A stretch of 64,000 nucleotides of DNA from Actinoallomurus soli (GTDB taxonomy: Bacteria > Actinomycetota > Actinomycetes > Streptosporangiales > Streptosporangiaceae), in assembly GCF_024055715.1 (NCBI RefSeq), contig NZ_JAMXMV010000001.1:1054001-1118000 (forward strand), given 5' to 3'. Of the stretch, positions 1 through 64,000 are shown one piece after another. The translations under genes were made by a program, and so were the position numbers. How positions within the stretch are numbered: the stretch's first letter is position 1; each line of letters opens with the position of its first letter. The notes under the pieces were generated by a model. That model made no database searches, was not told the DNA's origin, and saw nothing but the letters and a program-made list of their open reading frames with translations.

Positions 1-163
1 CGTCCGTGGCGAGTTCGAGCACGGTCTCCTCGAACGCCCGGATCAGGTGCAGTTGCCCGAGCATGCCGCTCAGCAGGGCAGGGTCGGCGTCCTGCCAGTC
101 GGACTTGGTGGTGCTGAGCTGGATCCACGGGCGGATCGCAGCCAGGTGTCTGTTTCGTGGCAT
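1..163 (-). CDS. Thiamine-pyrophosphate dehydrogenase E1 alpha subunit, 5' end only
   Basis: A leftward reading frame starts with ATG at 163-161 and runs off the left edge, so only about 54 N-terminal residues are visible. The start is preceded on its strand by AGGAAACCG, a fair ribosome binding site. The visible stretch ends in LHLIRAFEETVLELATD, which matches the conserved beginning of E1 alpha subunits of pyruvate, branched-chain or acetoin dehydrogenases (usual pattern M-x(3)-IRxFEE-x(3)-L). Those subunits decarboxylate a 2-oxo acid on TPP. The gene diverges from the methylcitrate operon and may share its control region. Family call rests on a short segment; substrate cannot be told. Confidence 0.55.
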   Translation of the reverse strand, partial: MPRNRHLAAIRPWIQLSTTKSDWQDADPALLSGMLGQLHLIRAFEETVLELATD

Positions 164-272
164 CGGTTTCCTCGCCGCCGTCGATCACCGTCAGGCGCGT
201 CATGTGCCGCGCCGTCGCCGAATGTACGCCCGATAGGATCCAATCACAACCGCTCTCATGCGATTCTCTCCC

Positions 273-308
273 TTGACATCCCCCAGCGGTGGACTCATTG
301 TATCCAAT
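273..308 (+). promoter_or_regulatory. Promoter with GntR-type operator ahead of the VOC-prp operon
   Basis: TTGACA at 273-278 is a perfect -35 hexamer. The -10 region 17-18 bases on lies over ATTGTATCCAAT (297-308), an ATTG-N4-CAAT dyad of the kind bound by FCD-type GntR repressors. A half-similar GGATCCAAT lies at 236-244, between this promoter and the leftward E1 gene. The placement suggests that the GntR protein encoded two genes downstream represses the operon. Binding is inferred from the motif only. Confidence 0.5.
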
Positions 309-362
309 TGTGTCCGCCGCTCCTGTGGACGGCGGCTTCGTCGAGCGACAGAGGAACGAGGC

Positions 363-890
363 ATGCCACTACCCGGATTGCGCGGCACGGAGCACATCGG
401 TTTCACCGTGCCGGACCTGGAGGAGGCCGACACCTTCCTGGTCGACGTGCTCGGATGCCGACGCGTCTACGAGCTCGGCCCGTTCGTACACGAGCACGAC
501 GACTGGATGCGGGATCAGCTGAACGTCCACCCGCGCTCGGTGATGCGCAGGCTGCGGCTCTACCGCTGCGGGTTCGGCTCCAACTTCGAGGTCTTCGAGT
601 GGGAGCCGGCCGACGGCCGGCGGCCACAACCGCGCAACAGCGACATCGGGGGACACCACATCGCGTTCTACGTGGACGACCTCGATGCCGCCGTCGACTA
701 CCTGCGCAGCCGCGGCGTCCAGGTGCTCGGCGAGCCTGTCGCCAGTGCCAACGCCAGCGCGGGACAGCGATGGATCTACTTCCTGTCACCGTGGGGGATG
801 CAGTTCGAGCTCGTCAGCTTCCCGCACGGGAAGGCGTACGAAGCGGACGCGACGGTGGTCCTGTGGAATCCCACTCGCCCGGCACTGTAG
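363..890 (+). CDS. VOC (glyoxalase-fold) family protein
   Basis: This 175-residue protein has two vicinal-oxygen-chelate half modules: residues ~8-80 beginning with TEHIGFTVPDLEEAD, and ~97-160 beginning with GHHIAFYVDDLDAAV. His11, a Glu in FEVFEW, a His in GHHIAF and a Glu in MQFELVSF are placed as the four metal ligands of the fold. Members act as glyoxalases, dioxygenases, epimerases or binding proteins. The ATG at 363 was chosen because GAGGAACGAGGC precedes it; upstream in-frame codons would run into the promoter. It heads the GntR-ALDH-PrpDBC operon, so a role on an acyl-CoA or 2-oxo acid intermediate is possible, but its substrate is unknown. Confidence 0.75.
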   Translation: MPLPGLRGTEHIGFTVPDLEEADTFLVDVLGCRRVYELGPFVHEHDDWMRDQLNVHPRSVMRRLRLYRCGFGSNFEVFEWEPADGRRPQPRNSDIGGHHIAFYVDDLDAAVDYLRSRGVQVLGEPVASANASAGQRWIYFLSPWGMQFELVSFPHGKAYEADATVVLWNPTRPAL

Positions 891-904
891 GCATGCTGGG
901 GACC

Positions 905-1648
905 ATGACCGACGAACATCCCACCACCGCCGCGACGACCTCCTCATCATTGGATCCGGACACCGCGGGCAACGACGACAAGGGCCGTCACGGCAACGCC
1001 AGCCAGCGCATCGCCGACGGTCTGCGGGCATCGATCCTGTCGGGCGAGCTGCCCGCCGGCAGCCGGATCCGGCAGGAGGAGATCGCGGCCAGGTACGGCG
1101 CCAGCCGCATCCCGGTACGCGGCGCCCTGCGCATCCTGGAGTCCGACGGCCTCGTGCGGCTGGTGGCGAACTCCGGGGCCTGGGTGGCGCGGTTCACCCG
1201 CGCCGAGTGCGAGGAGTTCTACCAGATCCGCGAGCGCATCGAGCCGCTGCTGCTGCGCATGAGCCTGCCCTGCCTGACGGCGGAGAATCTCGACCGGATG
1301 GACGAACTCGCGGAACAGATGGCGCGCGCCGACCGCGTCGAGCACTTCCTGCGACTCGACCGCGAATTTCACGCCCTCTCCTACGACGGCGCCCGGACCG
1401 TCGTTCTCCAGGAGATCGTCCAGCGCATGTGGAACATGACACACCACTATCGGTCGATGTTCACCCAGGTCTTCCTGGAACAGGGCAGTCAGATCGTTCA
1501 CGACGAGCACCGCATGCTCGTCAGAGCGCTGCGGGAGGGCGACGCCGAACAGGCGGAGCTGGTCCTGTGCGGACACATCAGACGGACCCGGCTGCAGCTC
1601 GCCCGGCACCCGGAGATGTTCGACGCCTGGCCCTCGGCGTCCGGCTGA
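905..1648 (+). CDS. GntR family regulator, FCD subfamily
   Basis: This protein of about 247 residues has an N-terminal winged helix (RIADGLRASILSGELPAGS, then EEIAARYGASRIPVRGALRIL) followed by an all-helical FCD ligand-binding domain with the typical REFHALSYDGA, an HHYRSMF stretch, and DEHRMLVRALREGDAEQAE. FCD regulators sense small organic acids. It sits second in the operon, only a few bases after the VOC gene, and is the natural candidate to read the ATTG-N4-CAAT site at 297-308. Start: ATG at 905 follows GGGG at a sensible distance; an ATG four codons earlier (893) is an alternative. Confidence 0.85.
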   Translation: MTDEHPTTAATTSSSLDPDTAGNDDKGRHGNASQRIADGLRASILSGELPAGSRIRQEEIAARYGASRIPVRGALRILESDGLVRLVANSGAWVARFTRAECEEFYQIRERIEPLLLRMSLPCLTAENLDRMDELAEQMARADRVEHFLRLDREFHALSYDGARTVVLQEIVQRMWNMTHHYRSMFTQVFLEQGSQIVHDEHRMLVRALREGDAEQAELVLCGHIRRTRLQLARHPEMFDAWPSASG

Positions 1649-1674
1649 ACCCCATCTTCGAGAAAGGCACCCCG

Positions 1675-3084
1675 ATGACGACCGCCACCGAACCACCGAC
1701 CGCGCCTCCGCTCGCCGTGACGAACCCGGCCACGGGCGAAACGGTCGAGGAGATTCCTTCACACGGCCAGGACGAAGTCGAACGGCGCCTGCGAGCGGCC
1801 CATCGCGCCGCTCGTACGCTGCGCGCCACGGACTACCTCACCCGGGCGTCGTGGATGAAGGAGACGGCCGCGGTGCTCGAAGCCGACTCCGAAGACGTCG
1901 CGCGCACCGTCGTCACCGAGATGGGCAAGACGATCCGCCAAGCCCGGGACGAGGTCGCCAAGAGCGTACGGACGATGCGGTTCTACGCGGATCACGCCGA
2001 GGAGTTCCTGGCAGACATACCGCTGGCGTCCCCGGGAAGCGTCGGCGCGCGCCGGGCGCTGACGCGCTACCAGCCGCTCGGCGTCGTGCTGGCGGTCATG
2101 CCGTGGAACTACCCGATCTGGCAGGTCGTGCGGTTCGCGGCCCCCGCGCTCATGGCGGGGAACGCGGGCCTGCTGAAGCACGCGGCGAACGTCCCGCGGT
2201 CCGCTCTGTACCTCGATTCACTCTTCTCGCGCGGCGGGTTCCCACCCGGTGCGTTCGGCTCACTGCTCATCGATTCGAGCCGCGTCGAGACGATCATCGC
2301 CGATCCGCGGATCGCCGCGGTCACTCTCACGGGCTCCGAAGGCGCCGGCCGCGCCGTCGGCGCGGCCGCCGGACGCGCCATCAAGAAGACCGTGCTCGAA
2401 CTCGGCGGATCCGATCCGTTCATCGTCATGCCGAGCGCCGATGTCGAGAAGGCGGCCACGACGGCGGTCGCCGCGCGGATGAACAACAACGGACAGTCCT
2501 GCATCGCGGGCAAGCGCTTCATCGTCCACACGGACGTCTATGACGAGTTCGCCGGCATCTTCGCCGAGAAGATCGCCATGCTCTCCGTCGGAGATCCGTT
2601 CGACGAGCACACCGACGTCGGACCGATCGCGACCGCCAACGGCCGGAACGAGCTCGCCGCGCAGGTCGACGATGCCGTCGCCCGTGGCGCACGGGTGCTG
2701 GCCGTGGCCGCCACGCCTGCGGACACCGGTGGGTGGTACTACCCTCCGACCCTGCTGGAAGGCCTCGGACCGGAGTCCCGGCTGTACGCCGAGGAGGCGT
2801 TCGGCCCGGTCGCGACCCTTTACCGTGCGGCCGACGAGCAGGAGGCGATCTCGCTCGCCAACGGCACGGCCTTCGGGCTCAGCTCGTCGGTGTGGACGGC
2901 CGATCCCGAGCAGGCCGATCGCCTGACCGACGCCTTGGAAGCGGGCGCCGTCTTCGTCAACGGCATGTCCGTCTCCTACCCCGAACTGCCCTTCGGCGGC
3001 GTGCGGAATTCGGGGTACGGGCGCGAGCTCGGTTCGGCCGGCATCCGCGAGTTCTGCAACATGAAGACCGTCTGGATCGGCTGA
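1675..3084 (+). CDS. Aldehyde dehydrogenase, succinate-semialdehyde dehydrogenase-like
   Basis: This 469-residue NAD(P)-dependent aldehyde dehydrogenase has the [12 protein letters not shown] cofactor-region motif, the general base Glu242 in LELGGSDPF and the nucleophile Cys276 in [10 protein letters not shown]. The C-terminal [15 protein letters not shown] is also standard. Overall it resembles the GabD/Sad (short succinate-semialdehyde dehydrogenase) branch. A GAGAAAGG site lies before the ATG. It sits between the GntR gene and prpD, so it may feed an aldehyde-derived acid into the methylcitrate route; whether the true substrate is succinate, methylmalonate or another semialdehyde cannot be told from sequence. 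Confidence 0.85.
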
Positions 3085-3101
3085 TCCGTCCAACAGCCGG
3101 C

Positions 3102-3206
3102 GCAGCCCGGCGGCTCGTACGCAGCCCGGCGGCTCGTACGCAGCCCGGCGGCTCGTACGCAGCGCGACGGCTCGTACGCAGCGCGACGGCTCGTACGCAG
3201 CGCGAC
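3102..3206 (+). repeat. 19-bp tandem repeat, about 5.5 copies
   Basis: Five full units and one half unit follow each other without gaps between the ALDH stop and the prpD start. Units 1-3 (3102-3158) are GCAGCCCGGCGGCTCGTAC; units 4-5 (3159-3196) are GCAGCGCGACGGCTCGTAC; the sixth breaks off near 3206. Each junction makes the palindrome CGTACG. As 19 is not a multiple of 3, and both flanking genes have good stops and starts, this is non-coding. It could act on translation or transcription of prpD or be neutral slippage. Confidence 0.95.
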
Positions 3207-3239
3207 GCGCCACCTCGACCGTACGTCCGGAGGAGCCAA

Positions 3240-4760
3240 GTGATCGACCACGAAGTACGCGTCCATCGCAGCGCTGACGCGTTGCCCAGAGAGGGACAAC
3301 TGGCCTGGAAACTCGCCGCAGTCGCCACCGCGACCGGCGGCGCACATGATCTCCTCCCCGACGCGACGGCGATGGCGGCGAACAGGGTGACGGACAACGC
3401 CGCGGTCGCCGTCGCCTCCCTGCTGCGCCGCCCGGTCGCGGTGGCCCGCTGTCAGGCCCTGGCCCATCCGGCCGCCTCGGGGGCGTCGGTATTCGGCGCA
3501 CCCGCGGACATGAGGGTCTCGCCTGACTGGGCTGCCTGGGCCAACGGCACCGCAGTACGTGAGCTGGACTTCCACGACACATTCCTGGCAGCCGACTACT
3601 CCCACCCCGGCGACAACATCCCGCCCTTGCTGGCCGTCGCTCAGCACGCCCACCGCGGCGGCGCCGATCTGCTGCGCGGCATCATCGCCGCGTACGAGAT
3701 CCATGTCGCCCTCGTGAAGGGCATCTGCCTGCACGAGCACCGCATCGACCATGTCGCGCACCTGAGCGCCGCGACCGTCTGCGGACTGGGGGCATTGCTG
3801 CGGCTCGACACCGAAACCGTGTACCAGGCGATCCAGCAGGCGGTGCACACGACGACCGCCACCCGGCAGTCCCGCAAGGGTGAGATCTCCAGTTGGAAGG
3901 CATTCGCGCCGGCCTCCGCCGGAAAAGCGGCGATCGAAGCGATCGACCGGGCGATGCGTGGGGAAAGATCACCTTCGCCGATCTACGAAGGCGAGGACGG
4001 CTTCCTGGCCTGGATGCTGGACGGTCCCGACGCCGTCTACACCGTCTCGCTTCCGGAACCGGACGAGCCGCGCCGCGCCATCCTGGAGACCTTCACCAAG
4101 GAGCATTCCGCCGAGTACCAAGCGCAGGCGATCATCGACCTCGCCCGGCGGCTACGCGAGAAGATCGGGACGCCGGCCGACGTACGCGAGATCGTGCTGC
4201 ACACCAGCCAGCACACCCACCAGGTGATCGGCTCCGGTTCCAACGATCCGCAGAAGTACGATCCGGACGCCGGCCGCGAGACGCTCGATCACTCGGTGCC
4301 GTACATCTTCGCCGTCGCATTGGAGGACGGCACCTGGCATCACGAGCGCTCCTACACGGCCGAACGGGCACACCGCCCCTCGACCGTCGAGCTGTGGCGA
4401 AGGATCAGAACCGTGGAGGATCCGGAGTGGACACGCCGTTACCGCGACCCCGACCCGGCACGCCGAGCCTTCGGCGGCAGGGCCGTGGTGACGCTGGGCG
4501 ACGGCACCGTGATCGAGGACGAATTGGCGGTCGCCGACGCGCATCCGGCCGGTGCCCGTCCCATGGACCGGGACGGCTACATCGCCAAGTTCCGCGCCCT
4601 CACCGCGGGCATCGCCATCGCTCAGGCACAGGACCGGTTCCTTGACGCGGTCGGCCGGCTCGGTGACCTGGACGGCCCTGAACTCGATCTGCTGTTCCCG
4701 TCCGTCGACACCGACGCGGTCGCCGCGTATGACACCGCCCTCCCGAAGGGGCTGTTCTGA
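3240..4760 (+). CDS. prpD: 2-methylcitrate dehydratase (MmgE/PrpD family)
   Basis: This 506-residue protein starts at a GTG directly after GGAGGAGCCAA. It shows MmgE/PrpD features: [19 protein letters not shown] near residue 100, the [14 protein letters not shown] block, and a C-terminal swivelling domain with [13 protein letters not shown]. PrpD dehydrates 2-methylcitrate to 2-methyl-cis-aconitate in propionyl-CoA breakdown. Its stop overlaps the prpB start (TGATG), showing translational coupling. The family also contains cis-aconitate decarboxylase and iminodisuccinate epimerase, but immediate linkage to prpB and prpC makes methylcitrate dehydratase the best reading. Confidence 0.9.
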
Positions 4761-5665
4761 TGCTGCACACCCGCACCACGGCCGGACAGCGTCGCCGCGC
4801 CCTCCGCGAACGACTCGCCTCCGGCCGGCTGCTGCGCGTACCGGGCGCGGTGAACCCCCTGTCGGCGATCCTGATCCAGCGTAAGGGCTTCGACGCCGTC
4901 TATCTCTCCGGAGCGGTGCTGTCAGCCGACCTCGGCCTGCCCGACATCGGCCTCACCACCTCCGCCGAGATCGCAGGCAGGGCCCAGCAGATCACTCGGG
5001 TCACGGACCTGCCCGCACTCGTCGACGCCGACACCGGCTTCGGTGAGCCGCTGAACGCCGCGCGCACCGTGCAGTTGATGGAAGACGCGGGCCTGGCCGG
5101 TCTTCATCTGGAGGACCAGGTCAATCCCAAACGGTGCGGGCACCTCGAGGGCAAGAGCGTCGTCTCCCGTGAGGCGATGGTCCGCCGCCTGCGAGCCGCC
5201 GTCGACGCCCGCCGCGACCCGGACTTCCTGCTGATGGCCCGCACCGACGCCCGTGCCGTCGAGGGACTGGACGCCGCCATCGACCGGGCCAAGGCGTACG
5301 TGGACGCGGGCGCCGACGCGATCTTCCCCGAAGCGCTCATGGACGAGAGGGAGTTCGAGGCGTTCCGTGCTGCGGTGGACGTCCCCCTGCTGGCGAACAT
5401 GACCGAGTTCGGCGTCGGCCGGCTCCTCGACGCGGCCACGCTGGAGAACCTCGGCTACAACATCGTCATCTACCCGGTCACCCTGCTGCGCCTCGCGATG
5501 GGGGCCATCGAGGACGGTCTGAGCGTCCTCGCCGCCGAGGGCACCCAGAGAACGCTGCTGCCGCGAATGCAGACCAGGTCCCGGCTCTACGACCTCCTCG
5601 ACTACGCCGATTACACGAACTTCGACTCGGCCGTCTTCGACTTCGACCTCCCACCCGGCACCTGA
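4760..5665 (+). CDS. prpB: Methylisocitrate lyase
   Basis: This 301-residue protein of the isocitrate lyase/PEP mutase superfamily cleaves 2-methylisocitrate to pyruvate and succinate. The metal-binding DADTGFGEPLN motif and the signature KRCGH, with catalytic Cys126, are present, followed by the usual MARTDARAVEGLDAAIDRA and a C-terminal TRSRLYDLLDY. Length is normal for PrpB. The ATG overlaps the prpD stop; 28 bases separate it from prpC. The pyruvate it makes could be used by the 2-oxo acid dehydrogenase whose E1 alpha begins at the left edge. Confidence 0.93.
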   Translation: MLHTRTTAGQRRRALRERLASGRLLRVPGAVNPLSAILIQRKGFDAVYLSGAVLSADLGLPDIGLTTSAEIAGRAQQITRVTDLPALVDADTGFGEPLNAARTVQLMEDAGLAGLHLEDQVNPKRCGHLEGKSVVSREAMVRRLRAAVDARRDPDFLLMARTDARAVEGLDAAIDRAKAYVDAGADAIFPEALMDEREFEAFRAAVDVPLLANMTEFGVGRLLDAATLENLGYNIVIYPVTLLRLAMGAIEDGLSVLAAEGTQRTLLPRMQTRSRLYDLLDYADYTNFDSAVFDFDLPPGT

Positions 5666-5693
5666 GGCCGGGAAGCACGAGAAGGGCACGTCA

Positions 5694-6830
5694 ATGACCG
5701 GCATCACGCCCGAGATCCATCGCGGACTCGCCGGTGTCACCGTGGACACCACCGCGATCTCCACCGTCATCGAGGAGACCAATTCCCTCACCTACCGCGG
5801 TTACCCCGTGCAAGACCTCGCCGCGCACCGCAGCTTCGAGGAGGTCGCCCATCTGCTCTGGCACGGCGAGCTTCCCGGCCTCGACCGGCTGGGCGAATTC
5901 CAGGCGGCAGAACGCGCTCTGCGCCCGCTCGACCGCACCACGATGGAGCTCCTGGCGCGGCTGCCCTTGACCTGCCATCCGATGGACGTACTCCGCACCG
6001 CGGTCAGTTTCTTCGGCGCCGAGGATCCCGCCGAGAACGACGACGGCCCCGCCGCCCACCACGCCAAGTCGCTGGCCATGCTCGCCCGGATACCTGTCGT
6101 GGTCGCCGCCGATCGGCGGCGCCGGCACGGTCTCGACCCGATTCCGCCCGACCCGTCCCTCGGGTTCGCGGAGAACTTCTTCCACATGTGCTTCGGTGCC
6201 GTGCCCGACCCTGAAGTGGTCCGGTGTTTCGAGATCTCGCTCATCCTGTACGCAGAGCACAGTTTCAACGCGTCCACGTTCACCGCTCGCGTGGTCGCCT
6301 CCACCCTGTCCGATTTCTACAGCGCCATCACCGCGGCCATCGGTGCCCTGAAAGGTCCGCTGCACGGTGGCGCCAATGAGGCCGTGATGCACATGCTGAA
6401 CGAGGTGGGCGACGCCGGGCGTGTGGAGGAGTGGCTCGACGAGGCACTGGCGGCGAAACGTAAGATCATGGGATTCGGGCACCGGGTGTACAAGCACGGT
6501 GACTCGCGCGTAGCGATCATGCAGGAGGCCACTGACCGGCTCGTTGCCCGCAGCAGTGATCCTGCGACCGCCCGGCTGGCGGAGGTGCACGCCGCACTGC
6601 GCCAGGCGATGTTCGGCAAGAAGGGCATCCATGCGAATCTCGACTATCCGGCCGGCCTCGCCTACCACCTGATGGGATTCGACATCCCGATGTTCACCCC
6701 CATCTTCGTGATGAGCCGGATCACCGGTTGGAGCGCCCACATCGTCGAGCAACTCGGTCACAACGCGCTCATCCGCCCGCTGGCCCGATACATCGGCCCG
6801 GACCAACGCCCCGTGCCGGCACTTCGGTAG
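5694..6830 (+). CDS. prpC: 2-methylcitrate synthase / citrate synthase family
   Basis: This 378-residue citrate-synthase-fold enzyme condenses propionyl-CoA with oxaloacetate. The catalytic triad is visible: His224 in GPLHGGANEAV, His263 in FGHRVYKHGDSR and Asp317 in NLDYPAG. The short length and the N-terminal GLAGVTVDTTAIS are typical of the PrpC/short citrate synthase type. AGAAGGGCACGTCA precedes the ATG. It ends the operon. No PrpE (propionyl-CoA synthetase) is nearby, so propionyl-CoA must come from another pathway, such as odd-chain or branched-chain catabolism. Confidence 0.92.
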   Translation: MTGITPEIHRGLAGVTVDTTAISTVIEETNSLTYRGYPVQDLAAHRSFEEVAHLLWHGELPGLDRLGEFQAAERALRPLDRTTMELLARLPLTCHPMDVLRTAVSFFGAEDPAENDDGPAAHHAKSLAMLARIPVVVAADRRRRHGLDPIPPDPSLGFAENFFHMCFGAVPDPEVVRCFEISLILYAEHSFNASTFTARVVASTLSDFYSAITAAIGALKGPLHGGANEAVMHMLNEVGDAGRVEEWLDEALAAKRKIMGFGHRVYKHGDSRVAIMQEATDRLVARSSDPATARLAEVHAALRQAMFGKKGIHANLDYPAGLAYHLMGFDIPMFTPIFVMSRITGWSAHIVEQLGHNALIRPLARYIGPDQRPVPALR

Positions 6831-6924
6831 ACCGGTGGTCCCACACATCGCGATCCCTGCCGCTCGCCCGCGATGTCTCTGTGTGAGCATCTCATCGCCA
6901 AGGGTAGGGGTCGGGTAGGGCTTC

Positions 6925-6939
6925 GGGCGGAGCGCCCGG
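6925..6939 (+). terminator. Short GC hairpin after prpC
   Basis: CGGGCG-GAG-CGCCCG is a perfect 6-bp stem with a 3-base loop about 95 bases after the prpC stop and just ahead of the lipoprotein gene. No T-run follows, as is common in actinobacteria. Termination is only a guess. Confidence 0.3.
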
Positions 6940-6965
6940 ACCACGGAGGCTCCGGGAGGCAGGCG

Positions 6966-7541
6966 ATGGGCGGGATCGGGCGTGCGGTACTCGCGGCGGG
7001 CGTCGTGCTCGCCGTCGCGGGCTGCGGAGGCGGTGGCGGGTCGCCTACGGTTCCGCCGCCCGGCGCGAAAGGCGGCCCGCCGACCTTCCGGACGCGGCCG
7101 GCCGCACCACCGACGATGCCGCCGTCCGGCGTCCTTGTGCCGCCCACGGGGCCGACGCCCCCGCCGTGGCCCGTGCCGCCGACCGGACCGACGGCGCCGC
7201 CCTGGCCGGTGCCGCGGACCACGGCCGGGTCCGGCGCACCGTTGCCCCGCGCGGCGAACGGCACCGATCTCAAGGCCTGCCGCACGGGTCGATGCGAGGT
7301 CCAGGTGTCCCCCCGCGACCGCATCCCGGTGCCGGCCCGGCTCGGCGTGAACGAGCTGACGGTGACCGCCATCAGCGGCGACGACATCGCCCTGCGGGGG
7401 ACCGCCCCCGGCACGTCCCTCGCCGTCGAACTGGGCGGGAACGCCGGCGCGACCACCATGATGAACGGCCTCGCGATCACGCTCGTCGCGATCGCCGACG
7501 GCAAGGCGGTCCTGCGCATCGCCCCGGCCCAGGGCCGGTGA
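6966..7541 (+). CDS. Proline-rich lipoprotein, function unknown
   Basis: This 191-residue protein starts at an ATG behind GGGAGGCAGGCG. Residues 1-22 form a lipoprotein signal peptide ending in the lipobox VAGC, followed by a glycine stretch. Residues ~25-85 are a proline-rich linker with the repeated block PPTGPTPPPWPVPPTGPTAP. The C-terminal ~90 residues form a compact domain with two cysteines (CRTGRCEVQV) and several beta-strand-like stretches. It should be anchored to the outer face of the membrane with the domain held off by the linker. No known family was recognised. A Cys pair spaced CxxxxC may form a disulfide. Confidence 0.75.
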   Translation: MGGIGRAVLAAGVVLAVAGCGGGGGSPTVPPPGAKGGPPTFRTRPAAPPTMPPSGVLVPPTGPTPPPWPVPPTGPTAPPWPVPRTTAGSGAPLPRAANGTDLKACRTGRCEVQVSPRDRIPVPARLGVNELTVTAISGDDIALRGTAPGTSLAVELGGNAGATTMMNGLAITLVAIADGKAVLRIAPAQGR

Positions 7542-7562
7542 CTCTCCAGCCACGCGCGTCGG

Positions 7563-7579
7563 TTCGGCTGCGAGCCGAA
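7563..7579 (+). terminator. Hairpin after the lipoprotein gene
   Basis: TTCGGCT-GCG-AGCCGAA is a perfect 7-bp stem 22 bases after the lipoprotein stop. There is no T-tract. The rest of the 218-base gap to 7760 holds no recognisable gene. Confidence 0.4.
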
Positions 7580-7759
7580 ACGCCCCCGGTGTCCGACTCT
7601 GGGCCTTTGCTTCGGCCCGGCGCATCGTGGCGCGGCGTGGATCGTTCCAGGCGTCTTGAAACTCCTCGCCGCGGGCGATCAACGTCGTTCGTTGGATGTT
7701 CGCCCCGGCGGAACCACGCGGCGGTCCGGCGGTCGTACGGCGAGGTCAGGCTCACAGCC

Positions 7760-8878
7760 GTGAAGGTCGCGATCGTGACCGAGTCGTTCCTGCCCCGGGT
7801 GAACGGGGTGACGAACTCGGTGTGTCGTGTGGTCGAGCACCTGGCCGGGTGCGGCAGTGAGGTGCTGGTGGTCGCGCCGGGACCGGGGCCGGGAGGCCAC
7901 GCCGGACAGCCGGTACGCCTCACGCGAGGCGTCGCCCTGCCGTTCTACCGGTCGTTCGTCGTCGGCGTGCCCACGCGTCAGGTGACCGCAGTGCTGAGCG
8001 AATTCGGCCCGGACGTGGTCCATCTGGCCGCTCCGGTCACGCTCGGAGCCTCCGGCGTCGCGGCCGCCCGGCGGCTGGACGTGCCGACGGTGGCCGTCTT
8101 CCAGACCGACGTGGTGGGCTTCGCGCGCCGGTACGGTCTGCGGGGCGCCGACCACCTCGTCTGGGCGTGGCTCCGCCATCTCCATGAACAGGCCGACCGC
8201 ACGCTGGTGCCGTCCACGCCCACCCTGGACCTCCTGCGGCGGCGCGGCCTGCCACGGCTCGCGCTGTGGGCGCGGGGAGTCGACGACCGGCGTTTCCACC
8301 CACGGCACAGGTCCGCGGAACTGCGCGCGCGGCTGGCCCCGGACGGACGGCTGCTGGTGGGCTACGTCGGCCGGCTGGCCGCCGAGAAACGCCCGTCCCT
8401 GCTGCGGCACCTGGCCGACCTACCCGATGTGCGGCTCGTCGTGGTGGGCGACGGGCCCGCCGGGCGGCGGCTGCGGCGGATCCTGCCCGAAGCGGTCTTC
8501 ACCGGGTTCCGCACCGGCCGGGAGCTGTCGGAGCTCGTCGCCTCACTCGACGTCTTCGTGCACACGGGCGCGGACGAGACGTTCTGCCAGGCCGTTCAGG
8601 AGGCGCTGGCGGCCGGAGTCCCGGTGGTGGCACCCGCGGCCGGCGGCCCTCTCGATCTTGTGAAACCGGGCTACAACGGCCTGCTCTATCCCCCGGACGA
8701 CGCGGCCTCGCTCCGGGCTGCCGTCGCCAGGCTGGTCGCGGACGCCCCGATGCGGCGGCGGATGGCCGCCCACGCTCGGCTGTCGGTGCGCGGACGGGAC
8801 TGGGACACCGTCTGCGCGGAGCTGGTCGGCCATTACCATGCCGTCCGATCCGGCCGGTCCGAGCGGCAGGCGGCGTGA
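7760..8878 (+). CDS. GT4 glycosyltransferase, MgtA-like mannosyltransferase
   Basis: This 372-residue GT-B enzyme starts at GTG (KVAIVTESFLPRVNGV), the usual N-terminus of GT4 mannosyltransferases. The C-terminal half carries GYVGRLAAEKRPSLLRH and the retaining-GT motif around ETFCQAVQEALAAGVPVVAP. The closest recalled relatives are actinobacterial GDP-mannose-dependent alpha-mannosyltransferases (MgtA/PimB type), which add mannose to lipid acceptors in the envelope. Its stop overlaps the ATG of the next gene (TGATG). With the deacetylase and the second GT4 it forms a three-gene overlapping operon, likely for one cell-envelope glycan or glycolipid. Acceptor unknown. Confidence 0.82.
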   Translation: MKVAIVTESFLPRVNGVTNSVCRVVEHLAGCGSEVLVVAPGPGPGGHAGQPVRLTRGVALPFYRSFVVGVPTRQVTAVLSEFGPDVVHLAAPVTLGASGVAAARRLDVPTVAVFQTDVVGFARRYGLRGADHLVWAWLRHLHEQADRTLVPSTPTLDLLRRRGLPRLALWARGVDDRRFHPRHRSAELRARLAPDGRLLVGYVGRLAAEKRPSLLRHLADLPDVRLVVVGDGPAGRRLRRILPEAVFTGFRTGRELSELVASLDVFVHTGADETFCQAVQEALAAGVPVVAPAAGGPLDLVKPGYNGLLYPPDDAASLRAAVARLVADAPMRRRMAAHARLSVRGRDWDTVCAELVGHYHAVRSGRSERQAA

Positions 8879-9687
8879 TGGACCGGCGTCGGCCCGTCAT
8901 CCGTGCGGACGACCGCGGACGGGTGGGGCGAGCGTACCGGGCGTCCGCGACGCGGCGCGCCCCGACGCGACTGGTGGTCAGCGTCCACGACGTCGCTCCC
9001 GCGACGGCCGAGCAGACGCGGCGCTGGTGCGCCGACGCGGACTCGCTCGGCATCCCCGTGTCGCTGCTGACGATTCCCGGTCCCTGGCGCGGGCCCTCGC
9101 TCGCCGACGAGCCTGGCTACGCCGACGTCCTCCGGGCACGGGCGGAGCGCGGCGACGAACTCGTCCTGCACGGGTGGAGCCATCGGGCCGGCCCGGAGGG
9201 ATCGGTGCTGCGCCGCTCGGTGGGCCGGGCGGTGGCTCGGGGCGCGGCCGAGTTCGCCGCGCTCGACGAGGCGCAGGCCGCGGAACGGCTGCGGGCGGGC
9301 CGCACCGTCCTGCGGGAGCTGGGCCTGGCCACCTCCGGGTTCACGCCACCGGGCTGGCTGGCCTCATCCGCCGCCAACCGGGCCCTGCGCCGGGCGGGGT
9401 TTCGCTACACCACCTCGCACTTCGGCGTGCACGACCTGTGGACCGGGCGGCTGCGGCGGGGTTTCGCCCTCTCCCACCGGCCCGGCGGCGCGGGCGAACG
9501 ACTCGGCGCCGTCCTCATCGAGGAGTGGGTGCGTCGGCGCGCGAGCCGCGGCGGCCTGATCCGAATCGCCCTGCACCCCGACGATCTGGACCGGCCCGGC
9601 CTGCGTGACACGACGATGCGGGCGATCGAAGCGGTGCTCGCGGCGGGAGGACGGGCGATGACCTACTCGGAAGTGGTGATCCGTTGA
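8878..9687 (+). CDS. DUF2334 polysaccharide-deacetylase-fold protein
   Basis: This 269-residue protein has SVHDVAPAT near residue 34 (HD replaces the DD of NodB motif 1), ELVLHGWSHRAG (second metal-site motif) and GFTPPGWLAS, the hallmarks of the DUF2334 branch of carbohydrate esterase family 4-like proteins. It probably hydrolyses an N-acetyl group on a sugar. No signal peptide is seen, so it likely acts on a cytoplasmic glycolipid intermediate. It overlaps both neighbours (TGATG before, TTGA after), so it should be made in step with the two glycosyltransferases. Confidence 0.8.
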   Translation: MDRRRPVIRADDRGRVGRAYRASATRRAPTRLVVSVHDVAPATAEQTRRWCADADSLGIPVSLLTIPGPWRGPSLADEPGYADVLRARAERGDELVLHGWSHRAGPEGSVLRRSVGRAVARGAAEFAALDEAQAAERLRAGRTVLRELGLATSGFTPPGWLASSAANRALRRAGFRYTTSHFGVHDLWTGRLRRGFALSHRPGGAGERLGAVLIEEWVRRRASRGGLIRIALHPDDLDRPGLRDTTMRAIEAVLAAGGRAMTYSEVVIR

Positions 9688-10865
9688 GGATCGTGCAGGT
9701 CGCGAACTTCTACACCCCAACGTCCGGCGGCCAGCGCATCGCACTCGACAAGGTCGGCCGGGGCTACCGGGAGGCCGGGCACGAGCGGATCCTCATCGTC
9801 CCCGGGCGCGTCGAGTCGGTGGAGCAGACGCCGTCCGGGCGACGCGTCACCGTACGCGGCGTCGGCCTGCCCGGCCTCGGTGACTACCGCGTCCTCACCG
9901 CTCGGCGGCGGGTGCTCCGGCTGCTCGACGCGGCCCCACCGGACGTACTGGAGGTCAGCGACAAGATCAGTCTCGTCTGGCTGGCCCGATGGAGCCGTCG
10001 GCGCGGCGTGCCGCTCGTGCTGTTCTCCCATGAGCGCCTGGACGCGATCCTGCGATCGAGGGTGCCCCGCTGGACTCCCCTGCGCGCGGCGGCGGACACC
10101 ATCAACCGGCGGCTCAGCGGTCTGGCCGACGAGGTCATCGTCACCTCCGCCTTCTCCGCCGCCGAGTTCGAGCGGATCGGCGCGCCGAACGTCCGCCGGA
10201 TACCGCTCGGCGTCGACCTCGCCGAATTCCGGCCGGCCGCCGACGTGGACGAGGTCCGGTCCGTCGCCGACGGGTCATCGTCGGCGACGCACGCGAGTCC
10301 GAGAGGTGATCGGCCGGTGCTCCTGGTAACGGTCACGCGCCTGTCGCGAGAGAAGCGCCCGGAGGCCGCGATCGACACCTTGGGCGTGTTGTGCGCGCGT
10401 GGCGTCGACGCCCGCCTGGTGGTCATCGGCGACGGCCCGCAGCGGCGGCCCCTGGAACGCCGCGCCCGCGGTCTGCCGGTCACGCTCCTCGGCCATCTGT
10501 CCGATCGGCCGGCCATCGCCCGGCTGGTCGCCGCCGCCGACGTCGCGCTGTTCCCCTGCCCGGTGGAGTCGTTCGGGCTGGCGACGCTGGAGGCGCTGGC
10601 GTGCGGGACGCCGGTCGTCGTCCCGCCGGAGGGAGCGGCGCGGGAACTGCTCGGCGGGCCCGGCTCCGGGGTGGTCAGCGACGGCACGCCGAGGGGGATG
10701 GCGGAGGCCGTCCTGGACCTGATCGCGCTGCCGGAGGCGCAGCGCCGCGCCGCGGCCCGGGCCGGTGCCGAGCGCTACCCCTGGGGGGCGACGGTCACCG
10801 GGTTGCTGAACGGCTATGAACTGATCAGCCGACGCACCGACGCGGAAGTCTCAGCATCCGGGTGA
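9684..10865 (+). CDS. GT4 family glycosyltransferase
   Basis: This 393-residue GT-B glycosyltransferase opens with RIVQVANFYTPTSGGQRIAL and has VTRLSREKRPEAAIDTL at the start of the second Rossmann domain and the nucleotide-sugar motif ESFGLATLEALACGTPVVVP. The TTG start lies inside the stop of the deacetylase gene (TTGA); no better start is close by. It completes the GT-deacetylase-GT operon. Its last 15 bases overlap the end of the opposing transporter gene. The deacetylase between two GTs resembles glycolipid pathways in which N-acetylglucosamine is de-acetylated before further glycosylation; that analogy is inference. Confidence 0.78.
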   Translation: MRIVQVANFYTPTSGGQRIALDKVGRGYREAGHERILIVPGRVESVEQTPSGRRVTVRGVGLPGLGDYRVLTARRRVLRLLDAAPPDVLEVSDKISLVWLARWSRRRGVPLVLFSHERLDAILRSRVPRWTPLRAAADTINRRLSGLADEVIVTSAFSAAEFERIGAPNVRRIPLGVDLAEFRPAADVDEVRSVADGSSSATHASPRGDRPVLLVTVTRLSREKRPEAAIDTLGVLCARGVDARLVVIGDGPQRRPLERRARGLPVTLLGHLSDRPAIARLVAAADVALFPCPVESFGLATLEALACGTPVVVPPEGAARELLGGPGSGVVSDGTPRGMAEAVLDLIALPEAQRRAAARAGAERYPWGATVTGLLNGYELISRRTDAEVSASG

Positions 10866-11702
10866 CGGATCCCGGCGTTCATCGTGCAGGGTGGGAGAGG
10901 CGGCCAGCGCCGCGGCTCCTGCCGCGACCAGCACGATCGCGGGCAGACTGCCGCAGAGCACGCCCCTGCCGCTCGCCGGCGCGCCGAAGACCGTCATGCC
11001 CACCACCCAGCCGGCGATCGGGTCGGTGATGGTCATCGACGTCATGGCGGTAGGCAGCGAACCACTCGCGAACGCCTTCTGCACCAGCACCGTGGCCGCG
11101 GCGGTGGAGACGGCCAGCGCGGCCGGCGGCCAGTCGAGGGCGGTGGCGACCACCCCCCGCCGGGCGAGGTCGTCACCGGCGAACACGAGGAAGACGGCCG
11201 TCATGCAGAAGCAGATCCCGGCCGCGACGGCGAGCGCGGCGGTGCGGGACTGCGCGTGCGATCGGAGCAGCCGGGCGATCAGGAGGAGCAGCCCGATGAG
11301 CCCCGCCGCCACCACCACCGTCGGCGCCACCGCGGATCGCCGCCCGGCCGACGGCGCCACCGCGCCGCGGACGGTGACCAAGAGGGCCAGGCCGGCGCAG
11401 ACCGCGGCGGCTCCCGACCAGTCCCGGACGAGCGGTCGCCGTCCCCCGGTCACGGCGTTGAGCGGGAGCGCGAACAGCAACTGCGTGACGAGGAGCGCCT
11501 GGACGACGACGATGGAGCCGAGGTGCAGGGCCATCGCCTGGGCGCCGAAGCCGGCGAGACCCACGACGCAGCCCAGCAACCACGACGGTTCGCGCACGAG
11601 CCGGACGAAGAGCATCGTCCGGCGCGCCGTGCGCTGCTGCAGGGTGGCCGACACCGCGAAGAGCATCGCTCCGAGCAGCGCCAGCGGAACGCTGAACTCC
11701 AT
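10851..11702 (-). CDS. DMT superfamily (EamA-like) multidrug/metabolite transporter
   Basis: This 283-residue membrane protein has about nine or ten hydrophobic helices arranged as two inverted halves, as in DMT/EamA permeases. It starts MEFSVPLALLGAMLFAVSAT with no cleavable signal, and has short polar loops such as GGRRPLVRDW between helices. The substrate is unknown. It is convergent with, and overlaps by 15 bases, the GT4 gene. It appears to be transcribed alone or after the genes to its right. Confidence 0.75.
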   Translation of the reverse strand: MEFSVPLALLGAMLFAVSATLQQRTARRTMLFVRLVREPSWLLGCVVGLAGFGAQAMALHLGSIVVVQALLVTQLLFALPLNAVTGGRRPLVRDWSGAAAVCAGLALLVTVRGAVAPSAGRRSAVAPTVVVAAGLIGLLLLIARLLRSHAQSRTAALAVAAGICFCMTAVFLVFAGDDLARRGVVATALDWPPAALAVSTAAATVLVQKAFASGSLPTAMTSMTITDPIAGWVVGMTVFGAPASGRGVLCGSLPAIVLVAAGAAALAASPTLHDERRDPSPGC

Positions 11703-11854
11703 CAGGCGGGCCCGGGCCCGCCGCGCGGTCCGCCCCGCGCGTCACCCGTCGTCGAGTCGCTCACACAGGGAGCATCTCCGCGTACCGCCCCCGTCCGGAG
11801 ACGGTGAGATGAGCCGACGGCGAATCTTCGCCGACGAGTGACGCCCTTGGGCCG

Positions 11855-13024
11855 TCAGGGGTGCAGGACGACCTTGTTGCACTCCTCCTCCTTGTCGCGG
11901 AAGATCCGGTAGCCGTGCGGAGTGTCGTCCAGGCTCATGTGGTGGCTGATGACGAAGCTCGGGTCGATGTCCCCACGTTGGATCCGGTCGAGCAGGGGCC
12001 GCAGGTACTTCTGCACGTGGCACTGCGCGCCCCGCAGGGTCAGGGACCGGTTCATGAACGAGCCCATCGGGAACTTGTCGACGAACCCGCCGTAGACGCC
12101 GATCACCGACACGGTCCCGCCGTTGCGGCAGGACCTGATCGCCTCGCGGAGGACGAACGGCCGGTCCGTCTCCAGACGCGTGGCCTGCTTCGCCCGGTCG
12201 TAGGCGTACATCGGCGTGGCGTGGTGTGCCTCGAGGCCGACGGCGTCGATGCAGGAGTCCGGGCCGCGACCGCCGGTCATGTCGCGCAGCGCGTCCGGGA
12301 TGTCGATTCCCTCCTCGTAGTCGAGGGGGTCGGCGCCCATCCGCTCGACGCGGCGCAGCCGGTACGGGAATCGGTCGATCGCGATGACCCGTTCGGCGCC
12401 CATCAGGAACGCGCTGGCGATCGCGAACTGGCCGACCGGACCGGCGCCCCACACGGCGACGACGTCGCCGTCGTGGATGTCCGCCATCTCCGCCCCGATC
12501 CAGCCGGTCGGGAAGATGTCGGAAAGGAAGAGCACCTTCTCGTCCGGCAGGTCGTCCTCGATCTTGATCGGGTTGACGTCGGCGAACGGCACCCGGGCGT
12601 ACTCGGCCTGGCCGCCGGGGAAGCCGCCGAGCATGTGGCTGTAGCCGTAGATGCCGGCCGGCGCGTGCCCCAGGAGCTTCTCGGCCATCCCGGCGTTGGG
12701 ATTGGAGTTCTCGCAGACGGAGAACAGCTCGTTCTCACAGGCCCAGCAGTGCCCGCAGGCGATCGGGAAGGGGACGACCACCCGGTCGCCGGGCCGCAGG
12801 TTGCGGACCTCCGGACCGACCTCCACGACCTCGCCCATGAACTCGTGGCCGAGGACGTCGCCCTTCTTCATCGTCGGGATGAAGCCGTCGTAGAGGTGCA
12901 GGTCGGACCCGCAGATCGCCGCCGAGCTGATCCGGACGATCGCGTCGTGACTGTTGAGTATCTGCGGATCCGGAACGTCCTGGACCTCGACCTTCCCGCG
13001 GCCCATCCAGCAGTTGGCTCTCAT
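11855..13024 (-). CDS. Zinc-dependent alcohol dehydrogenase, formaldehyde-dehydrogenase-like
   Basis: This 389-residue medium-chain dehydrogenase has catalytic zinc ligands in [11 protein letters not shown] and [13 protein letters not shown], the structural zinc motif [15 protein letters not shown] and the NAD site [13 protein letters not shown]. The long insert and the [15 protein letters not shown] stretch place it in the glutathione-independent formaldehyde dehydrogenase-like group. The ATG follows CGAGAGGAGGGTTCC, and its first bases overlap the stop of the upstream SRPBCC gene (ATGA). These genes form a two-gene leftward operon. The physiological substrate is open. Confidence 0.85.
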
Positions 13025-13962
13025 CGGAACCCTCCTCTCGCCAGCGGCTGGGCCGGACGCTGTCGCAGCTGCCGCGTCGTGCGCGTGCCCTCCGGTGTGC
13101 CCTCTGAGCGGACGACCTCGCCGGTCTCCATGACCTGCTTGAACCTGCGCAGGTCGTCGCGGACCATCTGGTCGGGGTGCTCGCCCAGGAGACGGGTGAA
13201 CGCCGTTGCGGCTCCGCCGCCGCGCGGCGCGTAGTGCAGGGTCACCCGTACCTCCGTGCCCCGGTCGCCGGGCGCGTCGGTGAAGCGGACCGCGCCGCTG
13301 TTGCCGGCGATCATTCCCTCGGTCGCGTGCCAGGCGATCAGCTCGTCCGGGCGGTCGTCGATGATCTCCGCCTCCCATTCGAGGGTCCTGCCCAGCGGCC
13401 CCGTGGCCCTCCAGTGCGAACGCCCGTCACCGAGGTCGCGGACCGTGTCGAGGTGGATCATGAATTGAGGGAGGTTCTCGAGGTCGCGCCAGAAGCGATA
13501 GACCTCGTCGCGTGGGCGGTTGACGGTGATGGCGGCGTGCACGGTGCCGGCGCGGGCGCCTTCCGGCTTCCGGCGCCGGGTCCCGCGCAGCGCGGCGTAC
13601 ACGTCGACCACGGTGATCCCGACGACCCCCGCGGTCACCGCCAGGATCCGGGCGCGCCGGTGGCCCCTCCGGTTCGAGGCCGCCAGGCCGAGGGCGCTCA
13701 GGTCCATCGCGTCGCCCGCGACCCGGGTCCACACGAGCGGTCCGGGCGTGCGGCTGCCCAGGAGCAGCACCGCGTGCACCCACTCGCGCAGGCCCACCAG
13801 CCGCACCATCGTGCGAGCCGACCTGGAGTCGTCCACGCCGCACAGCCGGCTGATGACGTCGGATGCGGTCAGCGGTGCGATTCCCAGGCCGAGGCTCGCG
13901 ACTCCCAGTGCGCGGGCGAGGCGGTCGGCTCTACGTCGATCTTCATCAGTCATGTTGTTCAC
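13021..13962 (-). CDS. SRPBCC/START-domain protein with N-terminal membrane segments
   Basis: In this 313-residue protein, residues ~10-130 are hydrophobic with several likely membrane helices ([36 protein letters not shown]). Residues ~145-290 form a SRPBCC (cyclase/COQ10-like) domain: [22 protein letters not shown], then [15 protein letters not shown] and [15 protein letters not shown]. Such domains bind hydrophobic ligands. It is translationally coupled to the formaldehyde-dehydrogenase-like gene, a pairing recalled in other actinobacteria. Ligand unknown. Confidence 0.75.
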
Positions 13963-14090
13963 CTGCCGATTCCGGCGTGATCGCGGCAGTTCGCCGCGGC
14001 CGGCCGCGGCTCGGGTTCGTCGGCCTACGGCCGGAGACGCTCCAGGTAAGGAAATGGAGCCTACGAATCCCGGCCCTACCCGCCGATCCG

Positions 14091-14108
14091 CCCGTTCAAC
14101 GGGTGTTT
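14091..14108 (+). terminator. Small hairpin with T-run in the 13.96-14.13 kb gap
   Basis: CCCGT-TCA-ACGGG followed by TGTTTT looks like a weak intrinsic terminator reading rightward. No rightward gene ends here, so it may be chance. The 171-base gap otherwise shows no gene and serves as promoter space for the leftward SRPBCC gene's neighbour region. Confidence 0.25.
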
Positions 14109-14133
14109 TGATTAAAGATCGGCCAATCCGGGG

Positions 14134-14898
14134 TCAGCGGCGCTCCGCCACCAGGAGCATGAAGATCGCGGTTGGGAAGCCCGTGCGCCACCATGGATCG
14201 TTCCGGAGCTGTTCGTCCGTCGGGTGCGGCTCCCGCAGATCCGCGATGACGAACCCGGCCTCCCGGAGGGTCCTGGCGTAGAACTCCAGCGGACGGAGCC
14301 ACGAAGTGATCTTCGAGGGCGAGCGGAGCCCGTCGACCATGAAGTGCTGGTCGATGCCCCGCCCGGCGAAGTACTCCGCCGCCGGGACGCTCGTGCTCGC
14401 TCCGCGCTCGGCGTTGCCGGTGTAGAAGCAGGGGTGCAGCGTGAGGATGATCAGCCGCCCCCCGCTCCGGAGCACCCGGCCGAACTCATCGATCGCGCGC
14501 GACGGGTCGTGCAGGTGGCTGAACAGGTGGTTGCAGACCACCAGGTCGAAGGAGGCATCCTCCAGCGGCAGCGCGTCGACGCTCGCCCGGGTGAACGAGG
14601 CCGAGCCGGGGCCCTCACAGGCCAGACTCTCGGCGGCGTCGATCAGGCCGTGGCAGGCGTCGACGCCGACGACCCGGGCGCCGCGGGCCGCCAGGGTGCG
14701 GGTGAGGTACCCCTCGCCGCAGCCGGCGTCCAGGACCCGCAGGCCCGCGCAGTCGCCGATCGCGTCCAGGACGGCCCGGTCGGTCAGCTCGGTGCGGTAC
14801 CGGTCACGGCTCTCCCGGATCACCTGCACCCAGTAGTCGGTGTTCGCCTCCCACCGCTCCCGGGTGAGTTCTGCGACGTCCTGGTAGGTCCGGCCCAT
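14134..14898 (-). CDS. Class I SAM-dependent methyltransferase
   Basis: This protein of about 254 residues is a Rossmann methyltransferase: motif I LRVLDAGCGEGYLTRTLAARG, acidic Asp in VVGVDACHGLI, and FDLVVCNHLFSHLHD with RVLRSGGRLIIL. It resembles small-molecule methyltransferases of the Methyltransf_11/UbiE kind. The ATG at 14898 is preceded by AGAGGGGGGACAG; an earlier in-frame ATG at 14916 would sit 2 bases after the upstream stop. It follows the regulator gene closely and is probably co-transcribed with it. Substrate unknown. Confidence 0.8.
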   Translation of the reverse strand: MGRTYQDVAELTRERWEANTDYWVQVIRESRDRYRTELTDRAVLDAIGDCAGLRVLDAGCGEGYLTRTLAARGARVVGVDACHGLIDAAESLACEGPGSASFTRASVDALPLEDASFDLVVCNHLFSHLHDPSRAIDEFGRVLRSGGRLIILTLHPCFYTGNAERGASTSVPAAEYFAGRGIDQHFMVDGLRSPSKITSWLRPLEFYARTLREAGFVIADLREPHPTDEQLRNDPWWRTGFPTAIFMLLVAERR

Positions 14899-14918
14899 CT
14901 GTCCCCCCTCTGGCATGG

Positions 14919-15965
14919 TCAGGCCACGCCCTTCAGCTGCCGCACCAGCGTGTTGCAGGCGGCCCGTATTCGCTTGTCCCGGCACTCGGCGGCGCGCTGC
15001 TCGAGTGTCGCGATCAGATCGGTGATCCGCCGCCCGAACGTCGGGTCGCGGCGCAGCGCGAGCGGAAGGTACGTCGACACCAGGTAGTACACGTAGGCGT
15101 CGTTGTAGGTCTTGATCTCCCGCAGCACCTCGGCCGCCGTGTTCCGCAGCAGCAGCGAGTTGGGCAGCGTGAAGTCCGAGCTGATCCGGCCGTCCCGCAT
15201 GTAGGTGGGGAAGGACCACTCTTCGAGCGCGGCGTACACCGGTGTGCGGTCCAGCTCCCGCCGGTACCTCTCGGCGAGCTCCAGGTCGTTGGAGCTGATC
15301 AGCGCGCCCATGACCACCCCGCGCATCATCAGGGCGCTCTGGCGGCCGGGCCGCTGCATCGCCAGGTCGGCGTCCGGCGCACCGGCCGCCTTGCTGACCT
15401 GGTGGGTGAGGATGTTGAGCGTGAGCAGGGAATGGAAGGAGTACGTCTTCCGGCTCAGACGGGGGGCCAGATCGATCGACGCCTCGACGAGCCTGCCCGG
15501 ATCGCCCAGCAGGCCGTGTCCCGGCTCGGCGGAGAACAGCGCCTCCAGCGCGCGATCCTGCTCCCGGCCCCAAAACCGGGCGAGGTAGGAGGAGACGCGC
15601 TGGCTCGGGCCGTCGCGGACGATGTACAGCGCGGCCTCGAGGGCGTTCAGCAGGAGCTGGCGGGCCACGGTCGAGGTCTCCAGCGCGTCCAGGTTGACGG
15701 ACATCCCTTCGGCCTGGAGGTCCGCGATCAGTGTGGTGCGCCGCTTCAACAGCGAGTGCGCCATCGCGTACTCGGCGATGCCGGGCACCGACGACATCAG
15801 GCTCTGCAGCGACCGGCCGCTGACGCGATCCAGCCAGTCGCTGTTGTCCCACAAACGGAAGACGGTGCTCTCGTCAAGACCGGAGAAAATCGCCACATCG
15901 GACATCGTCAGCCCGATGTCCTGCGCGATTTCGGAAAGGGGCTTCGGGTCGCTTTCGGATGGCAT
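14919..15965 (-). CDS. Putative DNA-binding protein with large helical C-terminal domain
   Basis: This protein of about 348 residues has near its N-terminus LSEIAQDIGLTMSDVAIFSG then LDESTVFRLWDNSDWLDRV, an HTH-like segment of lambda-repressor style. The remaining ~280 residues are predicted helical and unfamiliar, with no metal or catalytic motif visible. It lies immediately upstream of, and nearly overlapping with, the methyltransferase. Possible role: pathway regulator or sensor; no family recognised. Start is uncertain: ATG codons at 15998 and 16022 are also in frame and no strong ribosome site decides. Confidence 0.6.
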   Translation of the reverse strand: MPSESDPKPLSEIAQDIGLTMSDVAIFSGLDESTVFRLWDNSDWLDRVSGRSLQSLMSSVPGIAEYAMAHSLLKRRTTLIADLQAEGMSVNLDALETSTVARQLLLNALEAALYIVRDGPSQRVSSYLARFWGREQDRALEALFSAEPGHGLLGDPGRLVEASIDLAPRLSRKTYSFHSLLTLNILTHQVSKAAGAPDADLAMQRPGRQSALMMRGVVMGALISSNDLELAERYRRELDRTPVYAALEEWSFPTYMRDGRISSDFTLPNSLLLRNTAAEVLREIKTYNDAYVYYLVSTYLPLALRRDPTFGRRITDLIATLEQRAAECRDKRIRAACNTLVRQLKGVA

Positions 15966-16050
15966 CACGCGCTCGGGAAGTAGCACTGGCGGGCGCATCG
16001 ATCTTATCCGGCGACCGGGCAAAGCACGACGAATCGGCTTGATTTACATT

Positions 16051-16905
16051 TCAACGTTTGCGTCCCACACAGCCGATGAGGGGTACCGCGTCGGCCGCGT
16101 CCGGCTCTCCGCCCGAGCGCGAGAGCGGCAGACCCGCCGGGTAGGGCGCGACCGGTTCGAGGCCGTGGGCGATCCGCGCTATCTCGAACCGGCTGCGCGG
16201 GAGGAACGACAGACCTGCCTCCTCGTACAGCTCGGCCACCGCCTCCAGGTCCGGCGTGCGCTCGGCGTGGGACACCACCACGTGGCTGCCGGTGGGCAGG
16301 TAGCGCACGAGCTCGTCCACGATCCGGCGCGGGTTCTCCGGGATGAAGGGCAGGACGTTCAGCAGGAACACCGCCACCGGCTCGGTCAGGTCGAGGAGCC
16401 GCAGCAGCTCCGGGTCGCCGAGCACCGTCGATGGCTCGCGCAGGTCCGCCTCGTACACCCCGACGCTGCCGCCCACGGCCATCAGCGCACGAGCGTGGGT
16501 CAGCACCATCGGGTCGTTGTCGACATACGCCACCCGGCACTCCGGGTCGATCCGCCGCACGGTCTCGTCGAGATTGATCTCCGAGGGGAGACCGCAGCCG
16601 ATGTCGAGGAACTGCCGGATGCCCCTCTCCTCGGCGAGGAAACGGGCCGTGCGGTGCAGGAAGCCCCTGTTCACCTGCACCAGCCTGGCGATGACGGGCG
16701 CCTCGTGCAGCGCGCGTTCGGCCAGATCACGATCGACGGAGAAGTTGTCCTTGCCCCCGAGGTAGTAGTTGTCCATCCGGGCGACGTTGGGCGTCGCGGC
16801 GTCGATTCCGGGCGGGGAGGCGTCCTCGTACGTCTCCTCCGTCCCGTACGGCCAGGCTCGGTCGAACTCCGGCCGCGGCATCCTGAGAACCGACCCCATG
16901 GTCAT
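16051..16905 (-). CDS. S-adenosyl methyltransferase family protein (PF04672/DUF574)
   Basis: This 284-residue protein contains the hallmarks of the actinobacterial DUF574 family: PNVARMDNYYLGGKDNFSVD near residue 38, VNRGFLHRTARFLAEE, RQFLDIGCGLPSE (SAM motif), VAYVDNDPMVLTHARALM and VVVSHAERTPD. Members are numerous in streptomycetes and relatives and mostly without assigned substrate. ATG at 16905 is preceded by GGAAGGTGCG. It is a single leftward gene, divergent from the LAL regulator. Confidence 0.9.
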   Translation of the reverse strand: MTMGSVLRMPRPEFDRAWPYGTEETYEDASPPGIDAATPNVARMDNYYLGGKDNFSVDRDLAERALHEAPVIARLVQVNRGFLHRTARFLAEERGIRQFLDIGCGLPSEINLDETVRRIDPECRVAYVDNDPMVLTHARALMAVGGSVGVYEADLREPSTVLGDPELLRLLDLTEPVAVFLLNVLPFIPENPRRIVDELVRYLPTGSHVVVSHAERTPDLEAVAELYEEAGLSFLPRSRFEIARIAHGLEPVAPYPAGLPLSRSGGEPDAADAVPLIGCVGRKR

Positions 16906-17326
16906 CGCACCTTCCGTCCGGAGTGGGCGGCCGGGCCGAGGACCGCGACGCACGGAGCCGCGGTCCGTGTCAGGCGGCGTACCACGGCGGCGCCGCCGAC
17001 CCGGCCGGCCGGTCTTTCGGGATCAGGATGTGCTCCCATGACAGACAGCCTTACGCGTCCGGGGAATCCCGTCACGGGTCCTTGCATGCGCGCAAAACCC
17101 CCATGGCACGCTGCGGTTCCGCGGGTGCCCGGCCGTCCCGGGGTTCCGGAGGCCTCTTCGGGGAGAGGTAACGGTCTATCTGACCCACCGAAAAGATCGT
17201 TACCGAAAATGCGCGTATGCCGCCGTCCTATCCTCGGGAGAGGGGGAGCACGGGAGCCATGACCGAGCGAAGCGAGGGAATCAACGAGCACAGCACCTTG
17301 GTCATGAGGCCGACGAAGGAGGCTCC
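16906..17326. other. 421-bp divergent intergenic region with a spaced inverted repeat
   Basis: The region separates the DUF574 methyltransferase from the LAL regulator and holds no convincing gene; short frames in it lack ribosome sites and coding character. GGTAACG (17167-17173) and CGTTACC (17198-17204) form a perfect 7-bp inverted repeat with a 24-base spacer about 125 bases upstream of the LAL start. The AT-richer stretch around 17185-17215 (CCGAAAAGATCG, CCGAAAATGCGC) may hold the promoter. Confidence 0.5.
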
Positions 17327-20131
17327 ATGGCCGTTCAGCGTTCACGGGTCGAGACGCCGCGCCACGAGAGAACGGTGCGGGGGCGCGAGCGCGCGTGGGA
17401 GGCCATCGTCGCCCTGACGCGGTCGGCGCGGGCCGGGCGGTCCGGCGTCCTCCTCATCGAGGGCGAGGCGGGGACGGGCAAGAGCCTCCTGCTGGCGAAG
17501 GCCGCGTGCGCTGCCGCCGCGCCGGGCTTCTCGACGGCGACCGGGGGAGCGGGGGAGTTCGCGAAGGCCGCGCCGCTCGAGCCGCTGCTGTCCGCCCTCG
17601 CCGGCCTGCCGTTCGCCGGCGACGCGGGACCCGTCGGCCGCCCCGGACGGCGGCTCCGGATCATCGAGGAGATCCGGGCCGCGTTGGAACGACGCTGCGG
17701 CGAAGGACCCGTGCTGGTGGCCCTGGACGACCTGCAGTGGGCCGATCCGGCCACGCTCACGGCGGTTCACACGCTGACGCGGGCGCTGGCCTCCCACCCC
17801 GTCGTGTGGCTGCTGGCCCGGCGTACGACCGGGCGCGCGACCGAGACCGGCCGCCTGTTCGACCTGCTCGAACGCGAGGGCGCGACGCGTCTCACGCTCG
17901 GCCCGCTCGACGACGCGACCGTGCGGGAGGTCGTGATCGACATGCTCGGGGCGGTGCCCGACCCGGACCTGCTGGCGCTCGCGGCGGAGACGGGCGGCGA
18001 CCCGGCCCTGCTCGCCGAGCTGCTGTCCGGGCTACGGGACGAGGATGCGGTGACGGTCGTCGGCGGGCGGGCGCGCCTGGTGACCCCGCGGATCCCGGAG
18101 CGGGTCCGCGCCGACCTCGGGCGCCGCCTGGGCCGGGTGAGCCCGGCGACGCGCCACCTGCTGACCGTGGGCGCGGTGATCGGGCGCTCCTTCTGCCCCG
18201 AGGACGCCGCCGAGGTGCTCGGCGCGACACCGGCCGCGCTGCTGCCGCAGCTCGACGAGGCGTTCTGCGAGGGGTTCCTGGTCGTCGCCCCGGAGGAACT
18301 GGCGTTCCGCAACGGCCTGGTCTGGCGGGTCGTCGCGGACGCCGTTCCGGCGCCGGTCCGGCGGGCGCTGCACCGGCAGGTCGGGGACCTCCTCATGGAG
18401 CGGGGCGGGAGTGCGATGCCGGCCGCGGCCTCGCACCTGATGCAGGGAGTCCGGCCGGGCGACGCCCGCGCCCTGGCGGATCTCGACCGGGCGGTCGCCG
18501 CCGTGACCCTGGTGTCGCCCCGCTCCGCGGCGGCCCTGGCCGCGCACGCCCTCCGGCTCACCGATCCGGCCGAGCCGGCCTGGCCCGCCCGTACGGTGAC
18601 GGCCGTCCGCGCCCTGAGCACGGCGGGCCGGCTGGAGGACGCCCTGGACCTCGTGGACTCGGCGCTGCTGACGCCCCTGCCCGGTGAGACGTCCGCGCGG
18701 CTGCGGTGCCTGCGGTCGGCGATCCTGCCCTTGACGGGCCGCACCGGAGAGGCCGCGGCCGAGGCGAGCGCACTCCTCACCGTCCCGGGACTGTCCGGCG
18801 AGCTGCGCGACGAGGCCGAACTGGTGCTGCTCAACGCCCAGGCGGGGATGGGCGACGACAGGGGCGCCCGCGCGCGAGCGGAACGGATCGTGTTCGCGGC
18901 GGACGGCCACGGCGACGCGCTGGTCACCGGCGCGCTGATCACCCTCGCGCTGTCGGAGTGGGGGTCGGGACGGCCGGCCGACGGGTTGCGGCTGGCCCGT
19001 GCGGCCGTACGGCGGGCGGAGTCGGCGGACGCGCGCCGCCTCCATCCCCGGATGATCCTCACGATGCTGCTGATCGACGTCCACCGCCTGGAAGAGGCCC
19101 GCGCGGTGATGGCGGGCGCGGGGGAGGAGGCCGAGACGGCCGGTCACCTGGCCTGGGCGGCGGCGCCGGCGGTCCTGCGCGCCCGCATGCACCTGGCGGA
19201 GGGGCGCTTCCACGACGCCGCCGCCGAGGCCGGGGCCGGTCTGGCGATCACCAGTCGGCTCGGACCGCACGTGCTCACCTCGTACGCGCTGTCGGTGCTG
19301 GCGACGGCGGTGATGCGGGCCGGTGACCTGCGCGGGGCCCGGCGATACGCCGAAGGGGACCGGCCGCCGCCGTGCCACTGCGGCTCACCGTACGCCGACG
19401 CGCGGCTCCGCCTGGCCCGGGCCCAGGTCACCGTGGCCAGTGAGGGCGCGGCCGCGGCGGCGGAGGCGGTCGGGCGGCTCTGCGACGACCTGGAGACGCA
19501 CCGCTGGACGCTGATCAGCGAATCGACCGCGGCGCCGTGGCTCGTACGGACGGCGCTCGCCCTCGGCGACCGGGCGCGGGCCCGGGCGGTCGTCGCGGCG
19601 ATGGACCGGCTGGCCGGCGGCCATCCCGTCTTCCCCTGCCTGGGCGTCACCGCCGCGCACGCGCGCGGCCTGCTCGACCGGGACCGGGACGCGCTCGAGC
19701 GCGCCGCCGCCGGGCACACCGACCCGTGGGCGCGCGCCTCGGCGGCCGAGGACCTGGGGATGCTGATCACGGCGGAGGGCCCCGCCCTGCGGCGGGACGC
19801 CGTTGCGGGCCTGGACACGGCGCTGGCGGCCTACACGGATCTCGGCGCGGCCCGCGACGCGGCACGGGTACGCCGCCGGCTGCGGCGGCTGGGGGTCCGG
19901 CGCCGGCACTGGAGCCAGGCCGACCGGCCGGTCTCGGGCTGGGCGAGCCTCACCGACACCGAACGCAGCGTCTCCGCGCTCGTCGCGCAGGGCCTCACGA
20001 ACCGCCAGGTGGCGACCCAGATGTCCATGAGCACCCACACGGTGGCCTTCCACCTGCGGCACATCTTCCGCAAACTCGACGTGACCTCACGGGTCGAGCT
20101 GACCCGGCTCACCATCGAGGCGGGCCCCTGA
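17327..20131 (+). CDS. LuxR-family LAL transcriptional regulator with ATPase domain
   Basis: This 934-residue LAL-type regulator has an N-terminal NTPase with Walker A GEAGTGKS (46-53) and Walker B VLVALDDLQWAD (~127-138), a long helical TPR-like middle (~350-850) rich in alanine and leucine, and a C-terminal LuxR HTH (~870-930) with LTDTERSVSALVAQGLTNRQ and MSTHTVAFHLRHIFRKL. AAGGAGGCTCC lies before the ATG. LAL proteins are ATP-dependent activators, often of secondary-metabolite or sugar genes. No cluster is adjacent, so its target is not evident; nearby candidates are the DUF574 methyltransferase and DUF2267 genes. Confidence 0.92.
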   Translation: MAVQRSRVETPRHERTVRGRERAWEAIVALTRSARAGRSGVLLIEGEAGTGKSLLLAKAACAAAAPGFSTATGGAGEFAKAAPLEPLLSALAGLPFAGDAGPVGRPGRRLRIIEEIRAALERRCGEGPVLVALDDLQWADPATLTAVHTLTRALASHPVVWLLARRTTGRATETGRLFDLLEREGATRLTLGPLDDATVREVVIDMLGAVPDPDLLALAAETGGDPALLAELLSGLRDEDAVTVVGGRARLVTPRIPERVRADLGRRLGRVSPATRHLLTVGAVIGRSFCPEDAAEVLGATPAALLPQLDEAFCEGFLVVAPEELAFRNGLVWRVVADAVPAPVRRALHRQVGDLLMERGGSAMPAAASHLMQGVRPGDARALADLDRAVAAVTLVSPRSAAALAAHALRLTDPAEPAWPARTVTAVRALSTAGRLEDALDLVDSALLTPLPGETSARLRCLRSAILPLTGRTGEAAAEASALLTVPGLSGELRDEAELVLLNAQAGMGDDRGARARAERIVFAADGHGDALVTGALITLALSEWGSGRPADGLRLARAAVRRAESADARRLHPRMILTMLLIDVHRLEEARAVMAGAGEEAETAGHLAWAAAPAVLRARMHLAEGRFHDAAAEAGAGLAITSRLGPHVLTSYALSVLATAVMRAGDLRGARRYAEGDRPPPCHCGSPYADARLRLARAQVTVASEGAAAAAEAVGRLCDDLETHRWTLISESTAAPWLVRTALALGDRARARAVVAAMDRLAGGHPVFPCLGVTAAHARGLLDRDRDALERAAAGHTDPWARASAAEDLGMLITAEGPALRRDAVAGLDTALAAYTDLGAARDAARVRRRLRRLGVRRRHWSQADRPVSGWASLTDTERSVSALVAQGLTNRQVATQMSMSTHTVAFHLRHIFRKLDVTSRVELTRLTIEAGP

Positions 20132-20302
20132 CCAGGCCCGCCCGCCGGGGTGGCGCCGGCTCCCCTCGGCCCGTGGGATGGGCGCGCGGCAGCGGAGGAA
20201 AATCCCGGCAAAAGAGTTGATGGCAGAGATTGCCGCAGGTGTGCGTGGGCAGGGGCGCTGCGACGGCGGGCGGTGCGATGCCGGAGGAACGGAGGCGCTG
20301 CG

Positions 20303-20734
20303 ATGCCCCAGACGGGATACCACTCCATCGACACCACCGTCGACAAGACCAACCGCATCCTGCACCTGATCGAGGAGTCCTACGACTGGCCGAAGGAGCG
20401 GCGCAACCAGTCCTACAACGCCCTGCGCGCTGTGCTGCACGCGCTGCGCGACCGGCTGACGGTCGACGAGGCCGTCGACTTCGCCGCCCAGCTTCCGATG
20501 CTGGTCCGGGGGATGTACTACGACGGATGGCATCCGAGCCAGGTGCCGAAGAAGATGCACAGAGACGAGTTCCTCGACCAGATACGGGCGGAGATGCCGC
20601 CGTACGAGATCCAGGGCGGTCTGGAGGACCTGGTGCGCACGGTCGCGGAGGCGCTCAGGGTCTACATCACCGAGGGTGAGTGGGACGATATCAAGGCGGA
20701 GATGCCGAAGGACCTCGCCGCGATGCTGCCCTAG
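20303..20734 (+). CDS. DUF2267 family protein
   Basis: This 143-residue helical protein contains the DUF2267 pattern: YNALRAVLHALRDRLTVDEA, AAQLPMLVRGMYYDGWHPS and a C-terminal EGEWDDIKAEMPKDLAAMLP. The family is common in actinobacteria and cyanobacteria, often near stress genes; its function is unknown. GGAACGGAGGCGCTGCG precedes the ATG. It stands 171 bases after the LAL gene, a gap with no other gene, and is convergent with the beta-helix gene. Confidence 0.88.
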   Translation: MPQTGYHSIDTTVDKTNRILHLIEESYDWPKERRNQSYNALRAVLHALRDRLTVDEAVDFAAQLPMLVRGMYYDGWHPSQVPKKMHRDEFLDQIRAEMPPYEIQGGLEDLVRTVAEALRVYITEGEWDDIKAEMPKDLAAMLP

Positions 20735-20828
20735 CGGACCGGCGCGGTCACCGACCTGCCCGACGGGGGGGATGCGCCCGGCGGCCCGGCGGGCCGGACG
20801 GCCCGGCTGCCCGGGTCGTTGCCAGGGG

Positions 20829-22472
20829 TCATTCCGATGGGGGACATCCGTCCAGGCCGTGGTTGTGGTGCCAGCAACCGCCGGAGGGCTCGGTGTCGAA
20901 CCGGACGGCGGCGACGCCGTTCCCCTCGAAGTCGTTGTCGTGGACCCACGCGACACCGCAGGTCCCGCGATCGGTGATGACGAGCCCGTGGGTCTGGGTC
21001 TTGCGAGGTTCGCCGTCCCATACGCGGTTGTCGTGGATCGAGGGACTGTGCACGCTCGCGGCCAGCGTAATGCCGGCTCTGACCCCGGGTGCGTCGGGCA
21101 GCCTGTACGGTACGCCGGGTTCCGGGGTGCCCTCGGACCACGCGGTGGCGGCACCGGGACGTGAGGGCGCGAGGACGAGTTCGGTGGCGGTGTTGCTGAT
21201 CACGACGGCCTGTTGCCCGCCGGCCGTGACCCACTTGCCGATGTGCCCGTCCGTGCGCCAGGCGGCCGAGGTGTCCATCAACGAGTGCGCCGTGTAGAAC
21301 ACCGTGTGGCCCTCGCCTTCGTCCGCCGGTTCGCACTGCCGGCCGTTGCTGCGGATCCGGTTGCCGGCGATGTCGGGATCGGCGAGCGCCGAGTCGACGA
21401 AGACGCCGTCGAGGCCGTTGTCCCAGAACTCGTTGGCGTCGATGATCATGTTGGCGGCCGCCTCCTGAGGGCCCGCGGCCAGATTGTGCTGCCAGTACCC
21501 GTAACGGCCGTTGCGGCTGATGCGGTTGCCCGCCAAGGTGTAGGGGCCCGGGGTGTTGCCGATCGCGACACCGTCCCAGACGTTGTGCTCGATGACGCAG
21601 CCGGTGATGACCCCGCCGCGCCCGGCGACGGCGGACGTGCCCAGGGCTGAGACGTCGTAACCGGCCTGATGGTTGCCGATCAGGGTGCAGCCGGAGACGA
21701 CCAGCCCGTCCGTTCCCCAGTCGGAGATCCCGAACCGGTTGCCCTCGGCGTGACAGCCGATGATCCGGATCCCGCGGGTCGGCGGCCATTCCCGGTTCTG
21801 CAGTTCGAAGAAGATGCCGTTCGTGCCGTTGCGCACGGTGGTGCATGAGGAGACCGTGCAGCGCTCGACGGAGCCCCAGCCGCCGGTGCCGATGCCGATG
21901 CCGGCACCGCCCAGCCACTCGCCGCTGCGCTCCAGCCGCCCGCAGTGGACGATCAGCAGGTTCTCGACGAAGGTGTCCTGCAGGAAGTCGCAGCCGAACC
22001 CGGTGGCCGGAGTGTCGTGGATGTACAGGTCGCGGAATCTTCCCCGGAGGACGTACTGCAGGCCGAGTCCCTTGGACAGCACGTTGTACTCGGACAGGAT
22101 CACACCGGAGCCGTCGATCTCGAAGTGCGCGAAGGTGCAGTCGGCGATGTGGTTCTGGGGACCAGCGCCGTGTTGCAGCGTGGTGAAGTAGGCCAGGGGG
22201 GTGGCGGTGGTCGGGTCGCCGGGGTTCGCCAGGGAGAACCGCGTGGCCGCCGGGCCGGCCCCGATCAGGGAGACGCCGCTCCGCCAGACGGTGCCCCGGT
22301 CGCGGATCGAGTAGTGGCCCGCCGGGCAGAAGATGGTGCGCGGCCGGCCATCGTCCAGGTAGGCGTCCCCGAGCCTGTCGACCAGGTCTTGCAGGGCGGG
22401 CTGGTCGTTGGCCTTTCCGTCACCGACCAGCCCGTGCTCGAGCGCGTTGTGGAAGAAGGGATCTGTGGACAT
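20829..22472 (-). CDS. Right-handed parallel beta-helix protein (pectate-lyase-3-like)
   Basis: This 547-residue protein opens with a PHAGE/pectate-lyase-3-type cap: ALEHGLVGDGKANDQPALQD, then GRPRTIFCPAGHYSIRDRG. Residues ~130-440 consist of repeated short strands rich in N, G and aliphatics (NHIADCTFAHFEIDGSG, VVSGCTLIGNHQAGYD, GVITGCVIEHNVWDGVAIG), the pattern of a beta-helix with coil-by-coil turns. Such folds bind or cleave polysaccharides. No signal peptide is seen. The ATG overlaps the stop of the upstream pyruvyltransferase gene (TGATG), so the two proteins are probably made together and act on the same glycan. Catalytic residues not identified. Confidence 0.75.
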   Translation of the reverse strand: MSTDPFFHNALEHGLVGDGKANDQPALQDLVDRLGDAYLDDGRPRTIFCPAGHYSIRDRGTVWRSGVSLIGAGPAATRFSLANPGDPTTATPLAYFTTLQHGAGPQNHIADCTFAHFEIDGSGVILSEYNVLSKGLGLQYVLRGRFRDLYIHDTPATGFGCDFLQDTFVENLLIVHCGRLERSGEWLGGAGIGIGTGGWGSVERCTVSSCTTVRNGTNGIFFELQNREWPPTRGIRIIGCHAEGNRFGISDWGTDGLVVSGCTLIGNHQAGYDVSALGTSAVAGRGGVITGCVIEHNVWDGVAIGNTPGPYTLAGNRISRNGRYGYWQHNLAAGPQEAAANMIIDANEFWDNGLDGVFVDSALADPDIAGNRIRSNGRQCEPADEGEGHTVFYTAHSLMDTSAAWRTDGHIGKWVTAGGQQAVVISNTATELVLAPSRPGAATAWSEGTPEPGVPYRLPDAPGVRAGITLAASVHSPSIHDNRVWDGEPRKTQTHGLVITDRGTCGVAWVHDNDFEGNGVAAVRFDTEPSGGCWHHNHGLDGCPPSE

Positions 22473-23605
22473 CAGGAGACCGGATCCAGTCGATCGATGA
22501 GGGTGCGGCAACGCTCCTGGTTCTCTCGGGCGCGTTCGCGCAGGAACTGGAAGCGCTGCCGCAGACGGTCGGTGCAGGCGTGCCGTTCGTCCCAGAGCCG
22601 GTCGAGTTGGGCGAGCAGCGGCCCCGCCTGGCTCTTCGCGATGCCGGTGAGCGCGGGCGCGCCGACCGTCTGCGCGAAGTCGAAGACCTTTCCGGCGTAC
22701 GGGAGCGGCAGCACCGGCACTCCGGCGCAGGCGGCGAAGATCAAGAAGTGCAGGCGCATGCCGACCGCGAACTCCAGGTGCCGCATCAGCCCGGCGATCT
22801 GGCCGGGGCTGTAGGGGCGATTGAGGATGCGCGCGTTCTCCGGCGCGCTCATCGCCGACAGCACCGCGTGCGCGTGGGCGATGTCGCCCCGCTCCATCGG
22901 CACGAACACCGCCTGGGCGTTGTACCTGCACGTCATGAAGTCCGCGATCTCCGCGATCAGCCCGTGATAGGTCCTCTCGTCGAGGTTGTCGGCCGCGCCT
23001 CCCGGCTCCCGCACCGAGATCCCCACGAGCCGGGTGTGGGCGTCGATCCCCTCGCGGATCAGCATCTCCTCCGTGAACTCCTCAGGATCCAGCAGCACCG
23101 CCGCGTCGGCGGTGGCCGAGATCTGCCGGGTGACCCCCATCCCTTCAAGGACGAGGATCGACTCCTGGTCCCTGACCGTGAGGTCGGTCATCTGGTCGAT
23201 GACCTGCCGTACGACGTCGATCTCCTCGTGGCCGGTGAGCGGCCCGGCCCCGATCGCGTAGCCGAACGTGGGAATGCCCAGCTGGTGAGCCAGGCGCACC
23301 GGGCGCATCACCGAGGCCGCGAGGCCGTTGTGCAGGATCCCGCCGCCCCCGAGGACGAGCAGGTCCAGCCCGGTCTCCGCCTCGACGAGCTGCCCCTGGG
23401 ACACCCCGGCGTAGGCCACCGCCGGGATGCCGAAACGGTCACTCGTGTGTTCGGGGTGACGGCTGAAGACGATCCTCTCCGCCGTGGGCCGTATCTGCCG
23501 CAGGCTGTCCAGGACGCAGGCGAGGATGGCCTCGTCGCCGAGATTCAGGCCCCCGTACGATCCGAGCACTCCGATCCGGAGTTCGTGCCGGTCAACATCC
23601 GACAT
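22472..23605 (-). CDS. Polysaccharide pyruvyl transferase family protein
   Basis: This 377-residue protein starts with IGVLGSYGGLNLGDEAIL, the signature start of the polysaccharide pyruvyl transferase family (CsaB/WcaK/PssM), followed by LLVLGGGGILHNGLAASVM, FGYAIGAGPLTGHEE, LVGISVREPGG and FAVGMRLHFLIFAACAGVP. Members move a pyruvyl group from PEP to a sugar, forming acidic ketals on cell-wall or exopolysaccharides. ATG at 23605 follows GAGGGGAGGTGAATCG. It is coupled to the beta-helix gene downstream. No other glycan genes flank it. Confidence 0.85.
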   Translation of the reverse strand: MSDVDRHELRIGVLGSYGGLNLGDEAILACVLDSLRQIRPTAERIVFSRHPEHTSDRFGIPAVAYAGVSQGQLVEAETGLDLLVLGGGGILHNGLAASVMRPVRLAHQLGIPTFGYAIGAGPLTGHEEIDVVRQVIDQMTDLTVRDQESILVLEGMGVTRQISATADAAVLLDPEEFTEEMLIREGIDAHTRLVGISVREPGGAADNLDERTYHGLIAEIADFMTCRYNAQAVFVPMERGDIAHAHAVLSAMSAPENARILNRPYSPGQIAGLMRHLEFAVGMRLHFLIFAACAGVPVLPLPYAGKVFDFAQTVGAPALTGIAKSQAGPLLAQLDRLWDERHACTDRLRQRFQFLRERARENQERCRTLIDRLDPVS

Positions 23606-23911
23606 CCGATTCACCTCCCCTCGGGTCCGGTCGGCCGGACGAGGGACAGGGCGTGACATCAGGGGGCGTCGGCGGTGGGCCCTATACGGCGGCCCCCGGC
23701 GCCGGGGCACAGGCCGGCGCGGGGCCCGCGCCGGCCTGGCCAGAAGCACACACACCATGGTGACGGCAGCGGTGTGCCGCCACATCCTCACTTCATGTAG
23801 CCCCGTACCCTCGGTCGCCGGTACGACGCGGGCCGCCGGGTGCGACGTCGCAGATTCGGGCATACCGGCGTACCGTGCGGGTCGTACGAGCACGCCGGGA
23901 AGGGAGGCCGG
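23606..23911. other. 306-bp divergent intergenic region
   Basis: The region between the pyruvyltransferase (leftward) and the flavin monooxygenase (rightward) should hold both promoters. I see no clear hexamers, strong dyad or gene in it. A run of in-frame codons continues upstream of the pyruvyltransferase start but lacks a better ribosome site. Confidence 0.4.
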
Positions 23912-25432
23912 ATGACCGGCGTCGAGCACGTCGACGTGTTGATCATCGGTGCCGGGTTGTCCGGCATCGGCGCCGCCCGCCATCTGCAGGAGGCGTTCCC
24001 CCGCAAGACGTACCTCATCGTGGAGGCGCGGGACGCGATCGGCGGGACCTGGGACCTGTTCCGGTACCCCGGTGTCCGCTCCGACTCGGACATGCACACC
24101 TTCGGCTACCGGTTCCGGCCGTGGGCCCAGGCGAAGGCCCTCGCGGACGGCGCGTCGATCCTGCGCTACATCCGCGACACCGCGACCGAGGCGGGGATCG
24201 ACCGGCAGATCCGGTTCGGGCATCGGGTCGTGTCCGCGTCCTGGTCGAGCGAGGAGGCCCGCTGGACGGTCGAGGCCGTGCACGACGGCGAGCCGGTCCG
24301 GTTCACCTGCGGGCTCCTGTACACCTGCAGCGGCTACTACCGGTACGACGCCGGGTACACGCCGGACTTCCCGGGCGTGGAGCGCTTCGGCGGCACGATC
24401 GTCCACCCCCAGCACTGGCCGGAGGACCTCGACTACACCGGCAAGAAGGTCGTCGTGATCGGCAGCGGCGCGACCGCGGTCACGCTCGTGCCCGCCATGG
24501 CCGAGCGGGCCGCGCACGTGACGATGCTGCAGCGCTCGCCCACCTACGTCATGGCGCTGCCGGCCGAGGACCCCCTCGCCACCAGGTTGCGGCGCCTGCT
24601 CGGGAGCCGCCGCGCGTACCCGATCGTGCGGTGGAAGAGCGTCGCGGTGATCACGCTGCTCTACCAGCTCAGCCGCCGCCGTCCGCAGGTCGTCAAGTCG
24701 CTGATCCGCAAGGGGCTGCTCCGCCGGCTGCCGCCCGGCTACGACGTCGACACCCACTTCACGCCCCGGTACGAGCCCTGGGACCAGCGGATGTGCTTCG
24801 TTCCCGACGGCGACCTGTTCCGGGCCATCCGCCGGGGGGACGCGTCGGTGGTCACCGACCGGATCGAGGAGTTCACCCCGACGGGCCTGCGCCTGGAGTC
24901 GGGCGCCGAACTCGACGCGGACATCGTCGTCACCGCGACCGGCCTGCGGCTGCTGCTGTTCGGCGGCGTACGGCTCGTCGTCGACGGCCGTGAGGTCAGG
25001 CCGCCGGAGACGATGGCCTACAAGGGCATGATGCTCAGCGGCGTGCCGAACTTCGCCTTCACGGTCGGCTACACCAACGCCTCCTGGACCCTCAAGGCCG
25101 ACCTCGTCAGCGAGTACGTCGTCCGGCTGCTGCGGCACCTCGACGCCCACGGCTACGACCAGTGCGTGCCGCGCAACGACGATCCCACGATCGCCGAACG
25201 CCCCCTCCTCGACTTCCAGTCCGGCTACGTGCTGCGCTCGATCGACGAGTTCCCGCGGGCGGGCTCACGGGCGCCGTGGCGGCTCGGCATGAGCTACGCC
25301 CACGACCTGATCACGCTGCGGTACCGCGCCATCGAGGACGGAGCTCTGCGCTTCTCCCGCCGGCCCGCCGCCTCCACGGCCGCCCGCCCCGCCGGCCGAC
25401 CTCGCCGCGGTGGAGGCGGGGGAAGCGGGTAA
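23912..25432 (+). CDS. Flavin-containing monooxygenase, Baeyer-Villiger type
   Basis: This 506-residue protein has the FAD site VLIIGAGLSGIGAARHL at the N-terminus, the Baeyer-Villiger fingerprint as FGGTIVHPQHWPEDLDY (FxGxxxHxxxW form), and the NADPH site VVVIGSGATAVTL right after. It resembles the actinobacterial EthA-like/FMO family, which inserts oxygen into ketones or oxidises sulfur and nitrogen compounds. AAGGGAGGCCGG precedes the ATG. The SnoaL/NTF2-like gene follows 88 bases on and may belong to the same unit. Substrate unknown. Confidence 0.9.
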   Translation: MTGVEHVDVLIIGAGLSGIGAARHLQEAFPRKTYLIVEARDAIGGTWDLFRYPGVRSDSDMHTFGYRFRPWAQAKALADGASILRYIRDTATEAGIDRQIRFGHRVVSASWSSEEARWTVEAVHDGEPVRFTCGLLYTCSGYYRYDAGYTPDFPGVERFGGTIVHPQHWPEDLDYTGKKVVVIGSGATAVTLVPAMAERAAHVTMLQRSPTYVMALPAEDPLATRLRRLLGSRRAYPIVRWKSVAVITLLYQLSRRRPQVVKSLIRKGLLRRLPPGYDVDTHFTPRYEPWDQRMCFVPDGDLFRAIRRGDASVVTDRIEEFTPTGLRLESGAELDADIVVTATGLRLLLFGGVRLVVDGREVRPPETMAYKGMMLSGVPNFAFTVGYTNASWTLKADLVSEYVVRLLRHLDAHGYDQCVPRNDDPTIAERPLLDFQSGYVLRSIDEFPRAGSRAPWRLGMSYAHDLITLRYRAIEDGALRFSRRPAASTAARPAGRPRRGGGGGSG

Positions 25433-25520
25433 CGGGACGGCGCCGGGCGGAGATCGACCGCAGGAAGGCCGAATCCCGCCTCTCCCGGCCGAACGGCCGG
25501 GCAGCGTCAAGGAGAAGACG

Positions 25521-25961
25521 ATGGCCCTGAGCACTCAGGTGATGACCGACGAACAGCGCAAGGCGGTGGCACTGGAGTACCTCAAGCGCCTCGACCGCGG
25601 CGACGACTTCTTCGACCTGTTCGCCGACGACGCGCAGGTGTACTTCCCCAAGTGGGGCGTCGCGAACGGCGCGGACGAGATCAAACGGCTGTTCGCCGAC
25701 GTCGGCGGAATCCTCGCCGCGATCGAGCACGACTACGCCTACCTCAACTTCGCCTACAACGGCGACCTGCTGGTCGTCGAGGGCACCTCCTCCGGGCGTA
25801 CGGCGTCCGGTGCGGAGTGGCGGGCCGGCGTCACGCATGCCGGCCGCTGGTGCGACGTCTTCGAGATCCGCGACTTCGAGATCCAGCGGCTGTTCGTCTA
25901 CCTCGATCCCGACTACGCCGACGCGGACACGGCCCGGTATCCCTGGCTGGCGGGTTCCTGA
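25521..25961 (+). CDS. NTF2-like / SnoaL-like domain protein
   Basis: This 146-residue protein begins with QRKAVALEYLKRLDRGDDFF, DLFADDAQVYFPKWGVANG and ends with CDVFEIRDFEIQRLFVYLDP, the cone-shaped NTF2-like/SnoaL fold common in polyketide cyclases, limonene-epoxide-hydrolase relatives and ketosteroid isomerases. AAGGAGAAGACG is before the ATG. It probably acts on, or binds, the same small molecule as the monooxygenase upstream. Catalytic residues cannot be assigned with confidence. Confidence 0.8.
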   Translation: MALSTQVMTDEQRKAVALEYLKRLDRGDDFFDLFADDAQVYFPKWGVANGADEIKRLFADVGGILAAIEHDYAYLNFAYNGDLLVVEGTSSGRTASGAEWRAGVTHAGRWCDVFEIRDFEIQRLFVYLDPDYADADTARYPWLAGS

Positions 25962-25981
25962 CCCGTACGCGCCGCAGAGGG

Positions 25982-26021
25982 CGGCCGCCCGGACACCGGA
26001 GCATCCCGCTCCGAGCGGCCG
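25982..26021. terminator. Bidirectional hairpin between convergent genes
   Basis: Nested stems, GGAGC-ATCCC-GCTCC inside outer CGGCCG arms (25982-25987 with 26016-26021), lie between the SnoaL-like gene and tatA, which converge. The placement and symmetry suit a shared terminator. Confidence 0.5.
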
Positions 26022-26035
26022 TCGGGCGGCGCGTG

Positions 26036-26440
26036 TCATCCCCGGCCGGGACTCCGGTCCCCGCCGGGCGCGGCGTCGCGGCCCGGAACCGTCCGGTCCT
26101 GCGGCGGATCCGCCTGGTCCTCCAGGCGCGCGGCCTCCTCCCGCAGGCGCGCGGCCTCCTCCCGCAACTCCCGCGCGGTCGCCTCCGGCCCGGTGGGCAC
26201 TCCCTGTCCGGACGCCTCAGGCCCGGCGGGAACCTCCCGCGCGGGTGCCGATCCCTCGTGCGTCTCGCGCGCCGGCGCGTCCGGCTCGTCGTCATCGGTC
26301 ATCAGGCCGTGGGTCTCGGACTTGAAGATGCGCATCGATCGCCCCAGCGACCGCGCGGCCCCCGGCAGCCTGGTGGATCCGAACAGCAGGATGACCACCG
26401 CGAGCACTATCAACCAGTGCCATATGGACAACTCACCCAT
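26036..26440 (-). CDS. tatA: Twin-arginine translocase TatA/E-type subunit
   Basis: This 134-residue protein starts [20 protein letters not shown] (one N-terminal membrane helix), then the hinge [20 protein letters not shown] and an amphipathic helix, the classical TatA layout. The C-terminal tail is long, acidic and proline-rich, with a coiled-coil-like stretch [18 protein letters not shown]. TatA oligomers form the pore for folded Tat substrates. GGAGAGCG precedes the ATG. tatBC are not adjacent, so this is a solitary extra tatA. It diverges from a deacetylase that has an RR signal, hinting at a substrate link. Confidence 0.88.
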
Positions 26441-26635
26441 CGCGCTCTCCTCGCCGACCGGCGCGCCGGAACCACCTGACCCGTCCTGGCGAACCCGCAG
26501 CTCATCGGGCCGTACGCCCATCACCCATCGTACTGTCGCGACCACGGAAAGCTTGGCTCGCCCACAAGATCCGTCATGCCACGCATTGACGCAAAGACGG
26601 GTACATAAGCGACGAAACCGGCGATTGGAGGAGGC

Positions 26636-27439
26636 ATGCGCAGACCGAACAGACGCCAGGCCCTGCTGGCCGTCACCGTCGCAGGCGCCGGCTTAGCGGC
26701 AGGAGGCGTACCCGAGCTGCTGCGCATGCTGCGGCCGGACGCCCGGCCGAAGAAGCCCGCGCCGCGCGGGCACCCGGCCAGGCCCGGACCCGCGCCGCGA
26801 CGCGACCCCGGCTACGCGCACGGATCCCTGCGGGCGCTGCGCCGGCCGGTGCACAGCCTGCACGATCTGACGCCGGCCGCTCCGCCCAACGCCGTCGCGC
26901 TGACCGTCGACGACGGCCCGCACCCGCGGTGGACGCCGATGATGCTGGACCTGCTCGCCGAGCATCAGGTGCCGGCGACGTTCTCCCTGATCGCCGAGGA
27001 GGTCGCCCAGTATCCGAAGCTGGTCGAGCGCATCGTGGCCGCCGGGCACCAGGTGTGCGATCACACCGTGACCCATCCGCTGAACCTGCCGGGGCTCGGC
27101 GCGGCCCAGATCAAGGAGGAGATCGGCGGCGCGCACGACCGGATCGCCCAGGCCTCGGGCGTCGCTCCGAGGTACTTCCGCGCCCCCGGCGGCAACTGGT
27201 CCGCCCAGGTGATGGACACCGCCGCGGAGCACGGGATGATCTGCATCGACTGGGAGATCGATCCGCGCGACTGGGCCCGTCCCGGCACGTCGTCGATCAC
27301 CAGGAGCATGCTCGACAGCAAGCCCGGTGCCATCATCCTGTGCCACGACGGCGGCGGTGACCGTTCGGAGACGATCCAGGCGCTGCGGACCGTGATCCCC
27401 GCCCTCAAACAGCGCGGACTGGCATTCGTCGCACTGTGA
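26636..27439 (+). CDS. Secreted polysaccharide (peptidoglycan-type) deacetylase
   Basis: This 267-residue NodB-domain deacetylase has an N-terminus ([20 protein letters not shown]) that looks like a Tat signal with twin Arg and a hydrophobic core, followed by a proline/arginine linker. Catalytic motifs: LTVDDGPHP (Asp base and metal Asp), DHTVTHPLN (two His ligands), RAPGGNW, and a late CHDGGGDR. Such enzymes remove N-acetyl groups from peptidoglycan or chitin-like chains. GGAGGAGGC is before the ATG. The solitary tatA is divergent and 195 bases away. Confidence 0.88.
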
Positions 27440-27448
27440 CCTCCTCCG

Positions 27449-28453
27449 CTACCGCAGGTACGGAGCGACGTGATCGACGATCGTCTGCAGGAGGCGCGCG
27501 TTGTGGTCGACGCCGAGCTGGTTCGGGATGGTGAGCAAGAGGGTGTCCGCGGCGGCGACGGCCGCGTCGGCGGCGAGCTCCTTCGCGATGACGTCCGGCT
27601 CGCCGATATAGCTGCGGCCGAACCGGGAAATCGCTCCGTTGAGAATTCCGACCCGGTCGCGGTCGTCCGCCGTGCGTCCGAAGTAGAGGCGGTCTTCGTC
27701 GCTGGTGACCGGCAGGACACTTCGGCTGACAGACACGCGCGGGGTGCGTTCGTGGCCCGCCGAGCGCCACGTCTCGCGGTAGATGTCGATCTGTTCGCGT
27801 TGCTGTTCGTCGAAGGGTGCTCCGGTGTCCTCGGACAGCAGGGTGCTACTCATGAGGTTCATGCCATGCTCGGCGGTCCAGACGGCGCTTGCCCGTGTAG
27901 AGGAGCCCCACCAGACGCGTTCGGTGAGGCCCGGCGAGCGGGGTTCAACGGGAAGTCCGGTGGAAGGGCCTGCGGCCGGGTCGGTTGATGCGATGGGGTG
28001 CCCGGCGATGGCGAGGCGGAACTGCGCGGTGTGATGGCGCGCCATGTCGGCGTCGCTCGTCCCCTCAGCGGGGACGTGCCCGAATGCCTCATATCCACGG
28101 AGCGCCACCTCCTGCGATCCGCGGCCGAGTCCCAGCTGAAGCCGTCCGCCGCTGATGAGGTCTGCCGCCGCGGCTTGCTCGGCCATGGCGTAAGGGTTTT
28201 CGTAGCGCATGTCGATGACGGCAGTGCCGATCTCGATCCGGTGTGTGCGTGCGGCGATGGCGGCGAGCAAGGGGAAGGGCGTGGACGCTTGGCGGGCGAA
28301 ATGGTGTACGCGCACGGCCGCCATGCCGATCCCGATCTCCTCGGCGGCGATCGCCAGCTCGATGGTCTGAATCAACGCGTCGCGGGCGGTGCGGGTGTGT
28401 GAGCCCGGCACGGGCTGGTAGTGACCGAAGGAAAGGAAACCGAGAGTCTTCAT
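27449..28453 (-). CDS. LLM-class flavin-dependent oxidoreductase
   Basis: This 334-residue bacterial luciferase-like monooxygenase starts MKTLGFLSFGHYQPVPGS. TM-barrel features include AAVRVHHFARQASTPFPLLA, TAVIDMRYENPYAMAEQAAA and GRLQLGLGRGSQE, typical of group 1 FMN-dependent LLM enzymes. The family uses FMNH2 or F420. It is transcribed leftward downstream of the MFS pump, 91 bases away, and may belong to the same TetR-controlled unit as a detoxifying oxidoreductase. It is convergent with the deacetylase (9-base gap). Substrate unknown. Confidence 0.85.
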   Translation of the reverse strand: MKTLGFLSFGHYQPVPGSHTRTARDALIQTIELAIAAEEIGIGMAAVRVHHFARQASTPFPLLAAIAARTHRIEIGTAVIDMRYENPYAMAEQAAAADLISGGRLQLGLGRGSQEVALRGYEAFGHVPAEGTSDADMARHHTAQFRLAIAGHPIASTDPAAGPSTGLPVEPRSPGLTERVWWGSSTRASAVWTAEHGMNLMSSTLLSEDTGAPFDEQQREQIDIYRETWRSAGHERTPRVSVSRSVLPVTSDEDRLYFGRTADDRDRVGILNGAISRFGRSYIGEPDVIAKELAADAAVAAADTLLLTIPNQLGVDHNARLLQTIVDHVAPYLR

Positions 28454-28544
28454 CGTGGTGTCCCGTGGTTGTTCTGGTCTGGTTGCAGAGGACCGGCGCC
28501 CTCGCCGTGTGTTCGGTGGGTTGACGGTGAGGGCGCCGGGGCGC

Positions 28545-30014
28545 TCAAGCGCCGGCCGTAGGGGCGTGTCGGCGTGCGTTGAGGCCGAGGGCGGCGATTG
28601 CGCTGGCGAGGGCGAGCGCGGCGGAGGTCCACCAGGAGATGGCGTAGCCGTGGTGCGGATCGGAGCCGGGCAGAGCGAGGAAGATGACGAGAAGGCTCAC
28701 GCCGAGGACGGAGCCGATCTGGCTGCCCATGTTGACCACGGCGCTGCCGGTGGCTGCTTGGTGGGGAGGGAGGTCACGGGTGGCAGAGGAGAACATGGTG
28801 GGCAGCGCCAGACCCATTCCGAAACCCCCGATGAGCCAGCCGGGGAGGATGCCGGAGGCGTAGTGGATGGCGTGCCCCCCGGTGGAGACGGTGATCAGGG
28901 CGATGCCGGCACTCGAGAGGAGGGCACCGACTGCGGCGATGAGGCCCACGGGCAGCCGGTGGGCAAGTCGCGCGGCCAGCAGGGACGCGACGAACACCAT
29001 GCCCGGTCCGGGCGCCACCGCGAACCCCGTCGTGACCACCGACCAGTCGCCTTGCTGTTCGAGCCACTGGATGATGCCCAGCAGCTGGAGTGTGAATGAG
29101 GCGTAGAACAGTACGACCGCCACGTTCGCCGAGGAGAACACCAGGTTCCGGAAGATGTCGAGTTCCACGATCGGCACGTGCGCGCGGGACGAGCGGACGA
29201 TGAACGCCATGAGCGACACCGCGGCCAGGATCAGGCTGCCCAGCGTGGACGCCGCACCCCAGCCCCACTCCGGGGCCTTCACCAGCCCGACGGCGAGGGC
29301 TCCGACGGCGAGGATGATCAGCAACCCGCCGAGCAGGTCGGGGATGCGGGTGGCCAGGTCGTGGCGGACGTTGGGGATCAGGGGGACCGCCATGGCGATG
29401 GCGGCCAGGCAGAGGGGGATGTTGATGAGGAAGATCCACTGCCAGGCCGCGTTCGCCAGCAGACCGCCCGCCGCCGGGCCGGCCGCGGCGGCGAGCGACC
29501 CGCTGGCCGCCCAGATCTGCACGTATTTGTGCACCTTCGCAGGCGGGGCCGTCGCAAGGACCAAGCCAAGGCTGGCCGGGGTGAGCACCGCCGCACCGGC
29601 GGCCTGGATGACACGGAACACAACGAGGAGCCACAGATTCCCCGACAGCGCCGCGCCCAGGCTGGCCACGGCGAACAAGCCGAGGCCGAGGATGAAGGCG
29701 CTCTTACGTCCGTAGCGGTCTGCCAGCCGGCCCGCGGGGACCAGCAATGCGGCGAAGACGATGGCGTATCCGTTCAGGATCCAACTGAGATCTGACAGGT
29801 CGCGCGTACCGATCCCGCGCCCGATGGGAGCGAGGGCGACGTTGACGATCAGCAGGTCGAGCGCGGCCAGGAAGGTCGCCATCGCCAGCAGCGCCAGGAC
29901 GAGCCTCGGCCGGCGAACGCTCGGCCCCGACGCGCCGGATGCGGCAGCAGTGGCTGTGTCCCTTCCTGGAAGTGGCTTGACGAGGGTCTGATCGGGCGGA
30001 AGGCCGTCGGACAT
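28545..30014 (-). CDS. MFS efflux transporter, DHA2 (EmrB/QacA) family
   Basis: This 489-residue protein has about 14 membrane helices. The N-terminal part contains LDLLIVNVALAPIGRGIG (motif D1) and LADRYGRKSAFILGLG (motif A), with motif C-like residues around PAAGGLLANAAWQW. DHA2 pumps export drugs or lipophilic cations with proton antiport. CGGAGAAGTC precedes ATG 30014; an ATG five codons earlier is possible. The promoter region upstream holds TetR-type operators (30089-30106, 30138-30155), so it is the probable target of the TetR at 30642. Confidence 0.88.
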   Translation of the reverse strand: MSDGLPPDQTLVKPLPGRDTATAAASGASGPSVRRPRLVLALLAMATFLAALDLLIVNVALAPIGRGIGTRDLSDLSWILNGYAIVFAALLVPAGRLADRYGRKSAFILGLGLFAVASLGAALSGNLWLLVVFRVIQAAGAAVLTPASLGLVLATAPPAKVHKYVQIWAASGSLAAAAGPAAGGLLANAAWQWIFLINIPLCLAAIAMAVPLIPNVRHDLATRIPDLLGGLLIILAVGALAVGLVKAPEWGWGAASTLGSLILAAVSLMAFIVRSSRAHVPIVELDIFRNLVFSSANVAVVLFYASFTLQLLGIIQWLEQQGDWSVVTTGFAVAPGPGMVFVASLLAARLAHRLPVGLIAAVGALLSSAGIALITVSTGGHAIHYASGILPGWLIGGFGMGLALPTMFSSATRDLPPHQAATGSAVVNMGSQIGSVLGVSLLVIFLALPGSDPHHGYAISWWTSAALALASAIAALGLNARRHAPTAGA

Positions 30015-30088
30015 GACTTCTCCGTTCATGCGATCTGTGGTCGGTGCTCGACGCCGTGCCCTGGCATGCCCGCGGAACATCGACACAG

Positions 30089-30106
30089 GTACACGGAAGC
30101 GTTTAC
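30089..30106 (-). promoter_or_regulatory. TetR operator site 1, facing the MFS gene
   Basis: Read leftward the site is GTAAACG-CTTC-CGTGTAC, an 18-bp imperfect dyad. It matches sites at 30138-30155 and 30617-30634 (consensus GTAAACG-N4-CGTRTAC). It lies 75 bases upstream of the MFS start, in the opposite orientation to site 2. Confidence 0.7.
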
Positions 30107-30137
30107 ATGCGGACCGTAACACACCCAAAGCGCTGAA

Positions 30138-30155
30138 GTAAACGCAACCGTGTAC
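30138..30155 (+). promoter_or_regulatory. TetR operator site 2, facing the nitroreductase fragment
   Basis: GTAAACG-CAAC-CGTGTAC, the mirror image of site 1. Together sites 1 and 2 form a 19-bp inverted repeat (17 of 19 matching, when each is extended by one base) with a 31-base spacer, the arrangement expected for two divergent promoters under one repressor. Confidence 0.7.
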
Positions 30156-30195
30156 CTCAAGAGCGGCTCAGCACTTCGCCCTGACGTGGTGGAAC

Positions 30196-30600
30196 GCCGA
30201 CGGGCTCCCGTCTCGCGGATGTATGGAGCTGTACGGAGCGCTGGGCATCGGCCGCGACGATCGCGCGGCACGCGCGGCCTACGACGTAGAGGGCCTGGGG
30301 TTCTATGGCGCGCCACACGTCGCGTTCCTGTTCGTCGGCGGCGACGGCGGGGCGCGGCTGGCCGCGGATGTCGGCGCCTACATGCAGACGCTGCTCCTGG
30401 CGATGACCGCGTACGGCGTGAACGGCTGCCCGCAGGGATTGCTGAGCTTCTACGCCGACACCGTGCGCGCCGAACTCGGCGTCACCGGCGGAAGGCTGCT
30501 CGTGGGTATCTCCTTCGGCCATGCCGACGAGGCCGCGCCGGTGAACCGGGTGACGACCAAGCGAGCCCCGCTCGAGTCGACCACGACCTTCCACGCATGA
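30196..30600 (+). pseudogene. Nitroreductase family protein, N-terminally truncated
   Basis: The frame gives LPSRGC then MELYGALGIGRDDRAARAAY, APHVAFLFVGGDGGARLAAD, VGAYMQTLLLAMTAYGVNGC, and near the end ISFGHADEAAPVNRVTTKRA. This is the C-terminal ~135 residues of a nitroreductase (usual length ~220), including the FMN-contact VNRVTTKRAPL tail. The first ~75 residues with the FMN phosphate-binding Ser/Arg motif are missing, and in their place sits the operator region. ATG at 30223 is the only clear start and has no good ribosome site. Most likely a deletion remnant once divergent from the pump gene; a short functional protein is less likely. Confidence 0.6.
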
Positions 30601-30616
30601 CCAGGCGCCTGGTGAT

Positions 30617-30635
30617 GTAAACGGTAGCGTATACT
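30617..30635 (+). promoter_or_regulatory. TetR operator site 3 overlapping a -10 box of the tetR gene
   Basis: GTAAACG-GTAG-CGTATAC (30617-30634) matches the two sites in front of the pump. TATACT (30630-30635) inside it is a near-consensus -10 hexamer only six bases before the tetR ATG, so the mRNA would be leaderless and autorepressed. Confidence 0.65.
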
Positions 30636-30641
30636 TGGTTC

Positions 30642-31253
30642 ATGAGTACAACGCCGACGGTGTCTCAACGGCGGGGACGCGGAGGTCGGGAGCGTATTCT
30701 GGCCGCTGCCGCCCAGCTGTTCGCGGCCCAGGGGATCAACGCCACCGGCATGGAACAGGTCGCCGAGAAGGCGCCGGTGTCGAAGCGGACGCTCTACGCG
30801 CACTTCAAGACCAAGAACGACCTGGTCATCGCCCACTTGCAGGGTCTCGTGCTGACGGGTGCCACTCTGGAGAGCGTTCTGGACCGCGAGGACCTCCCCC
30901 CTCGGGAGCGGGTTCTCATGCTCTTCGACCAGATCGCAACGGACGCGGGGCCGGTTCGTGGTTGCCCGTTCATCGATGCCGCCGCGGAGTTTCCGGATCC
31001 GGAGAGCGCGGTCCACTCCTACGCCCGCGACCAGAAACTGCGAATGGTGCGGCTGATCGCCGCCCTGGTGAGGAAACTGGGCTGCCGCGAACCCGATGCA
31101 CTCGCCGAGCAACTGGCCACTCTCGCGGACGGCGCGGCCAGCCGCGCCATGGTGCTGGACGAGGCGGACTACGGCCGGCACGCACGGGCGGCTGCGCAGG
31201 TCCTCCTCGATCATGCTCTGCCGAACACCGACGGACGAGACAAGGGTCGGTGA
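30642..31253 (+). CDS. TetR/AcrR family repressor
   Basis: In this 203-residue protein the N-terminal HTH is GGRERILAAAAQLFAAQGIN, MEQVAEKAPVSKRTLYAHFK, TKNDLVIAHL. The C-terminal part (RGCPFIDAAAEFPD, REPDALAEQLATLADGAASR) matches the TetR_C subfamily that often controls efflux and oxidoreductases. No ribosome site is seen; a -10 box six bases upstream suggests a leaderless transcript. Sites 1-3 of the shared dyad strongly suggest it represses itself, the MFS pump and the former nitroreductase gene. Confidence 0.9.
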   Translation: MSTTPTVSQRRGRGGRERILAAAAQLFAAQGINATGMEQVAEKAPVSKRTLYAHFKTKNDLVIAHLQGLVLTGATLESVLDREDLPPRERVLMLFDQIATDAGPVRGCPFIDAAAEFPDPESAVHSYARDQKLRMVRLIAALVRKLGCREPDALAEQLATLADGAASRAMVLDEADYGRHARAAAQVLLDHALPNTDGRDKGR

Positions 31254-31277
31254 GGCTGTTCGTGGGTGTCTCCTCTA

Positions 31278-31318
31278 TGCGGTAATCATCCGTTCTGGGG
31301 GAGGCTTTCGTGCGGTAA
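31278..31318 (+). promoter_or_regulatory. Direct repeat upstream of formate dehydrogenase
   Basis: TGCGGTAA occurs at 31278-31285 and 31311-31318, exactly 33 bases apart (about three helical turns), 42 bases before the formate dehydrogenase start. The spacing suits a dimeric activator bound on one face. No -10/-35 pair is clear. Confidence 0.4.
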
Positions 31319-31359
31319 AGCGATGTATCAACGGGACAGATCGCGGGCAGGCGGCTCAC

Positions 31360-34300
31360 ATGACCTTGCGCGAGCTGGTCGCGTCATGGCCGGTCCTCCG
31401 CCAGCTGAAGGGCGGCGACCCGCGGGGCGACGCGGCGAAGAGCCGGCGTACCGCCCGGCTGCGGCCCCGGATCCGGGACGCGGACAAGGTGGTCGACTCC
31501 GTCTGCCCGTACTGCGCGGTGGGCTGCGCGCAGAAGGTCTATGTCAAGGACGAGCGGGTCATCCAGATCGAGGGCGACCCGAAGTCGCCGATCTCCCGCG
31601 GCCGGCTCTGCCCCAAGGGGTCGGCCAGCCTGCAGCTCACCACCGGCTCCTCACGGATGCACGAGGTCCTGTACCGGAGGCCGTACGGGACCGACTGGGA
31701 GCGGCTCCCGCTCGACCGGGCCATGGACATGATCGCCGATCGGATGATCGCCGCTCGCCGGGACGGCTGGGTGTGGGAGTACGAGGGCCGGAACGTCCGG
31801 CACACGCTCGGCATCGCGAGCCTGGGCGGAGCGACGCTGGACAACGAGGAGAACTACCTCCTCAAGAAGCTCTGGACCGCCCTCGGCGCCGTCCAGATCG
31901 AGAACCAGGCCCGTATTTGACACTCCGCGACCGTCCCCGGTCTGGGGACCAGCTTCGGGCGCGGCGGCGCGACGACGTTCCAGCGGGACTTCCGGAACGC
32001 CGACTGCATCCTCATCCAGGGCTCGAACATGGCCGAGTGCCATCCGGTCGGGTTCCAGTGGGTGATGGAGGCCAAGGCGCGCGGCGCGGTCGTGATCCAC
32101 GTCGACCCGAGGTTCACCCGGACCAGCGCGCTGTCCGACCTGCACGTGCCGATCCGCGCCGGCACGGACATCGCCTTCCTCGGCGGCCTGATCCACCACG
32201 TCCTGGAGAACGAGAAGTACTTCCGCGAGTACGTCCTCGCCTACACGAACGCGGCGACGATCGTCCGGGAGGAGTTCCGGGACACCGAGGACCTCGACGG
32301 CCTGTTCTCGGGCTACGACGAGGAGCACCGGGTGTACGACCCCCGGAGCTGGCAGTACGCGGGGAGCGAGATGCCCGCGCCGTCCGGCGAGGTCGACGAG
32401 GAGATGCTCCTGATGACCGAGACGGCGCGTGTCGAGGCTCACGGCTCCGGCGGCCCGGAGGTCTCCGGGAAGATCTACACCGACGAGACGCTGCAGCACC
32501 CCCGGTGCGTGTTCCAGATCCTCAAACGGCACTTCGCGCGGTACACGCCGGAGATGGTCGAGCAGATCTGCGGCGTCCCCCGGGACCTCTTCGACCGGGT
32601 CTGCGAGTACCTCACCGGCAACTCCGGCCCCGACCGTACGACCGCGATCGGGTACGCGGTCGGCTGGACACAGCACACGACCGGCGTGCAGAACATCCGC
32701 GCCGCCTCGATCCTGCAGTCGCTCCTCGGCAACATCGGACGCCCCGGAGGCGGCATCCTCGCCCTGCGCGGGCACGCCAACATCCAGGGCTCCACCGACA
32801 TCCCCGCGCTGTTCGACCTGCTGCCCGCCTACATCCCGATGCCGCACCTGGGGCAGAACGAAGGCCTTGCGGCCTACCTCGAGGACGAGGCGGCGAGCAA
32901 GGGCTACTGGGGCAAGATGTCCGCCTACATGGTCAGCCTGCTGAAGGCCTGGTGGGGCGAGCACGCGACCGCCGACAACGACTTCTGCTTCGACTACCTG
33001 CCCCGGCTGACCGGCAACCACAGCACCTACCACACCGTCCTGCGGCAGATGGAGGGCGTCTGCAAGGGCTACCTGCTGATGGGCGAGAACCCGGCGGCCG
33101 GCTCGTCCAACTCCCGGTACGAGCGCATGGGCATGGCGAACCTCGACTGGCTGGTGGTCCGCGACTTCTCGCTGATCGAGAGCGCGACCTGGTGGAAGGA
33201 CGGCCCGGAGATCGAGACGGGCGAGATGCGCACCGAGGACCTCCGCACCGAGGTCTTCTTCCTGCCGGCCGCGGCGCACACCGAGAAGTCGGGCAGCTTC
33301 ACCAACACCGATCGCCTGCTGCAGTGGCGGGACCAGGCCGTCGAACCCGCCGGCGAGGCCCGCAGCGACCTGTGGTTCGTCTACCACCTCGGCCGGCTGA
33401 TCCGGGAGAGGCTGGCGAGCTCCGACGACCCGATGGACCTGCCGATCAAACACCTGACCTGGGACTACCCGACCGAGGGCACCCAGGCCGAGCCGTCCGC
33501 CGAGGCGGTGCTGGCCGAGATCAACGGCTTCGGCCCCGGCGGACGGCACTTGAGCTCCTACGACGAACTCGCGGACGACGGCTCGACCTCCTGCGGCTGC
33601 TGGATCTACTGCGGCGTCTACGCCGACGGCGTCAACCAGGCCGCGCGCCGCAAGCCCGGCTGGGAACAGGACCACGTGGCGCTGGAATGGGGCTGGGCCT
33701 GGCCCGCGAACCGGCGGATCCTCTACAACCGCGCGTCCGCCGACCCCGGTGGACGCCCCTGGAGCGACCGCAAGGCGTACCTGCGGTGGGACGCCGAGCG
33801 CGGGCGATGGACGGGACCGGACACCCCGGACTTCCCGCCGACCCTGTCCCCGGACCACCGGCCGCCGCCGGACGCCACGGGCCCGGACGCGCTGTCGGGC
33901 ACCGACGCCTTCATCATGCAGGCGGACGGCAGGGCGTGGCTGTACGCGCCCGCCGGCATCGTCGACGGCCCGCTGCCCGCGCACTACGAGCCCCAGGAGT
34001 CGCCGTCGGAGAACCCGCTCTACCACTACGGGCGCAACCCGGCCCGTGAGCTCATCCAGCATCCGGTCAACCGGTACCAGCCCAGCGACGGCAAGCCGGG
34101 ATCGGAGCTCTTCCCCTACGTCACGACCACCTACCGCCTCACCGAGCACCACACCGTCGGCGGGATGTCCCGCTGGGTGCCGTACCTGTCGGAGCTGCAG
34201 CCGGAGTTCTTCTGCGAGGTCTCCCCGGAGCTCGCGGCCGAGCGCGGCCTGACCCACCTCGGCTGGGCCACCATCGTCTCGGCGCGCGCCGTCATCGAGG

Positions 34301-34587
34301 CGCGGGTGCTGGTCACCGAGCGGATGACCCCGCTGATCGTGGAGGGCAGGCCGCTGCACCAGATCGGCCTGCCGTACCACTGGGGACGGAACGGCTACAG
34401 CCGCGGCGACTCGGCCAACGAGCTGGCCCACCTCTCCCTCGACCCGAACACCCACATCCAGGAGGTCAAGGCGATGGCCTGCGACATCCGTCCCGGACGG
34501 CGGCCGCGCGGACCGGCCGCGCTGGAGCTCGTCGAGGACTACCGGCGGCGGGCGGGCATCACCGAGCGGACCGGCATGGAGATCTGA
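31360..34587 (+). CDS. fdnG: Selenocysteine-containing formate dehydrogenase, alpha subunit
   Basis: A 1075-residue molybdo/tungsto-bis-MGD enzyme oxidises formate to CO2. The [4Fe-4S] motif is C49-x2-C52-x3-C56, with C84 in GRLCPKGS. At residue 187 the codon is TGA (31918-31920): the context NQARI-U-HSATVPGLGTSFGR matches the Sec site of E. coli FdnG (NQAR-V-U-H). The frame stays open on both sides in the same phase, and a SECIS hairpin follows at once. Without readthrough the product stops at 186 residues; standard callers will split it in two (the second part starting about 32029). No twin-arginine signal is visible, unlike E. coli FdnG. Beta and gamma genes follow in an operon. SelA, SelB, tRNA-Sec and SelD must be encoded elsewhere. 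Confidence 0.93.
31918..31949 (+). promoter_or_regulatory. Bacterial SECIS element with UGA codon
   Basis: UGA at 31918-31920 is followed after 12 bases by the hairpin GTCCCC-GGTCT-GGGGAC (31933-31949): a perfect 6-bp stem and the pentaloop GGUCU. Counting U of UGA as 1, position 17 is U and positions 23-24 are G and U, the residues known to matter for SelB binding to E. coli fdhF/fdnG SECIS. E. coli fdhF carries the same GGUCU loop. This directs selenocysteine insertion. Confidence 0.9.
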
Positions 34588-34588
34588 C

Positions 34589-35452
34589 ATGGCAGAGCGC
34601 ATGGGCTTCTTCACCGACACCTCCGTGTGCATCGGCTGCAAGGCCTGCGAGGTGGCCTGCAAGGAGTGGAACGCCATCCCGGAGGACGGCCTGAACTTCA
34701 CCGGGATGTCGTACGACAACACCGAGAGGCTCGGCGCCGACAGCTGGCGGCACGTGGCCTTCATCGAGCAGCGCAAGCCGCTGGCCCGGCAGGAGCCCGG
34801 CGTGGACCACGAAGGCCCGGTCCCGCCCCTCGGCACGCCGCCGGACCTGGCCCCGATGAACCCCATGACGCCGGGAGAGGGCGGCGACCTGCGCTGGCTG
34901 ATGTCCAGTGACGTCTGCAAGCACTGCACGGTCGCGGCCTGCCTGGACGTCTGCCCCACCGGCGCGCTCTTCCGTACGGAGTTCGGCACGGTCGTCGTCC
35001 AGTCCGACGTCTGCAACGGCTGCGGCTACTGCATCCCGGCCTGCCCGTTCGGCGTGCTCGGCCAGCGCAAGGACGACGGTCGGGCCTGGAAGTGCACGCT
35101 GTGCTACGACCGGATCGGCGACGGCCTGGAACCCGCGTGCGCCAAGGCATGCCCGACCGACTCGATCCAGTACGGGCCCCTGGACGAGCTGCGCGAACGC
35201 GCCGCGGCCCGGGTCACCACCCTGAACGACGCGGGCGTCGACGACGCGCGCCTCTACCTCGCCGACACCGACGACGGGATCGGGGGAGCGGGCGCGTTCT
35301 TCCTCCTCCTCGACGACCCCGAGGTGTACGGCCTGCCCCCCGACCCGATCGCCACGACCCGCGACCTGCCGGCCATGTGGCGGCACGCCGCGCTCGCCGC
35401 CGCGGGCCTGCTCGGCGCCGGCCTGCTCGCGTTCGCCGGGCGGCGGCGATGA
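34589..35452 (+). CDS. fdnH: Formate dehydrogenase beta subunit, 4Fe-4S ferredoxin type
   Basis: This 287-residue electron-transfer subunit has four cysteine clusters: CIGCKACEVACKEWN (16-30), CKHCTVAACLDVCPTGALF, CNGCGYCIPACPFGVLG and CTLCYDRIGDGLEPACAKAC, enough for four [4Fe-4S] clusters as in FdnH/FdoH. The C-terminal ~20 residues (ALAAAGLLGAGLLAFAGRRR) form one membrane helix that anchors the hydrophilic part. It passes electrons from the alpha subunit to the NrfD-like partner. The start is one base after the fdnG stop; its own stop overlaps the next ATG. Confidence 0.92.
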   Translation: MAERMGFFTDTSVCIGCKACEVACKEWNAIPEDGLNFTGMSYDNTERLGADSWRHVAFIEQRKPLARQEPGVDHEGPVPPLGTPPDLAPMNPMTPGEGGDLRWLMSSDVCKHCTVAACLDVCPTGALFRTEFGTVVVQSDVCNGCGYCIPACPFGVLGQRKDDGRAWKCTLCYDRIGDGLEPACAKACPTDSIQYGPLDELRERAAARVTTLNDAGVDDARLYLADTDDGIGGAGAFFLLLDDPEVYGLPPDPIATTRDLPAMWRHAALAAAGLLGAGLLAFAGRRR

Positions 35453-36546
35453 GCGAGGAGGCGCGGGGGCGGGACGACGGACAGGCCGGACGGGACGCGA
35501 TCAGCGAGGAGGTGCACGGACGGCAGGCGCTGAGCCCCGGGGACCACGCGCGCGACGCGCTCACCGGTACCGCCGGCCCCCGCCGGCGCCGTCGCCGCCG
35601 CGAACGGCCGGTGGTGCCCGAGCCGGAGTTCACCTCCTACTACGGCAGGCCGGTGGTCAAGCCGCCCGTCTGGAAGGCGCTCGACATCGCCGGATACCTG
35701 TTCCTCGGCGGACTGGCGGGCGCGTCCTCGGTCCTTTCCGCCGGCGCCGAGCTGACCGGACGGCCCCGCCTGGCCCGCGGCACCCGGATCGGCGCCGCCG
35801 GCGCGATCGCGGTGAGCCTGGCCGCCCTGGTCCACGACCTCGGCCGCCCCGCGCGCTTCGTCAACATGCTGCGGGTGCTGAAGTGGACCTCGCCGATGAG
35901 CGTCGGCTCCTGGATCCTCAGTGCGTACGCCCCGGCCGCCGGAGCCGCCGCCCTCTCCGCCGTGACCGGCCGCCTCCCGCGGATCGGCACGGCCGGCGCG
36001 ATGGCCGGCGCGGTCGCCGGACCGGCCGTCGCCGCCTACACCGGTGTCCTCCTCGCGGACACCGCGGTCCCCGGATGGCATGAGGGCCACCGCGAGCTGC
36101 CGTATCTGTTCGTGTCCTCGGCCGCCGGGGCGGGCGGCGGCCTTGGCCTGCTGGTCGCGCCACTGGCGGAGGCGGCGCCCGCCCGCCGCATGGGCGTGGC
36201 GGGCGGCACCGCCGAACTCCTGGTGGCCCACTTCATGCGAAGGCGGATGGGCGTCGTCGCCGAGGCGTACGAGACCGGCCGCGCCGGCGTGCTCATCCGT
36301 ACGGCGGAGGCCCTGACGGGCGCGGGCGCCCTCGCCGCCGTCCTCGGACGGCGCAGCCGATGGCTCTCGGCCGCCGCGGGCGGGGCACTCCTCGCGGGCT
36401 CGGCCCTCACCCGTTTCGGCGTCTTCGAGGCCGGAATGATCTCCTCGAAGGACCCGAAGTACACGGTCGTCCCCCAGCGCGCCCGCCTCGACGCCCGCGA
36501 CGACGGGAACGCCGTACGGCCGGACGGCACCGTCCAGCAGCACTGA
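35449..36546 (+). CDS. nrfD: NrfD/PsrC-type membrane subunit of formate dehydrogenase
   Basis: This 365-residue integral membrane protein has a ~70-residue charged N-terminal tail (with an arginine run around 45-52), then eight or so helices. The NrfD motif region LAALVHDLGRPARFVNMLRV and KWTSPMSVGSWILSAYA is clear. NrfD proteins carry quinone-site electrons without heme; they replace cytochrome b-type gamma subunits of the E. coli enzyme. The ATG overlaps the fdnH stop. A C-terminal RFGVFEAGMISSKDPKYTV is typical of the formate-dehydrogenase-linked branch. The three subunits form a quinone-reducing formate oxidase. Confidence 0.9.
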   Translation: MSEEARGRDDGQAGRDAISEEVHGRQALSPGDHARDALTGTAGPRRRRRRRERPVVPEPEFTSYYGRPVVKPPVWKALDIAGYLFLGGLAGASSVLSAGAELTGRPRLARGTRIGAAGAIAVSLAALVHDLGRPARFVNMLRVLKWTSPMSVGSWILSAYAPAAGAAALSAVTGRLPRIGTAGAMAGAVAGPAVAAYTGVLLADTAVPGWHEGHRELPYLFVSSAAGAGGGLGLLVAPLAEAAPARRMGVAGGTAELLVAHFMRRRMGVVAEAYETGRAGVLIRTAEALTGAGALAAVLGRRSRWLSAAAGGALLAGSALTRFGVFEAGMISSKDPKYTVVPQRARLDARDDGNAVRPDGTVQQH

Positions 36547-36733
36547 CCCTCAGCTCCCCACCCTGCCCGCGACAGCGGCCATCGGCACGCTCACGCGCGA
36601 AGGCATGCCATCGCCGGGTCATGGCGGCAACGACGTCCGCCCGGGCGAGCGTGCTGGATTGAACCGTCGAGCGTTCCGCTCCGTATGCCGGAGAAGGACT
36701 GGTCTGTGGTGCCGTAGCGAAGGGGATGAAGCA

Positions 36734-37336
36734 GTGCTGTCGGATGAATCGCCGGGCGTGCGAGCCCAATGGCAGTCGTGCCGGGCGAAGACCCGCTGCG
36801 CGCGTGGTGCCCGGCACGTCACCGGGGCGGACATCGTCCGGATCTCCCGTACGCTTGCCGTGGAACCGTGGCATTTCACGCAGACCGCGCCCGCCGTGGC
36901 CGGCGACCCCACCGGGATCGTCCTTGACAAAGGCCGGCGCCGGGTCTTCCTCAAGCTCGCCAACGCCATGCACGGGTGCGTCTTCTCGGTCCGTGCTCCC
37001 AGCGGCGCGACCTGCTGTGGCCTGGGAGATGTCGCTCCGATCTCATGCCGGATCTTCCCGGCCGCCACGAAGGACGGCGCTCCGGAGGTACGTCCCGAGC
37101 CCGGATGCGACTGCCGGGAGTGGGAGCTGGAGGATCTGGACCAGGAGGCGCTGACCGAGGCCCTGCGCACCTGGTCGGCCGATCGCGACCATTGGTTCGA
37201 GGTCGTGGCGCGGTGGAACGCGCTGGCCGCCGAGTCCAATGAAGACTTGGGCATCGAGGATTTCCAGCGCTACCTGCTCGAGGCGCAGTACGCCCGTGAG
37301 GCCGGCGCCGGGTGGCCCGAGGAGGTGACGGCATGA
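36734..37336 (+). CDS. YkgJ-family cysteine cluster protein
   Basis: This protein of about 200 residues with a GTG start shows cysteines patterned as in the YkgJ/CxxCxxCC family: CRAKTRCARGARHVTGADIV, MHGCVFSVRAPSGATCCGLG, ISCRIFPAAT and EPGCDCREWE, able to bind zinc or an iron-sulfur cluster. The first motif is degenerate (Cys spacing differs). Its stop overlaps the ATG of a second YkgJ protein, so they are co-expressed. It lies 187 bases after the FDH operon; a role there is possible but unproven. Start uncertain. Confidence 0.7.
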   Translation: MLSDESPGVRAQWQSCRAKTRCARGARHVTGADIVRISRTLAVEPWHFTQTAPAVAGDPTGIVLDKGRRRVFLKLANAMHGCVFSVRAPSGATCCGLGDVAPISCRIFPAATKDGAPEVRPEPGCDCREWELEDLDQEALTEALRTWSADRDHWFEVVARWNALAAESNEDLGIEDFQRYLLEAQYAREAGAGWPEEVTA

Positions 37337-37908
37337 ACGGCAGCGGTGCCAATGTCGCCGGCTGTGCCGGTTGCGCCGGCAGATGCTGCCGCTCGTACGC
37401 CGTCGGAGTCACCGTCAGGGATGTCCGGGCGCTCGCCGAAGGAACCGCCATGCATCCCAGCGACTTCATCAGGCTTCGGGACACCAAGGGAGAGGGCTTC
37501 CGCCTTCAACCGGGCGGGCCCGCGAAGGAGATCTGTCTGCAACGCAGATCGGAGACCGGTGCCTGCGTGTTCCTCATGGAGATCGCCTCCGGCATTGCCC
37601 GGTGCGGTGTCTACGCCCACCGCCCGCTGGTGTGCAGCACCTTTCCCCTGAGCCTTCACCGTGGCGTGGTGACGACCCGCGAGGACACGGTCTGCGGTCC
37701 CGACTCCTGGAACCTCGCCACGATGGACCTTCCCGCCTACCGGCGCGACATCACCCGCGACCGATCAGCCTGGGCCGAACATCGACAGGTCATGCGGTCC
37801 TGGAACACGGTCGTCGATGCCCGCGGCTGGAAGGCGACTTCCCAAGACCTTTATGAATACCTGCTGAACTGCCCGCTCGAAGCGGCGGCGCAAGGTCACA
37901 AAGACTGA
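37333..37908 (+). CDS. YkgJ-family cysteine cluster protein, canonical form
   Basis: This 191-residue protein opens with CAGCAGRCCRSYAVGVTVRD, a clean CxxCxxxCC motif, and continues with GACVFLMEIASGIARCGVYA and HRPLVCSTFPL, the standard four-block metal-binding pattern of the YkgJ/PF03692 family. Family members include the flagellin N-methylase FliB; most bind a metal cluster and have unknown targets. It is translationally coupled (ATGA) to the preceding, more divergent paralogue. Tandem YkgJ pairs suggest a heterodimer. Confidence 0.8.
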   Translation: MNGSGANVAGCAGCAGRCCRSYAVGVTVRDVRALAEGTAMHPSDFIRLRDTKGEGFRLQPGGPAKEICLQRRSETGACVFLMEIASGIARCGVYAHRPLVCSTFPLSLHRGVVTTREDTVCGPDSWNLATMDLPAYRRDITRDRSAWAEHRQVMRSWNTVVDARGWKATSQDLYEYLLNCPLEAAAQGHKD

Positions 37909-37910
37909 AC

Positions 37911-37935
37911 GCCACGGCCGCGCGTGGCCCCCTTT
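37911..37935 (+). terminator. Intrinsic terminator after the YkgJ pair
   Basis: GCCACG-GCCGCG-CGTGGC is a perfect 6-bp stem with a 6-base loop, two bases after the stop codon, followed by CCCCTTT. Position and stem are convincing for a rightward terminator. Confidence 0.6.
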
Positions 37936-38261
37936 CGATGACGACATCGGTCTCGACGCCGTCAGAGGCGTTCCTGTGAGCGGAAGGGCTTTCGCCGACC
38001 GTCGCGGGACCGCCCTGGGCGCCGAGAACCGGTGGGGGAGCGAGGTGCGGAAAACCGCTCGACAGGGGCGGCCGGTGATCAGCCCTCCTCCGGCGGATAT
38101 CGGCCGCCCATGCCCCAGATGGCGAGTGCCGCCGTCCTGGCGGGCGACCGCCTCCCCGCCGGCCGGACGTCCGACGACCGTGGTCAGCGGCCCTCCAGCG
38201 GCTCTTGAGGCGCCGGCGGCACAGTGCTCTCCGTTCGCAGCGACGGGGAGAAGGTGCCGGA
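37936..38261. other. Intergenic stretch upstream of the multicopper oxidase
   Basis: 326 bases with no convincing gene. GGGGAGAAGGTGCCGG just before 38262 supplies the ribosome site for the oxidase. No obvious copper-responsive dyad was found. Confidence 0.4.
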
Positions 38262-39674
38262 ATGCTCGATCGGAGACAGACCCTGAGGATCGGTGCGCTG
38301 GGGGGCGCGGCACTGCTCCTCCCGGGCGGCGCGCGCGGTGCGGTCGCGCGCGCGGCGGACACGTCGCCGTTCTCACTGCCGCTCGTCGTCCCGCCGGTCA
38401 AGCGCCCGGTGCGCCGGACGGCCACGACGGACTACTACGAGATGACCATGCGGGAGGCGACCGCCCAGATCCTGCCCGGCGTGCAGACCCCGGTGATGAC
38501 GTACGACGGGTGCTTCCCCGGCCCGACGATCCGCGCCCGACCCGGCCGGCGCGTCGTGGTGCGGCAGCGGAACGCCCTGGGGATGGAGGCCGTGGTGCAC
38601 CTGCACGGGGCGCACGTGCCGGCCGACAGCGACGGGCACCCGAAGGACCCGATCGCGCCGGGCGCCTTCCGCGACTACGTCTACCCGAACCTGCAGCCCG
38701 CCGCGACGCTCTGGTATCACGACCACACGCACCACATGGAGGCCGAGATGGTCTTCCGCGGGCTGGCCGGCTGCTACCTGCTGGACGAACCACGGAGGAC
38801 CGGCCTGCCCGCGGGCCGCTACGACCTGCCGCTCATGCTGCGCGACGCGCAGTTCGACGACCAGGGCGGCCTGGTGTTCACGATGGGAGACGCCCGGAAG
38901 CGCACCGTGCTCCTGGTCAACGGGTGCCGGCAGCCCTATCATCCGGTCGCCGCCCGCAAGTACCGGCTGCGGCTGATCAACGGCGCGAACACGCGCTACT
39001 TCACGCTCGGCCTCAGCGACGGCCGTCCGATGTGGCTGATCGCCTCCGACGGCGGCCTGCTGCCGGCACCCGTGCGCGCCACCGGCGTCACCCTCTCACC
39101 GGGCGAGCGGGTCGACGCCGTCGTCGACTTCGCCGACCTCGCGCCGGGCTCGCAGCTCACCCTGCGGAACACCGACGCGAACACCGGCCAGCCGTCGGAC
39201 CTCCTGCGCTTCGACGTCGTCCGCCGGGCGTACGACCCCAGCCGCATCCCGTCGAGGCTCGGCGGCTCCCCGCCCGACCTCGGCCCGGCGGCGGTCCACC
39301 GCGACATCGTCATGGGGGTGAACCCCATCACCGGCATGTCCGAGATCAACGGCAGGTCCTTCGACATGGACCGGATCGATCAGCGGATCCAGCTCGGCCA
39401 GACCGAGGAGTGGCGCATCGTCAACAGCGACGTCAACCCGCCGATCCGGCACAACCTCCACGTGCACGGAACGCACTTCCAGGTCATCGATCGCAACGGC
39501 GTACCGGTGTCCGGCCACGAGGCCGGCTGGAAGGACACGGTGGCGATCCCGAACGGCGGCGACGTGCGGATCAGGGTGCGCTACGAGCGCTATACCGGCC
39601 TGTACCTCTACCACTGCCACCTGCTCGATCACTCGTCGATGGGCATGATGGCCCAGTCCGAGGTCACCGCCTGA
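38262..39674 (+). CDS. Multicopper oxidase, CueO/bilirubin-oxidase type
   Basis: This 470-residue three-cupredoxin oxidase has the N-terminus LDRRQTLRIGALGGAALLLP, a Tat signal (RRQTL). Copper ligands: VVHLHGAHVPA and TLWYHDHTHHM in domain 1, RHNLHVHGTHFQV and LYHCHLLDHSSMGMM in domain 3, giving type 2/3 histidines and the type 1 Cys-His-Met set. These enzymes oxidise phenols or Cu(I) and reduce O2 to water outside the cell. The solitary TatA at 26.0 kb or the genome's main Tat system would export it. Its TGA is the first codon of repeat copy A. Confidence 0.92.
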   Translation: MLDRRQTLRIGALGGAALLLPGGARGAVARAADTSPFSLPLVVPPVKRPVRRTATTDYYEMTMREATAQILPGVQTPVMTYDGCFPGPTIRARPGRRVVVRQRNALGMEAVVHLHGAHVPADSDGHPKDPIAPGAFRDYVYPNLQPAATLWYHDHTHHMEAEMVFRGLAGCYLLDEPRRTGLPAGRYDLPLMLRDAQFDDQGGLVFTMGDARKRTVLLVNGCRQPYHPVAARKYRLRLINGANTRYFTLGLSDGRPMWLIASDGGLLPAPVRATGVTLSPGERVDAVVDFADLAPGSQLTLRNTDANTGQPSDLLRFDVVRRAYDPSRIPSRLGGSPPDLGPAAVHRDIVMGVNPITGMSEINGRSFDMDRIDQRIQLGQTEEWRIVNSDVNPPIRHNLHVHGTHFQVIDRNGVPVSGHEAGWKDTVAIPNGGDVRIRVRYERYTGLYLYHCHLLDHSSMGMMAQSEVTA

Positions 39675-39808
39675 GCCGGCGGGACGCCAGCCGAGGCTCA
39701 ACGCAGAGGATCCTCGTCGTCACGGCAACGAAAACCCTCGGCGCAACGCCGCCGGTCGGCGCCGCCCAGACCATGCGGTACGTCGTCAGTCGCGGGACGG
39801 CCTTGTGC
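39672..39808 (+). repeat. Copy A of a ~140-bp direct repeat (left bracket)
   Basis: Copy A shares about 85% identity by eye with copy B at 43120-43261, in the same orientation, from TGAGYCGGCGGGACGC through GAGGATCCTCGTCGTCA, CCCTCGGCRCAACGCCGCCG and CAGTCGCGG to GGCCTTG. Its last ~25 bases correspond to the 3' end of the acyl-CoA reductase gene inside copy B, but with two bases deleted, so here it is a non-functional gene tail. The two copies enclose 3.3 kb. Confidence 0.85.
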
Positions 39809-39826
39809 TTCTGCTTGTTCGGTGCC

Positions 39827-40423
39827 CTATCGGGCTTCGTGGCCGGCGAAGCAGTCCTCGACTTGTCTTAGGGCCGCCTGCCAGGGGAAGGCTGCGATGC
39901 GCTCGGTCCCCGTACCCGGCGGGTGTGGCTCGAAGCCTCCAGGGCCCAGGAGAACGTTCATGTTCTCGGCCGCCAGTTCGTCGACGCTCCGGCGGAAGGC
40001 CCGCCGTCCCGCCATGGCGGTGTTCACGAACGGCAGGAATACCGTGGGAATACCGAGACCGGGGGCTTCGGCGAGGATGCCGAGTGCGTAATTGTCGCTG
40101 ATGCCGGCGGCGCATTTGTTCATCGTGTTGTAGGTCGCCGGAGCGACGATGATCGCATCGGCTTTGGGCGAGCGTGGTTCTTCCGGCCTGCGGTACTGAC
40201 TTCGGACCGGACGTCCGGTCTGGGTTTCCAGGCTCGGCACGTCGAGGAAGTTCAGGGCTGAGGGCGTGGCGACGACTTGCACGTCCCAACCACGTCGCTG
40301 AGCCAGGTCGACGAGCCGGCCGACCTCGGCAGCCGGTCCGGCTCCGCACACGATGGCGTACAGGACACGCCCCTGATGCTCCTGTGTCACAGACAGATCC
40401 CCATCTGGTGAGTCGGTGGCCAC
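39827..40423 (-). CDS. Flavoprotein, PPC-decarboxylase (HFCD) superfamily
   Basis: This 198-residue protein begins in earnest at RVLYAIVCGAGPAAEVGRLV and has ADAIIVAPATYNTMNKCAAG, ISDNYALGILAEA and PTVFLPFVNTAMAGRRAFRR, the fold and FMN-contact pattern of the flavoprotein family containing CoaC and EpiD. A GTG start follows the regulator stop by 18 bases. In actinobacteria such flavoproteins are recalled next to XRE/TPR regulators as a conserved pair of unknown purpose. It probably binds FMN; decarboxylation of a thiol-carboxylate is possible. Confidence 0.82.
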   Translation of the reverse strand: MATDSPDGDLSVTQEHQGRVLYAIVCGAGPAAEVGRLVDLAQRRGWDVQVVATPSALNFLDVPSLETQTGRPVRSQYRRPEEPRSPKADAIIVAPATYNTMNKCAAGISDNYALGILAEAPGLGIPTVFLPFVNTAMAGRRAFRRSVDELAAENMNVLLGPGGFEPHPPGTGTERIAAFPWQAALRQVEDCFAGHEAR

Positions 40424-40441
40424 TGCTCGAATGTTCCTGCA

Positions 40442-41680
40442 TCAGAAACGGACTGCGATCTGAGTGCCGAACTCCCTGATCTGCCTCTTGAGGCTCCGGG
40501 GAGCGGCAGCCAGGAGATCGCGCACAAGGCGGTGGACGGCTGGTCGGGTTGAGACTTCTTGGGGGGCGAGTTGATGGGCGGCACGCAGGATCTCGTATGC
40601 CTTCTCATGCTTGCCCCATTGAGTGAGGGCGCGGGATGTATCGATCAGGAGGGCGGCTTTGCGCTCGGTGATGGGGATGCGGTCGAACTCGATGCGGCGG
40701 GCTTCGGCGATGGCGTGTCCTGCGTCGCCGAGGGAGGCGGAGATGTTGACACGATGGAGCCGGACATTGGTGGGGCCGAAGGCGGTCCGTCGGTAGTTGT
40801 GGTCTCCGCCGAGGCGGTCGGCGGCGTCTTCGGCTTCGTCCAGCATGGTCGCGACGGTGGCACGGTCGTTCCGCCGCCCGGCCGAGGTCGCTCCGCGTAG
40901 AAGGAGCGACCCGTAGATCGACAGCGAGTCGGGGGTGTGCTCGTCGATGTCGCGTTCCAGCCTGACGGCACAAGCGGCGGCGGTCGCGCTAGCCGCGTCG
41001 TAGTGGCCGTCGTCCATCAGGGCGTGGGTGACGATACGGGCACTGGAGCCAATGGTGACAGGGTCTTCGCTGATGCGAGCGGCTCGCATACTGCGATCGG
41101 CGGCCGGCCAGGCGAGCCCCTCGTCGTCGAGTTTCAGCAGGATGCTCGCAGCGACGTGGTACGCCTCAGCGGACAATGTGTGGGCCTGGAGCCTGTCGTC
41201 TCCCTTAAGGAGATCGCATGCGGACGCCAGGTCGGCGAGCAGGCCCGGTAGCGCCTTGATCGCCGTTGAGTAGCGGCACGCCTGGTAGTCGCGCTTCGAC
41301 GCGGCGACCGACGCACGCAGAGCGCTGAGATCCGGGCGGACGGAGTCGGGCAGCCCTTCGGAGACATCCGGATGACCGGCCAGGGCGGCGGCGAAGGCCT
41401 CGACGCCTGCAAGGGGTGTGCGGCTGTCAGGGAGATCGGAGAGAACGGCCCTGAAGAGTCCGGCTGTGGTGAGTCGATGGAACGTTCGCCTCTGCACGGG
41501 ACTCCCCTCCTCGTCGGTATTCAGGCACGCGATGGCGATCTGAGTCTGACTGGCTCCGGCATATTGTCGGATAAGGCGGAACAAACGGCCGATATCGCGT
41601 GCTCGTAACGCGGCGAGGGCGTCGGGGTGGCTCCACAAAGACGGCGGGATGGTCATCGGACCCATTCCACGTCCCGGCAT
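40442..41680 (-). CDS. XRE-like regulator with helical (TPR-like) C-terminus
   Basis: This protein of about 412 residues starts at an ATG behind GGAGGGAAGCGCG. Residues ~30-55, IGRLFRLIRQYAGASQTQIA, match the first helices of the actinobacterial XRE family, but the usual recognition helix does not follow: the next residues (ACLNTDEEGSPVQRR) do not resemble an HTH in any frame I checked, so the DNA-binding part is degenerate or unusual. From ~100 on, repeated helical pairs (ADLASACDLLKGDDR, TLSAEAYHVAASILLKLDD, LLIDTSRALTQWGKHEKAYE) suggest TPR-like peptide or signal binding. It is followed 18 bases on by the flavoprotein. Confidence 0.72.
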   Translation of the reverse strand: MPGRGMGPMTIPPSLWSHPDALAALRARDIGRLFRLIRQYAGASQTQIAIACLNTDEEGSPVQRRTFHRLTTAGLFRAVLSDLPDSRTPLAGVEAFAAALAGHPDVSEGLPDSVRPDLSALRASVAASKRDYQACRYSTAIKALPGLLADLASACDLLKGDDRLQAHTLSAEAYHVAASILLKLDDEGLAWPAADRSMRAARISEDPVTIGSSARIVTHALMDDGHYDAASATAAACAVRLERDIDEHTPDSLSIYGSLLLRGATSAGRRNDRATVATMLDEAEDAADRLGGDHNYRRTAFGPTNVRLHRVNISASLGDAGHAIAEARRIEFDRIPITERKAALLIDTSRALTQWGKHEKAYEILRAAHQLAPQEVSTRPAVHRLVRDLLAAAPRSLKRQIREFGTQIAVRF

Positions 41681-41863
41681 CGCGCTTCCCTCCGTTCTGT
41701 CCATATTGCGGTGCAGAATCGTGCCGGCTGCGGCTGAGCGTATATCCCACCGAGGGATATCAGGCGGTTATGGGTCCGAGTGTGCCATCGGCGGATCTTT
41801 GATCGCATGCAACGCGAGAAGACGAGCGAGCTGTCGTTCATATCTCCGATGGGCGGCAGGGAC

Positions 41864-42154
41864 ATGGCCGGACCGAGTCATCAGCGAGAGCTCGAAGCGC
41901 TGGTGGAGCTGTGCCGGGAACTGATTCGACTCGGCGTCACGAGCGTCGGGATGAGCGACGCTCGCCCTGCCGTCTCGATGCGGGGCGGCCTGGCGGATCG
42001 CAAGATCTGGGTCGAGGTGGACGGCTCCCGGTGCGCGTTCGTGTGGTGTCGGGAGCATCACGAGCGACACACGATGGACGACCCGGCGGGGGCCGCTGCG
42101 CGGCTGGTCGAGTACCTGAGGATTCGTAACGCCGAGTCGGGCGACCCGGGATGA
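41864..42154 (+). CDS. Small conserved-type hypothetical protein
   Basis: This 96-residue protein starts at an ATG following GGCGGCAGGGAC. It has LVELCRELIRLGVTSVGMSD, then KIWVEVDGSRCAFVWC and a C-terminal AGAAARLVEYLRI, suggesting an alpha/beta domain. It overlaps the next gene by ATGA. It diverges from the XRE-like regulator and lies inside the repeat-bracketed segment. No family recognised. Confidence 0.6.
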   Translation: MAGPSHQRELEALVELCRELIRLGVTSVGMSDARPAVSMRGGLADRKIWVEVDGSRCAFVWCREHHERHTMDDPAGAAARLVEYLRIRNAESGDPG

Positions 42155-42369
42155 CACCAGATCCCGACCTCGTACTGCGGCGGCGGTTCCCGGGGTTGGT
42201 GTTCTGGCTCGGAGCGAGTACGGGGACCTGGTGGGCGCTGATCCCTCCGCCGAGCGGCTGGCGGCTCATCGAAGCCGCCGATCCCGATCAACTCACGCGC
42301 GCGGTTCTCGAATCCCGGACATGGCCGTGGCCCGCCCCCTGGCGCGGGGCCTGCTGGACGCGCCGATAG
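42151..42369 (+). CDS. Small hypothetical protein coupled to the previous gene
   Basis: This 72-residue protein starts at ATG overlapping the preceding stop (ATGA). It contains LRRRFPGLVFWLGASTGTWW and is tryptophan-rich (seven Trp in the second half and middle). Translational coupling supports it being real. Function unknown. Confidence 0.55.
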   Translation: MTPDPDLVLRRRFPGLVFWLGASTGTWWALIPPPSGWRLIEAADPDQLTRAVLESRTWPWPAPWRGACWTRR

Positions 42370-42491
42370 GCGGGGCGGCCGAAATGTTCGGTGAAGCCGC
42401 CAGAGATCGGTCTCTTATCGGGAGGAATTGCCCGGTAAGCAAGGCTTCGCCGAGCCCTTTGCAGGGTCAAGACAGAGAGGAGGTGGAGTTC

Positions 42492-42592
42492 GTGAATGAA
42501 GCGGTGTGGCGCAAGGCATCGCGTCGGTGCGGGGCTATACCGGCGAGGACGGTGAGGCCTGCGTCGAGATCGCCGTCATCGGCATGCGGTGA
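42492..42592 (+). pseudogene. DUF397 protein remnant with frameshift
   Basis: A GTG preceded by AGAGGAGGTGGAGTTC opens NEAVWRKASR, the typical start of DUF397. At about 42523 the frame breaks: shifting by one base restores VRGYTGEDGEACVEIAVIGM-R and a stop at 42590-42592. The CVEIA motif is the DUF397 core. The restored product would be only 33 residues, lacking the usual vRDSKdP tail. DUF397 genes normally sit beside XRE regulators in actinobacteria, as here. Sequencing error, programmed shift or decay are all possible; decay is favoured by the short length. Confidence 0.65.
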
Positions 42593-42599
42593 GTGACAG

Positions 42600-42632
42600 G
42601 GCGTCCCCCCGAGGCGAAGTCGGGGGGACGCC
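42600..42632. terminator. Perfect 13-bp GC hairpin
   Basis: GGCGTCCCCCCGA (42600-42612), a 7-base loop, and TCGGGGGGACGCC (42620-42632) pair without mismatch. It lies right after the DUF397 remnant and 24 bases before the next start. Very stable; a terminator for the upstream gene, or possibly an attenuator for the next. Confidence 0.75.
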
Positions 42633-42656
42633 TCCCTCGATCCTAAGGACTGATCC

Positions 42657-43109
42657 GTGCACTTCCATGCGTACCTCTACCGAGGTCCCGGCGAGGCGAT
42701 CAAACCGTTCGACGACGCCCGGCGCGTCGGGACGCCCGAGTTCCAGACCGCCGTCGTCCCGCCCGAGGCCACCAGCGCCTGGCTGGCCCGGCCTGCCCGG
42801 ATGGTGAAGGGCACCTGGGACGATCCCGCCGACGCGGTGACCTGGCTGGCACAGCAGTACACCGACATCGCCGACCAGCGCATGCACCTGGACCGGCAAC
42901 ACCAGGCGCCCTCCCTGGAGACGATGACCGCGAACGCCCTCGACACCCTGCGCCGTGGCAACGACGTCGTCTGGGCCTGGTGGCTCAGAGGCGGGAACTT
43001 GGCCGACCTCACCGTGGTCTGTTGCCCGAACCGGGACGGGGACCCACGGTGTCCACTCGGACGCGAGGACGGAAGACCGGCGAGCGTTCGAACGGGCTCA
43101 CATCGCTGA
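42657..43109 (+). CDS. Hypothetical protein
   Basis: This 150-residue protein with a GTG start follows AAGGACTGATCC. It begins HFHAYLYRGPGEAIKPFDD and contains TWLAQQYTDIADQRM, then ALDTLRRGNDVVWAWWLRGG and LADLTVVCCPN. The ...GNDVVWAWWLRGG-x-LADLTVVCCPN end is recalled from actinobacterial hypothetical proteins near DUF397/XRE genes, but no function is known. It is the last gene before repeat copy B. Confidence 0.6.
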   Translation: MHFHAYLYRGPGEAIKPFDDARRVGTPEFQTAVVPPEATSAWLARPARMVKGTWDDPADAVTWLAQQYTDIADQRMHLDRQHQAPSLETMTANALDTLRRGNDVVWAWWLRGGNLADLTVVCCPNRDGDPRCPLGREDGRPASVRTGSHR

Positions 43110-43119
43110 GGTCAGAGCT

Positions 43120-43261
43120 TGAGTCGGCGGGACGCGGGCTCCGGAGGCTCAGCGCCGAGGATCCTCGTCGTCATGGCGACGGAAACCCTCGGCACAACGC
43201 CGCCGGGCGGCTCCGCGCCGACCGTGCGTACGTGGTCAGTCGCGGATTACGGCCTTGGTGC
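43120..43261 (+). repeat. Copy B of the ~140-bp direct repeat (right bracket)
   Basis: Copy B aligns to copy A (39672-39808) over its full length with a few short gaps. Its right 26 bases are the last codons and stop (43236-43238) of the acyl-CoA reductase gene, read on the minus strand (TKAVIRD-stop). A repeat that carries a gene's 3' end on one side and a broken copy of it on the other resembles attachment-site duplication or an old segmental duplication. Confidence 0.85.
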
Positions 43262-44609
43262 GCATCAGGAACTCTCCCAGGTACGCGTCGTGCGGGACGC
43301 CCGGCGTCATCCAGTAGGTCGGGTGGTCGCCGATGTAGAGGTTCTTGATCGTGGGGTCGGCGAGCAGGTCGTCGAGGAGCTTCTCGTCCCTGGTGACCGC
43401 GGTCAGCACGAGCGTGTCGTGGAACACCGCGGGACCGGCCTCCCGGGTCCAGGGGGCCACCCACACGCACGGGAACGCGAGCTCGACGTTGGCCTGCTCG
43501 GCGAACGGGTCGTCGAGCTCGTGGACGGCCGGCCGGAGCACGGCGCTGCCGTCGGGGAGCTCGTCGACCACGCCGTCGCCGCCGAGGTGGGCCCTCGTGC
43601 CCGCGGCCTTGGCCTGCAGGTAGCTCTCGATCTTCCTGGCGGCCGGCATCGAGTAGGCGGTGAGCACGGCCTTCTCGTCCTCCGGCGGCAGGCTCGGGAT
43701 GGCCGAGAGCCGGGCGGCGATCGCCTCGGCGAGCGGGGCCGGGTCGCCCTCGACGAACACGGCGGTGGTGTTCACACAGGCGGTCCCGCCCTCGTGGCTG
43801 ATCGAATCGACGATCATGTCGATGTGGTCGCGCCAGTCGGAGTCGGCGGTGACCAGGATCTTCGACCGGCCGGGGCCGTTCGGCAGGACGGTCGTGTCCG
43901 CGGCGTACTTGTCGATCACGTCCTGGCCGCCGTACACCATGCTCAGGTCGGCCTGGCGCAGGATCTCGTCGGCCTCGGCGTAGTCGGTGGGCAGCAGGAC
44001 GATCTGGTCGTCGCCGAACCCGGACGCGCGGAGCGCCGAGATCAGGCGGTACGGCGTGAGCGGTTCGCGGCGCGAGGGCCGTACGGCCACCCGGAAGCCG
44101 AGCGCGAGGGCCTCCAGCCACAGGCTGTGCACGCCGGGGTGGTTGCCGGCCGCGTGCACCGCGAAGACGTCCCCGCGGCGGATCCACACCGCCGTGCCCT
44201 CCCGGGCCTTCGGGTCGCGCCAGTCGTTCACCGCGCCGACGGGCCGTGCCTTCTGCGCGCTGTCGTACGAGCCTGCGGCGCTGCGGGCGATGGCCCGCAC
44301 CGCCCGCTGGACGATCGGCAGCGGGGTGCCGGACATCCGGCTCACCGTGTACTGGTAGTCGGCCGCGGACATGCCGTCGACGACGCCGGTGGCGAACAGT
44401 TCACCCGCCGCGCGCATGGCGGCCAGGCGCTGCTCCGTGGGAAGGGTCTCGGCCTTGCGCAGCGCGGACATGGCGCGGGTGACGAACAGCCTCGGGACGA
44501 AGCTGAGCTCGACCAGTGGGTTCCCGGCCACGTCGGGGACGGTCAGCCGGTTGTGCGCCCGGTAGGAGCCGTTCGGTCCCAGCGCGTCGATGAAGATCGG
44601 ATCGGTCAT
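43236..44609 (-). CDS. Acyl-CoA/acyl-protein reductase, LuxC/EhpG-like aldehyde dehydrogenase family
   Basis: This 457-residue reductase of the ALDH superfamily has the cofactor region VFAVHAAGNHPGVHSLWLEA, the nucleophile Cys in HEGGTACVNTTAVFVEGD and LYIGDHPTYWMTPGVPHDAY near the C-terminus. LuxC and EhpG enzymes reduce an activated fatty or aromatic acid, passed from LuxE/EhpF, to an aldehyde with NADPH. Its ATG overlaps the stop of the LuxE/EhpF-like gene (TGATG), so both should form one complex. Its last codons lie inside repeat copy B. The carboxylate substrate is unknown; EhpG acts on a phenazine acid. Confidence 0.8.
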   Translation of the reverse strand: MTDPIFIDALGPNGSYRAHNRLTVPDVAGNPLVELSFVPRLFVTRAMSALRKAETLPTEQRLAAMRAAGELFATGVVDGMSAADYQYTVSRMSGTPLPIVQRAVRAIARSAAGSYDSAQKARPVGAVNDWRDPKAREGTAVWIRRGDVFAVHAAGNHPGVHSLWLEALALGFRVAVRPSRREPLTPYRLISALRASGFGDDQIVLLPTDYAEADEILRQADLSMVYGGQDVIDKYAADTTVLPNGPGRSKILVTADSDWRDHIDMIVDSISHEGGTACVNTTAVFVEGDPAPLAEAIAARLSAIPSLPPEDEKAVLTAYSMPAARKIESYLQAKAAGTRAHLGGDGVVDELPDGSAVLRPAVHELDDPFAEQANVELAFPCVWVAPWTREAGPAVFHDTLVLTAVTRDEKLLDDLLADPTIKNLYIGDHPTYWMTPGVPHDAYLGEFLMRTKAVIRD

Positions 44610-45700
44610 CAGTACACCCCTTCGATGACGGTCTCGTCGTCGAAGCGGGCGACGGGAGTCACGTCGGCCACCGAGTCCCCGGCCAGGCCGGCCGGCGGTT
44701 CGACCCGGGTGGCGAGGTCTCGTTCCAGGTTGTTGGGCAGCAGCATGTTCTTGGTGACGTGGTTCATCACGACCTGGCCGCGCTCGCCGTGGTCGACGGT
44801 ACGGCCGGTGTCGGGGTCGATGACGCGGAAGGTGATCCACGGAGCGGGCGGGTCGAAGATGCACGCGTCGTCGTCCGTGAGGTCGAGGCGTTCGTTCGAG
44901 CCGCCGAGGATCATCGTGCTCCCGTACGTGCCACGGAGCTTCACGCCCGGGAAGACCTCGGTGCGGTACAGGTAGCGGGTGTCGGCGTCCATGTGCGCGC
45001 CGCCCCAGACGATGCCCTTGACCTTTTCGTCGATCAGCTCGACCAGGTCGTCGTGCCGGGAGATCCGCTCCAGCAGCGGCGGCGTGGTGATGATGACGCC
45101 GACGTCCTGGGTCCGCAGCACGAACCCGGCCTGCTCGACGAGGTGCTCGGCGTACGCCTCGGCCTCCTCGGCCTTGCCGGCGGCGACGAGCTTCTTCACC
45201 CAGCGCGGGTCCATGTCCACCGTGAACCGGATGCCACCGCGGTCGGTGGCGTGCTGTTCGGACATCTTGCCGGCCATGTGCGGCCCGCTCGGCATGACGA
45301 CGAGCCAGTTGACGTTCTCGGGGAACCCGGCGGCGTCCATCCCGGCGTTCATCCACGCCATGATCCGCTGCCACCAGTCCCGCAGGATGATCACGCGTTT
45401 CGGGGCGCCGGTGGTGCCGCCGCTCTCGTACACGCCGACGACGTCCGCGTCCGCGCCGTATCCCCTGGGGATGAGGTCCTCCACGCGGACGTCGCGCAGC
45501 TCGTTGACGATGTTCGGGAACAGGGACAGGTCCTCGACGCTCTTGACGTCCTTGCGCGGGTCGAAGCCCAGGGTCTTCGCCCGCTCGAGCCAATACGCCG
45601 AGCCCGTCTCGGGGCTGAAGTGCCACTCCATCGCGGCGCGGACGAACTCGTCGGGGTCCGGCCGAGCGTCGAGTGGAAGATCAAGGATTTTTTCGCTCAC
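44609..45700 (-). CDS. AMP-forming acyl ligase, LuxE/EhpF-like
   Basis: This 363-residue enzyme of the adenylate-forming family has the P-loop VYESGGTTGAPKRVI, LRGTYGSTMILGGSNERLD (A5-like motif) and HGERGQVVMNHVTKNMLLPN. The short form without a full C-terminal subdomain resembles LuxE and phenazine EhpF, which activate a carboxylate as AMP ester for transfer to the reductase partner. A GTG start follows AAGGAGGGTGTGCCAAA. The next gene overlaps (TGATG). Together they would reduce a carboxylic acid to an aldehyde without a carrier domain. Confidence 0.8.
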   Translation of the reverse strand: MSEKILDLPLDARPDPDEFVRAAMEWHFSPETGSAYWLERAKTLGFDPRKDVKSVEDLSLFPNIVNELRDVRVEDLIPRGYGADADVVGVYESGGTTGAPKRVIILRDWWQRIMAWMNAGMDAAGFPENVNWLVVMPSGPHMAGKMSEQHATDRGGIRFTVDMDPRWVKKLVAAGKAEEAEAYAEHLVEQAGFVLRTQDVGVIITTPPLLERISRHDDLVELIDEKVKGIVWGGAHMDADTRYLYRTEVFPGVKLRGTYGSTMILGGSNERLDLTDDDACIFDPPAPWITFRVIDPDTGRTVDHGERGQVVMNHVTKNMLLPNNLERDLATRVEPPAGLAGDSVADVTPVARFDDETVIEGVY

Positions 45701-45786
45701 TTTGGCACACCCTCCTTGGCCGCGACGGGCGGCCAAGCGGTTCGTGGGTTGTCTCGCTTCCTCTTCCAGAGTATTTTTCATTACGG

Positions 45787-45808
45787 TACTGTCAAGTAAA
45801 GATATGAT
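45787..45808. promoter_or_regulatory. Divergent promoter region with TACT-N4-AGTA dyad
   Basis: TACT-GTCA-AGTA (45787-45798) is an inverted repeat between the ligase (leftward) and tetR (rightward) genes. On the minus strand TTGACA (45795-45790) is a perfect -35 for the ligase-reductase operon. On the plus strand TATGAT (45803-45808) is a -10 for tetR. A TetR dimer on the dyad would block both. Confidence 0.55.
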
Positions 45809-45837
45809 CATTTCCGCAGGTCAGGAGGCGTTTGATC

Positions 45838-46476
45838 GTGACGGAGGCTCCGAAGAAGCAGCGGGGGCGCCCCCGTGACCCGCTGATCGAGGAGGCGATC
45901 CTGCGCGCGGCCCGCCGCCGGCTCGCCATCGACGGCTACTCCCGGATGACCGTCGGCGCCGTCGCCGCCGACGCCGGCGTCACCCGGCCCACGGTCTACC
46001 GGCGCTGGGAGAGCAAGCACGACCTGGTCGTCGACGCCCTCGACCACGCCTTCCGCGCGCTGCAGGACGCCGCCCCGCCCGTCGATCTGGAGCGGCTCAC
46101 GGCGCGCGAGGCGGTCACCGAGGCCGTACGGCGGCTCGACGTCCGTGAGCCCGACCGGACAGGGATCATGCTCGTCGGCCACGTCATGGCCGAGGCCGAG
46201 CACAACCCCGAGCTCCTGGAGATGGTGCGGACCCACGCCGTGCTGCCCCGGCGGCGCCTGCTGCTCGACACCTTCCGGGCCCTCCAGGAGCGCGGCGACC
46301 TTCGCGCGGACGTCGACCTGGAGGCGGTCGCCGACATGTGCATCGGCAGCTACTACGCCGCGTTCATCCGCGGTGGAGAGGACGGAGAGCTCCCCACGCG
46401 GGTGGTCGCCACCCTCTGGCCCGCGATCTCGGCGGAGCCCGGCGAGTCCGCCCACCAGGACCGCGCCGCCTCCTGA
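45838..46476 (+). CDS. TetR/AcrR family regulator
   Basis: In this protein of about 212 residues the basic N-terminus RGRPRDPLIEEAILRAARRR and HTH MTVGAVAADAGVTRPTVYRR are clear. The C-terminal domain contains LVGHVMAEAEHNPELLEMVR and RRLLLDTFRALQERGDLRAD, the TetR_C_16-like style. GGAGG lies before both GTG 45838 (nine bases) and TTG 45832 (three bases); the GTG was preferred. It diverges from the carboxylate-reductase pair, its probable target, and is convergent with the permease gene. Confidence 0.85.
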   Translation: MTEAPKKQRGRPRDPLIEEAILRAARRRLAIDGYSRMTVGAVAADAGVTRPTVYRRWESKHDLVVDALDHAFRALQDAAPPVDLERLTAREAVTEAVRRLDVREPDRTGIMLVGHVMAEAEHNPELLEMVRTHAVLPRRRLLLDTFRALQERGDLRADVDLEAVADMCIGSYYAAFIRGGEDGELPTRVVATLWPAISAEPGESAHQDRAAS

Positions 46477-46510
46477 GCCCGACCGACCGCGCCGCCTCCT
46501 GAGCCCGACC
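46459..46510 (+). repeat. 26-bp tandem duplication over the tetR stop
   Basis: The 26 bases at 46459-46484 are repeated exactly at 46485-46510. The first copy contains the tetR stop codon (46474-46476), so the second copy is non-coding and separates tetR from the permease stop. Exact identity points to a recent slippage event. Confidence 0.9.
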
Positions 46511-46512
46511 GC

Positions 46513-48117
46513 TCACCCCAGGACCATCCAGGACAGCGGGCCCGCCGCCATCAGGGCGACCAGGACGGCGAACCCGGCGAGGCAGGCGACGCTCCACGGG
46601 AAGGTGCGCCGGAACAACACGCCCTCCCGGCCGGCCATCCCCGCGACGGCCGCGGCCATGGCCAGGTTCTGTGGACTGACCAGCTTGCCCAGGACGCCCG
46701 CCTCGCTGTTGGTCGCCGCGAGCAGGACCGGGCTGATCCCGATCCGGCCGGCCGCCGCCACCTGGACCGCGCCGAAGAGCGCGTTCGCGGAGGTGTCGGA
46801 GCCGGTCGCCGCGACGCCGAGCCAGCCGAGCACGGGGGACAGCAGGACGAACACGCCGCCGGCGCCGGCCAGCCAGGTGCCGATGGTCGCGGCCTGCCCC
46901 GAGTAGTTCATCAGGTAGGTCAGCGCCATCACCAGGACGACGGTGGTCGCGGCACGCCGGATCCGCACGGCCGCCCGGCCGTACTCGCGGAGCGCGGTAC
47001 GAACCGGCAGCCGCAGGAGCACCGTCGAGATCAGTCCGGTCAGCAGCAGGATCGTCCCGGTCGCGGCCGGCCAGTCGAACGCGAAGGTTCCCAGGCTCAG
47101 CGGCCTGCCGTGAGCGTCGGCCACCCGTACGCCGGGCCAGGGGAACCGCACACCGAGGCGGGCGGTCGCGCGGGACACCGGCGTGTCGAGCGAGACGAGC
47201 GCGAGGAGCGCGACGAGCAGGAGATAGGGCGTGAACGCGCGCAGCCCGGCGGCCGGTGAGCGGCCCGGAGACTCCGGGTCTCCCGGCGCGAGGGCCGGGG
47301 TGGTGGCGGGCGACCACAGCCGCAGCAGGACCACGGCCGCTCCCGTGGCCGCCAGGGCGCCCACCAGGTCCGACAGCGGGTAGGCCAGGTGGTTGGAGGT
47401 CACGAACTGCCCGGCCGCGAAGCCGAACCCGGTCACCACGGCGATCGGCCACAGCTCGCGCAGCCCGCGCCGTCCGTCCAGCACGACCACGATGATCACG
47501 GGCAGGAAGGCCGCCACGATCGCGGACTGGCGTCCGACCATCCGGCCCAGTTCCACCGCCGGCAGGTTCGTCGCCTTGGCCAGGGCCGTGATCGGGTTCC
47601 CCATCGACCCGAAGGCGGTCCCGCCGGCGTCGGCGAACATGGCCACCGTCGCCGCGCGGACGGGGGCGTGCCCCAGCCCGATGAGGATCGCGGTGACCAC
47701 CGCCACCGGCGCGCCGAAACCCGCCAGGGCCTCCAGCAGCGCGCCGAAGCAGAACGCGAGGACCAGCGCCTGGATCCGGCGGTCCGGCGACACGGCGGCG
47801 AAGGTCTGCCGGATGACCGACAGGAGACCCGACGCGTCGATCAGCCGGTTCAGCCACACCGCGTTCAACATGATCCACACGATCGGGAAGAGGCCGAACG
47901 CCGCGCCCTGGGCCGCGCCGCTCAGCGCGGGCGTCACCGGCATCCGGTAGGCGAGCACGGCGATCGCCGACGCCGCGAGCAGGCCGCAGGCCGCCGCCAC
48001 GTCGGACCGTGTGCGGAAGACGCCCAGCAGGGTGAGCAGCAGGCCCAGGGGGATCGCCGCCACCGCGGCGGACAAAGCCAGGGAGCCGCCGATCGGATCA
48101 AGGATCTGTCGGTACAT
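46513..48117 (-). CDS. L-lactate permease family transporter
   Basis: This 534-residue LctP-family (TC 2.A.14) transporter has about 12-14 helices. Family blocks seen: FGLFPIVWIMLNAVWLNRL, FCFGALLEALAGFGAPVAVV, AMFADAGGTAFGSMGNPITA, and VAATGSDTSANALFGAVQVA near the C-terminus. It imports lactate or glycolate with protons. It follows an alcohol-dehydrogenase gene (49 bases apart) in a leftward operon. No lactate dehydrogenase genes are here, so the true substrate may be another 2-hydroxy acid. Confidence 0.88.
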   Translation of the reverse strand: MYRQILDPIGGSLALSAAVAAIPLGLLLTLLGVFRTRSDVAAACGLLAASAIAVLAYRMPVTPALSGAAQGAAFGLFPIVWIMLNAVWLNRLIDASGLLSVIRQTFAAVSPDRRIQALVLAFCFGALLEALAGFGAPVAVVTAILIGLGHAPVRAATVAMFADAGGTAFGSMGNPITALAKATNLPAVELGRMVGRQSAIVAAFLPVIIVVVLDGRRGLRELWPIAVVTGFGFAAGQFVTSNHLAYPLSDLVGALAATGAAVVLLRLWSPATTPALAPGDPESPGRSPAAGLRAFTPYLLLVALLALVSLDTPVSRATARLGVRFPWPGVRVADAHGRPLSLGTFAFDWPAATGTILLLTGLISTVLLRLPVRTALREYGRAAVRIRRAATTVVLVMALTYLMNYSGQAATIGTWLAGAGGVFVLLSPVLGWLGVAATGSDTSANALFGAVQVAAAGRIGISPVLLAATNSEAGVLGKLVSPQNLAMAAAVAGMAGREGVLFRRTFPWSVACLAGFAVLVALMAAGPLSWMVLG

Positions 48118-48166
48118 CGGCCGCCCCCACGCCGGTGCTGATTCCCCGATCGGGCCGACGCCGAGC

Positions 48167-49216
48167 TCACGGAACGATGACGATCTTCAAGGGATCGCCG
48201 TCGCGCTCCCGCAGGACCCGGAACGCCTCGGCGATGTCCTCCAGCGGGAAACGGTGGGTGACCAGCTCCCCGGCCCGGAGCATCCCCGCGGCCGCCAGCG
48301 CGACGGCGCGGCGTACGTTGTCGCCTCCCTCGCCGCGCGCGGTGTACATGGTGATGTCCTTGCGGACGATCGCGCCGAGGTCCAGCCGTACCGGCTCCGG
48401 GTAGTACGCCAAAAACAGGATCTTGCCGCCGCGCCGGGTGATCCGGCCGCACTGCTCGGGCACGTCGGGGCCCCCGGAGGCCTCGATCGCGAGGTCGACG
48501 CCCAGGCCGCCCGTCAGGTCGAGCACCGCCCGGACCGGATCCACCTCACGGGCGTTCAGGGTGTGGTCCGCCCCCAGCGCGCGGCCGAGCCGCAGCCGGG
48601 ACTCCCGTGTACCGACGAGGACGACCCGCGCCGCGCCCATGCGCTTGCACACCTGGGCGGTCATCAGGCCGACCGGGCCGGGCCCGAAGACCGCGACGTC
48701 CTGCCCGGCGATGTAGGCGCCCGCGGTGTCCAGCCCGTACAGACCGGTGCCGGCCGTGGTGATGAGGACCGCGTCCTCGTCCGTGATCCGGGCCGGCAAC
48801 CGGTACAGCGCGCTCACGTGGTGGATCGCGTACTGCGCGAAGCCGCCGTTCGACGTCATCCCGGTCGCACGGTGCCCTCTGGCGGGGTCGCCGTAGTTGA
48901 GGCACGCGGTGTACCGGCCGGTCAGGCAGTTACCGCACCGCCCGCATCCGTGGTGCGCCTCGATGCACACCCGATCGCCGGGCGCGACCTCGTCGACGGT
49001 CGCGCCGGTGGCCACCACGGTGCCGGTCCACTCGTGGCCCGGGATGTGCTCACCGTACGGCGGCGTCTGCGGGAAGTGGCCGTCGAGGATCTTCAGGTCG
49101 GTGCCGCAGGTGCCGCACATGGCCACCCGGACGAGCACCTCCTCCGCCCGCGGCTCCGGCACCGGCCGGTCGACGACCCGCAGGTCGCCCGGCCCGAACA
49201 GGACCGCCGCCCGCAT
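48167..49216 (-). CDS. Zinc-dependent medium-chain alcohol/polyol dehydrogenase
   Basis: This 349-residue protein has catalytic zinc site residues MCGTCGTDLKILDG and IPGHEWTGTVVATG, structural zinc CGRCGNCLTGRYTAC, and NAD motif VAVFGPGPVGLMTAQ. It falls in the threonine/sorbitol (L-iditol) dehydrogenase group. ATG 49216 starts the conserved MRAAVLFGPGDLRVVD; an in-frame ATG 20 codons earlier would add a proline/glycine stretch without homologous look. It is first in an operon with the lactate-type permease, suggesting uptake and oxidation of the same hydroxylated compound. Confidence 0.82.
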   Translation of the reverse strand: MRAAVLFGPGDLRVVDRPVPEPRAEEVLVRVAMCGTCGTDLKILDGHFPQTPPYGEHIPGHEWTGTVVATGATVDEVAPGDRVCIEAHHGCGRCGNCLTGRYTACLNYGDPARGHRATGMTSNGGFAQYAIHHVSALYRLPARITDEDAVLITTAGTGLYGLDTAGAYIAGQDVAVFGPGPVGLMTAQVCKRMGAARVVLVGTRESRLRLGRALGADHTLNAREVDPVRAVLDLTGGLGVDLAIEASGGPDVPEQCGRITRRGGKILFLAYYPEPVRLDLGAIVRKDITMYTARGEGGDNVRRAVALAAAGMLRAGELVTHRFPLEDIAEAFRVLRERDGDPLKIVIVP

Positions 49217-49307
49217 CACGTCCGGAACACACGGACCGGGCGGTCCGGGTGGTCCGGGCGAACGGATCGTGACCACGTGTACACACTAGGCGGTGAACTC
49301 GGCGCGG

Positions 49308-49333
49308 GCGTGGGGGGCCGGGGCCCCGCACGC
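49308..49333 (-). terminator. Hairpin downstream of the GH92 gene
   Basis: GCGTGGGGGGCC (49308-49319) and GGCCCCGCACGC (49322-49333) pair at 11 of 12 positions, just after the GH92 stop on the leftward strand. It should separate the mannosidase from the dehydrogenase-permease operon. Confidence 0.55.
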
Positions 49334-49344
49334 CGCTCGGTGCG

Positions 49345-52104
49345 TCAGCTCGGCAGCGTCCACTGCTGGGCGGCGGTCTTGTTGCAGGTGTAGATCTGCA
49401 ACTGGGTGCCGTCCGTGGTGGTGCTGTTCGGGTCGTCGAGGCACTTCCCGGACTCCGGGTTGACCAGTGCCTTGTTCGCGGTGTCGTAGGTCCACTGCTG
49501 CGCGCCGGTGGAGTTGCAGTCGTAGAGCTGGACCTTCGTGCCGTCGGCCGTGCCGCTGTTGCTGACGTCCATGCACTTGCCGAAGGCGGTCAGGGTGCCG
49601 TCGCCCTGCACGGTCCACTGCTGCGCGTTGGTGTTGTTGCAGGTGTAGAGCTGGACGTGCGCGCCGTTCGCGCCCGAGCTGTTCGCCACGTCGACGCACT
49701 TACCGGCGATCCCGGAGGTGATCGGGCCGGTCCGGGTCGTCGTGCCGCCGCTGCCCGCGTACGACGGGGGAGCGGACGAGGCCGCGGTCGCCCAGGAGGT
49801 GTTCGCCGTCGTCCCGAGGGTGAGGGCGAGTGTGCCGCCGGACGTCACCGCCGAGGCGGGCAGGTAGGCGTTGTTCCAGTCGCCGCCGTTCCAGGTCGCG
49901 CTCTGCACGTACGGCGCGTCGGTCGCGGCCTGCGGCGCGTTGACGGTCAGCTTGTTCCCGGTGCTGAGGGTGATCACGACCTGGGTGAACAGCGGGCTGC
50001 CCAGGGCCAGGTCGGAGGTGCCCGGCGTCTCGGGGAACATCCCCATCGCCGACCAGACGTACCAGGCGCTCATCGTGCCGAGGTCGTCGTTGCCGACGCC
50101 CCAGCCGGTGGGGGAGTCCGGCCACAGCTTGTTCTGCACGTTCCGGATGACCTCCTGGGTGCGCCAGGGCCGGCCCACGTAGTCGTACTCCCAGGGCAGC
50201 TCGATGCTCGGCTCGTTGCCGAGGTCGGCGTGGTCGCCGCCGCTGCCGTCGTACGCCGCGAGCACGTGGTCGAGGTAGCTCACCATCCCGGTGTTGCCGC
50301 CCTTCGCGTCCGCCAGGCCGCGGACGTTGAACGGCACCATCCCGGTGTACTGCCAGGACGTGCCCTCGACCATCTCGGTGCCGCTCGTCGGCGAGAAGCC
50401 GCCCGCCCAGGACCCGCTGGACGTACGCGGCTGCATGAAGCCGCTGGAGGTGTTCAGCAGGTTCTTCCAGTTCTGCGCGCGGTCGACGAACTTCTTCTGG
50501 TTCGCCGTGTCACCGAGCGCGCCGGCGAACGTTCCGACCGCGAAGTCGGCCGTGTCGTACTCCAGGGTCGTCGAGACGGACCCGTAGTAGTTGCAGCAGC
50601 CGTAGGTCCCGTCGCTGGGCAGGTAGCCGATGCTGGACAGGTAGTTCAGCCCGGGCCGGTCGTTGTTCGCGACCGTCGCCTGGTGGATCATCGCGTTCTT
50701 CGCGGCGGTCGTGTCGAAGTCCCGGCCGCCGAAGGCGTAGATGTCGGCGATGATCGGGGCCGCCGGGTCGCCGACCATGACGTAGGACTCGCCGTTGGCC
50801 TGCGCCCACTTCGGCAGCCGGCCGCCCTGGGCGTAGTCGTTGACCGCGGACTGCGCCACGTCGCTCGCCTGTGTGGGGGCGATCATGCCGATGAGCTGGG
50901 CCTGGCTGCGGTAGATGTCCCAGCCCGAGTAGTTGGCGTACTGCGCGTGCCCGGACGCGGCGGTGTGCACGGCGTTGTCGAAGCCCATGTACTGGCCGTT
51001 CGCGTCGCTGAACACGTTGGGGTGCAGCAGCGCGTGGTACAGCGACGTGTAGAAGACGTGCTGCTGCGCGGTGGTGCCGCCGGCCGTCTGGATCCTGCCG
51101 AGCATGGTGTTCCAGGCGTTATGGGCCGCCGTGCGGGTGGCGTCGAAGTCGAAGTTCGGCACCTCGGCGTCCCGGTTCGCCGTCGCGTTCGCGTCGGAGG
51201 TGAACGAGATGCCGATCCGCGCGGTCACCACCTGGTTCGCGGTCGTGTCGAAGGTGAGGTATCCGCCGTTCGGGGCGGCCAGCGGCGCCGCCGTGCTCGC
51301 CGCCGTGCCGTGCAGGCGAGGATGGTCGGGCCGGTCCGCCGCGTGCGGCGAGACGGTGGTGCCGGTCGTCCGCGCGGTCGACTTCTGCGCCAGCCGCCGG
51401 GCCCCGGCCCGCACGCCGGACGCGAGCCAGGTCCCCGTGCTGAACGGGTGGTCGAACGCCACGGAGAAGTGCAGCGTGTAGGTGTTGGCGGCGTTGCAGA
51501 AGCGGCCGCTGGTCACCGAGCCGACGACCTCGGTGTTCCCGACGGTCTGCCAGGTCGTCGCGGAGACGGGGTTCTGGCTGCCGGTCAGCTTGAACAGCAG
51601 GTTCGCCTGCGTGGTGGACGGGAAGGTGAAGCGGCCGATGCCGCCGCGCGTCGTGGTGGTCAGCTCGGTCTTGACGCCGTTGCCGAGCGTCACGCCGTAG
51701 TACCCGGGGGACGCCGACTCGTTCGCGTGCGAGTACGACGCACTGGCCGATCCGGGGCTGCTCACCGCGCCGGTCGTCGGCATGATCGGCACGTCGCCGT
51801 ACGCGCCGCAGCCCGGTCCGGCCATGTGGGTCAGGCTGAACCCGGTGATCGTGGAGCTGTTGTAGGAGTAGCCGCCGCCCAGCGCGCGGCTGGACGTGTC
51901 GGGACTCCACTGCAGCATCCCGAACGGGACGTCGGCGCCGGGGAAGTCGTTGCCTCCGTTGGTCGTGCCGAGGAGCGGGTTGACCAGGGAGGCGGGGTCG
52001 GAGACGAGCCCGGCGGCGCTCGCCGGGGCGGGGGCGGGGAGGAAGAGCGCGCCCAGTAGGAGGAGCGCGGGCGTGAGAGCACGCAGGGGGCGGGGGAGTG
52101 CCAT
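49345..52104 (-). CDS. Secreted GH92 alpha-mannosidase with ricin-type lectin domain
   Basis: In this 919-residue protein residues 1-31 form a Sec signal peptide (TPALLLLGALFLPAPAPASA). Residues ~35-760 form the GH92 catalytic region: VNPLLGTTNGGNDFPGADVP, WSPDTSSRALGGGYSY, GNEPSIELPWEYDYVGRPW and GNDDLGTMSAWYVWSAMGMF. Residues ~795-919 are a ricin B lectin with three QQWT repeats (QxW motif). GH92 exo-alpha-mannosidases remove mannose from N-glycan or mannan using calcium. It stands alone, with its own promoter and a LacI-type operator just upstream, so it is probably induced by mannosides. Confidence 0.92.
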   Translation of the reverse strand: MALPRPLRALTPALLLLGALFLPAPAPASAAGLVSDPASLVNPLLGTTNGGNDFPGADVPFGMLQWSPDTSSRALGGGYSYNSSTITGFSLTHMAGPGCGAYGDVPIMPTTGAVSSPGSASASYSHANESASPGYYGVTLGNGVKTELTTTTRGGIGRFTFPSTTQANLLFKLTGSQNPVSATTWQTVGNTEVVGSVTSGRFCNAANTYTLHFSVAFDHPFSTGTWLASGVRAGARRLAQKSTARTTGTTVSPHAADRPDHPRLHGTAASTAAPLAAPNGGYLTFDTTANQVVTARIGISFTSDANATANRDAEVPNFDFDATRTAAHNAWNTMLGRIQTAGGTTAQQHVFYTSLYHALLHPNVFSDANGQYMGFDNAVHTAASGHAQYANYSGWDIYRSQAQLIGMIAPTQASDVAQSAVNDYAQGGRLPKWAQANGESYVMVGDPAAPIIADIYAFGGRDFDTTAAKNAMIHQATVANNDRPGLNYLSSIGYLPSDGTYGCCNYYGSVSTTLEYDTADFAVGTFAGALGDTANQKKFVDRAQNWKNLLNTSSGFMQPRTSSGSWAGGFSPTSGTEMVEGTSWQYTGMVPFNVRGLADAKGGNTGMVSYLDHVLAAYDGSGGDHADLGNEPSIELPWEYDYVGRPWRTQEVIRNVQNKLWPDSPTGWGVGNDDLGTMSAWYVWSAMGMFPETPGTSDLALGSPLFTQVVITLSTGNKLTVNAPQAATDAPYVQSATWNGGDWNNAYLPASAVTSGGTLALTLGTTANTSWATAASSAPPSYAGSGGTTTRTGPITSGIAGKCVDVANSSGANGAHVQLYTCNNTNAQQWTVQGDGTLTAFGKCMDVSNSGTADGTKVQLYDCNSTGAQQWTYDTANKALVNPESGKCLDDPNSTTTDGTQLQIYTCNKTAAQQWTLPS

Positions 52105-52140
52105 CCTTGATTGCCCTTTCGCGGAGGGGGATAGGGCGAT

Positions 52141-52186
52141 GACAACGTTGTCGCCTGGTTGTACGCCCCGCTTTAGCGGCAGTCAA
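52141..52186 (-). promoter_or_regulatory. GH92 promoter with LacI-type operator
   Basis: On the minus strand TTGACT (52186-52181), 17 bases, and TACAAC (52163-52158) form a sigma70-like promoter. Right after the -10 lies the perfect 12-bp palindrome GACAACGTTGTC (52141-52152), typical of LacI-family operators in actinobacteria. No LacI gene is nearby, so the repressor is encoded elsewhere. Confidence 0.7.
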
Positions 52187-52245
52187 GATTTTTGTCATGA
52201 GTCGGCCACCCGTTCCCGCGGCGGAACCTCTGCCGCCGATCCCCC

Positions 52246-52264
52246 TATACTCCGTGCACGTCCG
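52246..52264 (+). promoter_or_regulatory. marR promoter and proposed MarR operator
   Basis: TATACT (52246-52251) is a near-consensus -10. It overlaps ATACTCCGTGCACGTCCG (52247-52264), whose reverse complement, CGGACGTGCACGGAGTAT, matches 16 of 18 bases of the site at 53661-53678 upstream of vdcB. The sharing suggests one regulator, the MarR protein, controls both promoters. Confidence 0.6.
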
Positions 52265-52284
52265 ATGAACGAAGGAGTGGCCGC

Positions 52285-52797
52285 ATGAGCGGTGCCGACG
52301 AGGCGCCCGCAGGCTCCGGTCCCAGTGCCACGGCCGGAGGTGACGACGCGGAGATCCGGGCACTGGTCCGCCGGGGGACCAGCGGCGCCGGGCACCTGAT
52401 CCGGCGGTTGTTCCAGCTCCGCACTCGGATATGGCAGGACATCATGCCCTGCGACCTCACCGGCCCGCAGTTCACCGTGCTCGGGACGTTGTACGAGCAC
52501 GGCAGCATGGACCAGGGCACGCTCGGGCAGCACGCGGGGCTCGACAAGTCCACGGCCGCCCCCATCGTCGAACGGCTGCGCGGTCGCGGCCTCCTCATGA
52601 CCAGGCGGGACACTGCCGACGCCCGGCGCAAACTGCTGGACCTCACCCCGGAGGGCCGGCAGATGGTGATCAAGGCCGCCTCATTCGCCGCCCAGGTCGA
52701 CGAGCGGCTGCTCGAGACACTCAACGCGGACCAGCGCGAGGAGTTCTTCCGGCTCGTACACCGCGTTCTGGCCGCGGACACGGAGGAATCGGAGTGA
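52285..52797 (+). CDS. MarR family regulator of the hydroxyarylate decarboxylase locus
   Basis: This 170-residue winged-helix protein contains LTGPQFTVLGTLYEHGSMDQ, LGQHAGLDKSTAAPIVERLR and TRRDTADARRKLLDLTPEGR, the standard MarR core with the DxR wing. MarR proteins often sense aromatic acids. GAAGGAGTGGCCGC precedes the ATG. It is the first gene of a rightward set ending in ubiX/ubiD-type decarboxylase genes, whose substrates (vanillate or hydroxybenzoate) could be its ligands. Confidence 0.9.
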   Translation: MSGADEAPAGSGPSATAGGDDAEIRALVRRGTSGAGHLIRRLFQLRTRIWQDIMPCDLTGPQFTVLGTLYEHGSMDQGTLGQHAGLDKSTAAPIVERLRGRGLLMTRRDTADARRKLLDLTPEGRQMVIKAASFAAQVDERLLETLNADQREEFFRLVHRVLAADTEESE

Positions 52798-52991
52798 CCC
52801 GGACTGCTCCGGAGCCGAAGGTCCCGGCCCCGCGCGGTGAGCGGAGAGATGCGCCGCGGACACGCGCGTACAACCTGGTCAGGTCGCTTCCGGCCCGGTA
52901 GGCAGGGTTTTCGCGATCTCGTGGGCGGGAACTGTTGCGAGGTCGGCCTCCATGAGGCCTGGACCTTCTGCGCTCACGGGGGAGCGACCTC

Positions 52992-53627
52992 ATGCCCGAG
53001 AACCGAAGAATCACGGTTGCGGTGACCGGTGCCGGCGGCGTCGGTGTGTCCAAGCGGCTGCTGGCCGCGCTGCAGGACGATGACCGGGTCACTCACGTCG
53101 ACCTGCTGGTGTCGGCCAACGGCCGCAAGCTGGTGGCCCTGGAGTTCGGCACGCAGGAGGACCGGGACTCGGTCGCCCAGGCGCTGGGCGCCACGTCGCC
53201 GAAGGTCCGGCTGCTGGATCCGGCCGATCTGGCCGGTCCGGTGACGAGCGGGAGCTACCCGTACGACGCGATGGTGATCCTGCCCTGCGCGGCCGGAGTG
53301 CTCGGCCGCATCGCCCACGGTCTGGCCCTCGACCTGATCGAACGCGCCGCCGACGTCGCGCTGAAGGAACGTCGCAGGCTGGTGCTCTGCCTGCGTGAAA
53401 CCCCGCTGAACCTCGCCCACCTGCGCAACATGGTCTCGGTCACCGAGGCGGGTGCGATCGTCTTCCCGATGATCCCGACCTACTACAACGCCCCGGAGAC
53501 GCTGGCGGAGTTGCAGGACGAGTTCGCCGAACGCGTGCTGCAGCTGCTGGGGCTGCAGCGCACCGACCGCTACCGATGGGACGGCGAGAGCACGCCGGCC
53601 CGGCGGGAGCACACCGGCACCCCCTGA
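52992..53627 (+). CDS. UbiX-family flavin prenyltransferase paralogue, divergent
   Basis: This 211-residue protein has a UbiX/VdcB fold: YDAMVILPCAAGVLGRIAHG, LIERAADVALKERRRLVLCL and RETPLNLAHLRNMV are the recognisable blocks, but the N-terminal FMN loop is TGAGGVGVSKRLLAAL instead of TGA(S/T)GAxxGxRLLEAL, and CSM in the usual PCSMKT is replaced by CAA. It may bind FMN with altered chemistry or regulate. GGGGGAGCGACCTC precedes the ATG. A second, canonical UbiX follows 116 bases on. Whether it makes prenyl-FMN is doubtful. Confidence 0.75.
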   Translation: MPENRRITVAVTGAGGVGVSKRLLAALQDDDRVTHVDLLVSANGRKLVALEFGTQEDRDSVAQALGATSPKVRLLDPADLAGPVTSGSYPYDAMVILPCAAGVLGRIAHGLALDLIERAADVALKERRRLVLCLRETPLNLAHLRNMVSVTEAGAIVFPMIPTYYNAPETLAELQDEFAERVLQLLGLQRTDRYRWDGESTPARREHTGTP

Positions 53628-53660
53628 GCGGGCCCGCCTCCCGACCCCTGATTCGGCAAT

Positions 53661-53708
53661 AGGACGTACACGGAGTATCGTGGGTCGAGTTAGGACGCCC
53701 ACGTACTA
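53661..53708 (+). promoter_or_regulatory. Proposed MarR operators upstream of vdcB
   Basis: AGGACGTACACGGAGTAT (53661-53678) matches the site at the marR promoter in inverted orientation. A degenerate second copy, AGGACGCCCACGTACTA (53692-53708), follows 31 bases downstream. The vdcB start is at 53744, so this is its likely control region. Confidence 0.5.
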
Positions 53709-53743
53709 ACTGTGCGTCACGCATCTGTACCGGGGAGATTGCC

Positions 53744-54382
53744 GTGCGACTCGTCGTTGCCATGACAGGGGCCACCGGCGCGATCATCGGGGTACGCCTG
53801 TTGGAAGCCCTGCGTGAGCTCGAGGTGGAGACCCATCTGGTGGTGAGCCGCTGGGCGCGCGCCACCATCGCGGAGGAGACTCCGTACACCGTGCGCGAAG
53901 TGACCGACCTCGCGAGCGTCGGTTATTCGCCGGACGACCAGGGTGCGGCGATCTCGAGCGGCTCGTTCCGCACGGACGGGATGATCGTCGCGCCGTGCAG
54001 CATGAAGACGGTCGCCGGCATCCGCACCGGATATGCCGACGGCCTGATCGGCCGCGCGGCGGACGTCACGCTCAAGGAACGCCGCCGTCTGGTGCTGCTG
54101 GCACGGGAACTGCCGCTGTCGACGATCCATCTGGAGAACCTGCTCGCGCTGTCCCAGATGGGCGCGACCGTGCTGCCGCCCGCTCCCGCGTTCTACAACC
54201 ACCCATCGAGCATCGCCGACATCGTCGAGCACATCGTCGGACGCACGCTGGACCAGTTCGGACTGGACCTGCCGACGGTACGCCGGTGGGGCGGGATGCG
54301 GCAGGGCGCGCACCCGCGGGCCGTCACTTCACCCCGCGACCGGCACTCGATGGGCGACGACTCCGTGGCCGCCACCGCCTGA
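53744..54382 (+). CDS. vdcB: UbiX-type flavin prenyltransferase (hydroxyarylate decarboxylase subunit B)
   Basis: This 212-residue canonical UbiX starts RLVVAMTGATGAIIGVRLLE (FMN loop) and has THLVVSRWA, PCSMKTVAGIRTGYADGLIG, RAADVTLKERRRLVLLARE and PAFYNHPSSIADIV. UbiX joins dimethylallyl phosphate to FMN to make the prenyl-FMN cofactor needed by UbiD. A GTG start follows GGGGAGATTGCC. It is followed by ubiD and vdcD homologues in the vdcBCD order known from Streptomyces vanillate decarboxylase. Confidence 0.9.
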   Translation: MRLVVAMTGATGAIIGVRLLEALRELEVETHLVVSRWARATIAEETPYTVREVTDLASVGYSPDDQGAAISSGSFRTDGMIVAPCSMKTVAGIRTGYADGLIGRAADVTLKERRRLVLLARELPLSTIHLENLLALSQMGATVLPPAPAFYNHPSSIADIVEHIVGRTLDQFGLDLPTVRRWGGMRQGAHPRAVTSPRDRHSMGDDSVAATA

Positions 54383-54471
54383 CCGGCCCCGGCTCCGCCC
54401 CGCTCCCCGGCGCGGACGTCGAGAGAACCCCTGGCTCTTCCGGGCCACTCCACGCGAAAGAAGATCCGAAC

Positions 54472-55893
54472 ATGGCCTATGCCGACTTGCGCGAGTTCCT
54501 CGAGACACTCGATCGCAACGGTCAACTGCTGACCTACTCCGAACCCGTGAACCCCGAACCCGACCTCGGAGCGGCCGCCCGCGCGACCGCCAACCTCACC
54601 GACCGCGGTCCGGCACTGCTGTTCGACAACATCAACGGCTACGAGCCCGGCAAGGGGCGCGTCGCTCTCAACGTCGTCGGCTCCTGGCCCAACCACGCGC
54701 TCATGCTCGGCCTGGACAAGGACACCTCCGTCAAGGACCAGTTCTTCGAGTTCGCCGGCCGCTGGGACGCCTTTCCCGGCCCGGTCGAGCGGCGGGACGA
54801 CGCGCCGTGGCAGGAGGTGACCATCACCGAGGGCATCGACCTGTTCCACCTGCTTCCGCTGTTCCGGCTGAACAGGTACGACGTGGGTTGCTACATCGAC
54901 AAGGCCGCCGTCATCAGCCGGGATCCCGACGACCCGGACGACTTCGGCAAGCAGAACGTCGGCATCTACCGGATCCAGGTCAAGGACAAGGACCGGCTCG
55001 GCATCCAGCCGCTCGCGGCGCACGACCTCGGCCTGCATCTGCAGCGGGCGGAGGAGCGCGGGGAGAACCTGCCCATCGCGATCGCCCTCGGCAACGAACC
55101 GGCGATCACCACGGTGGCCGGCATGCCGCTGGCCTATGACCAGTCCGAGTACGAGATGGCGGCCGCGATCCAGGGCGCTCCGTACCGGATCACGAAGGCG
55201 CCGCTGACGGGCCTGGACGTGCCGTGGGGGTCCGAGGTCGTCATCGAAGGTGAGATCATCGCCGGCGAACGGGAGATCGAGGGGCCGTTCGGCGAGTTCA
55301 CCGGGCACTACTCCGGCGCCCGCCGTCAGCCGGTCGTCAGGGTCCACCGCGTGACGCACCGCCGGAATCCGATCTTCGAGCATCTGTACCTCGGCATGCC
55401 GTGGACCGAGATGGACTACACCCTCGCCCTCAACACGAGCGTGCCGCTGTACCGGCAGCTGAAGGCAGAGTTCCCCGAGGTCGCCGCGGTCAACGCCATG
55501 TACACCCAGGGCCTGCTGGGAATCATCTCCGTCAAGCAGCGCTTCGGCGGGTTCGCCAAGGCGGTCGGCATGCGGGCCATGACCGTTCCGCACGGCCTGG
55601 CGTACTGCAAGGTGATCATCATGGTCGACGAGGACGTCGACCCGTTCAACCTCGCGCAGGTCATGTGGGCCCTGTCGGTCCACTACCACCCGCTGCACGA
55701 CACCGTGACGATCCCGAACCTGTCGATCCTCGCGCTGGACCCCAGCTCCGACCCGGCCGGGATCACGCACAAGGTGATCCTCGACGCCACGACGCCCGTC
55801 GCGCCCGAAGAGCGCGGTCACTACTCCCAGGTGGTGGGCGACCCCGAAGGCACCGCCGACTGGGAGAACATCATCAAGGGACTGCTCAAATGA
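54472..55893 (+). CDS. vdcC: UbiD-family non-oxidative hydroxyarylate decarboxylase (subunit C)
   Basis: This 473-residue UbiD-type decarboxylase begins MAYADLREFLETLDRNGQLL and has the prenyl-FMN/metal region GCYIDKAAVISRDPDDPDDF, VGIYRIQVKDKDRLGIQP, the catalytic-site EGEIIAGEREIEGPFGEFTG (E-R-E network), and MPWTEMDYTLALNTSVPLYR. It reversibly decarboxylates a phenolic acid such as vanillate or 4-hydroxybenzoate, using cofactor from VdcB. Length and motifs are full. The next start overlaps its stop (ATGA). Confidence 0.9.
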   Translation: MAYADLREFLETLDRNGQLLTYSEPVNPEPDLGAAARATANLTDRGPALLFDNINGYEPGKGRVALNVVGSWPNHALMLGLDKDTSVKDQFFEFAGRWDAFPGPVERRDDAPWQEVTITEGIDLFHLLPLFRLNRYDVGCYIDKAAVISRDPDDPDDFGKQNVGIYRIQVKDKDRLGIQPLAAHDLGLHLQRAEERGENLPIAIALGNEPAITTVAGMPLAYDQSEYEMAAAIQGAPYRITKAPLTGLDVPWGSEVVIEGEIIAGEREIEGPFGEFTGHYSGARRQPVVRVHRVTHRRNPIFEHLYLGMPWTEMDYTLALNTSVPLYRQLKAEFPEVAAVNAMYTQGLLGIISVKQRFGGFAKAVGMRAMTVPHGLAYCKVIIMVDEDVDPFNLAQVMWALSVHYHPLHDTVTIPNLSILALDPSSDPAGITHKVILDATTPVAPEERGHYSQVVGDPEGTADWENIIKGLLK

Positions 55894-56138
55894 CCGATAC
55901 CACCGTGAACTCCACGATCTGCCCGCGCTGTGGCGCCGAGAACGTCCGGGTGCTGACCACCTCGCCCGTGCCCGGCCGGTGGACGATGTACGTCTGCGAC
56001 ACCTGCATCTACAGCTGGCGCTCCACCGAGCCGCGCTCGGCCACGGACCCGCTCACCTACCCCGCGGAGTTCAAGATCGACCCTGCGGAGATCCCCTCCA
56101 TCCCGGCGATCCCCACCGTCCCTCCCCGACGCCGCTGA
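55890..56138 (+). CDS. vdcD: Hydroxyarylate decarboxylase small subunit D
   Basis: This 82-residue protein overlaps the vdcC stop. It contains STICPRCGAENVRVLTTSPV and then VCDTCIYSWRSTEP, a four-cysteine zinc ribbon typical of VdcD/ShdD subunits, followed by the ATDPLTYPAEFKIDPAEI tail. VdcD is needed for the full activity of the decarboxylase in known systems, though its role is unclear. Confidence 0.88.
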   Translation: MTDTTVNSTICPRCGAENVRVLTTSPVPGRWTMYVCDTCIYSWRSTEPRSATDPLTYPAEFKIDPAEIPSIPAIPTVPPRRR

Positions 56139-56147
56139 GCACGACCC

Positions 56148-56184
56148 GTGACCGGCCCCGCCATGCCCCGGTGCGGGCCGTCAC
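56148..56184 (+). terminator. Hairpin after vdcD
   Basis: GTGACCGGCCCCGC (56148-56161) pairs with GCGGGCCGTCAC (56173-56184) with two bulged bases and an 11-base loop. It lies just after the vdcD stop, ahead of the next gene. Confidence 0.5.
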
Positions 56185-56229
56185 GGTCGGCGTCCCGGCT
56201 CGTACGATGAGCATGAAAGGCCGATCGAC

Positions 56230-56727
56230 ATGGCAGACCTGCTCGGAGACCGCCTCCCGGACGAACTCGTCCAGGCGCTGGGCGACGAAGCGCTCGCCGC
56301 CACGGAGCAGCCCGCCTTCCTGCTCGTCACCACCGACGAGGACGGAGCGCCGCGGATCTGCATGCTCAGTGCCGGTGAGCTGCTCGCACGGGACGAGCGG
56401 ACGCTGCGGGTGGCGTTGTGGCACGGCACCCGGACCGCGCGCAACCTCGGTCGCGGCGGCACGGTGCTGTTCGGAGCCGTCTCTCCCGGGTCGGTGGTCT
56501 ACATACGGGCGAGGCCGATCCGCCTGAGGACTCCGGAGCCGGCCGGAACGGAGTCCTTCGAGCTCACCGTGGCGAGCGTGGAGTCCGACATTCACGCCGG
56601 CATGCCGGTGACCAGCGGCATCACGTTCCGGCCCGAGGAGCCCGGCCAGGCCACGACCCTCGCCGCCTGGCGCCGGCAGCGGGACCTGCTGGCGCGGGCG
56701 GCCGCCGTGCCCGACGACGATCGGTGA
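56230..56727 (+). CDS. Pyridoxamine 5'-phosphate oxidase-like FMN-binding protein
   Basis: This 165-residue split-barrel protein contains PAFLLVTTDEDGAPRICMLS, RTLRVALWHGTRTARNLGRG and VVYIRARPIRLRTP, the typical flavin-binding pattern. AAAGGCCGATCGAC precedes the ATG. It lies directly after the decarboxylase operon and a hairpin, and next to a ubiX remnant. The family includes flavin/F420 oxidoreductases and heme-binding proteins; function is not assigned. Confidence 0.75.
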   Translation: MADLLGDRLPDELVQALGDEALAATEQPAFLLVTTDEDGAPRICMLSAGELLARDERTLRVALWHGTRTARNLGRGGTVLFGAVSPGSVVYIRARPIRLRTPEPAGTESFELTVASVESDIHAGMPVTSGITFRPEEPGQATTLAAWRRQRDLLARAAAVPDDDR

Positions 56728-56754
56728 CGTGCGCCCGGACGGCCGGTCTCGGGC

Positions 56755-56867
56755 GGAGCGGGCCTCGGCCTCCTGGCCGCCCTGCGTGAACTCGGCGTGG
56801 AGACCCATCTGGTGGTGAGCCGCCGCCGGCATCCGGACCGGCTACGCCGACGGGCTGATCGGCCGAC
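56755..56867 (+). pseudogene. Third ubiX copy, internally deleted remnant
   Basis: Translation gives GLGLLAALRELGVETHLVVS-R, then after a frame change AGIRTGYADGLIG. These are two separated blocks of the canonical VdcB (residues ~22-37 and ~88-101) joined with the ~50 residues between deleted. The 27 bases at 56797-56823 are identical to 53825-53851 in vdcB. No start or stop frames a protein. A duplication of ubiX after the operon has decayed here. Confidence 0.7.
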
Positions 56868-56897
56868 GGCCCCTCCACCGGCTCGCCGGCACGGGAA

Positions 56898-57542
56898 TCA
56901 CCGTCCGGACGCCCGTACCACTCCGCCGAGAACGGCACGCGCTTGTGCCGCTTGCGCGCGGCGGATGTCCTCGACGGAATGCCCGGTGGTGAGCAACTCG
57001 TCGATGAGGTCGATGTGCAACGTCGCAAGCAGCGCGTGCGCGGCGTAGCCGGCGTCATTCGCGGCGCATCCGGTCGCGGCGTCCTGGATCAGACGTTGCA
57101 GGAGTCCGTGCATCCACCGGTAGCGCTCCGACCGCAGGTTCCCGGTGGAGGCCACCTCGCGGGCGCGCATGAGGTCGCGGTTCTCCAGCTTGAAGGTGAG
57201 CACTGCGTCCAGGAACGCGACGATCCGATCGGGCGCCGGAGTGTCCGGTCCGAGGGGCCGCGGGCCGGACTCCACGGCTGTTCGAAGCGGCAGGAACTTC
57301 GCGGCGGCCAGTGAGTCGAGAAGCCCGTCGCGGTCGCCGAACGCCCGGAACAACGTTCCCTTGCCGACGCCGGCCGCCGCGGCGATGGCGTCCATCGACA
57401 CCGTCTGGGGCGTATCGGCGTCCGCGAAGAGCGCGTCCGCGGCGGCGAGCATGCTGTCGCGAGACACCGGCGGTCGGCCCTGACGTCGGCCGGGATTTTT
57501 GGACTGTCGGTCCGAAACCGTGTTAGGCTCCGATGGACTCAT
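56898..57542 (-). CDS. TetR/AcrR family regulator of the epoxide hydrolase
   Basis: In this 214-residue protein the HTH region is MDAIAAAAGVGKGTLFRAFG then DRDGLLDSLAAAKF. The C-terminal domain (DRIVAFLDAVLTFKLENRDL, YAAHALLATLHIDLIDELLT) is the TetR_C_33-like style common in actinobacteria. Its ATG (57542) lies inside a GGACT-N3-AGTCC dyad, one of two such sites. It diverges from the epoxide hydrolase gene, which it probably represses along with itself. Confidence 0.87.
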   Translation of the reverse strand: MSPSEPNTVSDRQSKNPGRRQGRPPVSRDSMLAAADALFADADTPQTVSMDAIAAAAGVGKGTLFRAFGDRDGLLDSLAAAKFLPLRTAVESGPRPLGPDTPAPDRIVAFLDAVLTFKLENRDLMRAREVASTGNLRSERYRWMHGLLQRLIQDAATGCAANDAGYAAHALLATLHIDLIDELLTTGHSVEDIRRAQAAQARAVLGGVVRASGR

Positions 57543-57551
57543 AGTCCGAAA
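57501..57551. promoter_or_regulatory. Two TetR-type dyads at the divergent start region
   Basis: GGACTGTCGGTCC followed by GAAA (57501-57517) and GGACTCATAGTCC followed by GAAA (57535-57551) are copies of one 13-bp dyad with conserved flank GAAA. They start 34 bases apart. The second contains the tetR start codon; the first is within its first codons. Confidence 0.6.
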
Positions 57552-57610
57552 GTCTAGCGATGCACCGCAGTGCCATCGATGGTGCTGCTCCGCGATCGGA
57601 GTAGGCGTAC

Positions 57611-58825
57611 ATGAAGATGAAGCCTTTCGAAATCGCCATCAGTGACGACCGGCTAGAAGACCTGGATCGTCGGTTGCGGCACACTCGCTGGCCCGATGCG
57701 ATGCCGGGCACGGACTGGGAGGACGGCACCGACCTCGCATTCCTTCGGCGCCTGACGGAGTACTGGCGGACAGACTTCGACTGGCGGGCGCAAGAGGCGA
57801 GGCTCAATGCGTTTCCGCAGTACGTCGCGGAGTTGGACGGGCTCGGGATTCACTTCATTCACGAACGCGGGACCGGCCCCGCCCCTTTTCCGCTGGTGGT
57901 GACTCACGGCTGGCCGGGTTCCGGTTTCGACATGGAGCGGCTCATCCCCCTCCTCGCCGACCCCGGCGGTCATGGCGCGGATCCGGCCGACGCGTTCGAT
58001 GTCGTGGTCCCCTCGCTGCCGGGTTACGGATTCTCGCAACGGCCGACCCGGCCGGGCTTCGGCCCCGAACATGTGGCCGAGCTGTGGATGAAGTTGATGA
58101 CGGGCCTCGGTTATGACCGCTTCGGTGCCCAGGCGGCTGACTGGGGTGCGGCTGTCTCGATGTGGCTCGCGTCCCGCTTCCCCGACCGGGTCTCCGGACT
58201 GCACCTGAATTTCATTCCCGGCTTCTACCGGCCGCCCCTGGGCGATGGACAGCCGCCGTTGTCGGCAGAGGAGAAGACGTTCCTTGACGCCGCCGCGGCA
58301 TGGTTCGACGCGGAGGGCGCGTACCACCGTCTCCAGTCGACGAAGCCGCAGACGCCTGCGTATGCGTTGACCGACTCACCGGCCGGCCTGGCGGCGTGGA
58401 TCGTCGAGAAGATGCGTGGCTGGAGCGACTGCGGCGGCGACGTGGAGCGCGCCTTCACGTTGGACGCCATCCTCACCAACATCTCGATCTACTGGTTCAC
58501 CGGCACCATCGGTTCTTCCATGCGGTTCTACCGCGAGAACCGTCTCCGCCCCAATCGTTTCGAACCTGGCGAACGGGTCCACCCGCCGTTGGGAGTAGCC
58601 GTATTCCCGCAGGACACGATGCCGCCCCGCCCCTGGGTCGAGCGCGTCTTCAACGTGACGCGCTGGACGACGATGCCCTGGGGTGGACACTTCGGCGCCA
58701 TGGAGGCACCGGAAGCCTTGGCCGAGGAGATTCGCGCGTTCTTCCGCCCGCTCCGTGCGCACCATGACGACTCGACCGGCTCGGGCGCGAGCGGCGGCCC
58801 GGCCGCGCCCGGGGACGACCGCTGA
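57611..58825 (+). CDS. Epoxide hydrolase, alpha/beta-hydrolase with EHN domain
   Basis: In this 404-residue protein the N-terminal EHN segment is IAISDDRLEDLDRRLRHTRW and WRTDFDWRAQEARLNAFPQY. Hydrolase features: oxyanion-hole HGWPGSG (~99-105), nucleophile Asp177 in AQAADWGAAVS, a Tyr in GSSMRFYRE, and the His of GGHFGAMEAPE. Such microsomal-type enzymes open epoxides to diols. GGAGTAGGCGTAC precedes the ATG; a second ATG two codons on is also possible. The divergent TetR is its likely repressor. Confidence 0.9.
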   Translation: MKMKPFEIAISDDRLEDLDRRLRHTRWPDAMPGTDWEDGTDLAFLRRLTEYWRTDFDWRAQEARLNAFPQYVAELDGLGIHFIHERGTGPAPFPLVVTHGWPGSGFDMERLIPLLADPGGHGADPADAFDVVVPSLPGYGFSQRPTRPGFGPEHVAELWMKLMTGLGYDRFGAQAADWGAAVSMWLASRFPDRVSGLHLNFIPGFYRPPLGDGQPPLSAEEKTFLDAAAAWFDAEGAYHRLQSTKPQTPAYALTDSPAGLAAWIVEKMRGWSDCGGDVERAFTLDAILTNISIYWFTGTIGSSMRFYRENRLRPNRFEPGERVHPPLGVAVFPQDTMPPRPWVERVFNVTRWTTMPWGGHFGAMEAPEALAEEIRAFFRPLRAHHDDSTGSGASGGPAAPGDDR

Positions 58826-58859
58826 CCGGGGCGCCGTCCCGGACAGGGGCCGGTGACGC

Positions 58860-60683
58860 TCAGGCCGAGCGGGCCTCGGCCTCCTCGCCGAGCGCGGCGT
58901 CGACCGTCAGGCGGGCGTCGCGGCGCACGAGGGCGGCGTAGCGGCCGTCGCGGGCGAGCAGGCTCTCGTGCGTGCCGCGTTCGGCGACGCGCCCGCGGTC
59001 GAGCACCACGATCTGGTCGGCGCCGCGGATGGTGGACAGCCGGTGCGCGATGGTGATCGTGGTGCGCCCGGCGGACAGCGCGTCGATCGCCTCCTGCACG
59101 GCCCGTTCGGTGCGCGTGTCGAGCGCGCTCGTCGCCTCGTCGAGGACGAGGATCGGCGGGTCGCGCAGCACGGCCCGCGCGATCGCCAGGCGCTGCTTCT
59201 CCCCGCCGGAGAACCGGTATCCGCGCTCGCCCACGACGGTGTCGTAGCCGTCCGGCAGCGCGGCGATGTGCTCGTGGATCTGCGCGACGCGTGCCGCCTC
59301 GACGAGTTCGGCGTCGGTGGCGTCCGGCTTCGCGAACCGCAGGTTGTCCGCGACCGAGGCGTGGAAGAGGTACGTCTCCTGCGAGACGACGCCCACCGCG
59401 CGGGTGAGGTCGTCGAAGGACAGGTCGCGCACGTCGACGCCGTCGATGGTCACGCTGCCCGAGCTCACGTCGTACAGCCGGGGGATCAGGTAGCTGAGGG
59501 TCGTCTTCCCCGACCCGGTCTCGCCGACGACCGCCAGGCTGCTCCCGGCGGGCACGGTGAGGTCGACGTCGCTCAGGGTGTCGTCGGCCGCGCCGGCGTA
59601 GCGGAATCCCACCGCGTGGAGCCGTACGTCGCCGCGGATCTCGCCGACGCGCGCGGGGTGCTCCGGCTCGGCGACGTCGACGGGCAGGTCGAGGTACTCG
59701 AAGATGCGGCCGAACAGCTCGAGCGAGGACTGCAGGTCCACGCCCACCTGGAGGAGCTGCACGGTGGGCCGGAACAGGCTCTGCTGCAGGGTCGTGAAGG
59801 CCACGAGCGTGCCGATGGAGATCAGCATGTGGCCGTTCCGGCCGGTGAGACCCGTCGCCCAGTAGATCGCCGCGGGCATCGAGGACATGACGATCTGGAT
59901 GATGGACTGCCGCCAGCGGCCCGCCATGTTCGCGCGGACCTCCAGGTCGGACAGCGTGGCCGACTCGGCGGCGAACGCGTCGGTGAGCGTACGGGAGCGG
60001 CCCATCGTGTGCCCGAGCAGGATGCCGCTGACCGACAGGGACTCGTGGACGATCGAGGCCAGCGTGGCGAGCTGCGCCTGACGCGCCCGGGTGACGCGGC
60101 GGCGCTCCCGGCCGACGCGGCGGCTGACCCACACGAAGACCGGCATCATGATCAGCGAGACGAGCGTCAGCCGCCAGTCGAGCGCGGCCATCGCGATGAC
60201 CGTGGCGACGACGGTCGTCAGGTTGGACACCAGCGTGGTGGCGGTGGTGGTCACCGTCGCCTGCATGCCGCCGATGTCGTTGGCGATGCGGGACTGGACC
60301 TCGCCGGTGCGGGTGCGCGTGAAGAAGGCCAGCGACATGCGCTGCAGGTGCGCGTAGACGGCGGTGCGCAGGTCGTGCATCACCCGCTGGCCGACCTTGG
60401 TGGACACGTAGGTCTGCGACACGCTGAAGCAGCTGTTCGCGACCGAGACGACGATCATCCCGGCGGCCAGGACGGTGAGCAGGCCCACGCGTCCCTTGGG
60501 CAGCGCGACGTCGATCACCTCGCGGATCAGGAACGGGTTCAGCAGGGAGACCAGCGACGACGCCGCGACGAGCAGGCCGACGAAGGCCAGGCTCCAGCGG
60601 TACGGCGTGAACAGGCGGAGGACCCGCCGCAGCGGCACGCGCGGCGTGGAAGGGCGGTCGCGTTCGGGGGAGTGGTGGTTCAA
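58860..60683 (-). CDS. ABC exporter, fused permease-ATPase
   Basis: This protein of about 607 residues has an N-terminal six-helix exporter domain (residues ~15-310, e.g. YRWSLAFVGLLVAASSLVSL) and an ATPase domain with Walker A VVGETGSGKTTLS, signature YRFSGGEKQRLAIARA, Walker B ILVLDEATSALD and the switch His in TIAHRLSTI. It forms a homo- or heterodimeric drug/lipid exporter. TTG at 60683 follows GTGAGGCGCCC; an in-frame ATG at 60728 would lie next to the operator region. MarR is divergent and may control it. Confidence 0.85.
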   Translation of the reverse strand: MNHHSPERDRPSTPRVPLRRVLRLFTPYRWSLAFVGLLVAASSLVSLLNPFLIREVIDVALPKGRVGLLTVLAAGMIVVSVANSCFSVSQTYVSTKVGQRVMHDLRTAVYAHLQRMSLAFFTRTRTGEVQSRIANDIGGMQATVTTTATTLVSNLTTVVATVIAMAALDWRLTLVSLIMMPVFVWVSRRVGRERRRVTRARQAQLATLASIVHESLSVSGILLGHTMGRSRTLTDAFAAESATLSDLEVRANMAGRWRQSIIQIVMSSMPAAIYWATGLTGRNGHMLISIGTLVAFTTLQQSLFRPTVQLLQVGVDLQSSLELFGRIFEYLDLPVDVAEPEHPARVGEIRGDVRLHAVGFRYAGAADDTLSDVDLTVPAGSSLAVVGETGSGKTTLSYLIPRLYDVSSGSVTIDGVDVRDLSFDDLTRAVGVVSQETYLFHASVADNLRFAKPDATDAELVEAARVAQIHEHIAALPDGYDTVVGERGYRFSGGEKQRLAIARAVLRDPPILVLDEATSALDTRTERAVQEAIDALSAGRTTITIAHRLSTIRGADQIVVLDRGRVAERGTHESLLARDGRYAALVRRDARLTVDAALGEEAEARSA

Positions 60684-60749
60684 GGGCGCCTCACGAATCG
60701 GTGGCTTCTGTCCGAAACAGAGTAACACTCACAATGTACAAAACTCAGT

Positions 60750-60770
60750 ATGAGTCTCATTCGGTATACT
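60750..60770 (+). promoter_or_regulatory. MarR-type dyad and -10 of a leaderless marR promoter
   Basis: ATGAG-T-CTCAT (60750-60760) is a perfect interrupted palindrome between the ABC exporter and marR genes. TATACT (60765-60770) is a near-consensus -10 ending seven bases before the marR ATG, so the transcript should start at or next to the ATG (leaderless). A regulator bound at the dyad would block it. Confidence 0.6.
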
Positions 60771-60777
60771 CGGCGGT

Positions 60778-61272
60778 ATGGATCAAGAGGAGTCGTCGGC
60801 GCAGCTCGCGGACCTGTTCCAGCGGCTGACCAAGCGCCTGCGGCGGGCCCAGCTGGCCCGGCTCGCCCCGCTGGGTCTCACGCCCGCCCAGGAGCGGGCG
60901 CTGCGGGTGATCACCCGCAGCGACGAGCCGCTGCGGATGACCGAGCTGGCCGACCGGCTCGGCGTCGTGCCCCGGTCGGTCACGACCGTGATCGACTCTT
61001 TGGAGGAGGCCGGCCTCGTCCGGCGCGCGGTGGATCCGGTCAACCGGCGCGCGATCCGGCTGCACCTCACCGACGCGGGTCTGGCCGTATGGGAGGAGAT
61101 GCGCCAGGCCCGCCGGCAGGCGAGCGAGGACCTGTTCGCGCCGCTGACGCCCGGCCAGCGGCGCAGTCTCGTCGACCTGCTGTCCGTGCTGGACGACGCG
61201 AAGGGGGACCGGCGGGCGGAAGCGCGGAGGCAGCCCACCCCGTCGGACGGGTGGGCTGCCTCCGGAACGTGA
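60778..61272 (+). CDS. MarR family regulator, divergent from the ABC exporter
   Basis: This 164-residue protein contains LGLTPAQERALRVITRSDEP, MTELADRLGVVPRSVTTVID, and the wing VRRAVDPVNRRAIRLHLTDA, a normal MarR core. No ribosome site precedes the ATG, fitting a leaderless mRNA. Its last codons lie within a 16-bp hairpin (61225-61264). Likely controls itself and the exporter. Confidence 0.88.
   Translation: MDQEESSAQLADLFQRLTKRLRRAQLARLAPLGLTPAQERALRVITRSDEPLRMTELADRLGVVPRSVTTVIDSLEEAGLVRRAVDPVNRRAIRLHLTDAGLAVWEEMRQARRQASEDLFAPLTPGQRRSLVDLLSVLDDAKGDRRAEARRQPTPSDGWAASGT
61225..61264. terminator. Perfect 16-bp hairpin overlapping the end of marR
   Basis: CGGAGGCAGCCCACCC (61225-61240), an 8-base loop and GGGTGGGCTGCCTCCG (61249-61264) pair without mismatch. 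It lies inside the last codons of marR and between two convergent genes (marR and the patatin gene), so it can terminate both. The protein's last residues are set by the hairpin. Confidence 0.8.
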
Positions 61273-61287
61273 TCTACCGGCGAGGGA

Positions 61288-62580
61288 CTAGTCGGAGATG
61301 CTCCAGATGTCTCCGTCCTTGTCCTTGGCGGGATCGAGGACGCGCATCGCGTCCCGGCGGCCCAGCTCGATCGCCTCGTCGATGAACTCCGGCTCGAACA
61401 TCAGGTAGCTCATCAGCTCACCACGGCTCGCCGTCGGCCCGATGAGCATGCTGAGCAGGCGGAGCTCGGGGTGCTGGAGGGCGCGCAGCCCGGCCATGCC
61501 CGTCGACAGCACCGTGTTGGCGAGCTGCCCCAGCTCGTCGACGTCCCCCGGGGCCGGCCCGGCGAAGAGGCAGTCGACGACGCGGTACTTACGGCCGGAG
61601 GAGCCCCGGCTCATGACGCCCGTCCCACCGGCCCGTACGAGCTGGTTGACGTCCCGGAGGGTGTTCAGGTCCTCCATCATGGAGTCGGACAACGCACCGT
61701 TGAGGAGCTGCGCGAAGGTGTCCTGGACGGTCGGCGGCATTCCCGCGTGGTCGCCGAGCGGTTTCTCAAGCCGCCTGCCGGGGTCGGTGGCGATGACGAC
61801 GACGCGTTCGACGCCGAGTTCGAGCGCCGGCTCGATCGGCGCGTTCAGCCGGACGCCGCCGTCGATGTACCAGCCGTCGGTCTCCTCGGTCTTGATGCGC
61901 ACCGGCGGGAACAGCACCGGGATCGCGGCCGAGGCCATGATGTGCTCGGGCGTCAGGTGGGCGTCGACGTAGTCGACCGCGCGGATCAGGTCGGGCTCCG
62001 GGGTGCGGATGTTCGGGCTCTCGATGAAGATCTCGGTCCGCCCCGTGTGGCTCGCCGTGGCGGCGACGGCCACCGCCTGGACGGCGCCGGTGCGCAGGTT
62101 CTTGTGCAGGTCCCGCCAGCTCAGCATGCCGGCCAGGGCGGTGCCCAGCGGCCGCGTGTCGAGCAGGCCGCCGGTCATCGGGACGGGCATGTTGCCCAGC
62201 CGGAGCAGGTAGCGCATCGCCGCGAACGGCAGCGTCGGCAGGACCGGCTTGAAGACCATGTGCCGGCGCACCGATCGCCACATCGTCAGCGCGCGTTCCG
62301 CCGCCTCGGCGGCGTCGAGGTGCGCGAGGGAGGCGAAGAGCGCGGCGTTGATCGCGCCGGCGCTGGTGCCCACGAAGACGGACGGCCGGTAGCCCCGGTT
62401 GTCGAGTTCCGGCAACAGGACCGACATCACCCCGGCCTCGTACGCGCCGCGCGCCCCGGCCCCCGCCAGCACGATGCCGACGGTGCCCTCCGCCGGTGGT
62501 TCCTCGCGCCTGCCGCGCTGGGTCCGTTCTCGCTGCTCCTCGCGATCCTGCTGCCGCGCACGCTGAGCCGTCTCTGTCAT
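61288..62580 (-). CDS. Patatin-like phospholipase
   Basis: In this 430-residue protein a charged N-terminal ~35 residues leads to the patatin core: glycine-rich oxyanion loop GIVLAGAGARGAYEAGVM, nucleophile elbow FVGTSAGAINA and catalytic Asp in WYIDGGVRLNAPIE, followed by a helical C-terminal domain unknown to me (residues ~300-430). PNPLA proteins hydrolyse phospholipids or acyl esters. ATG 62580 follows GAGGAGGGCACCG. Single leftward gene. Confidence 0.87.
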   Translation of the reverse strand: MTETAQRARQQDREEQRERTQRGRREEPPAEGTVGIVLAGAGARGAYEAGVMSVLLPELDNRGYRPSVFVGTSAGAINAALFASLAHLDAAEAAERALTMWRSVRRHMVFKPVLPTLPFAAMRYLLRLGNMPVPMTGGLLDTRPLGTALAGMLSWRDLHKNLRTGAVQAVAVAATASHTGRTEIFIESPNIRTPEPDLIRAVDYVDAHLTPEHIMASAAIPVLFPPVRIKTEETDGWYIDGGVRLNAPIEPALELGVERVVVIATDPGRRLEKPLGDHAGMPPTVQDTFAQLLNGALSDSMMEDLNTLRDVNQLVRAGGTGVMSRGSSGRKYRVVDCLFAGPAPGDVDELGQLANTVLSTGMAGLRALQHPELRLLSMLIGPTASRGELMSYLMFEPEFIDEAIELGRRDAMRVLDPAKDKDGDIWSISD

Positions 62581-62694
62581 CGGTGCCCTCCTCGAGTTCC
62601 GTGCCGTTTTCGGGACATGCGAGGGGGTCAACCACGCAATGCCCGGTCTCACGGCGGGGAACCCCAAGAGAACGCACAGGTAGTTCGCGGATTG

Positions 62695-62724
62695 CACGCA
62701 CGACCACGCACGACCACGCACGAC
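62695..62724 (+). repeat. 10-bp tandem repeat, three copies
   Basis: CACGCACGAC is repeated three times without gap in the 177-base space between the patatin gene start and the MFS gene end. No coding function; probably slippage. Confidence 0.8.
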
Positions 62725-62757
62725 CGCGTCGGCCGGCCCGGCCGCCGGGGAACGAGG

Positions 62758-63912
62758 TCAGGGCTCCTGCATCGCCGGTCTCCGCTGCGGGTTCGTCGTC
62801 CAGGACAGCAGCGCCGACACGACCGCGCAGGCCATCATCACCCAGTACACGGCCGGGTAGCCGGACGCGTTCGCGATGAGTCCCGCGAACGGCCCGCCCA
62901 CCGCCAGCCCGACGTCCCAGAACGAGGTGAATCCGCCCAGCGCGGCGCCCTGCTGGGACGGCTCCGTGCGGTTGATGACGAGCAGGGCGAGCGCCGGGAA
63001 CAGCAGGGACAGGCCCGCTCCCATCACGAGCCCGCCGATGATCACCGTGACCAGGTTCGTGGCGACGGCGACGATCAGCAGCCCGACGGCCTCGACGACC
63101 GCCGACCAGAACGCCACCTGCCGCGCGCCGAGCCGGTCCGGCAGGTTGCCGATGACCAGCCGGACGCCGACGTACGTCACGCCGTAGGCGTTCAGCCCGG
63201 CGATCCCGTCGGAGACGCCGCGCGCCGCCATGTGCAGCGCCACGAACGACGACAGCGCCGCGTAGCCGAGGGCGGCGAGCGACAGCGCGATGCCCGGCAC
63301 CACCGTGCCGGCAGGCAGGATGGCCGCACGGGTCCTCGCCGCGGTCTCGGCCCGCTCCGGGCGTTCCCGCAGCGACACGACGAGGAGGCCGAGCGCGCCG
63401 ACGGCGACGCACAGGCCCCAGACGGCGGAGAAGCCGCTCTCCCGCATCGCCACCGTGCCGAACAGCGCGCCGAGCGTGATGCCCAGCCACATCGAGATGC
63501 CGTACAGCCCGACGACGCGGCCGCGTCGCTCGGTCGGGCACAGCCGCACCAGCCAGGCCGCGCCCGAGGTGTAGACGGTGCCCTCGCCCATGCCGTGCAG
63601 GATCCGGACGGCGACCAGGACCGGCACGTCGCGGGCGGCGTAGTAGCCCGCGCCGGCGAGGACGCAGATCGCCGTGCCGGCCAGCATGACGAGTTTGTAG
63701 CCGTGACGGTCGCCGAGCCGCCCCGCGATCGGCCGCGTGACGACCGCGGCGACGGCGATCGCCGCGGTCACGACGCCCACCTCGACCTTGTCGCCGTGCA
63801 GTTCCCGCAGCACGTAGAAGGGCAGGGTGGCGAGCGACGCCCCGACGCCGAGCAGGCAGAGGAAGATCCCGCCGAACATCGCGGCGTACGGGCGGTAGAA
63901 CGAGAGCCTCAT
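62758..63912 (-). CDS. MFS transporter
   Basis: This 384-residue permease has 12 predicted helices. Motif A is seen as AGRLGDRHGYKLVMLAG and the second half opens with AALGYAALSSFVALHMAARG. N- and C-halves are of equal size, as in DHA1/YfcJ-like exporters. Its ATG overlaps the stop of the gene at the right edge (ATGA), so the two are co-transcribed. Substrate unknown. Confidence 0.85.
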   Translation of the reverse strand: MRLSFYRPYAAMFGGIFLCLLGVGASLATLPFYVLRELHGDKVEVGVVTAAIAVAAVVTRPIAGRLGDRHGYKLVMLAGTAICVLAGAGYYAARDVPVLVAVRILHGMGEGTVYTSGAAWLVRLCPTERRGRVVGLYGISMWLGITLGALFGTVAMRESGFSAVWGLCVAVGALGLLVVSLRERPERAETAARTRAAILPAGTVVPGIALSLAALGYAALSSFVALHMAARGVSDGIAGLNAYGVTYVGVRLVIGNLPDRLGARQVAFWSAVVEAVGLLIVAVATNLVTVIIGGLVMGAGLSLLFPALALLVINRTEPSQQGAALGGFTSFWDVGLAVGGPFAGLIANASGYPAVYWVMMACAVVSALLSWTTNPQRRPAMQEP

Positions 63913-64000
63913 GCGGCGGCGTCCTCGGGGACGACGAGGTAGAACAGCGCGGGGAGGAGCACGGCGAGCCCCTCGTGGACCTCGGCGCAGACGGCGACGC
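63909..64000 (-). CDS. Unidentified gene, 3' end only
   Basis: Thirty codons of a leftward frame entering from the right edge are visible, ending VHEGLAVLLPALFYLVVPED-AAA-stop. Coupling to the MFS gene (ATGA) supports it. Too short to classify. Confidence 0.5.
   Translation of the reverse strand, partial: VAVCAEVHEGLAVLLPALFYLVVPEDAAA

Follow-up and report, generated by a model that had tools for sequence, protein, structure and literature searches.

A probable selenocysteine-containing formate dehydrogenase in Actinoallomurus soli and the codon that precedes its in-frame UGA

A reading frame interrupted by a single TGA raises the question of whether that codon is a stop, a lesion or a site at which selenocysteine (Sec) is incorporated. 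Such a frame lies on the forward strand of a 64,000-nucleotide stretch of Actinoallomurus soli, referred to here as the window, where it extends over 1075 codons from an ATG at 31360 to a TGA at 34585–34587, with the only internal TGA at 31918–31920. An annotation that takes UGA as a stop would split this frame, designated fdhA, into two proteins or call it a pseudogene, and misannotation of this sort is plausible. The gene very probably encodes a Sec-containing formate-oxidising enzyme of the kind known in actinomycetes, and we hold with high confidence that the locus is an fdhABC operon in which a selenoprotein alpha subunit, receiving Sec through SelB and a SECIS hairpin, oxidises formate via FdhB and an NrfD-type subunit. 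The frame, the site of the TGA, the length of 1075 residues, Sec187, the hairpin sequence and its 12-base spacer, all proposed in a first-pass annotation, were recovered unchanged from the window, and the proposal of a single selenoprotein formate dehydrogenase (FDH) now has the support of homology, alignment with the Sec of solved structures, conservation of the hairpin and the presence of Sec machinery.

The fdhA frame and its operon

Against NF041513, the NCBIfam model of actinobacterial formate dehydrogenase, fdhA (31360–34587, +) scores 1949.9 bits (cut-off 1400), with residues 7–1064 covering positions 3–1067 of the 1067-position model; because this match opens at residue 7 and model position 3, the start at 31360 fits, and two more ATGs of the same frame are found on its upstream side, at 31213 and 31096. 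The FDH-N alpha model TIGR01553 gives 927.2 bits (cut-off 814.2), the domains PF04879, PF00384 and PF01568 are present, and FDH alpha subunits are the best matches among solved structures. Residue 187, encoded by the UGA at 31918–31920 (+), is aligned to X (Sec) in 1KQF and 1H0H, and its reading as Sec is based on this alignment and on conservation of the codon. Third-codon-position GC is 0.96 over the gene. The alpha subunit of E. coli FDH-N carries a Tat signal peptide; inspection by eye of the first 60 residues of the present alpha subunit found no twin-arginine motif with a hydrophobic stretch.

Directly downstream, fdhB (34589–35452, +) encodes an iron-sulfur electron-transfer subunit of 287 residues, which matches PF13247 over its cut-off and TIGR01582 with 174.3 bits, below the cut-off of 334.7. 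It is followed by fdhC (35449–36546, +), encoding an NrfD-type membrane subunit of 365 residues, for which PF03916 (NrfD) is over cut-off on the open reading frame 35092–36546; its start, placed from the sequence, overlaps the fdhB stop (ATGA). With fdhB and an NrfD-type fdhC downstream, the operon therefore encodes an enzyme of three subunits, anchored by an NrfD-type protein. A multicopper oxidase gene lies downstream of the operon at 38205–39674.

The SECIS hairpin in Sec and Cys loci

For comparison, 166 loci were read, comprising the window, two paralogues of the host itself, 80 scan loci (the best 80 of at least 587 confirmed matches), 76 regions from a class-wide draw and 7 others, the latter being seven of the ten loci of one set, of which the remaining three were taken for tRNA genes. 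At codon 187 these loci have TGA (134), TAG (1), TGC (26) or TGT (5), and no other codon. Species may recur across the sources, and the 135 Sec contexts reduce to 107 unique ones. Residues 180–202 were left out of the FastTree tree, in which 40 of the 163 inner branches are weakly supported. The Sec/Cys trait switches twice on it; as one switch depends on L200, a fragment that is 20% filled, the contrast between Sec and Cys loci represents one or two events, not many. A sel gene is present in the flanks (up to 6 kb, some shorter) of 41/67 Sec loci and of 0/13 Cys loci.

The SECIS hairpin of fdhA (31933–31949, +), identified by pairing, covariation and a SECIS model (R1), consists of the stem GTCCCC/GGGGAC (31933–31938 and 31944–31949) and the loop GGTCT (31939–31943). 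Numbered from the U of UGA, its six pairs run from 16–32 to 21–27, and all six are present in 130/135 Sec loci vs 0/31 Cys homologues. Pair 18–30 varies among the 135 Sec loci (CG 49, TA 64, TG 14, GC 2, non-pairs 6), and the loop bases G23, T24 and T26 are unvarying in all of them; T occurs at position 24 in 6 of the 31 Cys loci. The first-pass annotation had relied on agreement with U17, G23 and U24 of the E. coli element. That agreement stands, but U17 is not diagnostic, as T is found there in 31/31 Cys homologues too; position 17 is the second base of a Val codon that is conserved, and in the window it can pair with A31 and not bulge. The 5′ arm includes the CCC codon of Pro193 (31936–31938, +), which is CCC in 135/135 Sec loci and in 0/31 Cys loci, where residue 193 is Ala, Val or Ser. 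With Pro193 in every Sec locus and in no Cys locus, the SECIS arm seems to impose a change on the protein. In one Geodermatophilaceae locus (L237), two changes swap SECIS pair 21–27 from C-G to G-C (CCGGGTCTCGGG), a single case of support for the stem.

Over 22 SECIS contexts hand-picked for diversity among the loci read, the covariation score was 0.230, compared with 0.105 for shuffled alignments, and none of 500 shuffles was as high; in the same contexts only one pair had changed at both of its bases, a level also reached by 438 of 500 shuffles. An Rfam scan of the window at the gathering threshold returned no match. A 43-nt fold around the SECIS was no better than its shuffles (z 0.35), and the 23-nt hairpin alone gave z −1.41, with 18 of 200 shuffles equally good. 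Folding of free mRNA counts against the hairpin, with a probability of 0.00–0.20 in 17 of 18 spans. With the UGA and the next 9 nt removed, as if held by the ribosome, the probability rose to 0.60–1.0 in the four spans tested, which suits a hairpin predicted to form as the ribosome arrives. Applied by hand, the bacterial SECIS constraints given in the available portion of PMC13188914 (loop of 3–9 nt, stem of 4–16 bp, G in the first two loop positions, 16–37 nt from UGA to loop, and a minimum free energy of −7.5 kcal/mol or lower) accommodate the fdhA hairpin, which has a 5-nt loop, 6 bp, GG, 18 nt and −11.4 kcal/mol (23-nt hairpin).

Model R1 gave 72.2 bits for the window, itself within the training set, 53.8–75.0 bits for four Sec loci outside that set, and 22.9–38.6 bits for 17 Cys loci. 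The model is lineage-bound, because the Sec genes of E. coli (28.2) and S. meliloti (36.1) score in the range of Cys genes. Among the 150 of 9590 first-look candidates scored in the host genome, the two Sec FDHs had 75.4 and 72.2 bits, the Cys copy had 29.9, and the remaining matches did not exceed 18.2, so that no further SECIS site of the R1 type was found there.

The codon preceding the Sec codon

The strongest synonymous constraint of the gene lies not in the hairpin but 5′ of the UGA, at codon 186 (ATT, 31915–31917, +). In the 135 Sec loci this codon is always ATT (77), GTT (31) or ATA (27), whereas GTC or GTG occupies the position in all 31 Cys loci, and ATT, GTT or ATA occur in 0/31. 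A synonymous-bias scan of 1064 sites ranked codon 186 first with 4.60 bits per sequence (median 0.12, 99th percentile 1.07), ahead of the hairpin sites 194, 192, 196 and 193; the third-ranked site, 494, depends on 2 sequences. Elsewhere in the same Sec genes (sites 186 and 192 excluded, the hairpin site 192 holding 78 GTT codons), only 2.9% of 14379 Ile/Val codons end in U or A. On the tree, codon 186 changes 31 times, one most parsimonious reading being ATA-ATT 19 times and ATT-GTT 12 times, and it never shifts to ATC or GTC, though these are one synonymous step off and dominant in these genes.

The preference persists where Sec is encoded by UAG. In the Geodermatophilus family, an FDH match is present in 100 of 112 genomes, and all 30 Geodermatophilaceae loci read have TAG at 187, preceded by ATA, and form the six hairpin pairs in full; elsewhere in these UAG loci 1.3% of Ile/Val codons (n=3401) end in U or A, with 20 of these being ATA at site 152. 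As one of these loci (L230) is L097 again, the distinct actinobacterial Sec loci number 164 (134 UGA, 30 UAG), with ATT in 77, ATA in 56 and GTT in 31, and with ATC, GTC, GTG and GTA never found at codon 186. GTA is absent from this position (0/164) though it is used 140 times in the rest of the Sec genes, vs 122 times for GTT, among the 14379 codons. ATA in 30/30 UAG loci means that the rule holds with another stop codon and another release factor.

The rule is lineage-bound, because proteobacterial Sec loci use GTC before the Sec codon: among 17 chosen outgroup loci, this applies to all 11 proteobacterial ones, among them E. coli fdnG and fdoG and a gene of Indioceanicola that is closer to the actinobacterial type (51% identity). 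Of the other outgroup loci, Thermomicrobium has ATA, an Arthrobacter plasmid ATT and a Tsukamurella plasmid ATA, and the remaining three are Cys loci. The E. coli extended SECIS reaches upstream of UGA. No earlier report of the codon rule was found in the open-licence literature searched, in so far as its text was available, and the rule looks new. The bacterial SECIS model in the available portion of PMC13188914 covers only the 3′ side of UGA.

What the permitted codons share may be the way in which they are decoded. ARAGORN, run on the stretches of the host's 51 Rfam tRNA matches, found Val tRNAs with TAC, GAC and CAC, an Ile tRNA with GAT only, and several tRNAs with CAT, one of which is presumably the lysidine-modified Ile tRNA. 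With this set, ATT and GTT would be read by G.U and ATA by lysidine.A, and ATC, GTC, GTG and GTA have Watson-Crick readers; on codon identity and the tRNA set of this one genome, ATT, GTT and ATA thus seem to be those Ile/Val codons whose third base is decoded in the host by something other than a Watson-Crick pair. We tentatively propose, while thinking it somewhat more likely to be wrong than right, a second cis-element 5′ of the Sec codon, by which the P-site codon must lack a Watson-Crick third pair; loose P-site pairing might then favour delivery by SelB over the release factor concerned (RF2 for UGA, RF1 for UAG). The rule could instead reflect an A/U patch by which pairing around UGA is prevented, and CGT at codon 185 in 59/135 loci agrees with this, but the same codon is CGC in 28/30 UAG loci. 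A pause at rare codons is a further rival. Among 104 other sites in the 135 loci, none covaried with the base before UGA as a pairing partner, the highest mutual information being 0.19 at −4. An overlapping restart codon (ATGA or TTGA) was considered and is unlikely to be the cause, as GTGA would be equally usable yet occurs in 0/135. Folding of the mRNA around UGA in the host's two Sec genes gave no clear indication either way that structure underlies the rule. The constraint 5′ of UGA persists at UAG and is absent in Cys homologues. Should it act on recoding, it would offer a handle on the competition between Sec insertion and termination, and could also help in the recognition of Sec codons where genomes are GC-rich.

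Sec machinery, competing readings and known systems

The host assembly comprises 9.42 Mb in 60 contigs (98.06% complete, 3.15% contamination). The first-pass annotation expected the host to carry Sec machinery, and selA (410.8 bits), selB (278.9) and selD (387.5), each over cut-off, are found in this assembly on one contig, C23, together with a tRNA-Sec of 75.9 bits with anticodon TCA. The same contig carries a second TGA-bearing FDH (C23:18174–21413), and a third paralogue (C1:230256–233504) has TGT and is without the hairpin. A search of the 64-kb window with SelA, SelB and SelD of C23 gave no match. In composition, C23 correlates with the window halves at 0.905 and 0.903, with other loci of the host at 0.893 and with Streptomyces at 0.892, which is compatible with a common origin of C23 and the window but does not set C23 apart from Streptomyces. 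On the tree, the C23 FDH belongs to a starred set of six Sec rows, and the five rows closest to it all come from the host's own family. Composition and tree position speak against contamination as the source of C23 without excluding it.

Co-occurrence was assessed in a class draw of 296 genomes, with the two best candidates of each genome scored, an FDH match accepted at 1e-100 or below, and a tRNA-Sec called strong at 67.8 bits or more. An FDH match was present in 82 genomes and a TGA-bearing one in 67; excluding G283, whose TGA lies at residue 860 and whose codon 187 encodes Cys, leaves 66, all with TGA at 187. A strong tRNA-Sec was found in 63 of these 66 vs 11 of the 230 others, namely G206, which has a Cys gene only, and ten without an FDH match. 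Three genomes with a Sec gene, G022, G058 and G222, had no tRNA-Sec over the cut-off even in a laxer search, which counts against Sec recoding; two of them are 93% and 84% complete, and G222 is 100% complete. Weaker matches of 49.2–55.2 bits, above the Rfam cut-off and not counted as strong, occur in 17 further genomes. In total 74 of 296 genomes (25%) have a strong tRNA-Sec and 66 have a TGA-187 gene, so the earlier remark that Sec usage is uncommon in actinomycetes does not hold.

Several individual cases emerged from these comparisons. The ten genomes with a strong tRNA-Sec and no FDH match at 1e-100 (G005, G015, G043, G108, G140, G151, G158, G183, G275 and G285) may hold other selenoproteins, or their FDH gene may have been missed. 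Saccharomonospora halophila 8 (L061) has a TGA FDH, the full hairpin and a tRNA-Sec of 76.5 bits, and is probably a Sec user; it stands among the orphan-SelD organisms in Table 1 of PMC5029168. A plasmid of Arthrobacter sp. YA7-1, typed as conjugative (L204; 28161–47403, reversed), carries a Sec-FDH, fdhB, nrfD, selD, a tRNA-Sec (TCA), selA and selB, with an integrase and a Tn3 transposase as neighbours, and judged by its gene content is a complete mobile Sec package. In L124 (G275:C1:108000–127000), a tRNA-Sec family match of 66.8 bits, over the cut-off, has, by ARAGORN, the Cys anticodon ACA, and contig C97 of G275 holds a further copy, with TCA; the former is possibly degenerate, or points to recoding of UGU as Sec. 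Contig C38 of Sinosporangium siamense (G303) has two tRNA-Sec matches over the cut-off (83.2 and 70.2 bits), separated by about 5 kb, and the FDH locus fetched from this genome (L099) has Cys.

These data bear on readings of the TGA other than recoding. As a true stop, with a restart at ATG 32029, it would split the enzyme into two proteins, and both halves are indeed open frames. Residues 187–223 with the catalytic Sec-His pair would then be lost, however, and neither the family model spanning the whole frame nor the strong synonymous constraint right before and after the TGA would be expected; we regard this as very improbable. A stray TGA does occur in one Cys homologue, that of G283, and the present TGA might likewise be a Cys codon altered by nonsense mutation or misread in sequencing. 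This is scarcely credible where TGA or TAG occupies the codon in 135 of 166 loci, with G23, T24 and T26 in all of these and a complete stem in 130. A stop of the form UGA-C is leaky, and such leakiness would permit reading by a near-cognate tRNA (Trp or Cys) with no selenium involved; as this leaves the SECIS, the sel genes and the co-occurrence with tRNA-Sec unexplained, we give it next to no credence either.

Under Sec recoding, the preferred reading, the hairpin would fold just beyond the ribosome as this arrives at codon 187 and its UGA, while SelA, SelD and tRNA-Sec encoded on contig C23 would supply Sec-tRNA-Sec in trans. SelB carrying Sec-tRNA-Sec would bind the loop and deliver Sec to residue 187, the active-site position that would ligate molybdenum or tungsten, and loss to release factor 2 would leave a 186-residue fragment. 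The full enzyme would convert formate to CO2, with electrons passing through the iron-sulfur clusters of FdhB to the NrfD-type subunit and probably to menaquinone, and the Cys paralogue may serve as a backup at low selenium.

Among known systems, E. coli FdnG/FdoG (1KQF) resembles fdhA (identity about 38%) in its Sec, which aligns with residue 187, and in a SECIS in the same place, and differs in having GTC, not ATT, before UGA and another stem sequence. The gamma subunit of E. coli FDH-N (FdnGHI) is a cytochrome b, whereas the third gene of the host operon is of the NrfD type (PF03916). A UAG-Sec FdhA of Geodermatophilaceae was reportedly described by Mukai in 2016. It belongs to the same family, with 64–70% identity (tblastn) and the six hairpin pairs in 30/30 loci, but its Sec codon is UAG preceded by ATA in all 30 loci read, while the host has UGA after ATT; UAG-Sec in this family is in print, as the available text of PMC5330540 indicates, and the same paper names a UAG-Sec AhpC from Blastococcus. 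A further close system is that of Actinomycetospora chiangmaiensis DSM 45062, for which the available text of PMC7176365 gives three Sec-FDHs (FdhA1–3), proteome data and dependence on selenite, in whose presence formate accumulation was almost negligible. It shares with the host an actinobacterial Sec-FDH, FdhB, a membrane FdhC and SelA/SelB/SelD; SelA and SelB are listed in its FDH1 cluster, whereas the 64-kb host window has no selA, selB or selD. Streptomyces incarnatus, likened here by the description in its genome announcement (PMC4498112, as available), also has an actinomycete selenoprotein FDH (Sec-FDH-O) and Sec machinery (selABCD). Actinomycete Sec-FDHs accompanied by sel genes are thus already known, and the host gene adds another to a group of genes that, by the class draw, is common in actinomycetes.
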